The notes under the pieces: generated by a model
Database searches by the model: none
The model's input: only the letters and a program-made list of their open reading frames with translations
Told to the model about the DNA's origin: nothing
Assembly: GCA_022496805.1 (NCBI GenBank)
Contig: CM040102.1
Location: forward strand, 22,259,955-22,323,954
Direction: 5' to 3'
Origin: Pohlia nutans
Taxonomy: Eukaryota; Streptophyta; Bryopsida; Bryales; Mniaceae
Length of the DNA: 64,000 bases
Shown: positions 1 to 64,000 of the stretch, in pieces
How positions within the stretch are numbered: the stretch's first letter is position 1
How the letters are laid out: every line of letters starts with the position of its first letter
Translations under genes and position numbers: made by a program

Positions 1-266
1 CGCCGCATTATCCGGGTGACCACGAATCCTTATCCATTTCTGGACATGTAGGATTCCATGTCATTTTCTCATTCATTTTTAGTCTTGGTCACTTCCTCCT
101 TTTTTGGCTAGTGTATAGTGTACTTGGACCGGCCGGCTCTTATTTTCCAATCATAGTGCAGAATTTCCCTTGGCCACGGCCCTTGGTCACTAGTGTAAAG
201 ACCCCCTTAGTAACGAAGTATGTGGTCACAAGTGGATACTAATCATGTACTTTGTTATTGGGTTAA

Positions 267-635
267 TCCTTAAATGTCAAAGCAAGCCCCACGGGCTTGG
301 TATAAAGGAATAATTGGAGAAAAAAGTTTCATTTCTCAACCAAATCAAGCGAGACTTGTTGCGTTGGAAAACTACTGAAAAAGAGATCTAGATTCCAAAT
401 TTTCGCCTCATTTGAGAGATTGTGGAATTGTTGGTAAGCAATCAAAGTTATCAAATTGAACAAGTTTTGAGGTTGGGGCAGCTGAAGTTCAGCAGTGCCG
501 CAGTGCTACAGTGCTAGCCAGCAGTGCACTGCAGAGCCGTTTTTGCCATTTTTTATAAATTTAATTTATTTTTTCCCAAAAATAATTTAGATTCCTTCCG
601 GGCTGCCCCATTCAGGCACTCTTGACGTTTAAGGG
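267..635 (+). mobile_element. TTAA-type MITE, family B copy 1
   Basis: The element is flanked by TTAA at 263-266 and 636-639. Its left end is TCCTTAAATGTCAAAG and its right end CTTGACGTTTAAGGG, which are inverted repeats. The interior is homologous, in reverse orientation, to 7485-7865, including a stretch of GCAGTGC-type repeats near 495-535. There is no coding capacity. TTAA duplication with CCCT-type ends points to a piggyBac-like family. Confidence 0.8.
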
Positions 636-887
636 TTAATATTTGGTCATAAGCTGCTAGTTATGTTGTAACCAACAAAGCATGTCGGTGGTCATAAGTT
701 GAGTCCACGTACTGCTCCCCATAACCTCAAACCAAGCGTTGTGTTTGATAATTATCTCTCGAAGCAAGAATTTCTTTTAGGAGGTGGATTCTAATTTGCA
801 CTAATGTTCTGGAGAGGTAGATTGCACTCAAAACATGCATGTGGTGATTGTGATAGTTTAGAACTGTTTGAGGATTCAACAAGCTTT

Positions 888-1229
888 TACTGTATGTGGA
901 AGGCAGGGTCAGCAGAAAATAATTCCCCCAAAAAATGTCGAAAATTTAAATAAATTTATTGAAATCAACAAAAATGAAGTCAACAAAAAGCTGAAAAAAA
1001 AATCAAATAAACTCAAAACATAACACTCAAACGAAATTTGATGAAAACATAACATTCAACGCAAAATTTATAATAAAACGTTTAGGAGCCGGAAAATTTT
1101 AATGTTAGCTATTAATAGCCAATTTCTTAATAATTACTTTTGAAAGTGCCGACCTCTTAAATAGCCAGTATTTCAACTTCTATTAATTATTCAACATGAA
1201 AGTGCCGACCCTGCCTTCCACGTACGGTA
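888..1229. mobile_element. TIR MITE, family K copy 1
   Basis: Terminal inverted repeats of about 28 bp, left TACTGTATGTGGAAGGCAGG and right complement TACCGTACGTGGAAGGCAGG, bound an AT-rich 342-bp non-coding element. A second copy lies at 20677-21205. No target duplication could be recognised, so the superfamily is open. Confidence 0.7.
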
Positions 1230-1632
1230 GTGTCGGTTTGGGACTCATCAAACTTCTTCGACTCATTAGAGTTATCCATAAAGTCCCTTAAAAGTGGGTG
1301 AGTGGACCATAGTTCGAGTGAATAGCGACAATAATCCTAAAAAAGAACGTGTGTCGGGCACTAAAAAAGAACTGTGGATAAAAACTTTGAAAGCACCAAA
1401 ATTGGTGCTAAAAACTTCTCACCCAAGTTTCTATTATTCACCTTCACACATGAAGAAGGTGATTGCTAGCCCCTTTTCTGACAATAGATTCTTGCAATAT
1501 ATACCTAGACTGTCCCTATTCACCCATTCTTTTGATTTCTTAGAATTTCTCTCAATAGTTTTCATTTCTCCAAAATTTAGTCAAACTAGGGCCCACTCAA
1601 CCCTTTAATTAGTTTACAAATAATTCTATTAA

Positions 1633-2773
1633 CCCCTAAACATCACGCCTAATTTCTGAATGACTAGTAGATTCAAATTCACCCTACGTTCTCATCAATT
1701 TGTGGATGAAAGTCATCATATCCTTTGGAGATACTTCACCAAGTTGTTGTCCTATCTAATGGTTGGATTTAGAGATACTTGAGAACATACTTTTTTTAAA
1801 TTACAAATGTAGAAGTATGTAAAGTTGTTGACCAAACCAAAATTGCATTGGCTGTAGTTCAAAGAAGATCTTGCAAAAATGAGATAAATTTAAGGAACAA
1901 TTTTTTTTCAAAGAATTATCACATTTAACCCCTAAATGTCCTTACCCTCTCCAAATTTGGCAATTTTGCAAAGATGCATCATAAAATGCAACTTCAAGGG
2001 ATATTTGCACTTGATGTATGAATAAAAGATGTACATTATAAATTTTAGATTCTATCTATACGATTAAATCTGCAATTGCTATCACCAATATTTTTGTATA
2101 TAATTTGAAACATAAAATTCAAAATTGTTTTATAATTTTATTACGAATAAGGTATTAACAATTTGTACATGAAATTTGTTGTGATTGGTTGAAACATAAT
2201 ACTTTAAACGTAGTGATTTCTGGAGATTTTTTGGTTGCTTAATTTTAGAAGTTGACTTTTTGAGAGCACTTTTAAACTGAAATCTTTGAAATTTTGGGTG
2301 AATTACTACAACATAAAATGAGGCATGAAAATTTCACAAATCATCTCTTTTGTAATTGGATCACATATGCATGAAGTTAACTTCCATAAAATATATTGGA
2401 AAAATTCCATGCTGCAAAAAGTCAATGACGAATGAGAAAATCGAGTTTGATTCTGTACATCGTCCACATTCTAAACGATTGGACGTTTAGGGGTTAAGAG
2501 CATCTCATTTCAAATTCATTTCAACAAATTTTACTCAAAAATATTAAAAGTTTGTCTGTTATCAAATCTAAAATGAATTTTTAATTTTAACTTTCAAATT
2601 TTATAATGAAATATTGGTACAATATTGGTGAATTGAACCGTACAAATGGAATCTAAAATTCAAAAATCTGAAATTCTCATTTGCATACAGATTTCAAAAT
2701 ATTCTTCTAAATAGTACTTTTGACAAATTTTCTCAAATTGTTAATTCCAGCGACACCTTGGTATGTTTAGGGG
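1633..2773. mobile_element. TTAA-type MITE, family D, host of a nested family A copy
   Basis: The ends are CCCCTAAACATCACGCC after TTAA at 1629-1632 and TATGTTTAGGGG before TTAA at 2774-2777. A complete family A element (1929-2493) sits inside. Removing it leaves an element of about 575 bp. The pairing of these two outer ends is inferred from position and terminal similarity. Confidence 0.6.
1929..2493 (+). mobile_element. TTAA-type MITE, family A copy 1 (nested)
   Basis: A 565-bp element bounded by TTAA at 1925-1928 and 2494-2497, with ends CCCCTAAATGTCCTTACCC and GGACGTTTAGGGG. The interior shares several hundred bases with copies at 3006, 4497, 8051, 13640, 14293, 56392 and 59997. It is non-coding. 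Confidence 0.85.
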
Positions 2774-3005
2774 TTAATTTTAAGCTCTTTCATAAAGATT
2801 GCTTGTGTAATATATATCCTCTGAGCCATGGATGTTGGTTACATGCGTATAGGTGATTTGATGCAATTTGTTTAAAGAAGTTTGACTGTATTAGATTGGT
2901 TGATGAAAGGGAATATCAATGCACTTGAATATGTGTTGCTTGGATATTTCATATAAAAGTTATTTTAGGTGGTGTACATCTTCATGTTGAATATGCATTT
3001 ATTAA

Positions 3006-3554
3006 CCCCTAATTGTCCAACTATTCATTTTTACAGATTTCATCCACGTTTTCTCATCCATCATGCACTTGTTGCAATGAAAAAGAATACTACAAAATTC
3101 TATGGCAAGAGAGCTTCATGCATGTGTGATTTGATTAGAAAGGGGATGATTTGTGAAATAATTATGCCTCATTTCATGTTGCAGTGATTCACAAAAAATT
3201 TCAAATATTTTAGTCTAAATGTGCTCTAAACTCATAAAATTAAGCAACCAAAATATCTCCAAAAATCACTACACTTAGAGTATTACATTTCAACCCATCA
3301 CAACAAATCTCATCCACAGATTGTCAACATCTTATTTGTAATTGAATTACAAAATATTTTTGAATTTCAAGTTTCAAATTTTATACAAAAATAATGGTGA
3401 TAGCAATTGCAAATCTAACAATATAGATAGAATCTAAAATTTATAATGTACAACTTTTATTGATACATCAAGTTCAAAATATCCGTCATAGTTGCATTTA
3501 TAATGCATCTTTGCAAAACTGCCAAATTTGGAGAGGAGTGAGGATGTTTAGGGG
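3006..3554 (-). mobile_element. TTAA-type MITE, family A copy 2
   Basis: Reverse-oriented copy with TTAA at 3002-3005 and 3555-3558. The ends are CCCCTAATTGTCC and GGATGTTTAGGGG. A 72-aa open frame inside is part of the repeat and is not a gene. Confidence 0.85.
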
Positions 3555-3648
3555 TTAAAGTTACATGTTAGTGCTTAGCAAAAAAGAAGAAAATTGGATC
3601 AAATCTAAAGATGAAACCTTTAACCAATTCAACGTGTAATCAATTCAA

Positions 3649-3876
3649 CCCTTGAAAACCATTCACTAAAAATAGATTTGAGATTTAATTTTTTTTGTAC
3701 ATATTGATTAAAAATTTGCAAAAATATTTTGATCTGCACAAAATATCATTAATAGGACTTCGAATTTATTGCACAAAGTTTGGAATGAAAACATAGGCAT
3801 GGATGAGAACAAGGCTTGTATTGATCTCCATTTAGTGTTTTGAATCAAGACACTATAACCGTACAGCGTTCAAGGG
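3649..3876. mobile_element. Possible short TTAA-type MITE
   Basis: Left end CCCTTGAAAACC and right end GCGTTCAAGGG form a short imperfect inverted repeat. TTAA follows the right end at 3877-3880; the left flank is TTCAA. Size is about 228 bp. No clear second copy was found. Confidence 0.4.
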
Positions 3877-4496
3877 TTAATGCTGCTAGTAAGCTCTCAA
3901 AGAATAGAGTTACTTGTAAAGTTGAGAAAAAAAAATTCGCAAAGGGATGACAAGGCAAACCTAGTTTTTTAGCTTAAAAAATGGTGAAAACAGGTTTTGG
4001 CTCCTTTTTCTTGAGCACTCCCAACACTTTGTGTTGTTAAAGAGGTTCGAGTTTTACACCTTCCCAATGCTAAAGAAGCTCCTCCATAGTACACTTGAAT
4101 TTCCACGACAGAATCTCTACGTGTCCCGAGTGCCCCACTAGCCCCCAAGGCAAACTGTTTAGTTGTTGGTGAGAGACCAACTCAACAAATTCTATCTGAA
4201 GCTCTAAAATTCAAGGTAGCAGATAGGTACCTACCCTATAATTACTTTACGTATAAATCAAATGAGCGAAAAGTGTATAACAAAAACAAAAATATAAAAT
4301 ATGCATGCCACTAGACAAAAAGCTTAGCCATGGGTTTGAGAAGTCGCCCATGGAAGTAAGCAAGAGGAGGAGAAAAGTGGTATTATCGAATTTTGTTTCA
4401 TACCTGACCATGAAGTGTACTTCAAGATGAACAAATTTAATTGGTTGGGTTGAATGGAGGTGAAACATGAACAAATTTGATTGGTTAGGGAGAAGT

Positions 4497-4892
4497 CGCC
4501 TCATTTTATGTAGTGTTTCACTAAATATTTCGAAGGTTTTAGTCTAAAAGTGCTCTTGAAAATAAAAACTCATAAAATCAAGCAACAAAAAAATCTCCAA
4601 AAATCATCACACTTAGAGTACTACATTTAACCCATCGCAACAAATTTCATCCACAAATTGTCAATATCTTATTTGTAATCACATTACAAAACAATTTTGA
4701 ATTTTATATTCTAGAATTTATATAATTTTTTTAGTGAAAGCAATCGCATATCTAACCATATGGATAGAATCTAAAATTCAGAGTGTACAACTTTTATTCC
4801 TAAATCAAGTTCAAAATATTTGTCTTAGTTGCATTTTATAATTCATCTTTTCAAAACTGCCCAAACTAGACAGGGGTGAGGACGTTTAGGGG
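4497..4892 (-). mobile_element. TTAA-type MITE, family A copy 3, truncated
   Basis: The right end GGACGTTTAGGGG with TTAA at 4893-4896 is intact. Homology to other family A copies begins near 4497, so about 160 bp of one end is missing. Confidence 0.7.
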
Positions 4893-5357
4893 TTAAAGTC
4901 TCACTTTTTGAACTAAGAATGAAATTTGACATAAGCCGATTGTGTTGTTTTTCAAAAAATCACAATATCTTATTTTGAAAATAGATACCGTAGAAATGAT
5001 AGTCAATTAGCACAAGAACAAAAAGAAATTTTGATGGATGAAAAATTGCAGAGAATGTTGTATTGAGAAAGGTTGCAATTCGTCTCGGGGAAGTTACTGT
5101 CAAAAATTTAAAAACCATGAGAAAACAAATATAGGGTGTCTTTTATTCATTTGAGATAAAGATTATAAATTGTTAAAAGTAAAAGAGGGCGTTTTAAAAC
5201 TAAATTGAGAATATTTTATGAATATTCCTAAAATATACCACAGATACACCCTAAAATATTATAAATAGTATAATATTTCACTTGTTTCATAATCCCATTA
5301 AATAGCCTTTGTTCACTCATGTATACTATGACTTCCCCGAGCAATCTGTTCATCGTC

Positions 5358-5783
5358 CATTAAGGAAGACGACCTGTTTCCGATCAGGCCCCCAATCACG
5401 CAGTATAGGGCGACCTATTTCCGTGAATAGGCTTGCATTATTTTCGAATTCATTTGTAAACGGTGACGGAAACATGTTTCTTCTTAATATGGAATGGTTG
5501 GTGCCAAGAATGGAAACTTGTTGCCGAGTTAGTATGATATCATGTGTTCTCGAAATCTAGTTTTATAGTTCTTGGAAATAGGTCAGTCTATATTGCGAGA
5601 ACGGGTTGGAGAGAATCTTCACTTTGAAAATTTGTAGTAAATTCAATATTGCCCCAAAATTTGTTTAAAAATATGTGACCTTCAAATCTATTTCCCTACA
5701 CTGCAAAATTATTTGCCTATTCGTTACTCCACTGGAAGTATGCTGAATTGCTTAAGGTGATCGGAAACATGTCGTCTACCTTA
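5358..5783. repeat. Inverted-repeat element of about 430 bp
   Basis: TAAGGAAGACGACCTGTTTC at the left is repeated inverted at the right (complement TAAGGTAGACGACATGTTTC), and the similarity extends outward through CGTCCAT. The open frame over the left arm (5309-5560) looks fortuitous. No target duplication is evident. Confidence 0.55.
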
Positions 5784-5976
5784 TATGGACGCAGATACGT
5801 TAAATGGTTAAGATAACGTCTAATTACTTGGATCTCCACCTTCTGCAGCAGTAATGTATCTTCCTATTCGTGAACTGGTGGCCACCCTCCTACACACTTC
5901 ACCTCACCCAAAAGCTGTATCTACATAAATCACAGTAGGGGGTATAATAAATCCAAGAAATTAAACGTGATTTTAA

Positions 5977-6210
5977 CCCTTAAACAACATATGCTTTCTT
6001 CATACCACACCCAACATCTCTTTTAAATTCCATTTTAAGCATGATTATGTTTTCAATTTACTTTGGCTTTATTCTAAAGAAGTATAGATCTCTCTAAGGT
6101 GCACAGTTTGGCATTTTAAAAACCCAATTTGGTGCAATGGAGTAGAAGTTATGAATAAGATTCTCCCAAAAAATGACCAAGCCCGTGGGGATGGCATTGT
6201 TGTTCAAGGG
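5977..6210. mobile_element. TTAA-type MITE, family C
   Basis: TTAA at 5973-5976 and 6211-6214 flank a 234-bp element with ends CCCTTAAACAACAT and ATTGTTGTTCAAGGG. It is non-coding. Confidence 0.65.
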
Positions 6211-6735
6211 TTAAAATGAAAATAAAATGATTCAAGTGACATATTTTGTACAAATTCTCTAAGTTGAAAGTATTTCAAACTCCTTAGTGGTTACATATTT
6301 TAAATATTTTAAATAGCATAGTATGTCTTAAACATTGGTCCATAACTTGTTGAGAGGTTTTTTTGTTGAAAGATTATAATATCATAAAGAAACATTATAA
6401 ATAGTAAAATAAAATCTATAATTATGAGAATATTTTAAAACATAATACATGTGAAGAGGTATTTGCCTCTTTCAGTCAAGAAATTGACATTCAAATGGCT
6501 TTTCAAAGACTCTAGACCCACATTCTTAGTTTCTTATAATGAATTTTTATTTTTGGTTTCACTTGAGATCTTTTTTTATATGCAACTTGGTATGAACGGT
6601 GTCACTATGACACTATGTTAAACGTCTTTGGCATACAACCAACAACTTCCTATGAATGTAAGGCATTAGGCCTTTAAAGTCATGTGTCTTTGACCAATTT
6701 GAAATGACATTTAATGATGACCTAACTAATAGGAT

Positions 6736-7012
6736 GATGTAAAGACATAATCAAAACTCTCCGCTCATCACGGTCACATTACTATTATGCGCCGCCTCTC
6801 TGCTAGCGCAATGTAAATACATTATTACAACCCTCCGCTTACCACCGTCACATTACTGTTATGCGCCGCCTCTAATGACACAATGTAAATACATTATTCC
6901 AACCTTCCGCTCACCACACTCACATTATTGTTATTTGCTGCCTCTACTGGCGGGATGTAAAGACATCATCATATCCTTCCGCACATCACGCTCACAATAC
7001 AATAGTACTCCA
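6736..7012. repeat. Tandem repeat, about 73-bp unit, four copies
   Basis: Units start near 6736, 6810, 6882 and 6954, each with a TGTAAATACATTATT-like segment followed by CTCCGCTCACCAC and GCGCCGCCTCT. The fourth unit is the most diverged. Confidence 0.75.
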
Positions 7013-7484
7013 GGGAATGCGTCTTTCATGAAAACCTAAAATCATGTGCGTTAAAAAAAACCCCTATGTACTAGTTTTATTTTGATGAAATTAAATAATT
7101 TACATACAATTATTTATAATAATAAAAAGTGAAAATATGTATACACGAAAAATTCTCCTCGTATGGTGTCTCTCGTATGTAGTTGCACACGTCAAAAAAT
7201 TTCATTAGCAAATGATAGTTTAGAATCTTGCAACCAAATTTGGACATGTTGTAGTACATATAGGATAATGTGTGTACACTTAGTTTTAATTTATTCCAAT
7301 CATATTAAGACCTATTGTTATTAATCAAAATGTTGATGCAAAAAAGAACTTTTTATATGTGTGCATGGTTTCAGAAATACTTTGATGGGAAGAATGTTCA
7401 TCGCTTTTAAATCATATGCTAAAAAAGTTCATAAATTTTGGAACTTTATCGAGGTAGATCTCACTACGTGAAATTTAGGATTAA

Positions 7485-7865
7485 CCCTTAAACGTCAAGA
7501 GGACCTGGGCGGGGCAGTCCAAAAGGCATCTATATTTTCGGAGGAAGACAAAAAAAAAAAAAAAAAACCCAAAGAAAAAAGAAAATCAGCCTTGTTGGTT
7601 ATTGCTGGCTAGCATTGTAACACTGCGGCACTTTTCGAAAAACAACCTCGGCTGCTCCAACCTCAACTCTTGCTCATTTTGATAATATTGATTGTTCGCC
7701 AATGTTTCCACAATCTCCCAAATAAGGCGCAAATTTGGAATCTAGATCGTTTTTTTCAGCAATTTTCTAACGCACCAATCTTTGCTTGATTTGGTTGAGA
7801 AAATCCATTTTTTTCTTCATTATTCTTATAAATAAGCCCATCGGGCTTTCCTTGACGTTTAAGGG
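7485..7865 (-). mobile_element. TTAA-type MITE, family B copy 2
   Basis: A 381-bp element with perfect ends CCCTTAAACGTCAAG and CTTGACGTTTAAGGG, flanked by TTAA at 7481-7484 and 7866-7869. It is the reverse complement of copy 1 (267-635) over its length and includes an A-rich run near 7551-7567. Confidence 0.85.
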
Positions 7866-8050
7866 TTAACAACCATGTGTGATCAAATCACACTCATCTT
7901 TTTTCATACAATCACACTTTGAAATAAATTTTCTTTTTGTGTATCCATGGCTATGTCCACCAACTATTATCTTTAACGATATCACCTTCCATATGTTTTA
8001 AAAACCTTAAGCACTACCACACATATATAAATTGTGTTTTGTATTCTTAA

Positions 8051-8618
8051 CCCCTAAACGTTCTCACCCTCTTCAGATTTGGCAGTTTTCCAAAGATGCA
8101 TTATAAAATGCAATTAAGAAAGATTATTTCAAGTTCATGAATGAATAAAAGTTGTACATTATGCATTTTAGATTCTATCCATAAGGTTAGATTTGCGATT
8201 GCTATCATCAACATTTGTGTATTAAATTTTAAACTTAAAATTTAACACTCTTCTGTAATATGATTACAAATAAGATATTGACAATCTAACAATGAAATTT
8301 GTTGTGATGGGTTGAAATGTAATTCTCTAAGTGTAGTGATTTTTGAAGATTTTTTGGTTGCTTAATTTTAGTAGTTGACTTTTTCAAGAGCACTTTTAGA
8401 CTAAATTCTTCGAAATTTTGGGTGGAACACTACAACATGAAACAAGACATAAAAATTTCACAAATCATCTCTTTTCTAATCGGATCACACATGCATGGAG
8501 CTAACTTCCCATAAAAGTTTCAATAAAAAATCCAGACTGCAAAAAGTGCATGATGGATGAAAATACGGACTTCAAATTTGTACATCATGCAAAATATGCA
8601 TGGTTGGGCGGTTAGGAG
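8051..8618 (+). mobile_element. TTAA-type MITE, family A copy 4
   Basis: A 568-bp copy with left end CCCCTAAACGTTCTCACCC after TTAA at 8047-8050 and right end GGGCGGTTAGGAG before TTAA at 8619-8622. The right terminus has drifted from the consensus. Confidence 0.85.
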
Positions 8619-8639
8619 TTAAAGGGCCTTCTATATGTA

Positions 8640-8766
8640 CGTAATCACAAATTATAATATAGCATATGTATACGTTGTACGAGAATGATCAAATTAATAT
8701 CCATTTTTTGCACTCACATATACTTTCACTTGTATAGTATAGTGCATCCTACGGGAATCAAGTGTT
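8640..8766. mobile_element. Partial Mutator-like MITE, family F
   Basis: Similar to the right half of 10179-10679, including CAAATTAATATCC, the uninterrupted form of the site that carries an insertion at 10391. Only the right-hand part is recognisable. Confidence 0.5.
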
Positions 8767-8913
8767 AGAGTTTGCTAGCCACGTAAACACATTCTCCTCC
8801 AAATTTTCAAAATTGTAGGTCAATACATGTCATGTAATTCAATCCCACACAAAGATGCCCGCATCAAAACATTTAAAGTTCTCAACTTCAAGTGGTTGTT
8901 CAAAGCACTCTTG

Positions 8914-8950
8914 ATTATTATTATTATTATTGTTATTATTATTATTATTG
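8914..8950. repeat. ATT trinucleotide repeat
   Basis: About a dozen ATT units with one GTT interruption form a simple microsatellite. Confidence 0.9.
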
Positions 8951-9136
8951 ATTAATTAAATAATTTCATTATCGTGAATATGACAAGTAGACATCTTTTT
9001 CACATGTCATTTGATGAGCATTTTTTGGAACCATTTTTTATTTGACTGGCCAACATATTACGAGTCTCTTTTTTTAGATGGGTTACAAAACATATTGTCA
9101 CAAACGTGATGTGTGACAAGCATTGACAAGTACAAA

Positions 9137-9738
9137 GCAAGGTAGATTGAAGACAAGCCTCCTTCTATATATCAGTAAAGGGTCCTGGAAAGTTGGAAAA
9201 CTACCGATGTCATATTGAAATGAATAAACTCAAGATTTTGGTTTCAATTCCTATAGACACTGATGATTCTCGAGACTTGGGTTCTTGTCTTCTAGCGGCT
9301 TTCAACGGCTCAATCCACACATAGAAGCTTGTTCTGAGATGTCTGCAAAGCAAAGTAGATTGAGGGCTTCCTTCCATATATCGGTAAGGGGTGTTGGAAA
9401 GTTGGAAAACTACGGATGCCATATTGAAATGAATAAATCCAAGAGTTCAGTTTCAATCCTTGCAGACACCGATGATTTTTGAGACTTGAATTCTTGTCTT
9501 CTAGTGGCTTTTACCAGCCCAATCCTCACACGGAAACCTGCCCTCATATGTGTGCAAAGCAAGGTAGATTGAGGGCCTCCTTCCATATATTGGTAAAGGG
9601 TTCTGGAAAGATGGAAAGCTATGGATGCTATACTGGAATGAATAAACAAAAGAGTTTGATTTCAATTCTTGCAGACTCCGATGATTATCGAGACTTGAAT
9701 TCTTGACTTCAAACAACTTTCACCAGGCCAATCCTCAC
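9137..9738. repeat. Tandem repeat, about 210-bp unit, nearly three copies
   Basis: Units begin with GCAAGGTAGATTGA near 9137, 9350 and 9559 (spacing 213 and 209). Each continues through TATCGGTAAGGG and GATGATT-CGAGACTT. The third is interrupted by the CACTA-like pair at 9738-10122 and resumes near 10123. A related single unit lies at 22399-22512, upstream of the third gene copy. Overlapping opposite-strand open frames here are repeat artefacts. Confidence 0.8.
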
Positions 9739-10122
9739 ACTAGTAGGAAATGTGTTGTTTTTCACTTACTATAAATGAAAAAAGGAATGAAACCGCGCCA
9801 AGCACATGGGGTTGTGTTAGTGTTGGTGAGTGGTTTTGGTCACAAGAAAAAAATATAAGTACAATATTTAGTCACTATTCACTGCTCCCACAAAGTGAGG
9901 AATGAAAACTACAAATCTGCTACTATCACTAGTAGCAGATTTGTCGTTTTTCATTCCCCACTTTGTGGTAACAGTGAAACAATGGCGGAATATTGTGATT
10001 ATATTTCTGTCTTCTTGTGACCAAAAGCACTCACCAGTATGGACACAACGCATGTGCTAGGCATAGTTTTATTCCTTTTTCATTTATAGTAAGTGAAAAA
10101 AACGACGCATTCCCTACTAGTG
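9738..10122. mobile_element. CACTA-like MITE pair in inverted arrangement
   Basis: Two ~190-bp copies of one MITE face each other, meeting near 9926. Outer ends are CACTAGTAGGAAATGTG and CCCTACTAGTG, with the motif TCATTTATAGTAAGTG near one end of each copy. The whole forms a 385-bp inverted repeat inserted in the third ~210-bp repeat unit. Single copies are at 18682, 20211 and 20481. Confidence 0.75.
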
Positions 10123-10178
10123 TATTGACATGGAAACCTGCCCCTAAGATGTGATGATTATAAGTCAAGAGAAATTTC

Positions 10179-10679
10179 TCGGGGGGTGCACTCTATACTA
10201 TATTTGAGAATCACGTGCGTTCATGACCCCTCTAAAAACCCTCTCGTATACGAGGGATTATATATCTAAATTTTTTGTATACAAATCTATTCCATGCTAA
10301 ATATATATATTTAATGTATGTATACGTCAATATTTTCTTCTCTAAATATGTCTATTATATGTATACGTAATACGAAAATATTCAAATTAACCCCTAAACG
10401 TCTGAACGTGCCTTTACAGCCAGTAGAATACGTTGTATTTTGATTGTATTTGGAATGAATCCACACCTCTAATGGATATGAGGTCAATTTAAGAGAAGTT
10501 GAAATACATATCAATGCAGTTCTAACGAGCTACTAAGATCCCAATTTAGAGTTTCTTGTTGGTAGAAAATCCCAATTATACAACAACGTATATACTATCC
10601 CCATGGGACGTTTAGGGGTTAATATCCCTCATGTGCACTCACGTATACTCGTACATGTTTAGTACAGTGCAACCCCCGA
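10179..10679. mobile_element. Mutator-like MITE, family F copy 1
   Basis: Ends TCGGGGGGTGCACT and GTGCAACCCCCGA are inverted repeats. A perfect 10-bp duplication GAGAAATTTC flanks it (10169-10178 and 10680-10689); the Mutator superfamily typically makes 8-11 bp duplications. A TTAA-type MITE (10391-10618) is nested inside. Other copies are at 20692-21003 and 35376-35646, with partial ones at 8640 and 21455. Confidence 0.8.
10391..10618. mobile_element. TTAA-type MITE, family E, nested in family F
   Basis: A 228-bp element with ends CCCCTAAACGTCTG and GGGACGTTTAGGGG, flanked by TTAA at 10387-10390 and 10619-10622. Other family F copies have the uninterrupted sequence CAAATTAATAT at this place (8640 and 21455 copies), giving a paralogous empty site with one TTAA. 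This is direct evidence for TTAA target duplication. Confidence 0.9.
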
Positions 10680-10839
10680 GAGAAATTTCAAGTCCTGAAT
10701 CCCAAGAGGCAAGAGCGAGGTATGTTACTTACCTTGAATTCAATGGCGTTGTCATCACAACTCACGGGTCCATCCGTCGGTTTTGACCAGCGAGCAGCTT
10801 GTCGTCACGGGGCCACCCCCGAGGCCACGTACCCGTAGA

Positions 10840-11842
10840 CCTGTGCTCAAGTCTTTAAATTCCTTTGCGATCGCCTGTCAGTGCATTGTTTGTACGATTC
10901 CTCTTCTCCCTCATATTTCTACATTGCTTGCTTTTGGTCTGGAAGGAAGGAAGCAATTCGATCGGCAGTCATCTCTCTCGATCGGGTGCGCGATTGTAAG
11001 CAATCCGCAGTGTAACGGAAGGTGAGCTCCCTCATCAGTACGCGTAATTAGGTTTGCTCGATCACGCAAGAGCTCACCGATTTATGCAACCTTGAAATTC
11101 ATTCTTATCTGCGTCTCTGTATCTTTCGAAAACCAAGCCATACGAATTGCACCGATCTTTGGAGTTCCGATGAGCTTGCTACGATTAGAAAAAGACTCGT
11201 GTAGCAGTGATGATAATTAGAACAAAGTCAAATTTATGTATGTCGTCGGCCGGTGTGTGCTTTTTATGCTTTTTCGATGGTGTTTGCAGCGAGAGAATTC
11301 TTTATAATTTATACTTGTGTGCTTTTTCGCGGTACTAATTAACGTGTTGTTATTTTAATACAAAACGACGCAGGTTTACTTTGTTTCGGTCGATCGACAT
11401 GGTCGCGGGAGCATTGCCGTCGACGTTGGCGCTCAAAGGGACGGGGAGAATTCAACAGCAAGAGTTACGTGGCGTTCGCAGAATGACGACGGCGGATACT
11501 ACTCCAAGAATGATCCGGATGATTCGCTGCACGAAGGCGGCGGATGAGGATGCAGTTGTGAAAGCTCGTGAAGGCGACGACACCCTGGCACAGAGAGGAC
11601 GTCACGCTGCTGGGACGGCGGCGGCTATGGCTACGGCACTCGAAGGCATGAATGCTGCAGGTTGCTGCGCTGCGACGCAGTACTGCGTGTACTGCGATGT
11701 ACTGCCGAAATCCCGCAACTGTCGTCTGTCGTCACCGTCGCCGTCGTGGCGACCCGCGCGGGAAGGGGCGTCGTCGTCGTCGTCCCTCGAGTCCAAGAAG
11801 CCGCTGCGCTTGTCCTCAACGTCCTGGGATCTCTTGGACTGA
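10840..11842 (+). CDS. Unknown two-exon gene, copy 1 of a three-member segment
   Basis: I do not recognise this gene. A GC-richer stretch suggests exon 1 ending at 11021 (CGGAAG|GTGAGC), an intron to 11373 (ACGACGCAG|G) and exon 2 from 11374. In exon 2 an open frame runs from about 11381 to the stop at 11842 (up to 153 aa), rich in Ala, Arg and Ser with a Cys cluster (GCCAATQYCVYCDVLP). The same frame is conserved in copy 3 (DTTPRMIRMIRC versus GTTPRLVWMIRC, then DEDA). In copy 2 it is broken by a stop after DEDA. A second frame (DDGGYYSKNDPDDS) also looks protein-like but meets stops in all copies. Opposite-strand frames are shadows. The segment is flanked upstream by the ~210-bp repeat and downstream by tandem arrays, as in copy 3. 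It could be a true small-gene family or a duplicated non-coding transcript. Confidence 0.35.
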
Positions 11843-12299
11843 ATAGTTTTTCTTTTTTGCATATGAACATCCAACGTTTTTTTTTAATTTAAGTTTTGGG
11901 AACAATAGAGTTAACCGAAAAGAAGGCCTTGGAACATGCCTTTTCAACCTTCTTTCAAGCGCTCTTTTGAGCTTCCCTGGGCTATGTTTGGGTTGAATAG
12001 TGTCGTGTCATAACTTGTCCCCTTGTGGGCCATGGGCTTGGAGCTTTGGTAGGAGGTGTGGAAGTCATTGCGAGGTGTGGAGAATAATGACAGTGGCTTG
12101 CTTTAGATTGTCTCCCAACTCACCTTGAACTAACTTTCGGTCTATTTATATTTCAATATGAGTTCAAGAGGAGTTCAAGAGGAATTTGCTAAAACTTTCC
12201 TCTTTGAGCTGACTTTTCAGTTAACTCTAATATCTCCTTCATTGTCCTCATGCATTTCTCTATTTGGAAAAGTATCACCGCCATTGTTCCCATTTCCTT

Positions 12300-13320
12300 T
12301 TTTTGTTTTTGTTTCTTTACACACACAAATTGCTTTTTTCAACCGGGCTAGAATGTTGTATCGGGAACTTCCCATGTATTATTCCGAATGTAGCGAGGGG
12401 TACATTTGCGGAGGTGAGGTTCCCGATACTACATGTGTCCCTTTCAATCGGCGGCAAGGGTTTTCTCAATCAAGTAGACAGACGATTCCCGGGTAGAATG
12501 TAGCAAGGGGTACATTTGCAGGGTGAGGTTCCCGATACTACATGTGTCCCTTTCAATCGGCGGCAAGGGTTTTTCAATCAAGTAGACAGACGATTCCATA
12601 GCTGTGAAATGCCAACCACGCCATTTAGTTTGAGTGCCTTGACACACACTACTAGCAAATGCGTCCCTTCTCACTCAGGACAATGTCAGAGTTCATTGGG
12701 CGGTGAGTGCGAAGTGGCGCCATTTGATTTATTTACCGAGTGAAAAAACGTCGCCTTCTCCTTGCAGTGACATGAATTGCTTTTCGCAACCTTTGGCAAG
12801 AGCTTCCCAATCAATTAAGTAAAGAGACATTTCACAACCTGGAGCTGGAATCGAATTGCCAACCACGGCATTCGATTTAAGTACTTTGATACACACGGAT
12901 TCATTTGCTTTTTGCAACCCATCGCAAGGGTTTTCTAATCAAGTAGATAGACGATTGCACATCGGCAAACACTACAAGGAGAAGGCGTGGCTTTTCACTC
13001 ACACTATTCTAAGTGAAAAAAAAACTCTTTTACTAGTAGTGGAACTGCCAACTATGCCATTTGGTTTAGGTACCTTGACGCACACAAATTGCTTTTCATA
13101 ATCAGCAACGGTTTCCCAGCAAACTGCCAACCACACCATTCGGTTTGGGTATGTACCTTGACACACGAATTACTTTCACAACTTGTTTCAAGGTTTTCCA
13201 AACTTGTTTCAAGGTTTTCCAATCATATAGAGAGACGATTTCAAAGCCGTGAACTCCCAACCATGCCATCCGGTTTGGATACTTTTCCATCTCTACAATC
13301 TGACTCACTTTGGTAGTTTA
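12300..13320. repeat. Degenerate tandem repeat array
   Basis: Recurring blocks contain ACACACAAATTGCTTTT, CGGCAAGGGTTTTCCAATC, AAGTAGAGAGACGATTTC and GCCAACCATGCCATTCGG. They start near 12320, 12640, 12890, 13080 and 13160. A 20-bp tandem pair (AACTTGTTTCAAGGTTTTCC) is at about 13180-13219. The same blocks recur at 23880-24600. Short frames on either strand are repeat artefacts. Confidence 0.7.
12386..12598. repeat. Near-perfect 110-bp tandem duplication
   Basis: GAATGTAGCGAGGGGTACAT starts unit 1 at 12386 and unit 2 at 12496. The units match through ACTACATGTGTCCCTTTC and CAAGTAGACAGACGATTCC with only a few differences, so the duplication is recent compared with the surrounding array. Confidence 0.85.
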
Positions 13321-13639
13321 GGGTCATCTTGGATTCTCATACCATCCTCATTTCTCTTTTGGAATAGTATCCCCTTTATTGTTTTCAATTTGTTGGAGAA
13401 TATTTAGAGGAATGTGTTTGCATAGATCTATAGAGTGCCTCTCCCCCCCCAAAAAAATAAAAAAATAAAAAAATCTATAAAAGATTCAATGTAAGGACAA
13501 CCAACCAAATGTAAATCTAAAGAAGTTTCACAAATTTGTTTTGTATTAGCACTTGTCGTGTTATTCAATTACCATTTATGAAGTGAAAAAAATATAGTAT
13601 CCCATATTTTAAACAATCCTCTAAAGGTTGATCCTTTAA

Positions 13640-14170
13640 TCGCTACAACGTGCTTTAGATTTGGAGAATTGCAAAGATGCATTATAAAATGCAACTAAAA
13701 GAAATATTTTGAATTTGATGTATGAATAAAAGTAGTATGTCAATATGAATTATAGATTCTATCCCTATGCCTAGATTTGCTATTGCTATTACCAATATTT
13801 TTCTATAAAATCTGAAACCTAAAAATCAAACATATTCTGTAATTTAATTACGAACAAAATGTTGACAATCTATGGATAAAATTATTGTGATGGATTGAAA
13901 TGTAATATTCTAATTGTAGTGATTTTGGAATTTTTTTGGTTGCTTAGTTTTATGAGTTGATTTTTTCCAAATCACTTTTGAACTAAGATCTGAGAAATTC
14001 TTGGTGAATCACTGTTGTATGAAATGAGACATAAAATTTTCAAAAATCATCCCTTTTCTAATCGGTTTACATATGCATGAAGCTAACTTCCCCTAAAATC
14101 TATAGTTAAAAATCCACACTCCAAAAAGTGCATGACATATTAAAAATTGAACGCTTGGGCAGTTAGAGAC
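13640..14170 (+). mobile_element. TTAA-type MITE, family A copy 5, diverged
   Basis: The interior matches family A throughout (AAAGATGCATTATAAAATGC and later blocks), but the termini are decayed: TCGCTACAACGTGC after TTAA at 13636-13639 and GGGCAGTTAGAGAC at the right. This is an older insertion. Confidence 0.7.
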
Positions 14171-14292
14171 TAAGGTAGTTTTTCCATTGACATGGACATT
14201 TTTATAGACCAAAAACTTTGTGTGTCTTGTAATTCCAACCAAAATATGTATATTACTTGGATGGGTGAAAGCACGTCAAACTGAACCATTAA

Positions 14293-14860
14293 CCCCTAAC
14301 TGCCCAAGCAGGCGTTTTTGGCCTGATGTACAGATTTCATCCGTATTTTCTCATCCGTCATGCACTTTTTGTGGTGTGATTTTTTTACTGAATTTTTTAT
14401 GGGAAGTTAGCTTCATGTATGTGTGATTCGATCGAAAAGGAAATAATTTCTGAAAAAATTATGCCTCATTTTGTGTTGTAGTGTTTCACCGAAAATCTTG
14501 AAGATTTTGGTCTAAAAGTGTTCTTGAAAAAAAAACTATTAAAATCAAGCATCCAAAAAATCTCCAAAAATCACTACACCTAAAGTACTACATTATAACC
14601 CATCACAAAAAATTTCATCCACATATTGTCAATATCTTATTCGTAATCGAATTACAAAATAATTTTTTATTTTATGTTTCAAAATTTATAAAAAAAGATT
14701 AGTGAAAGCAGTCATAGATCTAACCGTATAGATAGAATCTAAAATTCAAAATGTATAACTTTTATTCATACATCAAGTTCTAAATATTCATATCAATTGC
14801 ATTTTATAATGCATCTTTGCCAAACTGCCTAAACTGGACATAGGTGAGGACGTTTAGGGG
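14293..14860 (-). mobile_element. TTAA-type MITE, family A copy 6
   Basis: A 568-bp reverse copy between TTAA at 14289-14292 and 14861-14864, with ends CCCCTAACTGCCC and GGACGTTTAGGGG. Confidence 0.85.
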
Positions 14861-15178
14861 TTAAAGTCATCTTTAGTGCTGAAATTACAATTTTCTTGAT
14901 CAAAGGCTATAAATTACAACTAAAAAATCATATGTTTAAGTTCTAATTTGGTAGAGCCCTTCATAGTCCTATTAGGTACTTCAATCCAAAGTTTCAAATT
15001 AAAATATTAAAAAAAAGGTTACTAAAAGTAAAGCTTGAAAATAGATATCAAACAAATTTTGAGCGCAAATTTGATGAATTGAATCATGTTCAATATGAAT
15101 ATAAATTATATATTCTATAAGTTCACTGTGCATCTGAAGGCTCCATAAAAAACAATTCTTGAAAAAATAAATATTTAA

Positions 15179-16116
15179 CCCCTAAAGGTCCAAGGTGTTT
15201 TGGGACCTCCAAAACCAAAAACTGCGATTTTTGAGCACCTTGTGGAAGTTGATGTATGTTTCAATATGTTTTAACTTTTTTTGTACTTCCAACCATAAGA
15301 TCTTCAACCCAACTACTTGCACTAACACCATGTTAAATTTCAACCGTTGGATCTTTACCATTTGTGAGTTTATAACATTCAAAGTTGATTCAAAAGTTTT
15401 TTTGGGCTTTACCCAAAAGGCATAGTCTAAATGGTGCAAAGGGGGACTTGATGATTATTACCCCAAACATTTTGCTTGTATTTTTTTCCATGTAGGTAAC
15501 TAAGTTAGGCACCTCCATGCAAAATTTTAGAGACTCATTATGCTTTTTTGGCCTTCATGCAAATTATTTTCCAGAAGAAGGTTCAAAAACCACAATATGG
15601 TAAAACTTGAATAACGTTAAAGGTTTTTGGTTTAGTAAAAAAGTGAACGGTGAAAAGTTACATCTATGAGTTTGTGAATTTTAGAAAATAAAAATCAAAA
15701 AATTCCTAAATCTCAAATTTTGAAAATTTTTGAAAGAAAAAAAATGTAAAATTACAAAAAACTTTGAAGCTTGCTCTTGTAAATTTTGAAGGCTGCCCAT
15801 GTAAAATTGTTAAAACTTTCAACTTGGATTTTTTTTAAATGTGTGTAGTAGTATTATTATAAACATATTTCCAAAAAAAAATTCAAAAAAAAACTATATA
15901 TATATATTTTTTTGCTGCCCCAGTTGGGCTTGAAAACAAAATTTTGCATAATAAAATTCTAAAACTTGAATTTGGCTGCCCAAATTTTACCACATATAGT
16001 ATGTATGTATTACCACACCCACACCAAAGTTTAACCCAAAATACTAAAGTTAAACCCGTCATCTAGGCTGCCCGAAACAACAAAAAGCCATTTTGGCTTT
16101 TAAGGGCCTTTAGGGG
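15179..16116 (+). mobile_element. TTAA-type MITE, family G copy 1
   Basis: A 938-bp element with ends CCCCTAAAGGTCC and GGGCCTTTAGGGG, flanked by TTAA at 15175-15178 and 16117-16120. The left half is homologous to 47424-48200. Overlapping 76-85 aa frames on both strands (15182-15439) lie in the repeat and are not convincing genes. Confidence 0.8.
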
Positions 16117-16120
16117 TTAA

Positions 16121-18345
16121 TGCAATTTCAACATGTTCTATATCTACATTTCAATTCAGTCAAAACTACTTTTTCAATTTTAACCGCTTTAACCTAACTA
16201 AAACGCACACAAATACTTATTGAACATGATTTTTTCAAATTTTTTGGTTAGACTTTGTTAAACATTGTATCATTTATTTTATCCACAAAAAAAATCCACA
16301 AAATATAAAATTTTAATAGCTTTTTGGACCATGCATTGTTGTTTCTTCACAGGGATCACAAGTGATTCAATGTACCATGCTTTTATCCGGATACTTTATG
16401 AATAAGTTATGAGTTGATGAAGTTTAAAGTATAGCTTCTTCAAATGCATTAACAAGGCTTTTGTTTTTTAATTGGTGTATGTGTAATCAAGTTTAGATTT
16501 ATCAAGTGTAGAAGCTACCTTAGCTCTTGTTTAGAGCATTTTTCAAGTTGTATTTTAATCTCAAAGCACAAGTCTTGAACTCTCACACCCCTTACTCAGT
16601 TACTCTATGTGTTCATTCCATGAGAACCTAATTATGTAAAGCCAAAATAGTTTCTATTTTTCCTTGAGTTCACTTTTAATTGAGTAGGTTGGACAATGAT
16701 TGTATTGTATGTGAATGAAATTTAAAAGTGTTGGACTTGAATTAAGAGTTTAAAAACCTTAGTAGTCCTGCACTATCGCCTAAGACACTCTATTCACACT
16801 AGCTTCAAAAGAGTACCGGAGTTATTATTATTAGAAAGACCCTATTATGTTTCCAAAAGATGATCTATCTCCAAAAGATGATCCCAACATTATTCCAATG
16901 TGTTGAAACAATAAAGCCCCTCCTTTGCCCCTGTGTACACTTGGGCTACTTTGCTTCACCCGAGGCTTCACCAATCATAAAATCAACTATAAAAGCTTAT
17001 ACACCTTATGATCAATTGTGCCAATTTTAGCAAAAATTAATATTCAATGGCATAATGATAAAGTATAATTGAATTGTTTGGGATGCCACATGGGAAAACA
17101 TGAGATTTTTTTTTAAATTTAAAAAAAAAGAATACTACTCTTTCAATTAGTATGGAAACTTGCTAAAGTAAAAAATTTATAAGCGCTATAAAAAAGGTTT
17201 TGAATAGAAAAATATAGAGGGTTGTCATGTTTGACATTTTTTTCCAACTTGCCATCATAGTAGGTGTTTGATGTGACTATCTAATTAGACAACTGTCAGA
17301 ACATGCTTGTTTTTATCAAATTTGGGGTTTACTAGATGTCTTTGATGTAGTGTTCAACAATTTTTCTAGAGGCCATTTAAGACAACCTTGGGTTGTTGGT
17401 GCAAGCTAGGGATTGTAGAAAGGGAAGTATGTGGGAAGAATTATAGGAAAATGGAAAAACGTTGAGTCCAAATTAGAAGATGTAATAGGTTCTATTTATA
17501 CTCCAAATTTGAGTTTAATTCCAAAGAATCAAGCATAGAATAGACAACTATGGCCTTGTGCCATTAACCTGAGTTGTGACTTAGCCATGCCTTTACTTTT
17601 TTTTTTATGAAGAATAATTTGGAGGTGAGCAGTACATGAATTGAAGAACCTTATGTAAAGGAAATAGGAAAGTGAGAATTATGATCTAAATAGAGGAAGC
17701 AAGACTTTGTTTAAGAGTCTTAGTAAGGAAATTGACTCCATTATTGTAACTATTGCTTTACAAAATAGAAGTATACAATTTGGCAAACAAGTCACAAACT
17801 TTTTCTTTTTTTTCAAAAAGAAAACTCTCTTTGGGATTCTCCTCATGGAGTTCACTCAATGTATTTTTTGCGTATCACGTGCAAATAAATCTTTGATCCC
17901 CTATATTACATTGTAAATAATCAATCAAACAACTAGTGAATTTTTTTTAGAATGTCTCTTAATGTTGAAAGTTTATATTGTGAAATTTTGGGAATTTTCT
18001 TTATTCAAATGAATTTCTTACATTTTTTTGAAGTAAATAAATATACTACACAACTTATTTTTGTGTTTTAGAGATAATTTCAATTGTGTTTTTAGAGTTG
18101 GTTTTGAATTTGATTGAAATAAAAGTTTTCTAAATTAAAGACATAATGATTATGTGACCACAATCAATAAGGAATTAGGGAATAGAATTCAATATTTGAG
18201 AATAAGGGATTCTGTTATAGATCTTGACCTTAAGAGTGGGTGAGTAAGGTTTGGGTTTGCATACTAATTCCAATTTAACTTTATTATAAAACCATCCATG
18301 CACACTACCACATGAGGTAAAAGGTGTGATCCACACAGGGCTTGA
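16121..18345. other. AT-rich stretch without a recognised gene
   Basis: No supported gene was seen. About 17000-17300 is a dispersed repeat shared with 24655-24990 (shared block AAGTATAATTGAATTGTTTG). A further short block near 17655-17690 (AGGAAAGTGAGAATT) recurs at about 49268. Confidence 0.6.
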
Positions 18346-18560
18346 GGGCCGCTTCACATTATGGCCGAAGGTTGAGAGGCCGTCAATTTCTACCAATGGG
18401 ATTGCAAGAAACCAAGAATTCAGCCTCTTGACCCTTCACACTAGAGGCCAAAGTCCAAAGGCCGTCCCTCTCCAAAATGCCTACATGACAATACTTTTTG
18501 ACCAAGGCGACGGAATCTCAAAGAAAGTTTGAGTATGACAGCAATGGAAACTTATGTACC
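18346..18560. mobile_element. Harbinger-like MITE, family J copy 2, truncated
   Basis: The left end GGGCCGCTTCACATTATGG and following ~200 bp match the element at 33297-33928; the right end is missing. It keeps ATTGCAAGAAACCAAG uninterrupted, the empty site for the nested element at 33365-33627. Confidence 0.7.
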
Positions 18561-18681
18561 TACTTGGAATACTTTTAACAAGAAGACCTCATTTAAAAAA
18601 TTAGGGAGCCAGAAGTCAGAGCAAGACAAGACAGAGTCAGTGCTGTCAATCCTTTGGTTGATATTATTTCTATCAATCTTA

Positions 18682-18887
18682 CACTAGTAGCAAAACTGTC
18701 GTTTTTCATTCGGTTCCCCACTTTGTGGAAACAATGAACAGTGACGGAGTGACGGAATACTGTGCCTAGATTTCAGTCTTCTTGTGACCAAAACCACTCA
18801 CCACCATCAACGCAACCCATGTGCCTGGCACAATTTCATTCCTTTTTCATTTATAGTAAGTGAAAAACGACACATTTCTTACTAATG
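18682..18887. mobile_element. CACTA-like MITE
   Basis: A 206-bp element starting CACTAGTAGCAAAACTGTCG and ending TTCTTACTAATG, flanked by the 3-bp duplication TTA. CACTA termini and a 3-bp duplication are the signature of the CACTA (EnSpm) superfamily. Confidence 0.8.
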
Positions 18888-19043
18888 TTAGAAGAAACTA
18901 CAACCCCAAATGTAAGTCAAGAATTTTCATTGTGCTCCCTCACAACTACAATGCAAGAGTAGAACTCAACCAAACAGACAAACCAATCTAAATGAGTAAG
19001 TGATTCACTTGTAAGAGGGCAAGGTTGCATTTCTACATTAGGA

Positions 19044-19369
19044 GTTGTCACACATCCTACGAGAATGAAACTTCTCCGAAGAATGAGAGAAAAGAGGAAC
19101 CAATAGGACACCTTCTCCATTAAGAAAGTGTGACACCCCTTTTGTGGTTTGTGGAGATTGAGAATGGAGAATAAAAGTTGTTAGTTGGTCACTCATCCTC
19201 CGAGCATGGGCCATTCTCCATTCTCCATTCTTCACGCCTATTCTTCACCCTTGGAGGAGAAGAATGAAATTTCTCAATCTTCAGAGAATGGGACCTCTAC
19301 CATTCAAGGAGAATGTGCCACATCCTCATTCTCTGAAGATTGAGATTGGAGTGGAGGATGTGTGACAAC
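19044..19369. mobile_element. TIR MITE of about 330 bp
   Basis: Perfect 15-bp inverted ends GTTGTCACACATCCT bound an interior with its own inverted blocks (TCAATCTTCAGAGAATG near 19277 and its complement near 19327). Target duplication is not clear. Minus-strand frames here are not gene-like. Confidence 0.6.
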
Positions 19370-20470
19370 CCCTATTGTTTGCTTTTGGTGTGGAAGGAAG
19401 TAGTTCGGCATAGTCATCTCTCTCGATCGGGTGCGTCATTGTAAGCAATCTGCAGTGTAACGGAAGGTAAGTTTTACAACGAACCTGCCAGAGCTCCGTG
19501 ATCGAGTACGTGTAATTAGGTTTGCTCGCTCGCCATCCACCCACCAAGCTAGCTAGGTAGTTTGCAAACCTTGAAACCATCTAGAATTAATTAATTCTTG
19601 TTTGCGCCTCGATCTTTGGAGTTCCGATGAGCATGCTACAGAAAAGACACGATCGTTTTGCAGCGATAGAAATCTTTATGATTAGAACAGACAGAGCCTG
19701 AATTTCTTGTGCGCTTTTTTCGCCGTACTAATGTGTTGTTGATTAATCCAAAACGACGCAGGTATACATCGACGGGGCTCTTCAGTCGACGTTGGCGTTC
19801 AGAGGCGATCGCTGGACGGGAAAAAGAAGTACGTGGTGTTCGCAGCTAGACTGACGACGGCGGTTACTACTCCTAGAATGATCCAGATGATTTGCTGCTG
19901 CAGGAAGGCGACGGATGAGGATGCATGATGCGAAAGTGAAAGATCGTCAAGGCACCAAACACGTACGACGACGACACTCTGGTACTCTCGAGAGGACGTC
20001 ATGCTGCGGCTATGGCTATGGCTACGACGATGATGGATGCATCCCAAGATATCAATGCAAATTATGCTGCAGGAGCATGCAATTTGATACAATGAGATGC
20101 ACTGCGATGAGCTGCCACGAACCCGCAATTGCGATCGCAAGGCCCAAGATCTGTGGTCGCCGTCGCGCCCCGCGTTGGAAGGGGCCGGCGTCGTCGTCAC
20201 TCAAGTCCAACACTTGGAGGAAATGTGTTCTTTTTCACTTACTACAAATGAAAAAGGAATGAAACCGCGCCAAGCACATGGGTTGCATCGATGCTGGTGA
20301 GTGGTATTGGTCACAAGTAGACAGAAATCTAAGCACAATATTCTGTCACTGTCCCGGTCACTATTCACTGTTTCCACAAAGTGGGGAATGAAAAACGACA
20401 TTTCTACTACTAGTGCAAGAAGCCTTTGCGCTTGTCCTCAACCTCCTCGGATCTTTTGGACTGAATAGAA
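19370..20470 (+). pseudogene. Unknown two-exon gene, copy 2, disrupted
   Basis: Paralogue of 10840-11842. The splice junctions correspond: exon 1 ends at 19466 (CGGAAG|GTAAG) and exon 2 starts at 19762 (ACGACGCAG|G). The conserved frame reads TTPRMIQMICCCRK, then DEDA and an immediate stop. Downstream, CDELPRTRNC matches CDVLPKSRNC of copy 1. A 205-bp CACTA-like MITE interrupts the 3' part at 20211-20415, so this copy is unlikely to make the same product. Confidence 0.45.
20211..20415. mobile_element. CACTA-like MITE inserted in gene copy 2
   Basis: Ends CACTTGGAGGAAATGTG and TTCTACTACTAGTG, flanked by CAA on both sides. Copy 1 has the uninterrupted GAGTCCAAGAAGCC near 11786-11799, an exact paralogous empty site with a single CAA. 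Confidence 0.88.
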
Positions 20471-20480
20471 TTTTGGAATG

Positions 20481-20672
20481 CACTAGTAGGAAATGTGTCG
20501 TTTTTCACTTACTATAATGAAAAAAGAATGAAATTGCGCTAAACACATGGGTTGTGTAAGTGGTGGTGAGTGGTTTTGATCACAAGAAAACAGAAATATA
20601 AGTATAATATTTAGCCACTATTCACTGTTCCCACAAAGTGGAGAATGAAAAACGACATGTCTGCTATTAGTG
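20481..20672. mobile_element. CACTA-like MITE
   Basis: A 192-bp copy from CACTAGTAGGAAATGTGTCG to CTGCTATTAGTG, flanked by ATG and ACG, a degenerate 3-bp duplication. Its interior is the same family as 9738, 18682 and 20211. Confidence 0.75.
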
Positions 20673-20676
20673 ACGG

Positions 20677-21205
20677 TACCGTATCCGGAACTCAGGGAGT
20701 GCACTATTCAATAAAGTCGGGAATCACGTGCGTGAATCCCCCTTATTAAAACACCCATGTATACATATTTTTTGGGCTAAAATTAAGCAATATATGTACA
20801 AACCTCACAACCTCAAAATACATTTCCTTATGTACACAGGGGCTAAATATGAGGAATTTAACTCCAAGCCCTATGTATATCTACTTTCCGCTTGATTGAA
20901 ATATGTCTCCCATACATACATTATGTACATGCTTGTTCTAAATAATACCCTTGTTGTGCACGCACGTGTATAATTACAGTACTTGAAGAGTGCACTCCCC
21001 GGGACCCGGAAGGTATGATCAGCAAGTCATGCCGAATATTTTTTGCCAAAGTGGTTCGTATTTTCTCTGATGTTATGTGGATATTTTCTAAGATTCTTTT
21101 TTCACTATGTAAAGTAGATTTTTTTTTGAAAAAAATCATTTCCTAAAAATTTGCTCATCTCTTTATATAATTATTTTTTGCTGACCCTGCCTTTCGGGTA
21201 TGGTA
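20677..21205. mobile_element. TIR MITE, family K copy 2, interrupted
   Basis: The left end TACCGTATCCGGAA and the right complement TACCATACCCGAAAGGCAGG match family K (888-1229). A family F element is inserted 14 bp from the left end, splitting the terminal repeat. Confidence 0.65.
20692..21003. mobile_element. Mutator-like MITE, family F copy 2, nested in family K
   Basis: Ends TCAGGGAGTGCACT and AGTGCACTCCCCGG form inverted repeats related to family F. CCGGAA occurs on both sides, consistent with a diverged 9-bp duplication of the family K left end. Exact boundaries are uncertain by a few bases. Confidence 0.6.
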
Positions 21206-21454
21206 GAAAAAAAGAGGGGTTGCTCAAGTTGTGTTCAAGAAAAGTATGTAATGATAAAAAGTTGTGGTATGGAATGTATTTGTGGAACAATAAGATAGAT
21301 GAGTGGATTTAGCCCCGTGTCAAGGGATGGTGTTGGATTTGGGTCCAAATTCGCCCGCATAGTCCTCAAATGCCAAATGCAAGCGACACCATGGACCTCA
21401 TTTTTAACAACATCAGGTATAATATGCTTTAAAGATCCTAAACACTACTATACT

Positions 21455-21592
21455 GATGTTTAGGGTACATAAATGTACATAATTATAAATTATAATATGT
21501 ATACGTCAAACAAAAATGTTCAAATTAATATTCCTTTTGTGCACTCACATATACCTTCAAGTGTTTTGTACAGTGCACCCCTTGAGAATCAA
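21455..21592. mobile_element. Partial Mutator-like MITE, family F
   Basis: The right half of family F ending TACAGTGCACCCCTTGAG. It carries CAAATTAATATTCC, the uninterrupted counterpart of the insertion at 10391. Confidence 0.55.
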
Positions 21593-21792
21593 ACCACTTC
21601 AACGCATTCTCATCCAAGTTTTCAAATCCCACACAATGATGTTTGCATCAAAACATTTAAAGTCCTCAACCTCAAGTGGTTGTACAAAACTCTCTTGATT
21701 AATTTATTTTCTTTATTTTCTATTTTTTCATCATTTTTAATTTGACAAACATTTTTTGGAACCATCTTTAATTTGAAAGGCCAACATATTAA

Positions 21793-22323
21793 CCCCTAAA
21801 AGCCCAAAGGGTATTGAACAAAACATAGATGTATTATAATATATGCCTTCCATATGTTTGATGAAGTTTGGTTCAATATACAAAATGTAGGGCATCATCT
21901 GTAAAAATTATACGTACAGTCACACTTCCAAAAATCACTTTAAATAAAATTTTAATGAATTTAAATGCATAAACCTTTGAATTTTTTTATAAATTATAAT
22001 GTTCACTTTTACAGTTTAAAATTTAGCATGATTGATTAAAATTGGTTTATTAATCGTAAAATTCAAAAAAGAAGAAGAAATGATGGAAGAACATCATAAC
22101 TTTCCCCAAATAGAAAATTTTATAACAATAAGACAATGTTGAGGTGATCCACTTTGAAAAATTATCTTAAACTCAAGTTGACATAATTGAAATTGCATTT
22201 GAAAGTAGACTCAATTCAATATTCTAAAATATTTTTTATTTTTTCAAAATCATCCATTTTTTATTCTGGGCAGCCCGTTAGATTCAGGCAGGGACCAAAA
22301 AATGATCGTTTGAGCGTTTAGGG
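21793..22323 (+). mobile_element. TTAA-type MITE, family H copy 1
   Basis: A 531-bp element with left end CCCCTAAAAGCCC after TTAA at 21789-21792 and right end GAGCGTTTAGGG followed by ATAA. A second copy, at 59819, carries a nested family A element. Confidence 0.7.
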
Positions 22324-22398
22324 ATAAAGTATCATCTTTTTTGATGGTTTACAAAACATATTGTCACAAATGTGACATTTGATGAGGACTGACGAGTG

Positions 22399-22512
22399 CA
22401 AATCAAGGTAGATGAAGGGCCTCCTTCCATGTATCGGTAGGAGGTTATGAAAAGCTACCGATGCCATACCAAAATGGGTAAACCCAAGAGTTTCATTACA
22501 ATTGGCATTAAG
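22399..22512. repeat. Single ~210-bp-type repeat unit, partial
   Basis: Homologous to the units at 9137-9738 (CAAGGTAGAT, GGCCTCCTTCCATGTATCGG). Its position upstream of gene copy 3 mirrors the array upstream of copy 1, so the whole segment was duplicated. Just downstream (22546-22660) a ~40-bp sequence with GGCCTAGATGAAATCC repeats three times. Confidence 0.65.
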
Positions 22513-22719
22513 AGTAGAACACGTCGTCTCGGTACTGGTGGCCTAGATGAAAGCCCTTTCCCCAACAGACTCTCCATTCACGTTGGCCTAGATGAAATCC
22601 CTTCCTCCAACAGACTCTTCATTCACGTTGGCCTAGATGAAATCCTTTCCCCCAACAGACTCTTCTTACTCTTCATTACAAACACCGGTGGACTCTCGGT
22701 GGTGGGGGCATAGACCTAC

Positions 22720-24057
22720 CGTCCTGCCCTTAAAGCCATTTGTGATCGAGTGCAGTGCATTGTTTGTGGGATTCCTCTTCTTGCTTGCATTTCTACGTTG
22801 TTTGCTTTTGCTGTGGAAGTCAGTAATTCGGCAGGCAGGCAGCCATCTCTCTCGATCAGGTGCGTGATTGTAAGCAATTTGCAGTGTTTTCCTGCCAGAG
22901 CTCCTTGATCGTGTACGTGTAGTTCGGTTTTCTCGCTCGCCATCCACCAAGGTAGTTTGCAAAAGACATCGCAAGAGTTCACCGGTTTACGACCTTCTGC
23001 AACTTTGAAATCGTTCGGGATTAATTAATTATTGTTTGCGCCTCTGTATGTACCGATCGATCTTTATGAGCTTGCTAAGATTAGAAAGACTCGGGTTCCA
23101 AGGGTTGCAGCGATAGAATTCTTTATGATTAGAACAGAGCCTGATCATGAATTTCTTGTGTGCTTTTTTGCGGTACCAACGTGTCCGGGATTAATTAATT
23201 CTTGTTTGCGCTTCTGTATCTTTCGAAAACGTATAAACCGATCGATCTTTATGAGCTTGCTACAATTAGGAAAGACTCGGGTTCCAAGGGTTGCAGCGAT
23301 AGAATTCTTTACGCTTAGAATAGAATCTGAATTTCTTGTGTGCTTTTTTGTGGTACTCACGTATCCGGGATTAATTAATTCTTGTTTGCGCCTCTGTATG
23401 TACTGATCAATCTTTATGAGCTTGCTACAATTAGGAAAGACTCGGGTTCCAAGGCTTGCAGCAATAGAATTCTTTACGATTAGAACAGAGTCTGAATTCC
23501 TTGTGTGCTTTTTCGCGGTACTAACGTGTTGTAAATTAATCCAAAACGACGCAAGTATCGACATGGCCGTGGGGGCTTTGCAGTCGGCGTTGGCGCGGCT
23601 TAGAGGCGATCGCTGGACGGGGAGAATTCAAGAGTTGCGTGGTGTTCGCAGGCTGACGACGGCGGGAACTACTCCAAGACTGGTCTGGATGATTCGCTGC
23701 AGGAAGGCGACGGATGAGGATGCAGAAGGGAAAGATCGTGAAGACAGCCTACCACAAAGAGGATGTTACGCGGCGACGTCGTCGTTGCGCCCGCCGCTGG
23801 AAGAGGCATCGTCGTACCGTGGGTCCAAGAAGAAGTCGGCCTTCGCTGTTCTCATTTCTTTTTTTCTTTTTTTCATGACTCACAAGAATAGCTTTCCGGC
23901 AAAGGGTTTCCCATCACAGCCGCAAATCGCACGAATTGCTTTTCACAACCTCGGGCAAAACAAGGAGAGAGACGATGTCACAGTGAAAATCACGAGGAGA
24001 GAGATGATTTCACGAGCTGCTTCTTTTCGCAACTCAGGGAAAGGGTTCTCCAAGTAA
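22720..24057 (+). CDS. Unknown gene, copy 3 of the duplicated segment
   Basis: Paralogue of 10840-11842 with an expanded intron (three copies of a ~175-bp block at 23016-23540). The acceptor GACGCAG of copies 1 and 2 reads GACGCAAG here, near 23543-23546. The conserved frame is open from about 23416 to 24057: SIDMAVGALQSALA, then ELRGVRRLTTAGTTPRL, DEDAEGKDRE and a hydrophobic stretch SAFAVLISFFLFF that runs into the downstream tandem repeat. The upstream part (KTRVPRLAAIEFF) is probably intron read through. In-frame conservation with copy 1 supports coding, but the C-terminal extension is probably fortuitous. Confidence 0.35.
23016..23540. repeat. Triplicated ~175-bp intronic block
   Basis: Blocks start with CGGGATTAATTAATT at 23016, 23186 and 23366. 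Each contains GAGCTTGCTA, AAGACTCGGGTTCCAAGG and TTTCTTGTGTGCTTTTT. Copies 1 and 2 of the gene segment have a single block, so the expansion is specific to this copy. Open frames on both strands are the repeat read through. Confidence 0.85.
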
Positions 24058-24600
24058 GGAGAGAGACGATTTGTCGATTTCACATTTCGGAATCACACGA
24101 GTTGCTTTTCGCAACCCTGTAGTAAAGGTTTTCCAATCAAGTAGAGAGGTTGTTTCACATTTGGGAATTACATGAGTTGCTTTTCGCAACTACCGGCAAG
24201 GGTTTTCTAATCAAGTAGAGAGGTGATTTCTCATTTGGGAATTGAAGTGCCAGCCACACGATTCGGTTTGGATACTACTGGACCATCACCTTGGTAGTTT
24301 AGGGTTATATCATACCATCCTCATTTCTCTTTTGGAACAATATCCCCTTCATTGTCCTCATTTTGTTGGAGAATATGTGGCTGCATAGATCTAAATTTTT
24401 TCATAGAGTAAATCGGCAAAGGTTTTCAATCAAGTAGAGAGGTGATTCCACATTCAGGAATTGAAGTGCTATCCACACCATTCGGTTTGGATACTTCTCA
24501 ACCATCACCTTGGTAGTTTAGGGTTATATCAGACCATCCTCATTTCTCTTTTGGAACAATATCCCCTTCATTGTCCTCATTTTGTTAATGAGTATTTGGA
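23880..24600. repeat. Degenerate tandem array downstream of gene copy 3
   Basis: Blocks with GAATTGCTTTTCACAACC, CAAGTAGAGAG and CATTCGGTTTGGATAC repeat as at 12300-13320. A block containing ACCATCCTCATTTCTCTTTT and TCCCCTTCATTGTCC occurs twice (about 24310 and 24530) and once at 13340. Confidence 0.65.
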
Positions 24601-24654
24601 TGCATAGATTTAAATTTGTTCTTAGAGTAAATTTTAATCTACATTGTTTGCTTT

Positions 24655-25700
24655 TGCTACAGCTTATTATCAATTGTGTCAATTTCAACAAAAAGTCACA
24701 TTCAATGGCATGTTGATGAAGTATAATTGAATTGTTTGGGATGTCAAATGTAAAAAATGAGATGTGTTTTTTTAATTTTTCTTTTAAGAATACCACTCTT
24801 TTGGAAACTTGCCAAAAATAAAAAGGTTATAAGCGCTACAAAAAGAAGGTTTTAAATAGACAAGTAAGTTCTTTGGATATTTGAAGTTGTGTACTAGGGT
24901 TGTAGTAGGGTTGTTATGTATGACATTTTTTTCGAAATTGACATTTAATATCTAATGCCAACTGTCTAATTAGACAAGTATCAAGTATTAGGAAGTCACT
25001 TGTTGGAAATTTAGATAACGATGAGAGAACAAAAATAGGGTGTCATTTATTCATAATTGATGAAATTTTTATATTTTTTTGCATACCTTAGCTTCAAAGA
25101 AATGCTAGATAGCAGAACACATATAATATAGTGTGACTTGTAATACCCAAAACTATGTTTATAGCATTTTAGTAATGGTAAAAAATTTATTTCTTATTTC
25201 TTAAAAGGATGTAGTGTGAGAAAATTTTAAGAAATTAGATGAAAATTGTATTAGTGAACACATTATGAATGCTATAGTGATATTGGCATGGTTTGTTTTA
25301 GGATTTGTAAACTTCTTTCAATATTTTGGTGAAACAATTATGTGAGCCAATACTAATGGGCTCAAACATATAACCAAGAAATAACATGTTGCTTCTTGTA
25401 TACATGGTGTCAGTCTTATTGTTTGATGAATTTGGTTTCTATGCTATAATACATTGCAAACGTAGGTCTAGGAAAATTCAAAAAATTATAAATTATGTTG
25501 GGTTTGAATTATTGAAGAGATCATATTTATAATTACACATAGGGTGGAATTTTTTTTAAACAAGTAGAATTATTAAAAGAATATAGAGTCCACTAGAATG
25601 CAAAAAAAGAGGTAAATACCTCCCGTCCAACAAATATGTGTTGTACGCTCATGTATCTCAAAGAATACATTAAAGGCAAGCTTCTATGTTGGATGGATGA
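24655..25700. other. AT-rich stretch with one dispersed repeat
   Basis: 24655-24990 matches 17000-17300. Nothing gene-like was seen in the rest. Confidence 0.5.
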
Positions 25701-25827
25701 TTGATGGAGCCACTACACGACAAACATTTCCCCAATCGGTGTTCATGGAAGCCGCTTTAGGTTTAAATTGACTTCGGCAACCTTCCGCCGGCTCATCGGG
25801 CATATAAGTTTTGACTATCCTGGGTTG

Positions 25828-27620
25828 TTTTTTTTTTTTTTTTTTTTTTTTTCTTGTGCACAAATGAAAGTAAATTCTATTGCAAAGAGAGAACAATCAA
25901 CCTCTCATCAAAGGGCAAGCCCTCCAAAGGTGGTAGGGGAAACAAAGAACAAATCTACCACTTAATTATAAGGGTGTTCGGGGTTGAAGTTGCCACCGAA
26001 CCTGGAAATCTATCCTACTACAAATCACCTTTCGTAACGCCCATTTGGAATCGAACTGTTTAAGGATCCCGGCTCAATCCTCTAGTCTAGCATTATCAAC
26101 TTTCTCTTTAGTTTTCTTCCAAGCTATTCTTCCGTAGTCTAATAGTCCTTCCCAAACCAAAACTTTAAGCTTATGTGCATCCCATATCTCCTAATTAAAA
26201 ACTTTGGCGTTTCTGGCAAGCCAAATGACCCAAAGGACTAATCCTCTAAGTAGTGATCAAATAGCCTTGATGTTGTTCTTTCGCACTCTAACACTTCTAC
26301 CAAAGATACATTGCTCTATAGAAAATGAAGAGACAATTGTAAAAGTCCGAATGCGTCTTTGCAAAGCCTCTACAATACTGAAGCAAAATGCCCAAACACT
26401 CCTAGCAAGTTGATAGTCATAAAACCGATGGGAATATGATTCCGATTCACTTGTCATGCAACACGGACATCGGACATCGTGTATCAACTTGTGAGAATTT
26501 GCCCCTCCAAGAATTCGTGGCAACCGCTTGGTACCAAATACTCCACATGAAGTCTCCTTTGCTAGCTCTATCTTTTCTCCACAGTTCCTTCCAATCTGGT
26601 GAGAAGTTGACTTTAAAGTCCCCTCTCCATTTTTCTGCTATTGGTTTTTTCAGGGAGGTGCGGGCATTTAAGAGCTCTCTACCAATCTTGGTACTGTAGT
26701 GGAAGAAAGGGGAATCAATTCTCCATTTCCACAACAAAGGATCAATATTAGGTAGTTGTCCAGGTCGATCTATGAAGGCTAATACTCCTGCTTTGCTCAT
26801 GCTCTTTTTCACCTCCACAACCCGGACTTTATGAAAAACCCCTCTCCAGCTTAGAAGTTGAAAAGTTAGTCTCATCCCATACGTATGCATCAAACAAGGA
26901 GAATGGGTGTCTGAGGAATAAATTGGAACTTGAGGTGGAGGAGTTCTAATTAAGGATCTCGACCTGATCAAGGGAACGGGGATCCCAGAATCTCGACGTT
27001 TGAACAAGAAAGGTTGGTCGTGCGTCATCAACCTGACTGAATGCACCGATCCAATCTCCTTGGATGAGGTCCGAGTCTAAATTAAGTGTAAGATTTGTTT
27101 GTATTTTCCATCTAGAGTCTCAATTAGAGACTCAAGGTTGAGTCTATCTTCATCATGTTAGTGCCAGCTCCTCTTGAATTTCGGCGGCTTGCACAAATTT
27201 TTGGTTCTCGGAATCCCAGATATCTCCTATTGTACATAATCCCTTCAATGCTAAAACGACAGCCCTACTATGGGATATGTTGTGATCACCTCCTCGAAAT
27301 TGAGTGCCCCACCAAAGGTCAATCTGTTTAGCAGCTGCTGAGCATGATGGATGATTCTCTTGAAATGCCAACACCATCTTATTCCAAGCCTTTTGGATCC
27401 GTCCCCATACTTTGGATCATGGTGTGGAAGTGTACTTACCAACCAGTGCCCATTGGAGTTTGTTAGGCCAATGGGAGCTTTTGCTAGGCTTCTTGAGGCT
27501 CAATTTGTGTCGGAGTATGGCTTGAAGGTTGGAGTCGGTTGGGAGAAAAGAATGGACAATCCACTTTGAGAGCAATACGGTTAAAGCGTCTTCAAGATCT
27601 ATCAACCCAGGCCTTCATCC
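25828..27620 (-). pseudogene. 5'-truncated LINE, C-terminal region of ORF2
   Basis: Minus-strand frames broken by frameshifts and stops (27605-27417, 27377-27153, 27046-26447, 26523-26257) together resemble the C-terminal part of a plant non-LTR retrotransposon polyprotein. The order is a segment with GLCTIGDIWDSENQKF, one with DWKELWRKDRASKGDFMW, and a zinc-binding segment with CPCCMTSESESYSHRF and SVWAF, as in the zf-RVT domain after reverse transcriptase. No reverse-transcriptase core is visible, so the copy is 5'-truncated. A 25-base T run on the plus strand at 25828-25852 is in the right place and orientation to be its poly(A) tail. Target duplications were not identified. The frame at 25684-25896 may be 3' flank or part of the element. 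Confidence 0.65.
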
Positions 27621-28580
27621 GATCTCTTGACACAACAATCGTGCCAATTAACACACGTGCGGCTAAGGTTGGTTTTTCATTTCCGCCCACCATCGGTGAG
27701 GCTGTTGACCTTCAAGTGACATGTGACTTCCACGGAGCGTATGACCACCTGTGTGCAGCACGAGGTTGTTGACCCTCGACCTCCACGGAGCATATGAAAT
27801 GACTTTTTGAGCACATTAATTTCTTGTTGGCGGCCGGGAGGTGGCAGTTTGGTGGTGGTTTTTTTTTAGTAGTGGTGGTTAGGAGTCAAATTATTGTGAA
27901 GGGTGATGTTGTGGAGAGCTTCAAGGGTGTACATTTATTGTGTTGTGAGTCTCAAAATCCATGTTACAACTTGTTAAATGTACACTTGATTTTTTATTTT
28001 TTATTTGGGACAAAAGGAGCTTTTTTCCAATACATTCCACCGGAAGAAAACAACAATTGAACTAGGATCCAAGCAGGAACCGGTGAGAACAATGCACACT
28101 TGTTTTTTGTAAACTTGAACTTGTTATAATTGTGCAAAATTGACTTCTATCAATACAAATAAATCATAATAGCAATCTTTGTTGACTCAAATGTTTGTGG
28201 GTTAGTTGGAAATTTGAATCAACAAAATTGTAAAATAGGTTTTAGGTTATAGTAGATTGGTTAGTTATGTTGTATCATCAAAATTCTATGATTGTAAATT
28301 AGTTAGATTTGTTTCATTGTCACAAGTCTTTCCATTGTTATATCAAAACATAATCTTGTTTGAAAAAAACCAGGAAATTAAAACTGTGTTGTTCAATTAG
28401 TATCACAACAAAATGCATATAAGTAGTTGTGTTACATCATGAGTATCAATGTTTGTGTAAAATTTTAGAAATGGAGAGTGTTATTTTTTTCAAGTCAATT
28501 AATTCCATAACCTAAATAGTTTGCAACAATCATGTAATTGCTTGGCTTTAGGATTTGCAAGCAATTTTGTAACCAATCAT
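27621..28580. other. No supported gene
   Basis: Weak direct repeats near 27700-27795 (CTTCCACGGAGCGTATGA and CCTCCACGGAGCATATGA). The rest is AT-rich with nothing recognised. Confidence 0.5.
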
Positions 28581-28849
28581 TAGAGGATATTTGGACTCTA
28601 AAGAGGGCCCCCAAAGTTTGACACAGATTGAAATTAATTGAAGTAGGCTCACTTAGGGGCGGTACCTAGATAGAAGTCCCCATCTTGTATGAAGTACCCT
28701 CCCTGACTTGTACTCTTTTTGAAGTTTTATAATCCTTTGTGTCAGAGGTCACTATACTAGTGGGAGGAGCCCGATGTCATCTCTGGCACTGAAAAACAAT
28801 TAAATATGGGGCGCTTCCCATGGGTCCAAAAAATTGTACCCAACTCAAA

Positions 28850-28929
28850 AAATAAATTGTTTGAAGGATTGAGATGCAAGTGAGTTGGGCCCAACTCACT
28901 TGCATCTCAATTCTTCAAACAATTTATTT
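28850..28929. repeat. 40-bp-arm palindrome
   Basis: An almost perfect inverted repeat with no spacer, centred between 28889 and 28890 (GAGTTGGG|CCCAACTC), with one mismatch near GAAGGATTGAG. A transcript would fold into a long hairpin. It lies within the decayed transposon. Confidence 0.85.
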
Positions 28930-29541
28930 GTTGACCTGGAGGTGGTTCAATGGTCCATAGTGAAGCACTACGACATCACAACCGAAGGTATATGAGGCTG
29001 CATATTCTGGAATTGCACACTAAGGTAGGAAAACCAAAAACGGTTAATGCCCTCAAGGCGTGCACTAGAGTTTTTTAAAAGTAGGGAGGTGGTAAACCGA
29101 AAATGGAGAATTTTTGCATGACGAGGATTACTAAAAATTTACTAAAAATTACTAATTTTTTTGGAATCTTGTGTGCGGTTTTCTGTGATATTAGTTAACC
29201 GTTTTAGGTGCTTTCATGTGTAGAAAAGGAAGAGTCTAGTATACAAGAAGGGGGTTTGACAAACTTCCCACTTTGAGAAATTGTAGATAATTATTTACGG
29301 GGAATAAAAATACAAAACAACTTGCATCCTTCATCATTTCTTCTTCTTCATCTCAAAAAAATTTCACATAATTTCTAACTCCATTCCTTTTGGTCAAATC
29401 ACTTTATTTTCACCGTTTTTGGTTTTCCTACCTGAGTACTTATGAAGCCATGGTTGTTGCAGCAAAATTCATGGGTCAACTTTCTTTATATAATACAGTC
29501 ACAATTGTACTATAATTTGATACTATCCATTCTTTGTGCAG

Positions 29542-29614
29542 AGATCAGGGATGCACCACTCATCTTTGCCTTGAAGATGGACGAAGCCGAGATTGTTAAT
29601 CCTTTAGTGCCCAG
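29542..29614 (+). pseudogene. Exon-like fragment in decayed transposon
   Basis: An acceptor TTCTTTGTGCAG and donor CCCAG|GTAACC bracket a frame reading IRDAPLIFALKMDEAEIVN. It has no internal stop and a protein-like composition. I take it as an exon of the same transposon protein as 31909-32133. The family is not identified with certainty. Confidence 0.4.
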
Positions 29615-30357
29615 GTAACCACTAAGTGGTCACTAGATCATTGGAAAATGAAATGCTGGAAAATCTAGAATTATCTCAGTCCAATGTGTGAAGTTCAAAT
29701 GTGTAACTTTTGATCTTGCAGATGATGTAAAAAGAAAATTTGTTGGAATCTGACTTTTTTAGCTATCCAAATACCTATGTACAAAACACCAAAATACTGC
29801 AAATACCTCTAAATACACCAAATACCTACAAATATAACACACGTACTATGTGATATTTCTTGTGTTTGCAAGTTTGTTATCTTGTATTTTTTTTTGGATT
29901 GTGTTCTCTTATTCATGTTCCATACTTCCATTAGTATATGTAGTCTGATCTTGATCAATGTATCAAATCCTTTATTATTTTAACGTATAAAATTTGTCCT
30001 AAACCGTACATGGAGAAGTCACTCTCACTAATAAAATTCACAATAATTATGTATGAGTCTATTTTTGACATCAAAGATTGCAATGAAGAGGTGTCGACAC
30101 AAGTCATTGCTGAACATCTTTACTTTTATTTTTGAAAATCTAACCCAAATTCAATTTAACCTTGAAGCCATACACCTCCCAAAATCTCATTTTTGAGTGT
30201 GAGTTATACGGTTCAAAGATATACTATAATCTTCCAATCCAACGGTTCGATCTTGCCAAGATTTAACTAAGAATTGTTTCATTAATTAAGCTATGCTTAC
30301 ATTCGTACGGTTGGATACTATTAATAATATCCCGAGTTTCAATAGAGAGAGTTTTAA

Positions 30358-31665
30358 CCCCTAAAGGACCAAGTGTCTTAACTAGGACATTTACGAAACC
30401 GGGTAGGTTCCAATGAACACATTTTTAATCGAAGTTGCTCAAAAATTTAATGGTGGATTCCCCAATGTATCATGAGAATGTGAATATTTTTTTTCTTTGA
30501 AATCCGACACCGTATGTGGAAGTTATGTGGAGAAATGTGTTTTTTTTGGGAGATTGGGCAGAGGGGTAGCACTTTTGAGTTGAATTTGAGGAGAGGGCAG
30601 TGGAATTCCTATCACAAGGCAAAAGGCGGAATTTTCAGATGTGTGGGGAGGGGCAGCGTCGCCGGTGGCTTTGAAGACCCCCCCCCCCCCCCCCCCCCCC
30701 CCAAGACTCCACCCGCAAGACCCCGTGGAAGTCACGGGGGAGGGTCTTGCGAGGGTTTGGGGTCTGCCAGCTGCCACCTTCCCACATCAGGGAGCCTCTG
30801 GGGGGGCCAGGGTTGGCTTGAAAGCTAACCCCGGACCCCATTAAAAATTTATTTTATATATTATATATATATATATATATTAAAATACTCAAATTGTAAA
30901 AAAATTAAAAATAGAATTTTAATATATTAAAAAGGTTCCGTCCAACGAGGGACTGCCACGTGGCAGTCCACTATGAGGGTCTTCAACCCCCCTCTTGGAA
31001 GTTGGTGGGATCATGAATGATACAATGGGTTGGGTGAGGTGGCACTTGGATTCCCTTCCTCTACCCTTTATTTCCTCTCTAAGCCCCAAATTCTTAGAAA
31101 ATATGCTATATGTCTTTTAAAATTTGGAGATTTAATTTTTTTTCAAATTTGTTTTCGCCATTCTGTAGAGGGTGGAATGTACTTATGTTTCACCGCTTGG
31201 ATTCATATTTTAAATAACGAAAGTTGAAAATATTGCAGTTTCAAAAACAAAGAGTCTGTTTTAAACTTTAAAACCCCCAACAAGTGCAGGGTGTTCTTCA
31301 ACATCCTAAACATCTCTAAACGCAACGAAAATTGGTACACATCTAAGCAACATCGTATAGAATGTGAAAGTGAAGTGCGACAAGTTTTGGTAGTGGAACT
31401 TTTTTGATGTACCCACGGTCAAACGCAGCTGAAATTTTCGGGCGGGTGTTTTTTTGGGGTGCTTTTTTTCATCAAACGCAAATAACTTGCAATCCGTGCG
31501 GTCAATGTTGACGAAATTTCTTGTGGATGTTATTCAAGTAGTTTACAACAAGATCTTGTGGTTAAAAGTTTAAAAAAAACATATTTTTTAGAATATTTAC
31601 ATGTAGGAGTAGAAATGGCAGCATTGGAGTGTTTTTGAAGGAAAAACATTCCGGTCCTTTAGGGG
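30358..31665. mobile_element. TTAA-type element, CCCCTAAAGG family, with poly-C and AT tracts
   Basis: Ends CCCCTAAAGGACCAAG and CCGGTCCTTTAGGGG are flanked by TTAA at 30354-30357 and 31666-31669. The 1308-bp interior has a GC-rich block (30570-30840) and an AT-rich block (30843-30930). GAAGACCC near 30673 and GGGTCTTC near 30978 may mark a further nested element. Frames over the poly-C run are low-complexity artefacts. Confidence 0.75.
30678..30702. repeat. Homopolymer run of 25 C
   Basis: An uninterrupted C run, length prone to sequencing error, followed by a GC-rich segment. Confidence 0.95.
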
Positions 31666-31908
31666 TTAAAGAAACATCACCCAAAGAAAGGTGGTTTCTC
31701 CAGAACCACCATGGACGGTAAAGGGTTAAGGACCAACAATTTGAATGAATTAGCATAACAGTAATGAATAGGGCGCTGGCCGACCCCGAATTGGAAATTC
31801 TCTGTTCAAGCTGTAGGTAACATCTGGTCAGGTTGAACCCTCCGTGTTTTAAAAGAGACGCATGCCTGTTTGAAGTGGGTATTTGATCAGACTCCCTTCC
31901 CTTCCATC

Positions 31909-32133
31909 ATGTCTGCACAACAGGAAGGGCAAAAGATTATTGTCAACAACGTCGGTGAGTTTTCCGTCGAATGACATCTCGCATGTGACATGAAAACTGT
32001 CAAGTGCCTCTACGGTTTTTCACATGGCGCCAATGCAGAGCACAGCTGTATGTACTGTTGGCAGAAGAGAGGCCAGAGGAAGACACTCACAGAAGCTCAG
32101 AGCAACGAGCCCTGGAATTCCAAACAACCCTAA
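31909..32133 (+). pseudogene. Transposon-protein remnant with CxxC motif
   Basis: From an ATG at 31909 the frame reads KIIVNNVGEFSVE, a TGA stop at 31972-31974 where Trp would fit, then HLACDMKTVKCLYGFSHGAN and HSCMYCWQKRGQR to a stop at 32131. The DMK...GANAEHSCMYC pattern resembles a segment I know from unnamed transposon proteins of plants and animals, with a putative zinc-binding Cys pair. The alternative is a spliced exon, since GTCG|GTGAGT at 31953 would be a good donor. A Harbinger-like MITE lies 24 bp downstream. Confidence 0.45.
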
Positions 32134-32156
32134 GGTAGGAGTACCAGAAACTGTTA

Positions 32157-32572
32157 GAGCATGCCCAGCAGCAGGTGATTCGGAGGGACCAACGCCAAGA
32201 TTTGGCATAGTCATCTCCACTTGCTTCGAAGTTTGGCCCAGCAACTACCCACCAACGCCAAAATATAGTTTTGGGACCCAAAGTTTGAGGTTTCCCCGCC
32301 ATCCAGAGAAGCTTTGGCGCAAGCAAATTTCTCACACCAAGCAAGCAAAGATGCTCAATCAACAATTAAATAACTAGCTTGAAGACTATTCACCGGCCCG
32401 TGCTTCAAGGTCATCAAGTCATTTTCATAAAATCTTTGTTTTATATGTTGCCTTGGTGTTTGCTCCAGGAATGCTGCTGGGGTACTTCTTGTATTACATT
32501 CCTCCATAATAAAAATGACCTTCAAATTGATGCTTGGCGGACTTTTTTTCTCTGGAACTGTTGGGCATGCTC
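32157..32572. mobile_element. Harbinger-like MITE
   Basis: Ends GAGCATGCCCAGCAG and CTGTTGGGCATGCTC, flanked by TTA at 32154-32156 and 32573-32575, bound a 416-bp element. A 3-bp TTA duplication with GAGCAT-type ends fits the PIF/Harbinger superfamily. Frames on both strands across it are not genes. Confidence 0.7.
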
Positions 32573-32579
32573 TTAGGGA

Positions 32580-33290
32580 CCAATTCATGTCACCTGAGCA
32601 GGGATTGGTCCCTTTACCTTATGCTGAACTCCACACCTGTAGACCCTGCTTAACCATGGAAGAGTGAATTGTATATTATTGATTGCCCTCCACCTCGAGT
32701 ACAAGTGCTAGCTCCATTACATCACATTCCCCAATAAACAAATATTAAACCTGTACCAGTCTCTTCTCCATCAGAATCCTAACCCAGCCAATCAGAATCC
32801 TCTTCTCCATCATCACATTTTCCAAAATGTAGCCTATTACTCTTGATACTATATTCTGGAAGTACAAATATTAATGCAAAAGAGGCCCTCCAACCCCCTC
32901 CTTTAGAGGCCCTCTTGAGAGTCCAAATATCCTTTAAGGCTTCACTGAGTATGTGATTTAGTGAAAAAAATTTAGGCTTTTAAAAGCCAAAAAGCACCAA
33001 AAATAATTAGCATGCACCAAGACTTAAAGAATAATTTGAAGAAAAAATGAATGAGGACACCAAATTGTTTTAATTTTTTTAAACAATTCGGATGAAATTG
33101 CCAGATTCAAAAAAATCTCATCCAAATATATAGATGAAAAAATAGTTCTATCCAAAATATAGATGGATATTGGCTACACCATTTTATTTTATGTCACCAA
33201 TTAAGGACATCACCAAAACTAAAAACAATCCTTGATGTGATTCATGAAAAAGTGGCTAGTCGCGTAGTCTCTGCCTTACTCTTTACCCTA
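32580..33290. other. No gene recognised
   Basis: Contains the right end of the decayed transposon (to 32935), then AT-rich DNA. Nothing else was recognised. Confidence 0.5.
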
Positions 33291-33296
33291 GACTTA

Positions 33297-33928
33297 GGGC
33301 CACTTCACATTCTGGCTGAAAGCTGAGAGGCCGTTGATTTCCACCAATCGGATTGCAAGGAACCTCGGGGAGGACACTTCACTATACTTTGGTAGAACAC
33401 GTGCGTTAAAGGGGTAATTAAATGAGGCTATCACATAATTGGAATATTTGAGGTTTATTCTCGAATATTCTCGAATATTCTAGGTATATTTTGTAATTAT
33501 TCCTTACTTGAATTTTAAGCATCCTATATTACATCTAAATATTTCCAAATTTTATTGCTCATGAATAAAACACACCCTATATTTTAACGCACCATGTTTA
33601 ATAAATTTCCTAAGTGTCCTCCCCAAGCAAGAAACCAAGAGTTCGGCCTCTCGACCCTTCACACTAGACACCAAGTCCAAAGGCTGTCGCCTCCAAAATG
33701 CTTACATGGCAACACTATTTGACTAGGGCGACGGCCTCTCGAAAAGAAGTTTGGATCGGACGGGAATGGAAATTCAAACTATGGTTGAGAGGCCGTCGAT
33801 TTCTTTTCATAAAAATGAAAACTATATTTTATTGCCTATTTTCAGCCCATTTTTTTGGACTCTCAACAAAGTGTAGCCATTCAATCTAACGGCCTCTCGA
33901 CTCGAACGGCCATAGTGTGAAGCGGCCC
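33297..33928. mobile_element. Harbinger-like MITE, family J copy 1, with nested element
   Basis: Ends GGGCCACTTCACATTCTGG and TGTGAAGCGGCCC, flanked by TTA at 33294-33296 and 33929-33931. The interior repeats GAGAGGCCGT and GGCCTCTCGA. The element is 632 bp including a 263-bp insertion at 33365. Confidence 0.75.
33365..33627. mobile_element. Mutator-like MITE nested in family J
   Basis: Ends TCGGGGAGGACACTT and AAGTGTCCTCCCCAAG. The 9-bp flanks CAAGGAACC (33356-33364) and CAAGAAACC (33628-33636) are a target duplication, and the empty site CAAGAAACC survives in the paralogous family J copy near 18407. The interior includes repeated TCTCGAATAT. Confidence 0.82.
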
Positions 33929-33974
33929 TTACTTTTACGCCTTGTTTGTATTGTTCAGCTATATCACTTTTTAA

Positions 33975-34295
33975 TCCCTAAACGTCCCAACGTCCATGAA
34001 TTACGAACAAATTCGAAGCCTTTTAACTTTTTCATACAACCTCAAATGATTTTCATCCAAGTTACCTTTGAAAGCCTATTAAATTCTCTACCAATTACAA
34101 TAAATCTTTTGTGATGGGGAGCTGTTGATAATATTTGAGAGGCCTCCAACTACAAGTAACTATGTCAAATTTGTTGGGTATATTTTATAGTTGTAATGGT
34201 CTTCTCATGTACACCTCATATACATCTGAGCCATGATAATATCTACTTTTGAGGCTAGAATCTACTTCTGTTCAAAGGGTTGGTACGTTTAGTGG
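33975..34295. mobile_element. TTAA-type MITE, family N
   Basis: A 321-bp element with ends TCCCTAAACGTCCC and GGTACGTTTAGTGG, flanked by TTAA at 33971-33974 and 34296-34299. It is non-coding. Confidence 0.65.
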
Positions 34296-34338
34296 TTAAA
34301 AACAAAACGTTTGCTTAGTCTCTGGAAATGTCCAAAGG

Positions 34339-34708
34339 CACTACGGGCCTTGGCTTGGTGGTTAGAGCTCATGGCCCCCAATGAGGAGGTTGTGGGTTCT
34401 ATTCCCCATGCCGGCGTGGTGCTCACCACCATAGTCCACCCAACTATGGTGGGAGGTCCTTGAACCTTGTTGTTTGGGTACCTCAAAGCCCTTTGGGAGG
34501 ATACCATGTCCGGTATCTTCAAGGCACTAGTGGCTAGCTAGGTAGTAGCATAGTGTGTCACTATACTGTCCATCCTCGAAAGGGGAGAGTAGTATTGTCC
34601 CAATTTCCCCTTGTCCGGTGGGCATCGGATCATTGTCATTACGAACGGACACTTCATTCACGCTGGCTCCTCCCTAAAAAGGAACCGGAGTTTCTATCTA
34701 TCTATCTA
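34339..34708 (+). mobile_element. tRNA-derived SINE, full length
   Basis: The head resembles a tRNA and has internal RNA polymerase III promoter boxes: A box TGGCTTGGTGG at 34351-34361 and B box GGTTCTATTCC at 34395-34405. The body of about 300 bp ends in TCTATCTATCTA repeats. A 15-bp target duplication flanks it, GGAAATGTCCAAAGG at 34324-34338 and GGAAATGTCCCAAGG at 34709-34723 (14 of 15 match). Mobilisation would need a LINE reverse transcriptase. A 3' fragment of the same family is at 51271-51375. Protein-like frames here are spurious. Confidence 0.9.
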
Positions 34709-34852
34709 GGAAATGTCCCAAGGATATCATTTCTGGAGGGTCGACCTTACTTTCCTGATGTACTGCTCACCGTGTCGAAAAAAACCCACAAAAAGGAGCC
34801 CCAGGAAGCACTTTCGCCCACGAGGGTTTGCATTTCCAACCTCGCATCAAGG

Positions 34853-35135
34853 GTTTCTTCTCGCGGGTTTCACCTCACGATCGCCGTTTAGTGGAACCCC
34901 TGTAATTCTCACACCGTGTGAGTGGCGCTAGCTCGTGAGTCCTGTGAATGCCGCTCTTGTCTGCACTCGGTACTCTTCTCAGCATATGCTTCTGATCACA
35001 AGCGACAGCTTTCGATTCTAGCAACCACAAGTCTGTGAGCTTTACTGTACTGAGATCACAATTCGTACCGGAATGTTGGACTCTATTTGAGGTGTGTGAG
35101 ATCGATCATCTGGCCGACGGAAATTGACACAGTAC
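34853..35135 (+). repeat. Leader-like direct repeat, copy 1
   Basis: Homologous to 36410-36737 in the same orientation, from GGGTTTCACCTCAC through CCCCTGTAATTCT, CTCTTGTCTGCACT, GAATGTTGGACT and TCATCTGGCCGACGGAAAT. The copies differ by small indels, and copy 2 is longer by about 45 bp. They lie upstream of the TIR-NBS-LRR gene and could be duplicated promoter or 5' untranslated sequence. Confidence 0.75.
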
Positions 35136-35375
35136 TCACCCTAACCATTGCTTACCGTAGCATCTTCTCGTCTAGCATAAATTTAATATCTTATGATTCT
35201 TTAGCAAGCATTTGAACCTCAATCTCTCGTTAAGTTTAAAATCCTTAAGATTGCCTTAAGTTGGTTATTACACACGAAGAATGGTGCTTGGCATGATAGG
35301 GCAATCCACCGTACAAACGTTTCCAAATTCCAACGGCTGCTCACAAAGTACTGATTGCAAGCTGTAGTGTAATCT

Positions 35376-35646
35376 TGGGGGGTGGGACTCTTCATTATAT
35401 TTGAGAATCACGTGCGTTCATGACCCCTTCTAAAACCCCTTGTATACGAGAGGTTATATGTCTAAACACCTTTGCATACAGATGTATTCCGTTTTAAATA
35501 TATGTTTATTGTAAGTATAAGTGAATATTTTCAGTTCTAAATGTGTTTATTGTATGTATACGTAATACGGCACTGTTCAAATTAATTAATACCCCTTCTG
35601 TGCACTCACGTATACTAGTACATGTTTAGTACAGTGCACCCCCCAG
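35376..35646. mobile_element. Mutator-like MITE, family F copy 3
   Basis: Ends TGGGGGGTGGGACT and CAGTGCACCCCCCAG, with flanks AGTGTAATCT (35366-35375) and AGTGTAATAT (35647-35656), a 9-10 bp duplication. At the site of the nested insertion in copy 1 this copy has uninterrupted CAAATTAATTAATACC. Confidence 0.8.
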
Positions 35647-35649
35647 AGT

Positions 35650-36400
35650 GTAATATAAATGTTTTGGAGCTGATTCTCTTTCTTAAGTTGAGGAAGCAAT
35701 GACCTCGTGAGTTGTCTATTTCATTTGCTGTCATCTTTCCAGATACTGAAGAGGTCGGGGGGAAAGATCTAAGGCAAACATATTCGACATACCCGTCGTT
35801 CTAATTTTTTTTTAGACGGCGATTGATATTCTCTACAGAACACGCCGACTCTGTCTCCTCTGTAGCACCTGCTCTGTCCTTGTGGATTGATCAGAGTGGA
35901 GCTAACTGGTTTAAGAGAGGAGCTAACTGATTTAGGAGACGAGCTTTGATTCACACTTCAATCAAGGCTCGACCAGGAAGCTAGTTTAACAGAATTGCAA
36001 CGAGTAAGTCGGTCATGGCCAAGACGAGAATCCCGCGTAAGTTTCCGACCAGAGCCAAAGAAAGTTTTATCGCAGCTGCCGGGGCAGAAGGAACTGAAAG
36101 ATGAAGAGGAGAGCTCCAAAGAAATTCTGCCTGAAAAATGGGTCGGAAAATGAAAAGAATTAATCTCTTTCCGAATCAGCACCCAAGATACCGTAGTCTA
36201 CGGTGATGCTTAAGCGCGAGTGAGCTATGCTGCGAAGGCCAGAGTTGTGGGTTGTCTTCGTTTTTCCACACTCCTGTTGCAGGGAATTCAAAGCGTTTCC
36301 CTCTTGATCCTCACGGGAGAATCATATAGACCCAGGCTAGTGGACTTGGCCACATTTTATCGTGCCACTGCGTCGCTCATCGATGCTCTTCCTCTTCTGT
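35650..36400. other. GC-richer stretch without a recognised gene
   Basis: Short frames on both strands (35769-35954, 35958-36182, 36220-36435) show no recognisable domain. GGAGCTAACTG is repeated near 35898 and 35922. The segment may be part of a duplicated leader together with 36410-36737. Confidence 0.4.
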
Positions 36401-36409
36401 TCTTTGGCT

Positions 36410-36737
36410 TCTTCTTTAGGGTTTCACCTCACTAGCGCCATCGAACCCCTGTAATTCTTATGTCATGTGAGTATCTCTGGCTCTGGAGTCTTATGAATGC
36501 TGCTCTTGTCTGCACTTAGTAGCCTTCTTCCCACAGCATCTCAGCGTATGCTTCTGAGGTTTCTTTGTGTGTTTCGAGGTCCTAGGTCACGAGCGAGAGC
36601 TTTCTATTCAAGCAAGTACAAGTCGGAGCTTTTCCGAGCTTTTCGGTACTGGGATCACGATGATTTGTAGCCGAATGTTGGACTTTATCTAAGGTGTGTG
36701 AGTTCGATCATCTGGCCGACGGAAATCGGCGCAGTGA
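36410..36737 (+). repeat. Leader-like direct repeat, copy 2
   Basis: Second copy of the segment at 34853-35135, about 1.1 kb upstream of the TIR exon. Both copies are in the orientation of the receptor gene. Confidence 0.75.
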
Positions 36738-37155
36738 AAATTTTGGGTCGTGCAACACAAGAATTTTCCATTAGATATTTACTCTTTGATTCCCATGTTG
36801 TGCTTCAGTCTCGTGTGAGTGTTGGTAGGACTGACAAAATAACTTCCTTGCATCTGAATGTGCTCTAGAGTCTGAACTGTAGATGCATTGCTCCAGCGTC
36901 ATATTATATTCTTTCCTTTCTCTTGTTATTCTACCTGGAAAATCGCCTCCAATTTGTTCCAAACATAAGAACAAGTAAATCTGCCACTAAGGTTGTGATT
37001 TTGTTTCATCAGGACTTGACAGCTGTATCCAATCTTAAGACTAGTGGAGTCCCAATAACGTTGGTAGCCAAGTGCCCTTGAAGGCTGGAATCATGGGCGA
37101 GGCTCAAAGTGCAACAATAATAGCCAATGTGGTGCCGGTAAGGGTCATCTACTAC

Positions 37156-37245
37156 TTGGATGGAACAATTCAGTTCGTTGCATAATGCAAAAAATGTGTG
37201 TTGGATGGTACAATTCAGTTTGTTGCATGATGGAAAAAATGTGTG
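37156..37245 (+). repeat. 45-bp tandem duplication
   Basis: Two 45-bp units starting TTGGATGG at 37156 and 37201 differ at a few bases. The length is a multiple of three, but no frame here is convincingly coding. It lies in the leader region of the receptor gene. Confidence 0.85.
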
Positions 37246-37823
37246 AAGAATTTGACTTGCATGAGCGTTGGATGTTACGCAGTTGGTTTCTGGTGCAGTC
37301 AATTTGCTGCAGCGGCCGCCCCAAAAGCATAATGGTGCACTGCATAGATGGATGGTTGCAGTACCGGCGGATAGTACTAGCACTTCACAGACGTTGGATG
37401 TAGTACCCGAGGAAGACAGCTGCTCTTTACAATGGTTGGTTTGCTCCACCACCTACCCATTCTCTAGCATTTGCTCGGAAGTAGGCGGTTGAAGGAATGA
37501 ATCGATTTACTTCTCAAGTTATAAAATAATCTTCAGAGCATTTCTTCAAAATGAACAAATTAATCTCATGTGAATTCATAGCAAAATGTATGATGTCTCG
37601 TTTACCATGTATGTTAATCAGTATGCTCATACGTTCAGGGCATCCTATCTCATATAGTATCCACTAAGATTACTCTAAAAATCAAGCTCTTGCTACATGT
37701 GAATAAACATAGTTTTGTACGGAGTGTTATATATTGGGATTCACAAAACTCTGCTGATCACATGTATTCCTAGGAGGTATTACTGAATATAATTACTATT
37801 CGCAACATTTTGTTGTTGTGTAG

Positions 37824-38400
37824 GAATGATGACTTTCACTCTATTTTTCTCAGTCACAGTGGTGCACAAAAGAGCTTTGTGGAGCAACTATGTGTGGATA
37901 TTGAAAGATATGATAGATATCCATTTTTTGACAAACGTCGGGACAGTTTGCCAATTGGATGTCATTTCCCAAAAGTGATCTTCGATGCAATAGAGAAATG
38001 TCGAGTAGGTGTGGTGGTGTTGTCAGAGGAATTCTTTTCACGGTCGAAGTGGCCAATGTTAGAGTTGGTTGCTATGATGAAGAGGCGGACTCATGATCCA
38101 AAGTTCATAATCATGCCCGTCTTTTTGCACATCAAACGTGCAGAATGTCGGAACAAAGTGAACCATAATCAATGGTTGACACAACATTGGCAAGGTTGGG
38201 CCAAGGAAGATAATAAAATAGACCTGAAGAAATGGCAAGAGGCTCTTGAAGTGTTTGGGCCTATCAATGGAGTTTGTCTCAATGATAAATTAGATGAAGT
38301 GAAGTGTCGAGGGGAGGTTGTGGAGGCTCTTTGTAAAGAAGTTCCTCCAAGAACAAGGTGGGATGATTCTCATGTACAAGGAAGATCACGCATGTGTTCG
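37824..38400 (+). CDS. TIR exon of the receptor
   Basis: Begins after TTGTGTAG and ends at TCG|GTAAGA. The TIR signature FHSIFLSHSGAQKSFV is followed by FFDKRRDSLPIG, VVVLSEEFFSRSKW and PMLELVAMM. The Glu codon at 38062-38064 aligns with the catalytic Glu of NAD-cleaving TIR domains (SARM1, RPP1), so the enzymatic residue is kept. After the TIR the exon runs through EVFGPINGVCLND and EVPPRTRWDDSHVQGRSRM, the usual linker to NB-ARC. The opposite-strand frame at 37850-38056 is a shadow. Confidence 0.85.
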
Positions 38401-41400
38401 GTAAGATTTTCTTGTTTATTTATATTTCATAATAATTGAAAACCTGAGCAATAAATTTGATTTGGAGTATAGCAACTACGATGCTCATGGTTTAGTGGAC
38501 ATGTTTGAGTATGACAGGCTATTCGCGGGAAGATTGATGGGTTACAATTGTCAAAGAGTTATGGAGTTCGGATATTGGGAGTGTATGGGGTGGTGGTATT
38601 GGAAAGACCACTGCTTGCAAGGTTGTTTGTAATGATTATTTTAAGGAGTTTGAGGGGAGAGTATGTCACATCGAGTTTGGGATTGGAAGCAAGTTGTTTA
38701 GGTTGCAAGAGATTTTGAGGAGACTCACAAGAACTGAAGAAGAGCTTGTAAAGAACTTCTGTGAAGATGAGGTTTGATAACATTCTTTTGAGCTCAAGTT
38801 TCTCTCTAAACCTCAAATTCTACAAGAGATAGAATGATAACTAAGAGCCTTCTTTTATGAAGAATGATTTACATGCTAAGAAGTATATTGACTATAGTCA
38901 TGAATAGTGCATAATTGTAAATAGGATATTGGTTTTGACTAGGGGTTATGTTGTGTATGCAGTGTAAAGATAGATTGAAACGCAGTTTGAAGAGAAAGGT
39001 ATTGTTGGCAATCGACAATGTTTCAGATGCACAATATATAGTGAATGAAGGGATGGATATTTTAAGAGTGAGATTCCCAAAAGGAAGCATTGTGATAGTG
39101 ACAGCTCGGTCACAATCCCAGTTAGGATATCTCAAAATTTCATCGGAAGAGTGTATTGAAATGCCCAATTTGGAAGAGGATGATGCAAGGTCATTATTTC
39201 TATATCATGCTGCACCTGGCTCCTATTTGAAGAATGCAGACAAGGCAAATGAGCTTGTCTTGAAGAAATGTATCCAACGGTGTTATTTTGGTAAAGGAGA
39301 TGGGATAAGTTATCACTATCATCCATTGGCATTGCAGACATTAGGTGGGCAATTTGGGAATGATCCAGAGGCATGGAATGAGAACTTGAATGAAGATGAT
39401 GTTTTCAACCGATATCAGGAAGACAATAAAGACCATCCAATATATTCCATCTTGGGAATAAGTTTTGAGAAATTGAGACTTGAAGACAAATATTTATTTA
39501 TTGATGCTACCATTTTTGCTCCACATGGATGTATCATGAATACCATTGATTGGTTTAGTATGGTTCATGGGAGAAGTGTCTCTGATATCAAGAGAAGGGT
39601 ATGGATGACATAATGAACTATTGTATATTTCCCCATTTATTGAGCTCTTCTTTACATAGATATTTAAAAGGTGTATACAAAGGTAGTTTAGGGTTTATGA
39701 TTTAATGTTGTAATTTGGCAAATGTTCTATACATTGTTTATTGCAAATTATACTTTGTTGGAGTACATACTTGAGCCAATTTGTGGATTTGTTTTACTCT
39801 GCAGCTTGAAGGATTGAAGAATAAATCGCTTCTAGAGAACTTGGATGAAGGAAGTGGAATGATACGCGTTCATGATCTATGGCGTGGATTTGCTGCAATG
39901 AAAGTTGAAGTGGCAGAATTTGAATTGCGACCTTGGGTGTTTGAGAAGGCTTATGCTCCACGAAGAGCAGAATCTTGCCTTTCTGGGGGTGGTTGGGAAA
40001 GCTTGCAAAGAGTATACATCATCACTGGTATATGGAATGGACCCTATGGTATTGTGAAGCAGTTAAACTTGAGTCAGTGCTCGAACTTGGGAGTATTGAA
40101 GCTGCAGTGTGTGGAGATTGAGTCTGGGGTGTTGGATGTGAGGTCACTATTGCAATTGAAGAGTTTGCAATTATCCTGTATTATTGGTCCAAAATGTTTT
40201 GGAGGAGTGCTTCAAATTCTTGGACTTAAGAGCTTGACGAATCTAGTTTACCTTGATCTAAAGATCCCAACGACAAAAGCGACTTTTGTTCATGAAGAGA
40301 TTTGGAGTTTGACAAATTTGCGAGTTTATGTAGCAGAAGGATTTCAATGCAAGTTTGGGGTGCCAAATATTGTGACTTTGGAGAAACGTGAAGCGGAATA
40401 TGCACGATTACTACAGCTTCAAATATTGGACCTATATGAGCTAGCATTATTGGAGCTTCTTGATTTAAGTAGTTTCCCGCAATTGAGGAAACTTGTTATT
40501 CACTTTTGTCACAAATTGACAGAGTTGACTAGTATTGCCCCCTTGATTGCTTTGGAACACATTGAATTCTATAAGTGCAAGAATTTGAAAACAATACCAA
40601 ACTTGAATCACTTTGTGGCTCTGCAACATTTCAAATTGTTTTGGTTGCCAAGTCTGCAAGTTTTGGTAGCTCCTAGATACAAGTTTGAGATTCCTGATTT
40701 AATCCCTTCAGAGAAACTTCATGGAGAATTTGTATATTTTCCGCAGCTTCAAACTTTGGACATGTATCAGGTAGCAATTCTAGAGCTTCCTGAGTTGAAT
40801 AATTTCCCCAAATTGAGAAAACTTTCTATTTCAAAATGCAATATGATGATAGGGTTGATGAGTAGCACACCTTTGACTGCTTTGAAAGACCTTGACATCT
40901 CAGATTGCAAGAGTTTTAATGTTCTACCGCACATGAATCACTTTGTTGCTCTTAACTATCTTAGAGTGTGGGATTGCGGAGAAGTGCAATTGACAACACA
41001 TGATATTGAGCTGCTTGAAGCAATGTGCGATGGGTTGCAAATTCTTTTTATGAGGAGTTCTAACAGTACATCTGTTCGATCGGAGGGAACTTCTAGGATG
41101 ATGTTAGAGAAGATGCCATATGAGGAGCACGTGGAAGAGGAGCCATTGCATTTGAACACAAATAATTGCAGCGAGATTCTTGTGTCATCAACGGATAAAC
41201 TCACGATTAGGTACACAGGAGATGGTGAATCATGTGGTTCCATTCAAGCTAATTGTCCTGCACCGCGGTGTTCAGGCATTTACTACTTTGAGCTGACAGT
41301 AAAGGACCTGGGCAAAGATGGTTGCATTGGTATAGGATATACAAACGAGAATTTCTTATCTTCGTCGATGCCGGGATGGGAGTATAATGGCTATGGCTAC

Positions 41401-41685
41401 CACGGCAATAATGGCATGCTTTATTGTGAGCAGGGCAAAGGCAAGCCATATGCAGAAGGGTTTACAACAAGCGATACGGTGGGTGCTGCAATCAATTTTG
41501 TGGCGCAGGAGATCTTCTTCACCCGAAATGGAAAAGTCCTTCCCGTTGTTTCTTTCGTAGATGGGAAGAGTCCGTACTACCCAACCATTAGTTTGGGCAG
41601 TCCTATGGAGAAAGTGGAGGTCAATTTTGGTACGAGGAAGTTTGTATTTGATTTTGAAAGTGTTTTTAGAAGAGCAAGGTCATAG
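37824..41685 (+). CDS. TIR-NBS-LRR immune receptor with C-terminal SPRY domain
   Basis: Four visible exons, 37824-38400, 38518-38771, 38963-39598 and 39805-41685, are joined by phase-0 GT-AG introns. Together they encode about 1,120 residues: TIR, NB-ARC, LRR and a RanBPM-type SPRY domain. Plant TNLs sense pathogen effectors in the cell; the TIR domain cleaves NAD+ on activation and the NB-ARC acts as an ATP/ADP switch. Seen here are the TIR Glu (PMLELV), kinase-2-like VLLAIDNV, PLAL and an MHD-like VHDLW. The start is unresolved: the first exon begins at an acceptor (TTGTGTAG), and an upstream frame near 37268-37480 (QLVSGAVNLLQ) could be an earlier exon, but its phase does not fit a simple join. 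One base is missing in the P-loop exon, so this copy should not make a full receptor unless the base is an assembly error. The downstream exons are otherwise open, which argues for recent loss. Confidence 0.85.
38518..38771 (+). CDS. P-loop exon of NB-ARC, one base missing
   Basis: Between GACAG|GCT and GAG|GTTTGA. The first frame reads AIRGKIDGLQLSKSYGVRIL and GVYG. The continuation GGIGKTTACKVVCNDYF is only found one base over, so a G is missing in the GGGGTGGTGG stretch at 38586-38596. Both exon ends are phase 0, yet the length is 254 nt, one short of 255, which confirms a single-base loss. It falls in the Walker A motif needed for nucleotide binding. After the shift the exon continues normally (FEGRVCHIEFGIGSKLF, then LRRLTRTEEEL). 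Confidence 0.75.
38963..39598 (+). CDS. NB-ARC second exon (kinase 2 to ARC2)
   Basis: Starts after GTATGCAG and ends at AGAAGG|GTATGG; 636 nt, open throughout. It shows kinase-2-like KRKVLLAIDNV, RNBS-B-like GSIVIVTARSQSQL in place of the usual TTRD, and PLALQTLGG corresponding to the GLPLAL motif. The next Asp after kinase-2 DN is not present (IDNVSD). The ARC2 part follows with YSILGISFEKLRLEDKYLF and DATIFAPHG. Confidence 0.85.
39805..41685 (+). CDS. LRR and SPRY exon of the receptor
   Basis: Starts after CTCTGCAG with LEGLKNKSLLENLDEG and MIRVHDLWRGFA (MHD-like), ending at TAG. Leucine-rich repeats span about 40050-41000. An ~85-residue LRR block is duplicated (LLQLQILDLYELALLELLDL near 40405 and FPQLQTLDMYQVAILELPEL near 40740, each ending NHFVAL). 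After a linker of about 65 residues comes a SPRY domain (about 41205-41665): GIYYFELTVKDLGKDG, PGWEYNGYGYHGNNG, PYAEGFTTSDTVGAAINF, IFFTRNGKVL, YPTISLGSPMEKVEVNFG and FVFDFE. These match RanBPM/RanBP9-type SPRY blocks in order. The LisH/CTLH parts of RanBPM are absent. No intron separates LRR from SPRY, so the fusion is in one open frame. Confidence 0.9.
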   Translation, partial: LEGLKNKSLLENLDEGSGMIRVHDLWRGFAAMKVEVAEFELRPWVFEKAYAPRRAESCLSGGGWESLQRVYIITGIWNGPYGIVKQLNLSQCSNLGVLKLQCVEIESGVLDVRSLLQLKSLQLSCIIGPKCFGGVLQILGLKSLTNLVYLDLKIPTTKATFVHEEIWSLTNLRVYVAEGFQCKFGVPNIVTLEKREAEYARLLQLQILDLYELALLELLDLSSFPQLRKLVIHFCHKLTELTSIAPLIALEHIEFYKCKNLKTIPNLNHFVALQHFKLFWLPSLQVLVAPRYKFEIPDLIPSEKLHGEFVYFPQLQTLDMYQVAILELPELNNFPKLRKLSISKCNMMIGLMSSTPLTALKDLDISDCKSFNVLPHMNHFVALNYLRVWDCGEVQLTTHDIELLEAMCDGLQILFMRSSNSTSVRSEGTSRMMLEKMPYEEHVEEEPLHLNTNNCSEILVSSTDKLTIRYTGDGESCGSIQANCPAPRCSGIYYFELTVKDLGKDGCIGIGYTNENFLSSSMPGWEYNGYGYHGNNGMLYCEQGKGKPYAEGFTTSDTVGAAINFVAQEIFFTRNGKVLPVVSFVDGKSPYYPTISLGSPMEKVEVNFGTRKFVFDFESVFRRARS

Positions 41686-41689
41686 ATAT

Positions 41690-42890
41690 TATGCAATGGT
41701 GAATTTTCCACTTTGCAAACGAGCTTCAAGGGGGTTATTGCAATATTTGCATTTGTGATTTGTGATGAAGATAGTTTGTTCACCCCAATAACAACGCCGT
41801 TTGATAATTATAGACTATTTTGGCGCTATTTGTACAAGTGGCCTTTAGTTCTCTCTAAATCTTACCGTTGTATACAAGCTTTCACAACGGAGAATACTAA
41901 AGAAGAGAATGGAAAACCTATAGGTGAGTATTGCTTAAATCAGTCCTATATTTATAGTTGTAGGCTCTGAAATGGCATTTTGTTGCATGTGACACTTATT
42001 TCTAAATTGTGGTGATTACATTTTAGTTTTGGAACTTTGTTAGCAGCTACGTAGAATGGATTGTGCCGGATTCAAACGATTTGAAGTGACATAACATTGT
42101 TAGAGATGCTTTCGACTAGGAACATACCCATACTCAGGTATTCCAAGACCCTTGATCTATGCTTGAATGTCATTAAGTGATAACTGATCTCTTTATCATG
42201 CATCGTTGAGCACGACATCTTTTTGGAATTTGGTACTAATTCTTGCACTCTACACATGCAAGTACTCTCTCTGTGTAACTAGATGCATTACATGTTGTAA
42301 TAGTCCATTGGCATTAATGTAGACTTTGTAATCAAGTTTAGCTTTGAGATTTTATTTTTTATTTTTGAAAATTGGATTCAAAATAATTAATTGCTTGTAT
42401 TTTATTTTATTTTTTTATTATTCATAAATGGTTTTTGAATCGCTTATTTGGTTTCATTATTTGAAATGGCTCTTTGGATCCTTTTTATGTTTATTCTTAA
42501 CAAAATGACTCTTCAATTTTAATTACTATTAATTCACTATTGGTAATGGTGTTTTTTTATGTCATATTTCTTATATTTAATTCCAGTGACGACGAAAGTC
42601 GGAGCTGGTTTAGCATACATTGGATGGTAGGTTCGTCGTCAAGACAATTCCATTTCATCACCATGACCGTTCGTCCGTTCCATTTCGTTTCGTCTCCATG
42701 ACTGTTCTAGCTATCTCCATGACAGTTGCATCGGTTCACAACCTGTTCACATTCGCAGTCTGTCCAAGCCGTTTCGACGTTTCGGTTCATCGGTTCATTT
42801 GCTTTTTAGGGCATCAGCTGGAGACATCTCCTTTACTCTGAGCTGAGCATCCTTCTGCGTGGAAGAGAAGCGTAATGTCTGATGGTTTTA
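41690..42890. other. Downstream region of the receptor, no gene recognised
   Basis: AT-rich 3' flank. Short frames at 41713-41970 and 42620-42841 have no recognisable domain. 42630-42790 repeats CCATGAC and TTCGTTTCG-type words. The receptor polyadenylation site could lie here, but no specific signal is convincing. Confidence 0.4.
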
Positions 42891-42896
42891 TTGCAG

Positions 42897-44150
42897 GAGT
42901 CTCTGCAAGAGCTGGCAAACGAGGTGGGATAACAAGGTACATGTGACACTAACAGGGATTGACCAATTTAACCAATATGGCGTTCAAGGCTCCATTGTTA
43001 AGTCGTTCTTGCTCTCAGTTTTTGTTTGCCAGGGGGTTTAATATTGAAAATTTTTAACTGCAGCTTCCGCCTATAGATCCTTTTCGACGGGAGACCAAGC
43101 CCTCAGCCTGTCATGGTGTACCGTGTGGTGGAATAGGGTGAGTTAGGGGCCAACACTTCATGTAGTCAACCATGGACATTTACCTTTTCTTTGAAACTGA
43201 AACAACTTACCTTCAAATTGACTGCATGGAATGAAATTTCGAAGTATGTATGTACGTATAGCACGTCATTCAATGAATAGACCATCTGTCGATTTTGCAG
43301 AGGTGGAAGCATTGGCCGTGGATTTCGCGGAGAGTTTAGGCGGTGGCAAATAATCCCAGGTGTCTGCGATGAGGCTCCTGTATTAGCTAACTAGTTTTCG
43401 GTACATTCTTCATTCTTTGAAAGCTCAGTGCTTATGGGTCGTTATTTAATGGTGAACAGTTGGTTACGTTCTAGTGCAGAATTTATTACCACTGCTTGTG
43501 GATGTTCTTCTTTGTCAAGGCCAATTTGACTAGGGTTTGATTTTAGTTTCAGGTTTTAAGTCTGCATTTGAAACTTTAGTGTTGCTAAAAGTCATACTGC
43601 AAAAGAATATATCATAGTCAAAGCATTTTTTCTACTTTGTTCGAACTGTGGTTTTCCCTGGAATTTCGTGACTTAACTGTGTATCCTTGTGTCACCTGGA
43701 GTATTGCTTGTGATCACGGTGATTTTTAGATGTAGAGTATGCTTCTGCTGTGAATGCAGGTTTTTGTTACGAGGCGCAAAGATGGTGGAAGTGAAAAAAA
43801 AATCTCAGCTGTTCTTGCTCCAGGTAGACCCTGTGAGCTCAAAAGGTACGTTCAGAAGATGATTTGTGAGTACGTAATTTAAGCAAATGCTATCATCTAT
43901 ACGCTCGTGTTGAAGTACTTTCTCAATCAAGCTTTAGAAACTATACACTTTGGTTATTGATTGAACCAAAATGAAATTCTCTGGTGATTTTAGAGCTTTG
44001 TTTGCGAATTTAGTAAACAAGGTGCATTTCGACTGCCTATCCATCTTCCTCATTTCTTTCTGCAGCGACTTTGTTTCATCTGCACCTTATGACTCTCGAG
44101 GAATGAACTTGGGATTGAAATAAGCTGAGCAAAATTTCTGCACTTCCGAT
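42897..44150 (+). pseudogene. Non-lysosomal glucosylceramidase (GBA2-like) fragment with introns
   Basis: Exons at about 42897-42936 (weak), 43064-43137, 43301-43400, 43760-43845 and 44066-44150 read the N-terminal part of a GH116 bile-acid/non-lysosomal glucosylceramidase in order: PCHGVPCGGIG-like SACHGVPCGGIG, then [35 protein letters not shown] and VLAPGRPCELKR. Splice phases join correctly (ATAGG|A GGT). Decay includes TAG at 43392-43394 where Gln is expected in VLANQFS, and a frameshift plus TGA for Trp in the last exon. The catalytic domain is missing. The family hydrolyses glucosylceramide at membranes; this copy cannot. Retained introns exclude a retrocopy. Confidence 0.75.
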
Positions 44151-44301
44151 TTCGATCGGCGTGGATTTTTGTAATCAATTTTCATGTTTCCGTCTCTCTG
44201 ATTTCGTTGTTTCCGTCTCTGCGATTTTCGTGTCTTCCCAAGCAAATGAATTTACTTGGGAAGACATACTCAAACAATATTACTCTTTTTGTGGGCATTA
44301 G

Positions 44302-45385
44302 GTGCAAGGATGATGTTGTCCTGGTACGAACAGAATTGCTCATCTTGTCTTTGTGTAGGGATTAATTGGTTTGCTATTGCTAGGATAGACGTGAATTTCG
44401 TCCAGCGTGATCTATTGTAAAAGTTATGAGAAGTGTCCATGTAAGGATTATGGCAAGTGAATTATATTATGGGTATCTTGTTACAGGGAGTCGAGAAATT
44501 AATCTCCAGACCTCCAAAATGTTGCTAGAGGGCTCCAACCGCAGAATCCATGCTGTAGACCGGTATGCTGGCATGGCAAGTTCTCCAATGGTCTAATATT
44601 CGTTAGGATATTCGTCTTTAATATCTACACAGTTTCGGTGCCAAGGCCACTCCATAGTGCATTTTTCATAAAAATGCACAAAGAGTAAATCACATTCTGT
44701 ATGAGGGTGATGCCATATTGTATTTACAGGTTGTTAATGAGGTGTCTGGGCTATGCTTATGTGCAGGTAATGGCAGGTTTAGCATCTGATGGTAGGATGA
44801 TAGTTACGAGAGCTCGCAGTGAAACCTCAAATTACTGAAGGTATTTTGCCATTTGTTAACCTTAATTGTCCCGGGACTCCCTCATGATGTATATACAGGG
44901 GTTTCCGATTAGAAATTAATCAAAATTTGAGGATCAAAAACTTTGTGGACACTTTATATGCGGATGAAGGTACTATCAAAGAATCACCTGACCAAATGCT
45001 GAGTGTCTCTAACCTCTCTGATGTGGATCGCAACTTTTATGTTGAGGAGGTACTCATTGGAGAGTTGTGTGATCGTGTTGCACATTATGCTCATCTGTGC
45101 ACGCTTTATTGGTGGCTTAGGTACTCACTTTTACATCAATTGTGTGGCATATTTAATACACAGATGTATACACTGTATGGTCTTTGCAATTACAGAATTA
45201 TATTTGGGATTTGGCTGATGGAGTATCTGTTTTGGAATGATCTATGGCTGGTGCATGAGTTGTGTTCAAGCTGTGTTGTGGTTATATATTTGTTCTTCAG
45301 ACCTTTTGGATCTTCAACAATCCTTGGAGGTTATGATCGTGATGGTCCTCAACTCTACATGATTGAGCCCTCCGGTGTTGCCTAC
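44302..45385 (+). pseudogene. 20S proteasome alpha-7 (PAG1/PSMA3) fragment with introns
   Basis: Exon remnants at 44302-44323 (CKDDVVL), 44487-44579 (GVEKLIS, then SNRRIHAVDRYAGMA one base over), 44767-44840 (VMAGLASDGRMIVTRARSET), about 44990-45120 (DRVAHYAHLCTLYWWLR) and 45301-45385 (PFGSSTILGGYDRDGPQLYM, then IEPSGVAY) follow the order of the proteasome alpha type-3/PAG1 subunit. The join WLR|PFG keeps phase. Frameshifts in the second and third remnants (the latter giving a stop after TNY-like SNY) and loss of both ends show it is dead. A continuous 252-codon frame at 44927-45685 is an intron read-through artefact. Confidence 0.8.
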
Positions 45386-45489
45386 GTAAGGCTCTTAATG
45401 GCTCTATATTTCGAATGTATCATTATCTTCATGAAGGCTAGTGGCTTGTTTGGTGGTCTGATGTTAAGTGAACTCATGTCTTCTATAAC

Positions 45490-45685
45490 ATTCCATTATA
45501 AATTTGCAAACGTTTTGCAACAACCAGACGATTCATCAAGCGAAGTGTTTGCATTAGCATATACAACTGACATTGCATATAAAATAAATCTCGAAACATC
45601 AATATACAATATTTCTGATATGAGACAACATCTAAGAGACTACATCACACAATCAAAAATAATACCATTCCAAAACAAAATATAA
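45490..45685 (+). pseudogene. C48/Ulp1-like peptidase tail remnant
   Basis: The frame reads VLQQPDDSSSEVFALAYTTD and IYNISDMRQHLRDYITQSKI before a stop at 45683. This resembles the C-terminal part of C48 (Ulp1-like) cysteine peptidases carried by several plant and animal transposons, where QQ.D..DCGVFALAY holds the catalytic Cys. Here the Cys-Gly is replaced by Ser-Glu, so activity would be lost. It is fused in frame to the proteasome fragment's intron by chance. Confidence 0.5.
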
Positions 45686-45974
45686 TGAATTAATATATAT
45701 ATATTAATATTACTTGTACAATATATATAAACCATCTTTGAATAAAAAGTATACTTATCTACATATAATGAAATTATGTGTATTTTCATTACACAAACAT
45801 ATACATACCACTATTATATGTATTATATAATATTATACATACCAATTTCTTCCTATATAAGTAGCAATGTATCATAAGATATCAATCGTCACTGGTAATG
45901 CGGAGAGCAGCGAAGCCCTAGTTAAATATGCTAATCTAGTATTAACTAATATAATAATATGTCCATTTCAAATG

Positions 45975-47048
45975 GCCTCCCAAAGGATGCCCATTGATGT
46001 GAATTGGAACCCAAAGGCAATCAACCTTGAAAATGTAGAATTTGGAGACATCCAAGGAGAAGAAGATGGGAAGGTTTACAAACAAGGAAGATAGAGCTTA
46101 CGAGATTCATTGGCTTTTATTCAAGCAAAGAGGGTAGATTTTGATACATACGGGCCTACAAAAACGCAGCGTATGCAAATGACTACTGCATCAGTTTGCT
46201 GGAAAGCAATGGCCACTGATTTGTGGAGTAAAGGTGTGCATCACACTTGCAACAAATTCAGGACAAATGGGAGCAATTAGCTCTAGATTTCAAGAAGGTT
46301 CATGATTATGAGAAGAAAATACCATCTGATATGCCAAGTTACTTTGCCTTGAGCCCTCAAGAGAAAAAAAACCAACCACCCAATAGATTTCCTAGATCAT
46401 CATTGGATCAAGTTGGAGTTGAGAAAATTAAGCCCTGTAGTCGGTATGATGATCTAGGAAATATATTGGGTGGCTGATCATCATTGGACCAAATTCTCTA
46501 TACCGCCATGCTAGAGTGGTATCCATGATTCCTATACTTTATGTTTACCTTTTTGAATATTATAAATATTTGCTAGTCATAAATACCTATATATCTTGAA
46601 TGAGATTTTTTTACAACATGTATAGAGTTTCTTGCAACATTCATCGTGTATATTGTTTTTTGTGTTAATATAAAGTGTAATAAATGTATTCATATTTTTC
46701 ACAGATGTCAGTGGATCGTCAATCGATTATTCCACCAAATAGAGGCGTTTATCATTAAAAGCAGTAGATGGTGCATTAGCCTCAATAGACAAGACAAGAA
46801 CTGAACTTACACAGGGTATGACTGGAGGACACGATCGTGAGGATCTTTCGCACAAAGAAATTATGGAAATAGAAAAACAAAGGCTACAATTTGAAGAACT
46901 TCGTCATCGTGATATGGTGCAATTTGAGCAATCAAGAATTGCTAGTGCTGCAGAGACTGGAAAAGGATACGTGGATGCTCTTTTGAGCTTGGAGGATGCT
47001 ATGAAAACAATTGGAAGTGCTCTGGCGAATAGACATAGTTCTGCATGA
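45975..47048 (+). pseudogene. Myb/SANT-like DNA-binding protein remnant
   Basis: Segments in order: MPIDVNWNPKAINLEN, a TAG at 46092-46094, SLAFIQAKRVDFDTYGPTKT, VCWKAMATDLWSKGVHHTCN, a one-base shift near 46256, DKWEQLALDFKKVHDYEKKI and FALSPQEKK, then after a probable intron a coiled-coil-like HKEIMEIEKQRLQFEELRHR ending at 47048. Trp spacing and the WEQLALDFKKVHDYE segment fit Myb/SANT-like (trihelix) DNA-binding proteins, including those that accompany Harbinger transposons. No Harbinger nuclease is visible nearby. The lesions make it a pseudogene. Confidence 0.55.
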
Positions 47049-47249
47049 ATATTATAAAGTTATGAACTATATTACATGTATCACTAATTGATTTTTAAAT
47101 AATTAATGGAAATGGTTGGTTTTTAATATTGATAACAAAATTACCAGTTTCATTCTTATTCTTTTGAGTCAAGTCTTATGATATTATTTTTTTGAATTTT
47201 AAATATTTCAATGTTTGATTTCCTTTTTGTTAAACTTTGATTCACCAAT

Positions 47250-47412
47250 CACTAGTAGAAATCTTGTCTTATGTGACAAGTCTTTAATGACTCAATGTCG
47301 GGAATGACATGTCCGTAATGACACAAAGTCCCACTTTGTGTCATTACGGACATGTCATTCCCGACATTGAGTCATTAAAGACTTGTCACATAAGACAAGA
47401 TTTCTACTAGTG
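47250..47412. mobile_element. Perfect-palindrome CACTA-like MITE
   Basis: The 163-bp element starts CACTAGTAGAAATCTTGTC and ends with the exact complement; arms of about 80 bp are essentially perfect around a centre near 47331. The flanking 3-bp duplication AAT is exact. RNA crossing it would form a long perfect hairpin. Confidence 0.9.
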
Positions 47413-47423
47413 AATGACTTTAA

Positions 47424-48200
47424 CCCCTAAATTTCCTTGTGTTTTTGGGAGCTTGAAACCTCAAAACTGCAATTTTCTACCTCTATGTATTTCCGGGGAT
47501 GTGAACCAAGTTTTTTTACTTCTTTTAGAATTCCAACCGTAAGATCTTGTACCTAAGCCTATTCATAGCTACTATTTCAAAAATTGACCGTTGGATGTTT
47601 ATCATTTGCAAAATCATAACATCCAAAGTTTGTGCAAAAGTTTTTCTGGGCATTGTTTGGGAGGCATTGTCTCCATAGTGCAAAGGGGGACTTGAAGATT
47701 GTTACTCCAAACATTTTGCTCATATTTTTTTCCATGTAGATAACTAAGTTGGGTATGCTCATGCAAAATTTTAGAGACTCATTACGCATTTCAAACCTTC
47801 ATGCAAATTAATTTCCGGAAGAAGGTATAAAAATGGCAATTTGGTGAAACATGCATCACATTAATTGTATTTGATTTTTTGGAAAAAATGAACAGTGATT
47901 AGGTACCTGTATGATTTTATAAATTTTAGGCGAAATTATTTTTTTAAAATTTCAAAATCTCAAATTTTGACAAATTTCGAAAGAAAAGAATGTGAAATTG
48001 CAAAAAACCTTGGAGGTTGCTGTTCTTTATTTTGGAGGCTGCCCTTGTCAAGCGAAGAATATAATCAACATGGGTCAATTCAAATTCAGAGCCTAAATGT
48101 GGTGAAGAGCATGTCTCCAAAAAAAATTTGAAAAAGTGATTATAATAAAAAGTTTTTTTCTGACCCAGTTGGGCTTGAAACCAAAAATTTCAATAAAAAA
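47424..48200 (+). mobile_element. TTAA-type MITE, family G copy 2, right end missing
   Basis: Left end CCCCTAAATTTCC after TTAA at 47420-47423, eight bases beyond the palindromic MITE. The interior follows 15179-16116 (GGGCTTGAAACC and similar blocks) but the right terminus is lost. Confidence 0.7.
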
Positions 48201-48239
48201 TTTATAAAATCCGAGCATACAGCCCGGGGGGCAACTGGA

Positions 48240-50330
48240 TGAATGAAAGACTTGAGTGGATGGATGAATTTTTTATCTCGGGTGTGAAATGTTTTCACCT
48301 TTTCTCAGCCCATGCTGACATGATTCATAACATTAGGGCTGCATCAAGGTTAGGTCCAACTTCCATGAGTGAAGTTTCTCACTAAAAAAACAATCTTTTA
48401 GAGGCTTAGGGGACCAAATACTACATTGCAAGTGAGCTTTTGAGAAAAAAATTAGAGAAGTTGTCATGGAGTGTAGAAGGCACTCAAGTCCTTGACTTCA
48501 TGGCAACTTCTCCCTAACCAATTAGATTTATTCATGTTTCACCATGTTCAAGTTCATGGTAGTGTGCATCACTTCATGACTGGGAATGAGACAAATTGTG
48601 ATACTCTGTAGTTTACTAGCAAGTTTGGCAACCTCCTGCTTAATATTCAATTATTTATAAAAATAGTGTTTTTGCAAAACGAGTATTCTCTAGAGTCTAT
48701 TTTTCTCTTGAATTTTTTTTGGAAAAATAATTTCCTAAACTTTTAGACATTTATATTTAGAATAATTTTTCATCGAACCTGCTAGTAAACTTTAGTAACA
48801 CTTTTCTCATCCTCTTGCCTACTTCTATGACCAACTTTTCAAACCCACGGAAGTTGAACAACTTATCTTATCGTTTGTCCACATCACGTGTATTTGGTAG
48901 GTTTCATCTTTCAATCCATACCAATTGATTTAGGGTTTTCTATACAAGGCCTCAACGTAATATTTTGTGTGCCTAATGTGATAAGTAATTTACTTTCACC
49001 ACAACACATTGAATACATTACATGACATTTGGCTGGCTTCACCTTTCTTCTTGTAAAGCTCAATATAAGGTGAGGGAAGGACAATATAAGGCATTACTGC
49101 AACTTTTAGTACGTTTGATGTAGCAAATAATTCCGCCCCCACTTGAGCCCTCAATGCAACTTTTGATACACTTACTGTAGTAAATCATTAAGCCCACGCT
49201 CTATCTTGTTCTTCTCGCTCCCTATTTTGGAATTAGTTCTTGTTAAAGTAGGTAAAGGAAATATATAGGAAAGTGAGAATTGTTGTTCCCGCCATTTAGA
49301 TGAGCATTGGCGTACACAGAATTTTTGTGCTAAGTAATACGATTAGTGACAGTTTAAGGAGACAAAAAGAATTGGGAGACATCTGCACTTGACACATGGG
49401 TTTTCAACACAACTTGGAATATTGTTTGGGCAATCAAACCAAGGTGGTGTTGTTGGGGTTGATAACATGCTCACTTCCATAAGCTCATTCTAAATCCATT
49501 AGAAATGATATGTTGTTGGGAGACATTTTGGATTAGAGTTGTTGTACATGCTTAGAGTAAATAAGAAAATTAACCATTAGTGTAACTACTAGTGTAGCCT
49601 CGTGTTGTTGGCCTAAATGTTTGTGCTCCTCATGTTCACCTTGTTCGCGTGCAATCCCCGTGTTCCTCATGTTTTTGCTTTTGTTTTTTTAAGAATAATT
49701 TATACATAATGTAATTCAATTTATAGTCACAAAAGACTATTAGAAACATACAACTTTTACACTCTAGATCCCGAGCTAGATCCAAAAGCTACAAAACAAC
49801 TTCCGCGACCAAATTACGGTAGACAAAGTGTCGAATACTACATCAAAGACATCTCGTTTGTCAAAAAATAATAATCTTAGAATATACAAGGAATATTTTA
49901 ATATTTTTAAATATTTGGGAATATTTCATCCAAGCTTTTTAACATATTTGACACCCAGAGAAGTCACTTAGGGCCTCCTTCCATGTGAGTGGGTGGGGGG
50001 TGGGTTTGTAAAACCTGGACCGGCTCTGGGGATCCTCCACTTTCACTCTTCCTTCAATTTTGCACTTTCATGTAAAAGGGGAGTGGAGCATGCTTGGAAG
50101 GTCATAACATGGTCCAACTCTGTTTTCACTTGTTGACTCCACTTTTTTATAAACTGTTGGCCCCACTCATTGGCCTTCAACAGTTGGCCCTCCATATTGA
50201 TTGTAAGCACAAAGAACATCAAACTCTTCTTTCACTTGGTCCTCAATCAAATTCCGAGTGTATATATCTAAAAGTTTAATTTGTTTCATGAATATAATAG
50301 CCAAAAATTAAATTTCTAGTTTGTTATTAT
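48240..50330. other. AT-rich stretch without a recognised gene
   Basis: No gene supported. A short block near 49268 matches 17655-17690, and 49083-49200 contains two related segments (GCAACTTTTAGTACG and GCAACTTTTGATACAC). Otherwise nothing was seen. Confidence 0.5.
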
Positions 50331-50336
50331 CCTTGA

Positions 50337-50782
50337 ACCCTTAAAGGACCAAAGATTCATAGTTGATAACGTTCTTTAAAGGCCCACTATTGCACCTCCA
50401 AATCTCAAGCATTTATCAAAGAGTCGGATGAGGAATTGCAAAGAATTTTTTCTCACTTTAGTTGGGCCAAGCAACAAGGGTTAGAGAGTTGAATTATTTT
50501 ATTAGTACTTTACAATGTAACAACAATGTAGACAAAGGATGTGGCCCAACAGTGCTGAAGAACATTATGTTTAAAATGACAAATCCAATTAATCATATTG
50601 TGAAAAATAAAAATTCATATAGGACCAAGGTTTATATCACTAGAACTACGGTAGTGAAGATCATTGCATGTATTGATAAAACAAACAAACAAATTCAAAC
50701 AAGAGGAAGTCCAAATAGGACCTACTCAAAACTATTAAAAAAATCATCATAACCATTTTGGTCACCGTAAACGCTTTAGGAG
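50337..50782. mobile_element. TTAA-type MITE, CCCTTAAAGG family
   Basis: Left end ACCCTTAAAGGACC after TTGA and right end ACGCTTTAGGAG before TTAA at 50783-50786; about 446 bp. The ends are diverged. Confidence 0.55.
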
Positions 50783-51200
50783 TTAAAGGGCCAATCAATC
50801 TTGTGGGGCTTAGTTTCTCAGTTTTCAAACTACTTTGACCATGAATTGGTAATAATAAAGAATTTTTATGAATTTTCTTTTCAGGCATCATCTATGACAA
50901 AAATAGTATATACCTACATTTTAAGGATGTAAGTTACTTCTATATTTCAATATTAAAACTAAAAAGTAGTCCTTTCTTCTAAATTAGGAAATGTACTTTA
51001 ATGGTTAATACTTGAAGAAAAACTTGGTTCAACATGGTAATAGAATAGATACAAGAGTATTGTGTTTTCTATTACTAAAAAATATGAATGAATAGTTGAT
51101 ACATGACAAATACGGAGTTGAAGTATGAAACAATGAAGTTATCTTTAAAGTCCATCAAATTTTGAAGAAGATACTATGAATTTTTCTTTATTATAATCTT

Positions 51201-51555
51201 ATTTCTTCACTTCAAATAATTAGAAGGTGTGAAAGATCTTGGTGGTTTATCATTATTAGGTGTGTAAGAGATGTTTGTTCCAATCGCCCTTTGTCCTATG
51301 TCATTGACATTACGAACGGACACTTTATTTACGCCGGCCTTCGAAAGAGGACCGGAGTTTCTATCTATCTGTAAGAGGTGTGTAAGAGCTTGGTGGTCTT
51401 CAAAAATTTTCAAAAGTTATTTTAGCTCTTTTCTTTGTGCTAAAAAACTTTTGAAAACTTTTGAAGACCACCAGCTTTTACACACCTTTTGCACACCTAA
51501 TAATGATAAACCACCAAGATCTTTCACACCTTTTAACTATTTGAAGTGAAGAAAT
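51201..51555. repeat. Foldback element with a SINE in its left arm
   Basis: The left arm from ATTTCTTCACTTCAAATA pairs with the right arm ending ATTTGAAGTGAAGAAAT. After removal of the SINE and one target copy, arms of over 100 bp match with few differences around a spacer near 51420-51445. Confidence 0.8.
51271..51375 (+). mobile_element. 5'-truncated SINE copy
   Basis: The 105 bp match the 3' end of the SINE at 34339-34708 (CATTACGAACGGACACTT, GGACCGGAGTTTCTATC). A perfect 13-bp duplication AGGTGTGTAAGAG flanks it at 51258-51270 and 51376-51388, so it is a true insertion. Confidence 0.88.
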
Positions 51556-51928
51556 AAAAGGTTAAAAATAGAAAATCATGGTATCTTCTTCAAAATTTGA
51601 TAGACTTTAAGGGACTTTAAGGATAACTCTAATGTTGTAGATGTTAGAATGTACTATACGATTATAAAGTTGAGATTTATATATCTCACTCTCATATAAA
51701 CCTATAACACTTCAAAAGTAAATAAACATGATCAAGAAACATGGACTCCATTGCAAAGAATGTTGATTGAAAGAAATTGAAAAACTTCATTATAGATGAA
51801 AACAGTTTACAAAATAGGCAAATGAATGAAAATGGATGAAAATGATGTATGATGAGATATTGGATGATAATTGATGAATGAAAAACTTGGATGAAAACGT
51901 GACCGATTTCGTGACAGGGGTCATGACA

Positions 51929-51970
51929 CTGTGTATTTAATATATATTATATATATATATATATATATAA
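51929..51970. repeat. AT dinucleotide repeat
   Basis: A run of AT/TA units with few interruptions. Confidence 0.9.
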
Positions 51971-52044
51971 TTAGGCATTGGAAATAAAAAGTGCACATAT
52001 AGAAGTTGAAATACATAACATTGTGATGAGATACAAAACAATAT

Positions 52045-52225
52045 TTATTCATTAAAACGTAGTGCTTCCAATTGATACATGTGCTTTGCTACTGCCATTT
52101 GAAATCGCTCAGCATCATTCTGTGGTGGATTTCTCACTACTTGTTGTTTGTAACTTTGATCATCATGACCCCACAGAACAATAGACTCATCGATTTCTTC
52201 ATTTCTATCAATGACTAAAAACACT
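52045..52225 (-). CDS. Possible 3' exon, unknown
   Basis: On the minus strand an acceptor-like AATACAG precedes an open frame reading IDRNEEIDESIVLWGHDDQS, then AERFQMAVAKHMYQLEALRF and a stop at 52045. Composition is protein-like and it lies just downstream of the DUF7869-type gene, so it could be a second small protein or a last exon of that mobile element. The family is not recognised. Confidence 0.3.
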
Positions 52226-52642
52226 GTATTAGCAATTCATGCACTTGCAAAATTAAAAGTGCACTTGTGTTCTGTTTTGACAATGTAGTTCAACATTGCA
52301 ATTTGTGGGGGAGTAAATTTCTAAGTACACAATACTTGATTGTATAGAAATGTAGCACTAATAAATATAAAGTTTTTGAATAGAGCAAAAGACTCTAGGA
52401 TTACAAATATTGTTGCATGCACATTGAATGCCGCATAGCTCACATACTGACCATGCAAATTGTTATTTTAGAGTAACAATTTAGATTACAAATGTCATCG
52501 CATTGTCTACACTATCATCATGTCATTCTGAAGGCATTCACATAGTCTAAGCTATATTGTATACTCTATTATCTTTTGTCTAAGATAAAACTTCGATACT
52601 ATGTTCCACTGAATAGTATTTTATAGAAAATAATCTTGTCAA

Positions 52643-54193
52643 TTAATAAGCATCTATGTCATTCTGCAAGCGTATGTTGTCCATTTCCTCCAGTTGTAGC
52701 GCTATATACTCTATCATATGAGGTTTAGCATGAATTGGAATGCGGATCCTTGTTTCCGTCATGACGCCATGGATCGGAATATTATAGCTTGATTCAGATG
52801 TAGTCCTTGTTCTTATTGGAACATCATCCCATGCAAATATAGCTGCTTCTTTATCAACCCAACCATGTCTTTCACCAGACGGCTCCCAAGTTGCTTCCAT
52901 GCAGTTTGCATATCGTTCTCTGTTTGAACCCTGTAGCCTTTGCATTCCTACCCGCATGATGGGCCAATACCACAAAACCTTCATCTTCAAGGCCCGCGAG
53001 CGTTGTCCAAACTCTAGTACCTTGCCCACGTAGAATGGTACTCCAGCTTGTACCTCACTGTGTTCTACGGTCAGCGCCACAAATTGTCCCACTTTGATGT
53101 CACTAGTTGGATCAAACGGTGGAAAAGGATCCTCCGTCCTAGAAGTGTGCATCCTTGTTGATGTTTGGCCTACTCCAACATCTCGGTTCTGGTTTGGCGT
53201 TCTTCTCACAGACACCGTTGATGGCCTCCCTCTGCGAGGACCAAAGTAACCTCGGCCTTCCGGATCACGCATTCTTGATAAAATTAAATCTGTTGATCTA
53301 ATTATCGCGTTCAAATTTTGTCCGCTCTGAAGCAGTTCCTCCGGTTGTGCGTTTTCAATTACGCTCTCTCTTCCTTCGCTTGGCCAGAACGGTATGGATC
53401 TCTCTTCCCTTCTATCTTTTGTGGGAAATTCTATAAGATACTGCATCAGCCACTTTGCCTCATCGATGGCTCGCAGGTTCTTTTCTACATACTGTAATCT
53501 ACTTACACACCTCTCCTTATACGCAATAAACTCTTGCAATGCCCTGAACTCCCTGTCATCTGCTGCGAATACTTCTGCTAATTCAGGCGTCTGCGAAGTA
53601 CTCGGCAACGAACGTAAACACATGTGCCCATCGACCGGACCCCATGCGTCTCCACTGAAGTGTTTGTGTTGTACTCGGGGCATGCCGTTCTCCATATAGA
53701 ACCTCATGTGGTGTGGGAATGTGATGCCCGTCAATGTATCGCCGCCCGTTTGGAGATGAGGAGTAATGAATGACTTCCAGTCCCAAACATTTTCCAGATG
53801 TCGTGCACTCACGAAGGCCTCCGTATATGACGTTCCTTTCTCCACCAGTTGTAGCAGCTCTTGCAACGAGTCAATGTTTGTTCTCTTCACTGTATTTGAT
53901 ATTATACTGAAACGCTGATCGATGTCTTCGTGTGTGTGACCCGCTATCAAAAAGCACAACTGCACTTCTTGAAAGATTCCTAACCCAACTAGAGAAGCAC
54001 AAAGGGCAAACATGTACACATTCTTGTTCTCTCGCGTGCAGTTATCCGCTTGAATTCGCAAAGTAGGAGGTACTCTACCCTTTCTGCGCTTCACATCGTT
54101 GATGACGTGCATGACCGTAGTGACTACTTGGTTGCTGTCGTGTTTGTGGTGTGCGTCTATCCACATCCGCATACAATCCAATCCTGTGGACAA
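52643..54193 (-). CDS. DUF7869-type protein, C-terminal part
   Basis: Codes for the second half of a transposase-like protein. It continues the frame of 54075-55853 after a one-base shift near 54184. Motifs: KHDSNQVVTTVMHVIND, LRIQADNCTRENKNVYMFAL and CFLIAGHTHEDIDQRFS. The two acidic motifs plus VDGMDQ in the first half look like a DDE/D triad of an RNase H-like fold. The C-terminal ~200 residues (GQFVALTVEHSEVQAG, PFYVGKVLEF, KVLWYW) suggest a small SH3/BAH-like module. No signal or membrane segment. Opposite-strand frames are shadows. Confidence 0.7.
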   Translation of the reverse strand: MSTGLDCMRMWIDAHHKHDSNQVVTTVMHVINDVKRRKGRVPPTLRIQADNCTRENKNVYMFALCASLVGLGIFQEVQLCFLIAGHTHEDIDQRFSIISNTVKRTNIDSLQELLQLVEKGTSYTEAFVSARHLENVWDWKSFITPHLQTGGDTLTGITFPHHMRFYMENGMPRVQHKHFSGDAWGPVDGHMCLRSLPSTSQTPELAEVFAADDREFRALQEFIAYKERCVSRLQYVEKNLRAIDEAKWLMQYLIEFPTKDRREERSIPFWPSEGRESVIENAQPEELLQSGQNLNAIIRSTDLILSRMRDPEGRGYFGPRRGRPSTVSVRRTPNQNRDVGVGQTSTRMHTSRTEDPFPPFDPTSDIKVGQFVALTVEHSEVQAGVPFYVGKVLEFGQRSRALKMKVLWYWPIMRVGMQRLQGSNRERYANCMEATWEPSGERHGWVDKEAAIFAWDDVPIRTRTTSESSYNIPIHGVMTETRIRIPIHAKPHMIEYIALQLEEMDNIRLQNDIDAY

Positions 54194-55853
54194 GCACCCC
54201 GCACAAATGAGTTTTCACAAACCGTGACTCTATGTTCTTCACTGTTTGCCTCATTTTAGGAACCATAGTAGTGTTTTGGTCCATACCGTCTACAATGATA
54301 GACATGTATACGTCTGGGGTTATGATCGCTGACCTCTTGAACGTCCAATAGTCTCGTCTCTCTTCCATTTGACGATGAATGTGCACCATGTACAACTTCT
54401 TTATCTCCACTTTCGCAGCTGCATTGGTGGTTGCCTCCATTCCGCACTTATACTCCCAACAGTGGTAGCATTTGGCAAACCTAGAGAACGGCGGGATTTG
54501 TACGTGAGGATATTCAGTCCGCCACATCCTATAAAATGACGAGAGCGATATCGGATTCCCATCCACCATCTTCTTTACTTCCTCGTTCACGTAGTGGAAA
54601 ACATCCAACTTTGTTGTATTCATAGGGAGTAACACCAATGGCACAACAACGTTATCAATCTTCTTCCGTATCTGTCGATTTGGTTGCGTGCAGCCTGCCT
54701 CTTTCACGAACTCCTGAAAGCTTTCACGTGCTGCCGACATCTGTGCACGCTCTCTTAGTTTGCATGTGTTCCCGTACACAGCTGCAACTTTTCCATACAC
54801 TTGATGAGACATTTTCAATTGTTTGAAACGCCTTTGAGAGTATCCTAATGCGGTTGCATAGCAGGCGTTGCACACGGCGACTCCATCCAATTTTGTGTTG
54901 TACTTGTCCTTCCTAACCCCCTGTGTACGAGAGTAAAATGCGTTCAACATTTGCAACATCCATGTTGCCCGTTCATTGAATTTTTGACCCCATGCCAGGT
55001 AGCGCTGATCAAGAATATATTTCTCACTAACTTCCTTCAAACAATTCTTCTTGCAACCACCTTTTCCCTTCGCTGCTGCAACGCTGTTCAAAGTCACCTT
55101 CTGACTTCGTGCCTCCCTCCTATCTCGAAGGGGTTGCTCGTGCCTCCTTCGATTCGGCATGGAATACTTTCTTCTTGGTCTTTCAACTGGCAACCCCTCT
55201 ATACATGTCATGTTGTCTAGGCTACACTGCGGTTCTTGCGTTGCAGGGGATACGCCGTCTCGTGAACTAGACTGCAAGGGAGTGTTTGGAGAATCATCTG
55301 ATGGATTCAGTGATATGTCTTCTTCATGGAATTCGTACTGAGGTGCTACTACAGTGTGGAAGGAAAAATTTTGACCTTCTCCAGATTCTACAGAAGTAGC
55401 GATGACCGGCTCTGCGGCTCGGATGTGTGCTCTTTCCCATCGTATGACAAATCCAAGACATTGTTGTAATTGTTCTCCAATGAGCTCCCCCGTCCACGCT
55501 GTACCATCAACAACATGTACAACCTTAACAACAACCTCAGAAGGACATAATTTCACGGCATGAAGTTCCATCCCGCATTTGATATTCTCATCTATCACCC
55601 CTTTTCCAACGATGTTTCCTCCAATCCCTAACAGTTCCACTGTGCCCGTCTGTGGTGTTTTTGCTCTTGGATGTACCGATGTATTTGCATCGTCAAATAG
55701 TCTAGCAGTACAAGCTCGGTAAATTCTTTGTCCTACAGTCAGTGACGGAGTTGCATTGTTGGCGGCATTTGCGTTCACCACAGGACTTCCAAATGCTCCA
55801 TTGTTCATTGCTTCCCTCATTTTTGAGAATGATATTCCTTCCCACCTGCACAT
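54075..55853 (-). CDS. DUF7869-type protein, N-terminal part
   Basis: A frame of 592 codons from ATG at 55853; GTATGTGCAG just at the start could instead be an intron acceptor. The first ~270 residues are low in recognisable domains. Then come Cys pairs that could bind zinc (CKKNC, VCNACY, CYHCWEYKC), ISLSSFYRMWRTEYPHV and the acidic motif IIVDGMDQNTTMVPKM, followed by THLCGVLVH where the frame is lost. The last ~35 codons are a frameshift tail. GVLVHG followed by KHDSN is the order expected in DUF7869 proteins, so one inserted base near 54184 explains the break. The joined protein would be about 1,070 residues. The family is widespread in seed-free plants, algae and animals and appears to be transposon-borne; it is not piggyBac. 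Confidence 0.7.
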   Translation of the reverse strand: MCRWEGISFSKMREAMNNGAFGSPVVNANAANNATPSLTVGQRIYRACTARLFDDANTSVHPRAKTPQTGTVELLGIGGNIVGKGVIDENIKCGMELHAVKLCPSEVVVKVVHVVDGTAWTGELIGEQLQQCLGFVIRWERAHIRAAEPVIATSVESGEGQNFSFHTVVAPQYEFHEEDISLNPSDDSPNTPLQSSSRDGVSPATQEPQCSLDNMTCIEGLPVERPRRKYSMPNRRRHEQPLRDRREARSQKVTLNSVAAAKGKGGCKKNCLKEVSEKYILDQRYLAWGQKFNERATWMLQMLNAFYSRTQGVRKDKYNTKLDGVAVCNACYATALGYSQRRFKQLKMSHQVYGKVAAVYGNTCKLRERAQMSAARESFQEFVKEAGCTQPNRQIRKKIDNVVVPLVLLPMNTTKLDVFHYVNEEVKKMVDGNPISLSSFYRMWRTEYPHVQIPPFSRFAKCYHCWEYKCGMEATTNAAAKVEIKKLYMVHIHRQMEERRDYWTFKRSAIITPDVYMSIIVDGMDQNTTMVPKMRQTVKNIESRFVKTHLCGVLVHRIGLYADVDRRTPQTRQQPSSHYGHARHQRCEAQKG

Positions 55854-56391
55854 ACAGAAGAGTGTCTTAGAAAAATTACTATAACCACACTAAAATCAAT
55901 ATATACGCTAGCCCACCATATTTACAATAGGTTGTACCAATAATTATTTTTCAAAAATATTGTGATAAAATTCATCCAAATTGGATGAAAATTTGTTACA
56001 ATAGATGAATGTACCCACGGTATATTATGATTTCACTGTACCAATTCGTAAGACATGTCTAAACATTACTATTAACATGGACAAATCCTATGTACCATGA
56101 CTTGATGTTCACAACTATTTTATTCAATTCTTCAAATATATACATTGAAGAATTTCATTTTATGTGGTAGTAGTGAACAAAATACAATGCCTGTCTACTT
56201 GGCTTTATGCACTTCTTCACAATAATGCATATCAATTACAAAGTGTTCCAAACAACTCAAATTTTTTATTTTCAAAAATAACATTATTTCCCTGTCAAAA
56301 TTATTTAAAAGTCATTCTATTGGTTCAAAAAGCTTCTCACTATGTATAATTATTTTAAATGAAATATGATAATGTACTTACAAACACCGTA

Positions 56392-56959
56392 CCCCCTAAT
56401 GCTGAGAACCCTTTCCAAATTCGGTAGTTTTGCAAAGATTCGTTATAAAACACAACCTATAGGGATATCTTTAACTTCATATATGAATAGAAGTTGTATG
56501 TTATGGATTTTACCTTCTATCCATAAGGTTAGATCTATGATTGTTGTTATTCGTAATTTTGTATAAAATTTGAAACTTGAAATTCAAAATTATTTTGTAA
56601 TTCAATTACAAATAAGATATTGACAATCTACGAATGAAACCTTTCGTGATTGGATGAAATGTAATACTCTAAGTATGGTGATATTTGGAAATTTTTGGTT
56701 GCTTAATTTTATGATTTGACTTTTTTTAGACTAGTTTTACACTGAAATCTTCAAAACCTTGGATGAATCACTACAACATGAAGTGTGGCATAAAAATTTC
56801 ACAAATCATCCCCTTTCTAATTAGATTACATATGCATGAAACTATCTTCCCATATAATCTACAATAAAAATTCTACACTCCAAACTGTGCATGACGGATG
56901 AGAAATTACAGATGAAATATGTTCATTGCCCAAAACATGGACATTCTGGTAGGTAGGGG
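56392..56959 (+). mobile_element. TTAA-type MITE, family A copy 7
   Basis: A 568-bp diverged copy, left end CCCCCTAATGCTGAGAACCC, right end GGTAGGTAGGGG before TTAA at 56960-56963. It lies upstream of the DUF7869-type gene. Confidence 0.75.
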
Positions 56960-57129
56960 TTAACTGATGAAGTTTTTACATTGAAATCCTTTCAATAACG
57001 TTGAATAAAATGAATTCGTCAAATCCAAATTAAGTGTTTGCACATGTTATGTTATCTTCTTCTTCACAATGATATATTCTTATTGGTCTATTGACACATA
57101 GTACAATGCTCATGCATGGTGGAATTTAA

Positions 57130-57200
57130 CCCCTAAAGCACCATAACTGTTTCGCTCGAAAACACTACAATACTGCCATTTCTAAGCTCTAGGGCACAAT
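57130..57200 (+). mobile_element. Solo terminus of a TTAA-type element
   Basis: CCCCTAAAGCACC follows TTAA at 57126-57129, and the next bases resemble the start of the CCCCTAAAGG elements. No matching right end was found. Confidence 0.4.
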
Positions 57201-59810
57201 TTCAAAAAAACCTTTTTTTCAAAATTCAACAATTGAATTTGAACTTTTAAAACTAAAGGATTGTGCACACAAAAGTTCACAATACTTGACTATATAGATT
57301 ATAAGATATATACATTTGCATGAAAATAAAAGAAAATTAAAACCTGCCCAAAATTCTCAATTGCTAATTTTCTTCCTATTTTGAAAATGTTTCATTGCAG
57401 AAATTTGTTGCTCTTCACTTTCACAATTTACAAAATGTTAGTTAATTGTATTCCAAAGTTGATAAGTAGGAGAATGATATAACATATTCAAAACAATATT
57501 GTAAATGACGGAGGTTCAAACCATTGACAAACACATGTAATTGTATTGGGAGCTTGGTTTTTTGGGAATATCTCAATCCAAAGGGCAAAGACAAATACTA
57601 TTTTCTATGTTCAAAGTAGGAAAAAAAAAATTACAAAAAACTGCAAATTCTCCAATTTATATCTCTTAATGAAGTTAAGTTTCTCCACCCTACCCAACCG
57701 CACTAGAATTTTGTGACTCCTCTTGCAATGAAATTTTTGAGCTCCGGAGATTTTTTCTCTTTTATTTTATTTTTATTTTTATTTTTTCTTCTTCAATTTT
57801 TGTTACTATCCTGAATAACATCATGTCATTTGCTTTTGTGTCAAATTTTATACCTTTTGGAGTAGTTTAGCATTAGTTAAAGAAATAATGGACCCTCGAG
57901 AGGGCCCTTCCATAAAGTTTCCAGAGGGATCCTGGATTAGATTTAAATGTAGTATCTAATTAGAAGATGAAGTAAAACCCTATACCCACCCACTCTTAGG
58001 AGCACAGATAATCATGACAAGAGAGTAGTCAAATCGTTTCCATTGAAGATAGAAGTTAGTGTCTTAGATGTTATGTATTCTTTTAGTCCTCATAAGACGT
58101 TCCATCCACTGCATGTGTACACTAGTTTCCTAACAAAATATATATTTTTAAATACACAAAGAAAATGGAAATTAACCTTCTCCGCAACTAAACCTACCAT
58201 TGTAAATTCACATCAGATGGTAACTAATTTAAGTCAGAGTTTTTGTCCTTTAATAGGCTACTAAGACCCACGCTTGTGAAACTCAAAGGACCCTCTTGGA
58301 GGTTCATTTTTTCTCTAATGTTGTTTAAACTACTTGGCCTCACGAAAGAAAGTCTTTGGACAACTTAACTTTGTTTACCAATATCCAGTGGGAAAAAAAT
58401 TATATTATGACAACACTCTTGAAATTCCTCACGTTCACTAAAAATCTCAATAATAGTAAAATCAAAATTAACATTGTGAGAACTTGCTATGTTTTTAAAT
58501 ATCCTAGTGAGAACACTTGATTATTTAAGCGTTAATGATTATGTAAACAAATTCACACATTCTCTTTGTATTCACATAAAAAAATCTATTGTACTGTACA
58601 CTAGTCTCACTGAGATGGCTCAAAATGTTTTGAAGACTTATCTATACGTCTAAGATGCCAGAGATTGAACTAGCATTTCGAAACTCCTACTCCATGATCT
58701 CCACTGCAACCATATAAAGGGCTTCACTTTGCAAGGGTCTGATTCAGACAACCTGTTGTCAAAATTTAATTTCCATGTCACACTATGCCAATCAAAACAT
58801 GACATGTGACACTTTTGCATGAACTAATTACTTTATTTTGAAATTTACCACCTCTGCTGTCACAACATTAACAAACTTACAATGTATGCATAGTTCATGC
58901 CACCAATGATACAGATATATCATGCAACTATTCCTCCACAAAAACAAATTTCATATTTCATTACTATTTGCAACGTTCTATCTAAAACCTAGATATTATA
59001 TAACACAGTTTGGGATGCAAAAGAGAAAATACTTGTACCGTGAATTACAACTCTAGTTCAAAAACCGTTGAAAATAAAGAGTTTATCCATGCTTGAAGAG
59101 CATGTATAGCAAGGACTACTATTGGTGCATCCTTTTAAAAGTAGATTCTAGTGTAGTTTGTCCTATGTTAGGTAAACAATAATTATTTTAAGTCATATTC
59201 TATCAAGATAAAAAAATTATATGACGTTTGTGCAAAGAATCTCATGTATCCAAGAACTACATTGCCTAGAATCTCATTAATTACACCATAAATATGACAA
59301 AGTAATGACAATTAGGGTATTTAGTACAATTCACGATTTGTCATGTACCGTTGTTAATTGCAATGGATGAATGACTTGCAACGGTGTTTCTATAGCAATG
59401 CCAAAAACTTTATAATTTACTTGTACAAAATGACGACATTTAAAAACAAATCATACATATGTGCCTCAAATTCCAATTATGGTAAAATAATTACTAAGAA
59501 CCTTTTTGCCCATCATGGAGGTAGAGTACGTTATAATTTATAGCATCTGAAAACAATTTCAGAACCACAATAAACATAAACTCATGTCCATCCCATAAAT
59601 TTACATGATTAATTTAATGGACTTGAAAATAATTTAATTTGAGGACGATTATTTTTTTTCCATACAAATTTGGAAGACTTTGCATAAACTATTGATCTAG
59701 TAAATTGAATCCTAAATAACTTAATTACATTTCCATTTTAAATAGTACTACGAATATTGTTTCTATGAATAGTAAAAAACTATTACATGTTGCAGAAATA
59801 ATTATACAAG
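57200..59810. other. AT-rich stretch without a recognised gene
   Basis: GGACCCTCGAGAGGGCCC near 57892 and GGACCCTCTTGGAGG near 58288 might bound a further element. No coding frame is convincing. Confidence 0.5.
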
Positions 59811-59818
59811 TATTTTAA

Positions 59819-60830
59819 CCCCTACAAGCCCGAGGGTACTGGACAAAACATAAATGTGTTATAATATGTGTCTTCCAGATGTTTGATGAAGTTTGGTTCA
59901 ATATTCAAAATGTAGGGCATAATCTATTTAAATTATTCATACGGTTAGACTTCCAAGAGAAAATTACATATTATTTTAAGAATTTAACAGCATTACCTCC
60001 TAAACGTTCTCATCTTTATTAGGTTTGGCAATTTTTCAAAGCTGCATAATAAAATGCAACTAAGAGGGATATTTTTAAGTTGATGAATGAATAAAAGTTG
60101 CACACTATGCATTTTAGATTCTATACATACGGTTAGATTTGCGATTGCTATCACCAATATTTGTGAATTAAATTACAAACTTAAAATTTAACACTCTTTT
60201 GTAATATGATTACCAATAACATACTGTCAATCTAATAATGAAATTTGTTGTGATGGGTTGAAATGTAATACTCTAAGTGTAGTGATTTTTGAAGATTTTT
60301 TGGTTGCTTAATTTTAGTACTTAACTTTTTCAATAGCACTTTCAGACTAAAATCTTTGAGATTTTGGGTGGATTACTAGAACATGAAATGAGGCATAAGA
60401 ATTTCACAAATCACCCCTTTCTAATCGGATCACACATGCACGGAGCTATCTTCCCATAAAAGTTTCCATAATAAATCCACACTGCAAAAAGTACATGATG
60501 GATGAGAAAACAGACTTCAAATCCGTACATCATGCAAAATATGCATGGTTGGGCAATTAGGCGTTAACCTTTGAATAATTTTATGATTAGTAAAACTTAG
60601 CATGATTAGTTAATATTGGTTTATCCTTTGTAAACTTCCAAAAAACAAAAGAAATGATGGAGGTCACATCATTACTGTCTCCAAATACCAAATTTTATAA
60701 CACTAAGACAATGTTGAGGTAATTCACTAGCTTTGAAAAATTCTCTCGATTAGTCTCCCTTGAATTGACATAATTCAAATTGCTTTAGAAATTAAACTTG
60801 ATGAGTCGGTCATAGAATTAAAAAAATGTT
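59819..60830 (+). mobile_element. TTAA-type MITE, family H copy 2, with nested family A
   Basis: Left end CCCCTACAAGCCCGAGG after TTAA at 59815-59818. It follows copy 1 (21793) until a family A element at 59997-60563, then continues (CCTTTGAATAATTTT). The right terminus has decayed; the end given is approximate. Confidence 0.65.
59997..60563 (+). mobile_element. TTAA-type MITE, family A copy 8 (nested)
   Basis: A 567-bp copy, left end CTCCTAAACGTTCTC after TTAC, right end GGGCAATTAGGCG before TTAA at 60564-60567. The paralogous family H copy has GCATAAACCTTTG uninterrupted at this place (about 21969). Confidence 0.8.
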
Positions 60831-60834
60831 GGTG

Positions 60835-61198
60835 TTGTAGGGGACAAATGGCTGCCGTATGGACAAAGGGCTGCCGTAGGGATGGGCAAAGGCCTACTAC
60901 AAAGGGGTAACGATGGGCAAAGGCCTATTGTATTGAATTAGACCTAAATTGTAGAAAATTTGTAGAAAAACCGAAATATAATATTATTAATTTTCAATGC
61001 TCAAAACATAATATTATCAATATACTTTTCAATGCTCAAAATATAATATTATTAATCCAAAAGCTCTCTCATGGCCTCTACAAACCTTAATACCTAAATT
61101 TCAAACCAACTCCTTTTGGATTCGTGGTATTTTTTGTTCTTACAAATCTCCCTTCACATCAACCTCTTTACTACAAAACATTTACTGGATATACTTTA
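60835..61198. other. No gene; short direct repeats
   Basis: ATGGGCAAAGGCCTA occurs twice (about 60881 and 60912), and CAATGCTCAAAACATAATAT-like words repeat near 60995 and 61030. Confidence 0.5.
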
Positions 61199-61202
61199 TT
61201 AA

Positions 61203-61753
61203 CCCTTAAAGGACCATGTGGCCTTGGGAGGGCCACATAGGGTCTAAAAATTGTATTTTGATCTCTATGATAGTGTTTTTAGCAAAAATTAAAAAGTCAT
61301 CCTCCTCCTAAATTTCTCAAACCATCTATTGTAGGTATTTATTACTAAAACAATCAATATTAAGTGAGATGTATAAGTCAAAAAATTTACATATCTAGAA
61401 TTCAAGTAAACTTGTAACATGCATGATTCCATGAGGTTTTGTTCAATCATATATTTTTTCCATAATGTATCAAATAAAATTTTCTTTTTTTGATCTTTTA
61501 AATTTCTAATCTTAGGTTTATCCGTCATCTAAATTGTAGAAAAACCGAAATACTCTCAACAACACTTTTTGATGACTTACTTTGGAGCAATGACAAAAAT
61601 TTCTAAATTCATCAATCACAGTAATAGATTATATAGTGTGATTTATTTTGGAGTACACTATAATGCACAAAAAGAAGTTTATAAAAAAAAGCACGAAATG
61701 AAAGTTGTAAACATACTGTTTAAAAATATAAAAAACTTCTTGTCCTTTAAGGG
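61203..61753. mobile_element. TTAA-type MITE, CCCTTAAAGG family
   Basis: Left end CCCTTAAAGGACC after TTAA at 61199-61202, right end GTCCTTTAAGGG followed by TTAC. About 551 bp, non-coding; GGCCTTGGGAGGGCC near the left end is palindromic. Confidence 0.7.
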
Positions 61754-61757
61754 TTAC

Positions 61758-62297
61758 GTTGTCGGTTGTATCCAGTGGTTGAATTTGTTGTTACTAATTT
61801 CAAACACTGATTTTGACGTAGTGCCTAATTTCAAATGAAAAGAATCCCAAAAAAAAAGTGTGGGGACTATCTTTTGTTTTTTAGACCAATTTACCATTCT
61901 TCAAAGTTGTTAAAATTGCATTTTTTTACAGCTCAAAATCCTACAATTCCTACATACACTGAAGAAATTGTTTTTCTATCAAATTTCTTTTATGTAAGCT
62001 CAACAAACATCCCACCTACACCTTGTTGTTCATTACTAAAATTTTCACTTAAATTTTTATTTCACTACAATACAAAGTTCATACTATTTAAGTATTTTTA
62101 AAATTACTATAAATTTTACAACAAAAAAACTTTGAAAAATCTTATAAAATTCATTATTATTTAAATAATTATGGAAATTTTTTGGGTAAATTGGTTTACC
62201 AATAACTGATATGAAAAAAATAATAGAAAATATCATATTTTAAAATGTTAGGAATTGATGAAGTTTGTTGGGTACTTGTAGTGTGGACACTTTTGGG
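61758..62297. other. AT-rich stretch, nothing recognised
   Basis: Short frames (61835-62101) are AT-rich and lack any domain. Confidence 0.5.
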
Positions 62298-62301
62298 TTA
62301 A

Positions 62302-63274
62302 CCCCTCACCGCCGGAGGGGACGAAAAGTGTCCTCTCATAGTCTGGCAGTAACATTCAAAGTGCTGTAACTTTTGCATCCAATGTCCAAATTCAATAAAA
62401 CTTGTTGGAAAAGTTGCGCATATTAGTCTAGTTTTAGTGGTAAAATTTTCAGATCAATTCAAGATGTATTGAGTTTTTGAGACCCATTCGAAGTTCACAG
62501 GTTCAATTTGAGTTCACCTCACTGCATTATGATGGCTGCAACTTCGGGGGTTTGTATCTTTCTCATCAAATGTTTTTTTTCAATAAAAAGATTTGGGTTT
62601 TGTTCTCAATAAAGCCTAGTTATTGTGCTGAAATTTTCATGTCAATCCAAGTTGTTTTGAATGTTTGGGAGCAAATTTCGAAGTTCAAAATCCAGACATT
62701 TTTTCATTACAATGAACTTCGGCAGCTTATAACTTCTTCATACATGGTCCGTTTTCAATAAATTTTGTTGGAAAAGTTGCACATACCAGTCTTGTTTATA
62801 AGGTTAAAATTTCATATGAATCCAAGAGGTTATGAGTGACTGAGAAGCATTTTAGTAGAGGTAGGTTCAGACATAGATGTGATTTTTTGCTTCTTTTTTC
62901 ACTGTTTTTTGACATTTCAAAACAATTTTGCAGACACAATGAGTCAATTGAATGAGATTTTTTTTCACCAAAGTGTTTGTTTTTTGGTTTGAATCACTTT
63001 GTAGTTTAATTTTTTTTCATTTGAGTACGTTTAGAAATCGAATTTCACCTCCAAATGTGTTTTTAAGAAAATTTCAGCATCTTTTTCAACACTAAAACAT
63101 TATAATCTTTCAATCTATACGGTCAAATGACCCCAAATTTTGTTCACACCATCTACAACATGCACACTACAATATTGTACGGTTGAGATTTTCATACCTC
63201 ACTGAGATTTAGACTTATAGGACTTGAAAAGCAAGTCAGCTTTTACACATGTTTGGACTTCAAGCGGTGAGGGG
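62302..63274. mobile_element. TTAA-type MITE, family I (CCCCTCACCGC)
   Basis: A 973-bp element with ends CCCCTCACCGCCGG and AAGCGGTGAGGGG, flanked by TTAA at 62298-62301 and 63275-63278. The interior holds internal repeats such as TTGTTGGAAAAGTTGC (about 62402 and 62767). It shares only CCCC and TTAA with the other families. Confidence 0.8.
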
Positions 63275-63556
63275 TTAAAGTATATGAAACTTACAATGTG
63301 AGAATTACTCAACAAGTTTGGAAAACGTCATCTGGAAGACCCCACAGAGCTCCGGAGGGATGACTGCCTTGACAGTCGGCCACCTTTCCCCAAAGTCATT
63401 GTTTCTTCTTCTGCAAAGTCGTTTCTTGTTGAAAACTGGTAGCAAACCTGACGCTTTTGACTCTGCAGTTGTCGCTTTTGACTCACTAAGGACCACTTTT
63501 TCTTGTCTGTTGTGTCGCCTGTGACTCCTGAATTTCTGAAGTGACTCACAATAGGA

Positions 63557-63775
63557 ATGAAAAGCGTCGAGGTTGAAAGCTTAGGGAGGAGATCGGTGGA
63601 TTTTGGTGGTGATCCTACGACAGTATTCCTGCTTGCTAGGGTGAAGGAGAGCGTGCGAGAGAGGCTAGTAGCATCAAGAGTCACGGAGGGGACACTGGTA
63701 GACTTCTCCAAGTTTGTGCGGAAGGCTCATCTCCACAGGCTGAAGGCTCTTACAGTACGCGTGCATCGCTGGTAA
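63557..63775 (+). CDS. Weak open frame, unknown
   Basis: A 72-codon frame in a locally GC-richer segment encodes a basic peptide (VFLLARVKESVRERLVASRV). No domain is recognised. An overlapping minus-strand frame (63328-63711) is equally open, so coding is doubtful. Confidence 0.2.
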   Translation: MKSVEVESLGRRSVDFGGDPTTVFLLARVKESVRERLVASRVTEGTLVDFSKFVRKAHLHRLKALTVRVHRW

Positions 63776-63899
63776 CCTGTTTTCAAACTCATAGTTATGA
63801 TTTTGAACTCATGTTTTTTGTTCCCAGTTGCATCTCTGAATGATGGAATTCTTAGCCCTAGCTAGTCCCGAGTTTGCATGAAGCTCACAAATTCTGCAA

Positions 63900-64000
63900 G
63901 ATTGCTCACTCCTACTTGGTATTCGCTCGTTCCTGCTTAGTACTCACTCCTATTTGGGACTCGCCCAATCTTGCTTGGTACTCACTCACTAGTCACGACT
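63900..64000. repeat. Short degenerate tandem repeat at window end
   Basis: About five ~20-bp units of the type ACTCACTCCTACTTGGTA, continuing to the window edge. Confidence 0.7.

What the first reader, a model, noticed from the sequence alone, without database searches (positions are those of the whole stretch)
37824..41685. TIR-NBS-LRR receptor with an integrated RanBPM-type SPRY domain
The last exon runs in one open frame from LRRs into a clear SPRY domain (GWEYNGYGYHGNNG, FTTSDTVGAAINF, FFTRNG, NFG). Fish NLR-B30.2 receptors independently place B30.2/SPRY after LRRs, and cyst-nematode SPRYSEC effectors carry RanBPM-like SPRY domains. A plant TNL with SPRY at the C terminus could be an integrated decoy or a convergent ligand-binding end.
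Basis: partly seen in the sequence, partly recalled or inferred. Interest (0 to 1): 0.88.

Follow-up and report, generated by a model that had tools for sequence, protein, structure and literature searches.

The report
Moss immune receptor carrying RanBPM domain
A moss gene for an intracellular immune receptor has, fused to its end, a piece copied from a moss housekeeping protein called RanBPM, probably serving as bait for pathogen proteins, although this particular copy carries a frame break and may be inactive.

Summary
Exon 5 (39805-41685) is one open frame from the MHD region through LRRs into a SPRY domain (64.9 bits against a cut-off of 26.3). Exons upstream encode TIR and NB-ARC. An independent Logan protein, P0001, has the same LRR-SPRY exon at 56% identity, so the fusion is no assembly accident.

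The SPRY and its lead-in derive from moss RanBPM (62-64% identity); the CTLH half is missing. The window and P0001 SPRYs form one clade (99/98), which points to one capture. 0 of 59 close relatives carry SPRY.

Caveats: a frame change at 38592 breaks the P-loop, no ATG exon was found, and this copy changes faster than P0001 in LRR and SPRY. It may be a young pseudogene or hold a sequence error.

Best reading: an NLR with a RanBPM-derived integrated bait, a new domain type in a known kind of architecture. The bait role is inferred. The nematode SPRYSEC link is unnecessary.

The parts
37824..38400 (+). exon with TIR domain (Pfam TIR 37837-38340); donor GTAAG at 38401; catalytic-type Glu at 38062-38064 in SKWPMLEL
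   Evidence: Pfam E 5.7e-16; Glu column aligned with L6 and RUN1; that it is the catalytic residue is recalled knowledge
38401..38517 (+). intron; acceptor GACAG just before 38518
   Evidence: relatives read RSRLC-KVIREKI straight across; window reads RSRMCS|AIRGKI
38518..38771 (+). exon with first part of NB-ARC (P-loop GVYGV / GGIGKTT)
   Evidence: tblastn with P0013, P0014; NB-ARC profile on joined exons
38578..38612 (+). P-loop, interrupted by a frame change at base 38592
   Evidence: P0013 and P0014 alignments pass from frame +1 to +3 at 38592
38963..39598 (+). exon with rest of NB-ARC: kinase-2 KVLLAIDNV (38996-39022), GLPL-like YHPLAL; donor GTATGG at 39599 (motif names recalled)
   Evidence: 52% identity to P0013
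39805..41685 (+). last exon, one open frame: MHD-like VHD (39868-39876), LRRs, linker, SPRY, stop
41131..41679 (+). RanBPM-derived segment (VEEEPLHLNTNNCS... to end of SPRY); Pfam SPRY core 41281-41634
   Evidence: alignment to P0001 and moss RanBPM P0010-P0012; Pfam

Best explanation
A moss TIR-NB-ARC-LRR receptor gene captured the front half of the plant's own RanBPM gene (lead-in stretch plus SPRY) and fused it in frame behind its LRRs. It lacks the LisH-CTLH-CRA half that builds the CTLH/GID E3 ligase. The capture most likely happened once, before the window's lineage and the source of P0001 split. The SPRY most likely acts as an integrated bait: a pathogen effector (or another ligand) that binds RanBPM's SPRY binds this copy instead, the receptor opens and oligomerises, and the TIR NADase signals. 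Shown: architecture, in-frame fusion, its occurrence in a second sequence, homology to RanBPM, and absence of the CTLH half. Inferred: direction and number of captures, the bait role, the effector and the activation. The window copy itself may be inactive because of the P-loop frame break.
For: Architecture: Pfam and PDB. Same exon in P0001, LRR through SPRY, 56% identity over 428 aligned residues; LRR 60%, SPRY 72%. RanBPM homology: P0010 (Ceratodon; SPRY + CTLH), P0011 and P0012 match at 62-64%, with the lead-in read as VEEEPTHLNTN in P0010 and P0012. Single capture: NLR-SPRY clade 99/98; 15 shared residues that differ from all three RanBPMs, and two shared indels. Some other moss TNLs have other domains after the LRRs: ZZ in P0013, WD40-type repeats in P0030/P0033/P0041 (4 of the 7 rows scanned). 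Bait logic is argued for NLR-IDs (PMC4759884, PMC5067614, passages). RanBP9's SPRY carries most of its partner binding (PMC9180843, passage).
Against: No effector or binding partner is known, and no expression data were available. The P-loop is frame-broken at 38592 and no start exon was identified. The window copy is accelerated relative to P0001 in both SPRY (20 vs 6 changes, p=0.009) and LRR (40 vs 23, p=0.04), which fits decay as well as an arms race. The fusion rests on two sequences. The tree has seven rows, is rooted only at the midpoint, supports the RanBPM group weakly (73/65) and flags the window as a long branch, so nesting of the NLR-SPRYs inside RanBPM is not shown.
Confidence: 0.6

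Rival explanations
1. The window copy is a recently dead member of a living TNL-SPRY family. The P-loop frame change would end translation before the LRRs and SPRY. This rival can be true together with the best explanation, which then applies to the family and not to this copy.
For: Frame change inside the P-loop; no ATG exon found; faster change than P0001, including 11 vs 1 changes at SPRY sites on which five outgroup rows agree (three RanBPM and the two SPRYs of P0009; p=0.006).
Against: No stop in 1115 codons; under neutral decay of 0.02 changes per site about 3.6 stops are expected (P of none 0.03). The three introns inside 37824-41685 have GT-AG ends. A single sequencing error would look the same.
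Confidence: 0.45
2. The SPRY is a direct ligand-binding end in its own right, like the B30.2 end of fish NLRs or the post-LRR C-JID of flowering-plant TNLs, and no longer mimics RanBPM.
For: Same post-LRR position. In the Pfam column, C-JID (PF20160) is listed for three angiosperm rows (P0081, P0082, P0091) and for 0 of the 59 rows P0013-P0071. The NLR-SPRYs share changes away from RanBPM.
Against: The SPRY still reads clearly as RanBPM (62-64%), and the core YGYHG and TT.D motifs are kept.
Confidence: 0.2
3. The SPRY tethers the receptor to CTLH-complex partners, for turnover or localisation, and does not sense pathogens.
For: In yeast Gid1 the SPRY contributes to the surface that binds Gid5 (PMC9180843, passage).
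Against: The LisH, CTLH and CRA modules are absent; the NLR-SPRY branches are longer than those of RanBPM.
Confidence: 0.12
4. Chimera: two genes or a misassembly joined at the LRR/SPRY border.
For: None found.
Against: One open frame across the border, and the same junction in P0001 at 56% identity.
Confidence: 0.02

Closest known systems
Plant NLRs with integrated domains (RRS1-WRKY, Pik-1 and RGA5 with HMA)
   Same: An NLR core with an extra domain that is a copy of a host protein part; mosses are known to have such NLR-IDs (PMC11218826, PMC5067614, passages; RRS1 in PMC9528084, passages; Pik-1 and RGA5 from abstracts listed)
   Different: The SPRY is RanBPM-derived. The term SPRY does not occur in the main texts of seven works searched: five NLR surveys, a 305-genome angiosperm landscape and a review. 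Their supplements were not read.
RanBPM / RanBP9 (CTLH/GID E3 ligase subunit)
   Same: SPRY and lead-in peptide homologous, 62-64% to moss RanBPM
   Different: LisH, CTLH and CRA absent; TIR-NB-ARC-LRR in front
Teleost NLR-B30.2 receptors
   Same: NTPase and LRR followed by a C-terminal SPRY-class domain (listing and abstracts; passages)
   Different: NACHT-type animal NLRs with PRY-SPRY (recalled); independent origin (inference)
Sordariales fungal NLRs with C-terminal SPRY
   Same: SPRY as the last domain of an NLR; 46 such NLRs reported (PMC12258605, passages)
   Different: Always with ankyrin repeats there; here LRRs and a TIR
Post-LRR C-JID of flowering-plant TNLs (RPP1, Roq1)
   Same: A domain at the same place after the LRRs that takes part in recognition (recalled; RPP1 LRR-ID structure 7crb listed)
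   Different: Different family (PF20160); listed for 0 of rows P0013-P0071
Cyst-nematode SPRYSEC effectors
   Same: RanBPM-like SPRY (PMC5071358, passages)
   Different: Secreted parasite proteins; much weaker match (E 2e-15)

Membership tests
TIR-NB-ARC-LRR receptor | TIR domain | tested here: met
   PF01582 59.3 bits vs 21.3
TIR-NB-ARC-LRR receptor | NB-ARC domain | tested here: met
   PF00931 54.0 bits vs 23.5 on joined exons with X at the frame break; single pieces gave no match
TIR-NB-ARC-LRR receptor | intact P-loop in one frame | tested here: not met
   frame change at 38592; a P-loop pattern is present in 57 of 59 relatives
TIR-NB-ARC-LRR receptor | LRRs after NB-ARC | tested here: met
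   on the last exon PF25019 30.9 bits vs 27 and PF23952 32.0 vs 27.9; on the long joined protein 27.3 and 27.7, the second just under its cut-off; many LRR blocks at pLDDT 80-91
NLR with integrated domain | extra domain homologous to a host protein, in the same reading frame | tested here: met
   (same frame as the LRRs; the NB-ARC upstream is frame-broken)
NLR with integrated domain | fusion present in an independent sequence | tested here: met
   P0001 shows LRR-SPRY; its TIR and NB-ARC lie outside the protein held
NLR with integrated domain | extra domain required for recognition of an effector | not testable with these tools
   needs experiment
RanBPM | SPRY plus LisH-CTLH-CRA | tested here: not met
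   only SPRY and its lead-in align; the frame stops at 41685
SPRY domain | PF00622 above gathering score | tested here: met
   64.9 bits vs 26.3
SPRY domain | RanBP9-like fold | tested here: inconclusive
   best PDB matches are RanBP10/RanBP9 SPRY, E 1.7e-10, TM about 0.5, but model mean pLDDT is only 57.1

The most novel reading that the evidence does not exclude
RanBPM's SPRY (CTLH/GID E3 ligase) is a pathogen target in mosses, and a lineage of moss TNLs turned it into a fused sensor. SPRY would then have become a C-terminal NLR sensor independently in animals, fungi and plants.
Probability: 0.4. Interest if true: 0.75.

Novelty: new variant of a known kind. Interest (0 to 1): 0.52.

Why it matters
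Integrated domains point to the host proteins that pathogens attack. A RanBPM bait would name the CTLH/GID ubiquitin ligase as such a target in mosses; PMC11218826 notes that direct evidence for NLR-mediated immunity outside flowering plants is still lacking (passage). It would also add a plant case to the SPRY-ended NLRs of fish and fungi. Some moss TNLs carry other post-LRR domains (ZZ, WD40-type), which gives a tractable set for testing bait capture outside flowering plants.

Tried and rejected
First gene model: I placed exon 3 at 38468 and inferred two frame breaks. Relatives showed that 38468-38517 is intron and that one break, at 38592, remains.

Nematode origin of the SPRY: rejected, because moss RanBPM is far closer. 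Assembly chimera: rejected (P0001). First exon: eight ATG exons with the right phase and a donor score of 7 of 9 were listed in 35300-37780; judged by eye none resembled the relatives, so none was adopted. WD40 of P0030/P0033/P0041: it looks like TOPLESS from memory, but the PDB search gave general WD40 proteins only among the 60 of 183 shown, so this stays a recalled lead. NCBIfam matches to XopL and others are generic LRR similarity far below cut-off. A scan of prokaryote contigs found no relative. The structure of the last exon is good only in the LRRs (mean pLDDT 60.3).

A phmmer control used an out-of-frame query and found nothing, not even its positives. It was corrected, where the 5 known SPRY proteins were found and 0 of 59 relatives.

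Papers listed but not opened include PMC9048904, PMC12915092 and nine of the eleven.
Full report
WHAT IS THERE. The finding's last exon is real. In window frame +1 the stretch 39775-41682 is open for 636 codons; the exon proper starts at 39805 after an AG and has 626 codons. It holds the end of the NB-ARC (MHD-like VHD), LRRs and a C-terminal SPRY domain with 64.9 bits against a Pfam cut-off of 26.3. The best solved relatives are RanBP9 and RanBP10 (E 7.1e-39 and 2.3e-38).

GENE MODEL. Moss TNLs found were aligned back to the window. They give TIR exon 37824-38400, intron 38401-38517, NB-ARC exons 38518-38771 and 38963-39598, and last exon 39805-41685. The three introns between these exons lie between codons and have GT-AG ends. 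TIR scores 59.3 bits against 21.3; NB-ARC scores 54.0 against 23.5 on the corrected joined model. LRR models pass their cut-offs narrowly, and one of them falls just under on the longer joined protein. The glutamate in SKWPMLEL lines up with that of flax L6 and grape RUN1; that this is the NADase residue is recalled knowledge.

DEFECTS. Relatives P0013 and P0014 align in frame +1 up to base 38592 and in frame +3 from there, in the middle of the P-loop. A P-loop pattern is found in 57 of 59 related proteins (P0065 and P0071 lack it). Before the TIR there is no in-frame ATG; none of eight candidate first exons in 35300-37780 was convincing by eye. So the window copy is either a young pseudogene or carries a sequence error. 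Against old decay: 1115 codons hold no stop, and neutral change of 0.02 per site would leave none with probability 0.03. For relaxed constraint: compared with P0001, the window has 20 against 6 private changes in the SPRY (p=0.009), and 11 against 1 at sites on which three RanBPM rows and both SPRYs of P0009 agree (p=0.006). In the LRRs it has 40 against 23 (P0002 as outgroup, p=0.04), with p between 0.007 and 0.04 over five overlapping outgroup choices. The LRR figures depend on an alignment of repeats with indels.

INDEPENDENT COPY. P0001, a 544-aa protein predicted from a 2661-base Logan contig with no organism given, has the same LRR-linker-SPRY exon (E 3.2e-196; 56% identity over 428 aligned residues). 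LRR identity is 60.3% over 302 positions and SPRY identity 71.6%. The window has more repeat sequence than P0001 (626 against 544 aa). This excludes a local misassembly as the source of the fusion. P0001 does not show its TIR or NB-ARC.

WHERE THE SPRY COMES FROM. The SPRY-only search returned five proteins among 227 candidates. They are P0001; P0009 (two tandem SPRYs, no other Pfam domain); and P0010 (Ceratodon purpureus), P0011 and P0012, which carry SPRY plus CTLH and are RanBPM by architecture. Identity of the window SPRY to the three RanBPMs is 61.6-63.8%. The similarity starts about 50 residues ahead of the Pfam core, at VEEEP.HLNTN, and ends where RanBPM goes on towards its CTLH half. 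In a seven-row tree the window and P0001 SPRYs form one clade (99/98), on longer branches than RanBPM (stem 0.27, P0001 0.11, window 0.41, against 0.03-0.07 for RanBPM rows). They share 15 residues that differ from all three RanBPMs, 6 of them at sites where both SPRYs of P0009 agree with RanBPM; they also share a three-residue gap and a one-residue insertion. One capture followed by fast change explains this best. The tree is small, rooted at the midpoint only, supports the RanBPM group weakly (73/65), and flags the window as a long branch.

DISTRIBUTION. Of 89 proteins, rows P0013-P0071 (59) are the close relatives: 55 named Ceratodon purpureus, 2 Physcomitrium patens, 1 'Gb_01384' and 1 unnamed; most are full TNLs, some partial. 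None of the 59 has a SPRY by phmmer, while all five known SPRY proteins are found in the same test. Seven of the 59 were scanned with Pfam by me: P0013 has a ZZ finger after the LRRs (25.2 bits against 21.4); P0030, P0033 and P0041 have WD40-type propeller matches there, above cut-off only in P0041, with P0033's piece matching a WD-40 structure at E 1e-36. The search scored the 7990 candidates sharing most words only, and needs exact shared words, so distant TNL-SPRYs could have been missed.

HOW IT PROBABLY WORKS. Plant NLR-IDs are held to carry copies of effector targets (PMC4759884 and PMC5067614, passages). RanBP9's SPRY mediates most of its partner contacts (PMC9180843, passage), and Arabidopsis RanBPM sits in CTLH-type complexes (PMC3464593, passages). 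The receptor has the binding part without the assembly part, as a bait would. Binding would release the NB-ARC and let the TIRs assemble; that step is general TNL knowledge and was not tested here. Structure prediction added little: LRR good, SPRY poor, although RanBP10/RanBP9 SPRYs are the top PDB matches.

WHAT IS KNOWN. SPRY does not occur in the main texts of PMC4759884, PMC5067614, PMC11218826, PMC7145615, PMC11126693, PMC12787737 and PMC9528084 (term searches); supplements were not read. Library searches for SPRY with NB-ARC and bryophyte, and for SPRY domain with NLR and gymnosperm, gave 0 papers. SPRY with TIR-NBS-LRR and integrated domain gave 3; in the two opened, SPRY stands for nematode SPRYSEC effectors (passages). 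The 11 papers with NB-ARC, SPRY domain and plant (two of them opened elsewhere, the rest seen as titles and abstract starts) show no plant NLR-SPRY fusion that I could see. PMC11218826 reports many NLR-IDs in Ceratodon and Sphagnum, so a SPRY case may sit in its data. Fungal NLRs with a C-terminal SPRY number 46 in one survey (PMC12258605), and fish have NLR-B30.2.

VERDICT. A TNL-type gene with a RanBPM-derived SPRY, in a plant whose named closest relatives are mosses (species unknown), is confirmed as architecture. The bait role is likely but untested. The window copy itself may be dead. It is a new domain type within the known NLR-ID kind, as far as the texts searched show.

Noticed in passing
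window 44888-45682 +: Open stretch with a proteasome-subunit match (PF00227, E 1.8e-7), perhaps exons of a proteasome alpha-type gene (type recalled) downstream of the receptor.
   Followed up: no
window 52646-55889 -: Two long overlapping ORFs (523 and 604 aa), the first with DUF7869 (E 3.3e-48); looks like a transposon-type gene (inference).
   Followed up: no
P0030, P0033, P0041 (Ceratodon TNLs): WD40-type propeller after the LRRs (above cut-off only in P0041); from memory it resembles the TOPLESS co-repressor, which would be another host-derived bait. Not confirmed.
   Followed up: partly
P0013 (Ceratodon TNL): ZZ zinc finger after the LRRs (E 1.4e-5) in the best-scoring full-length relative of the window gene.
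   Followed up: partly
P0009 (ENA, 384 aa): Two tandem RanBPM-like SPRY domains 89% alike, no CTLH; source organism unknown.
   Followed up: partly
window 9157-9740, 24194-24632, 6737-7000: Tandem repeat arrays with units of 209, 219 and 72 bases.
   Followed up: no
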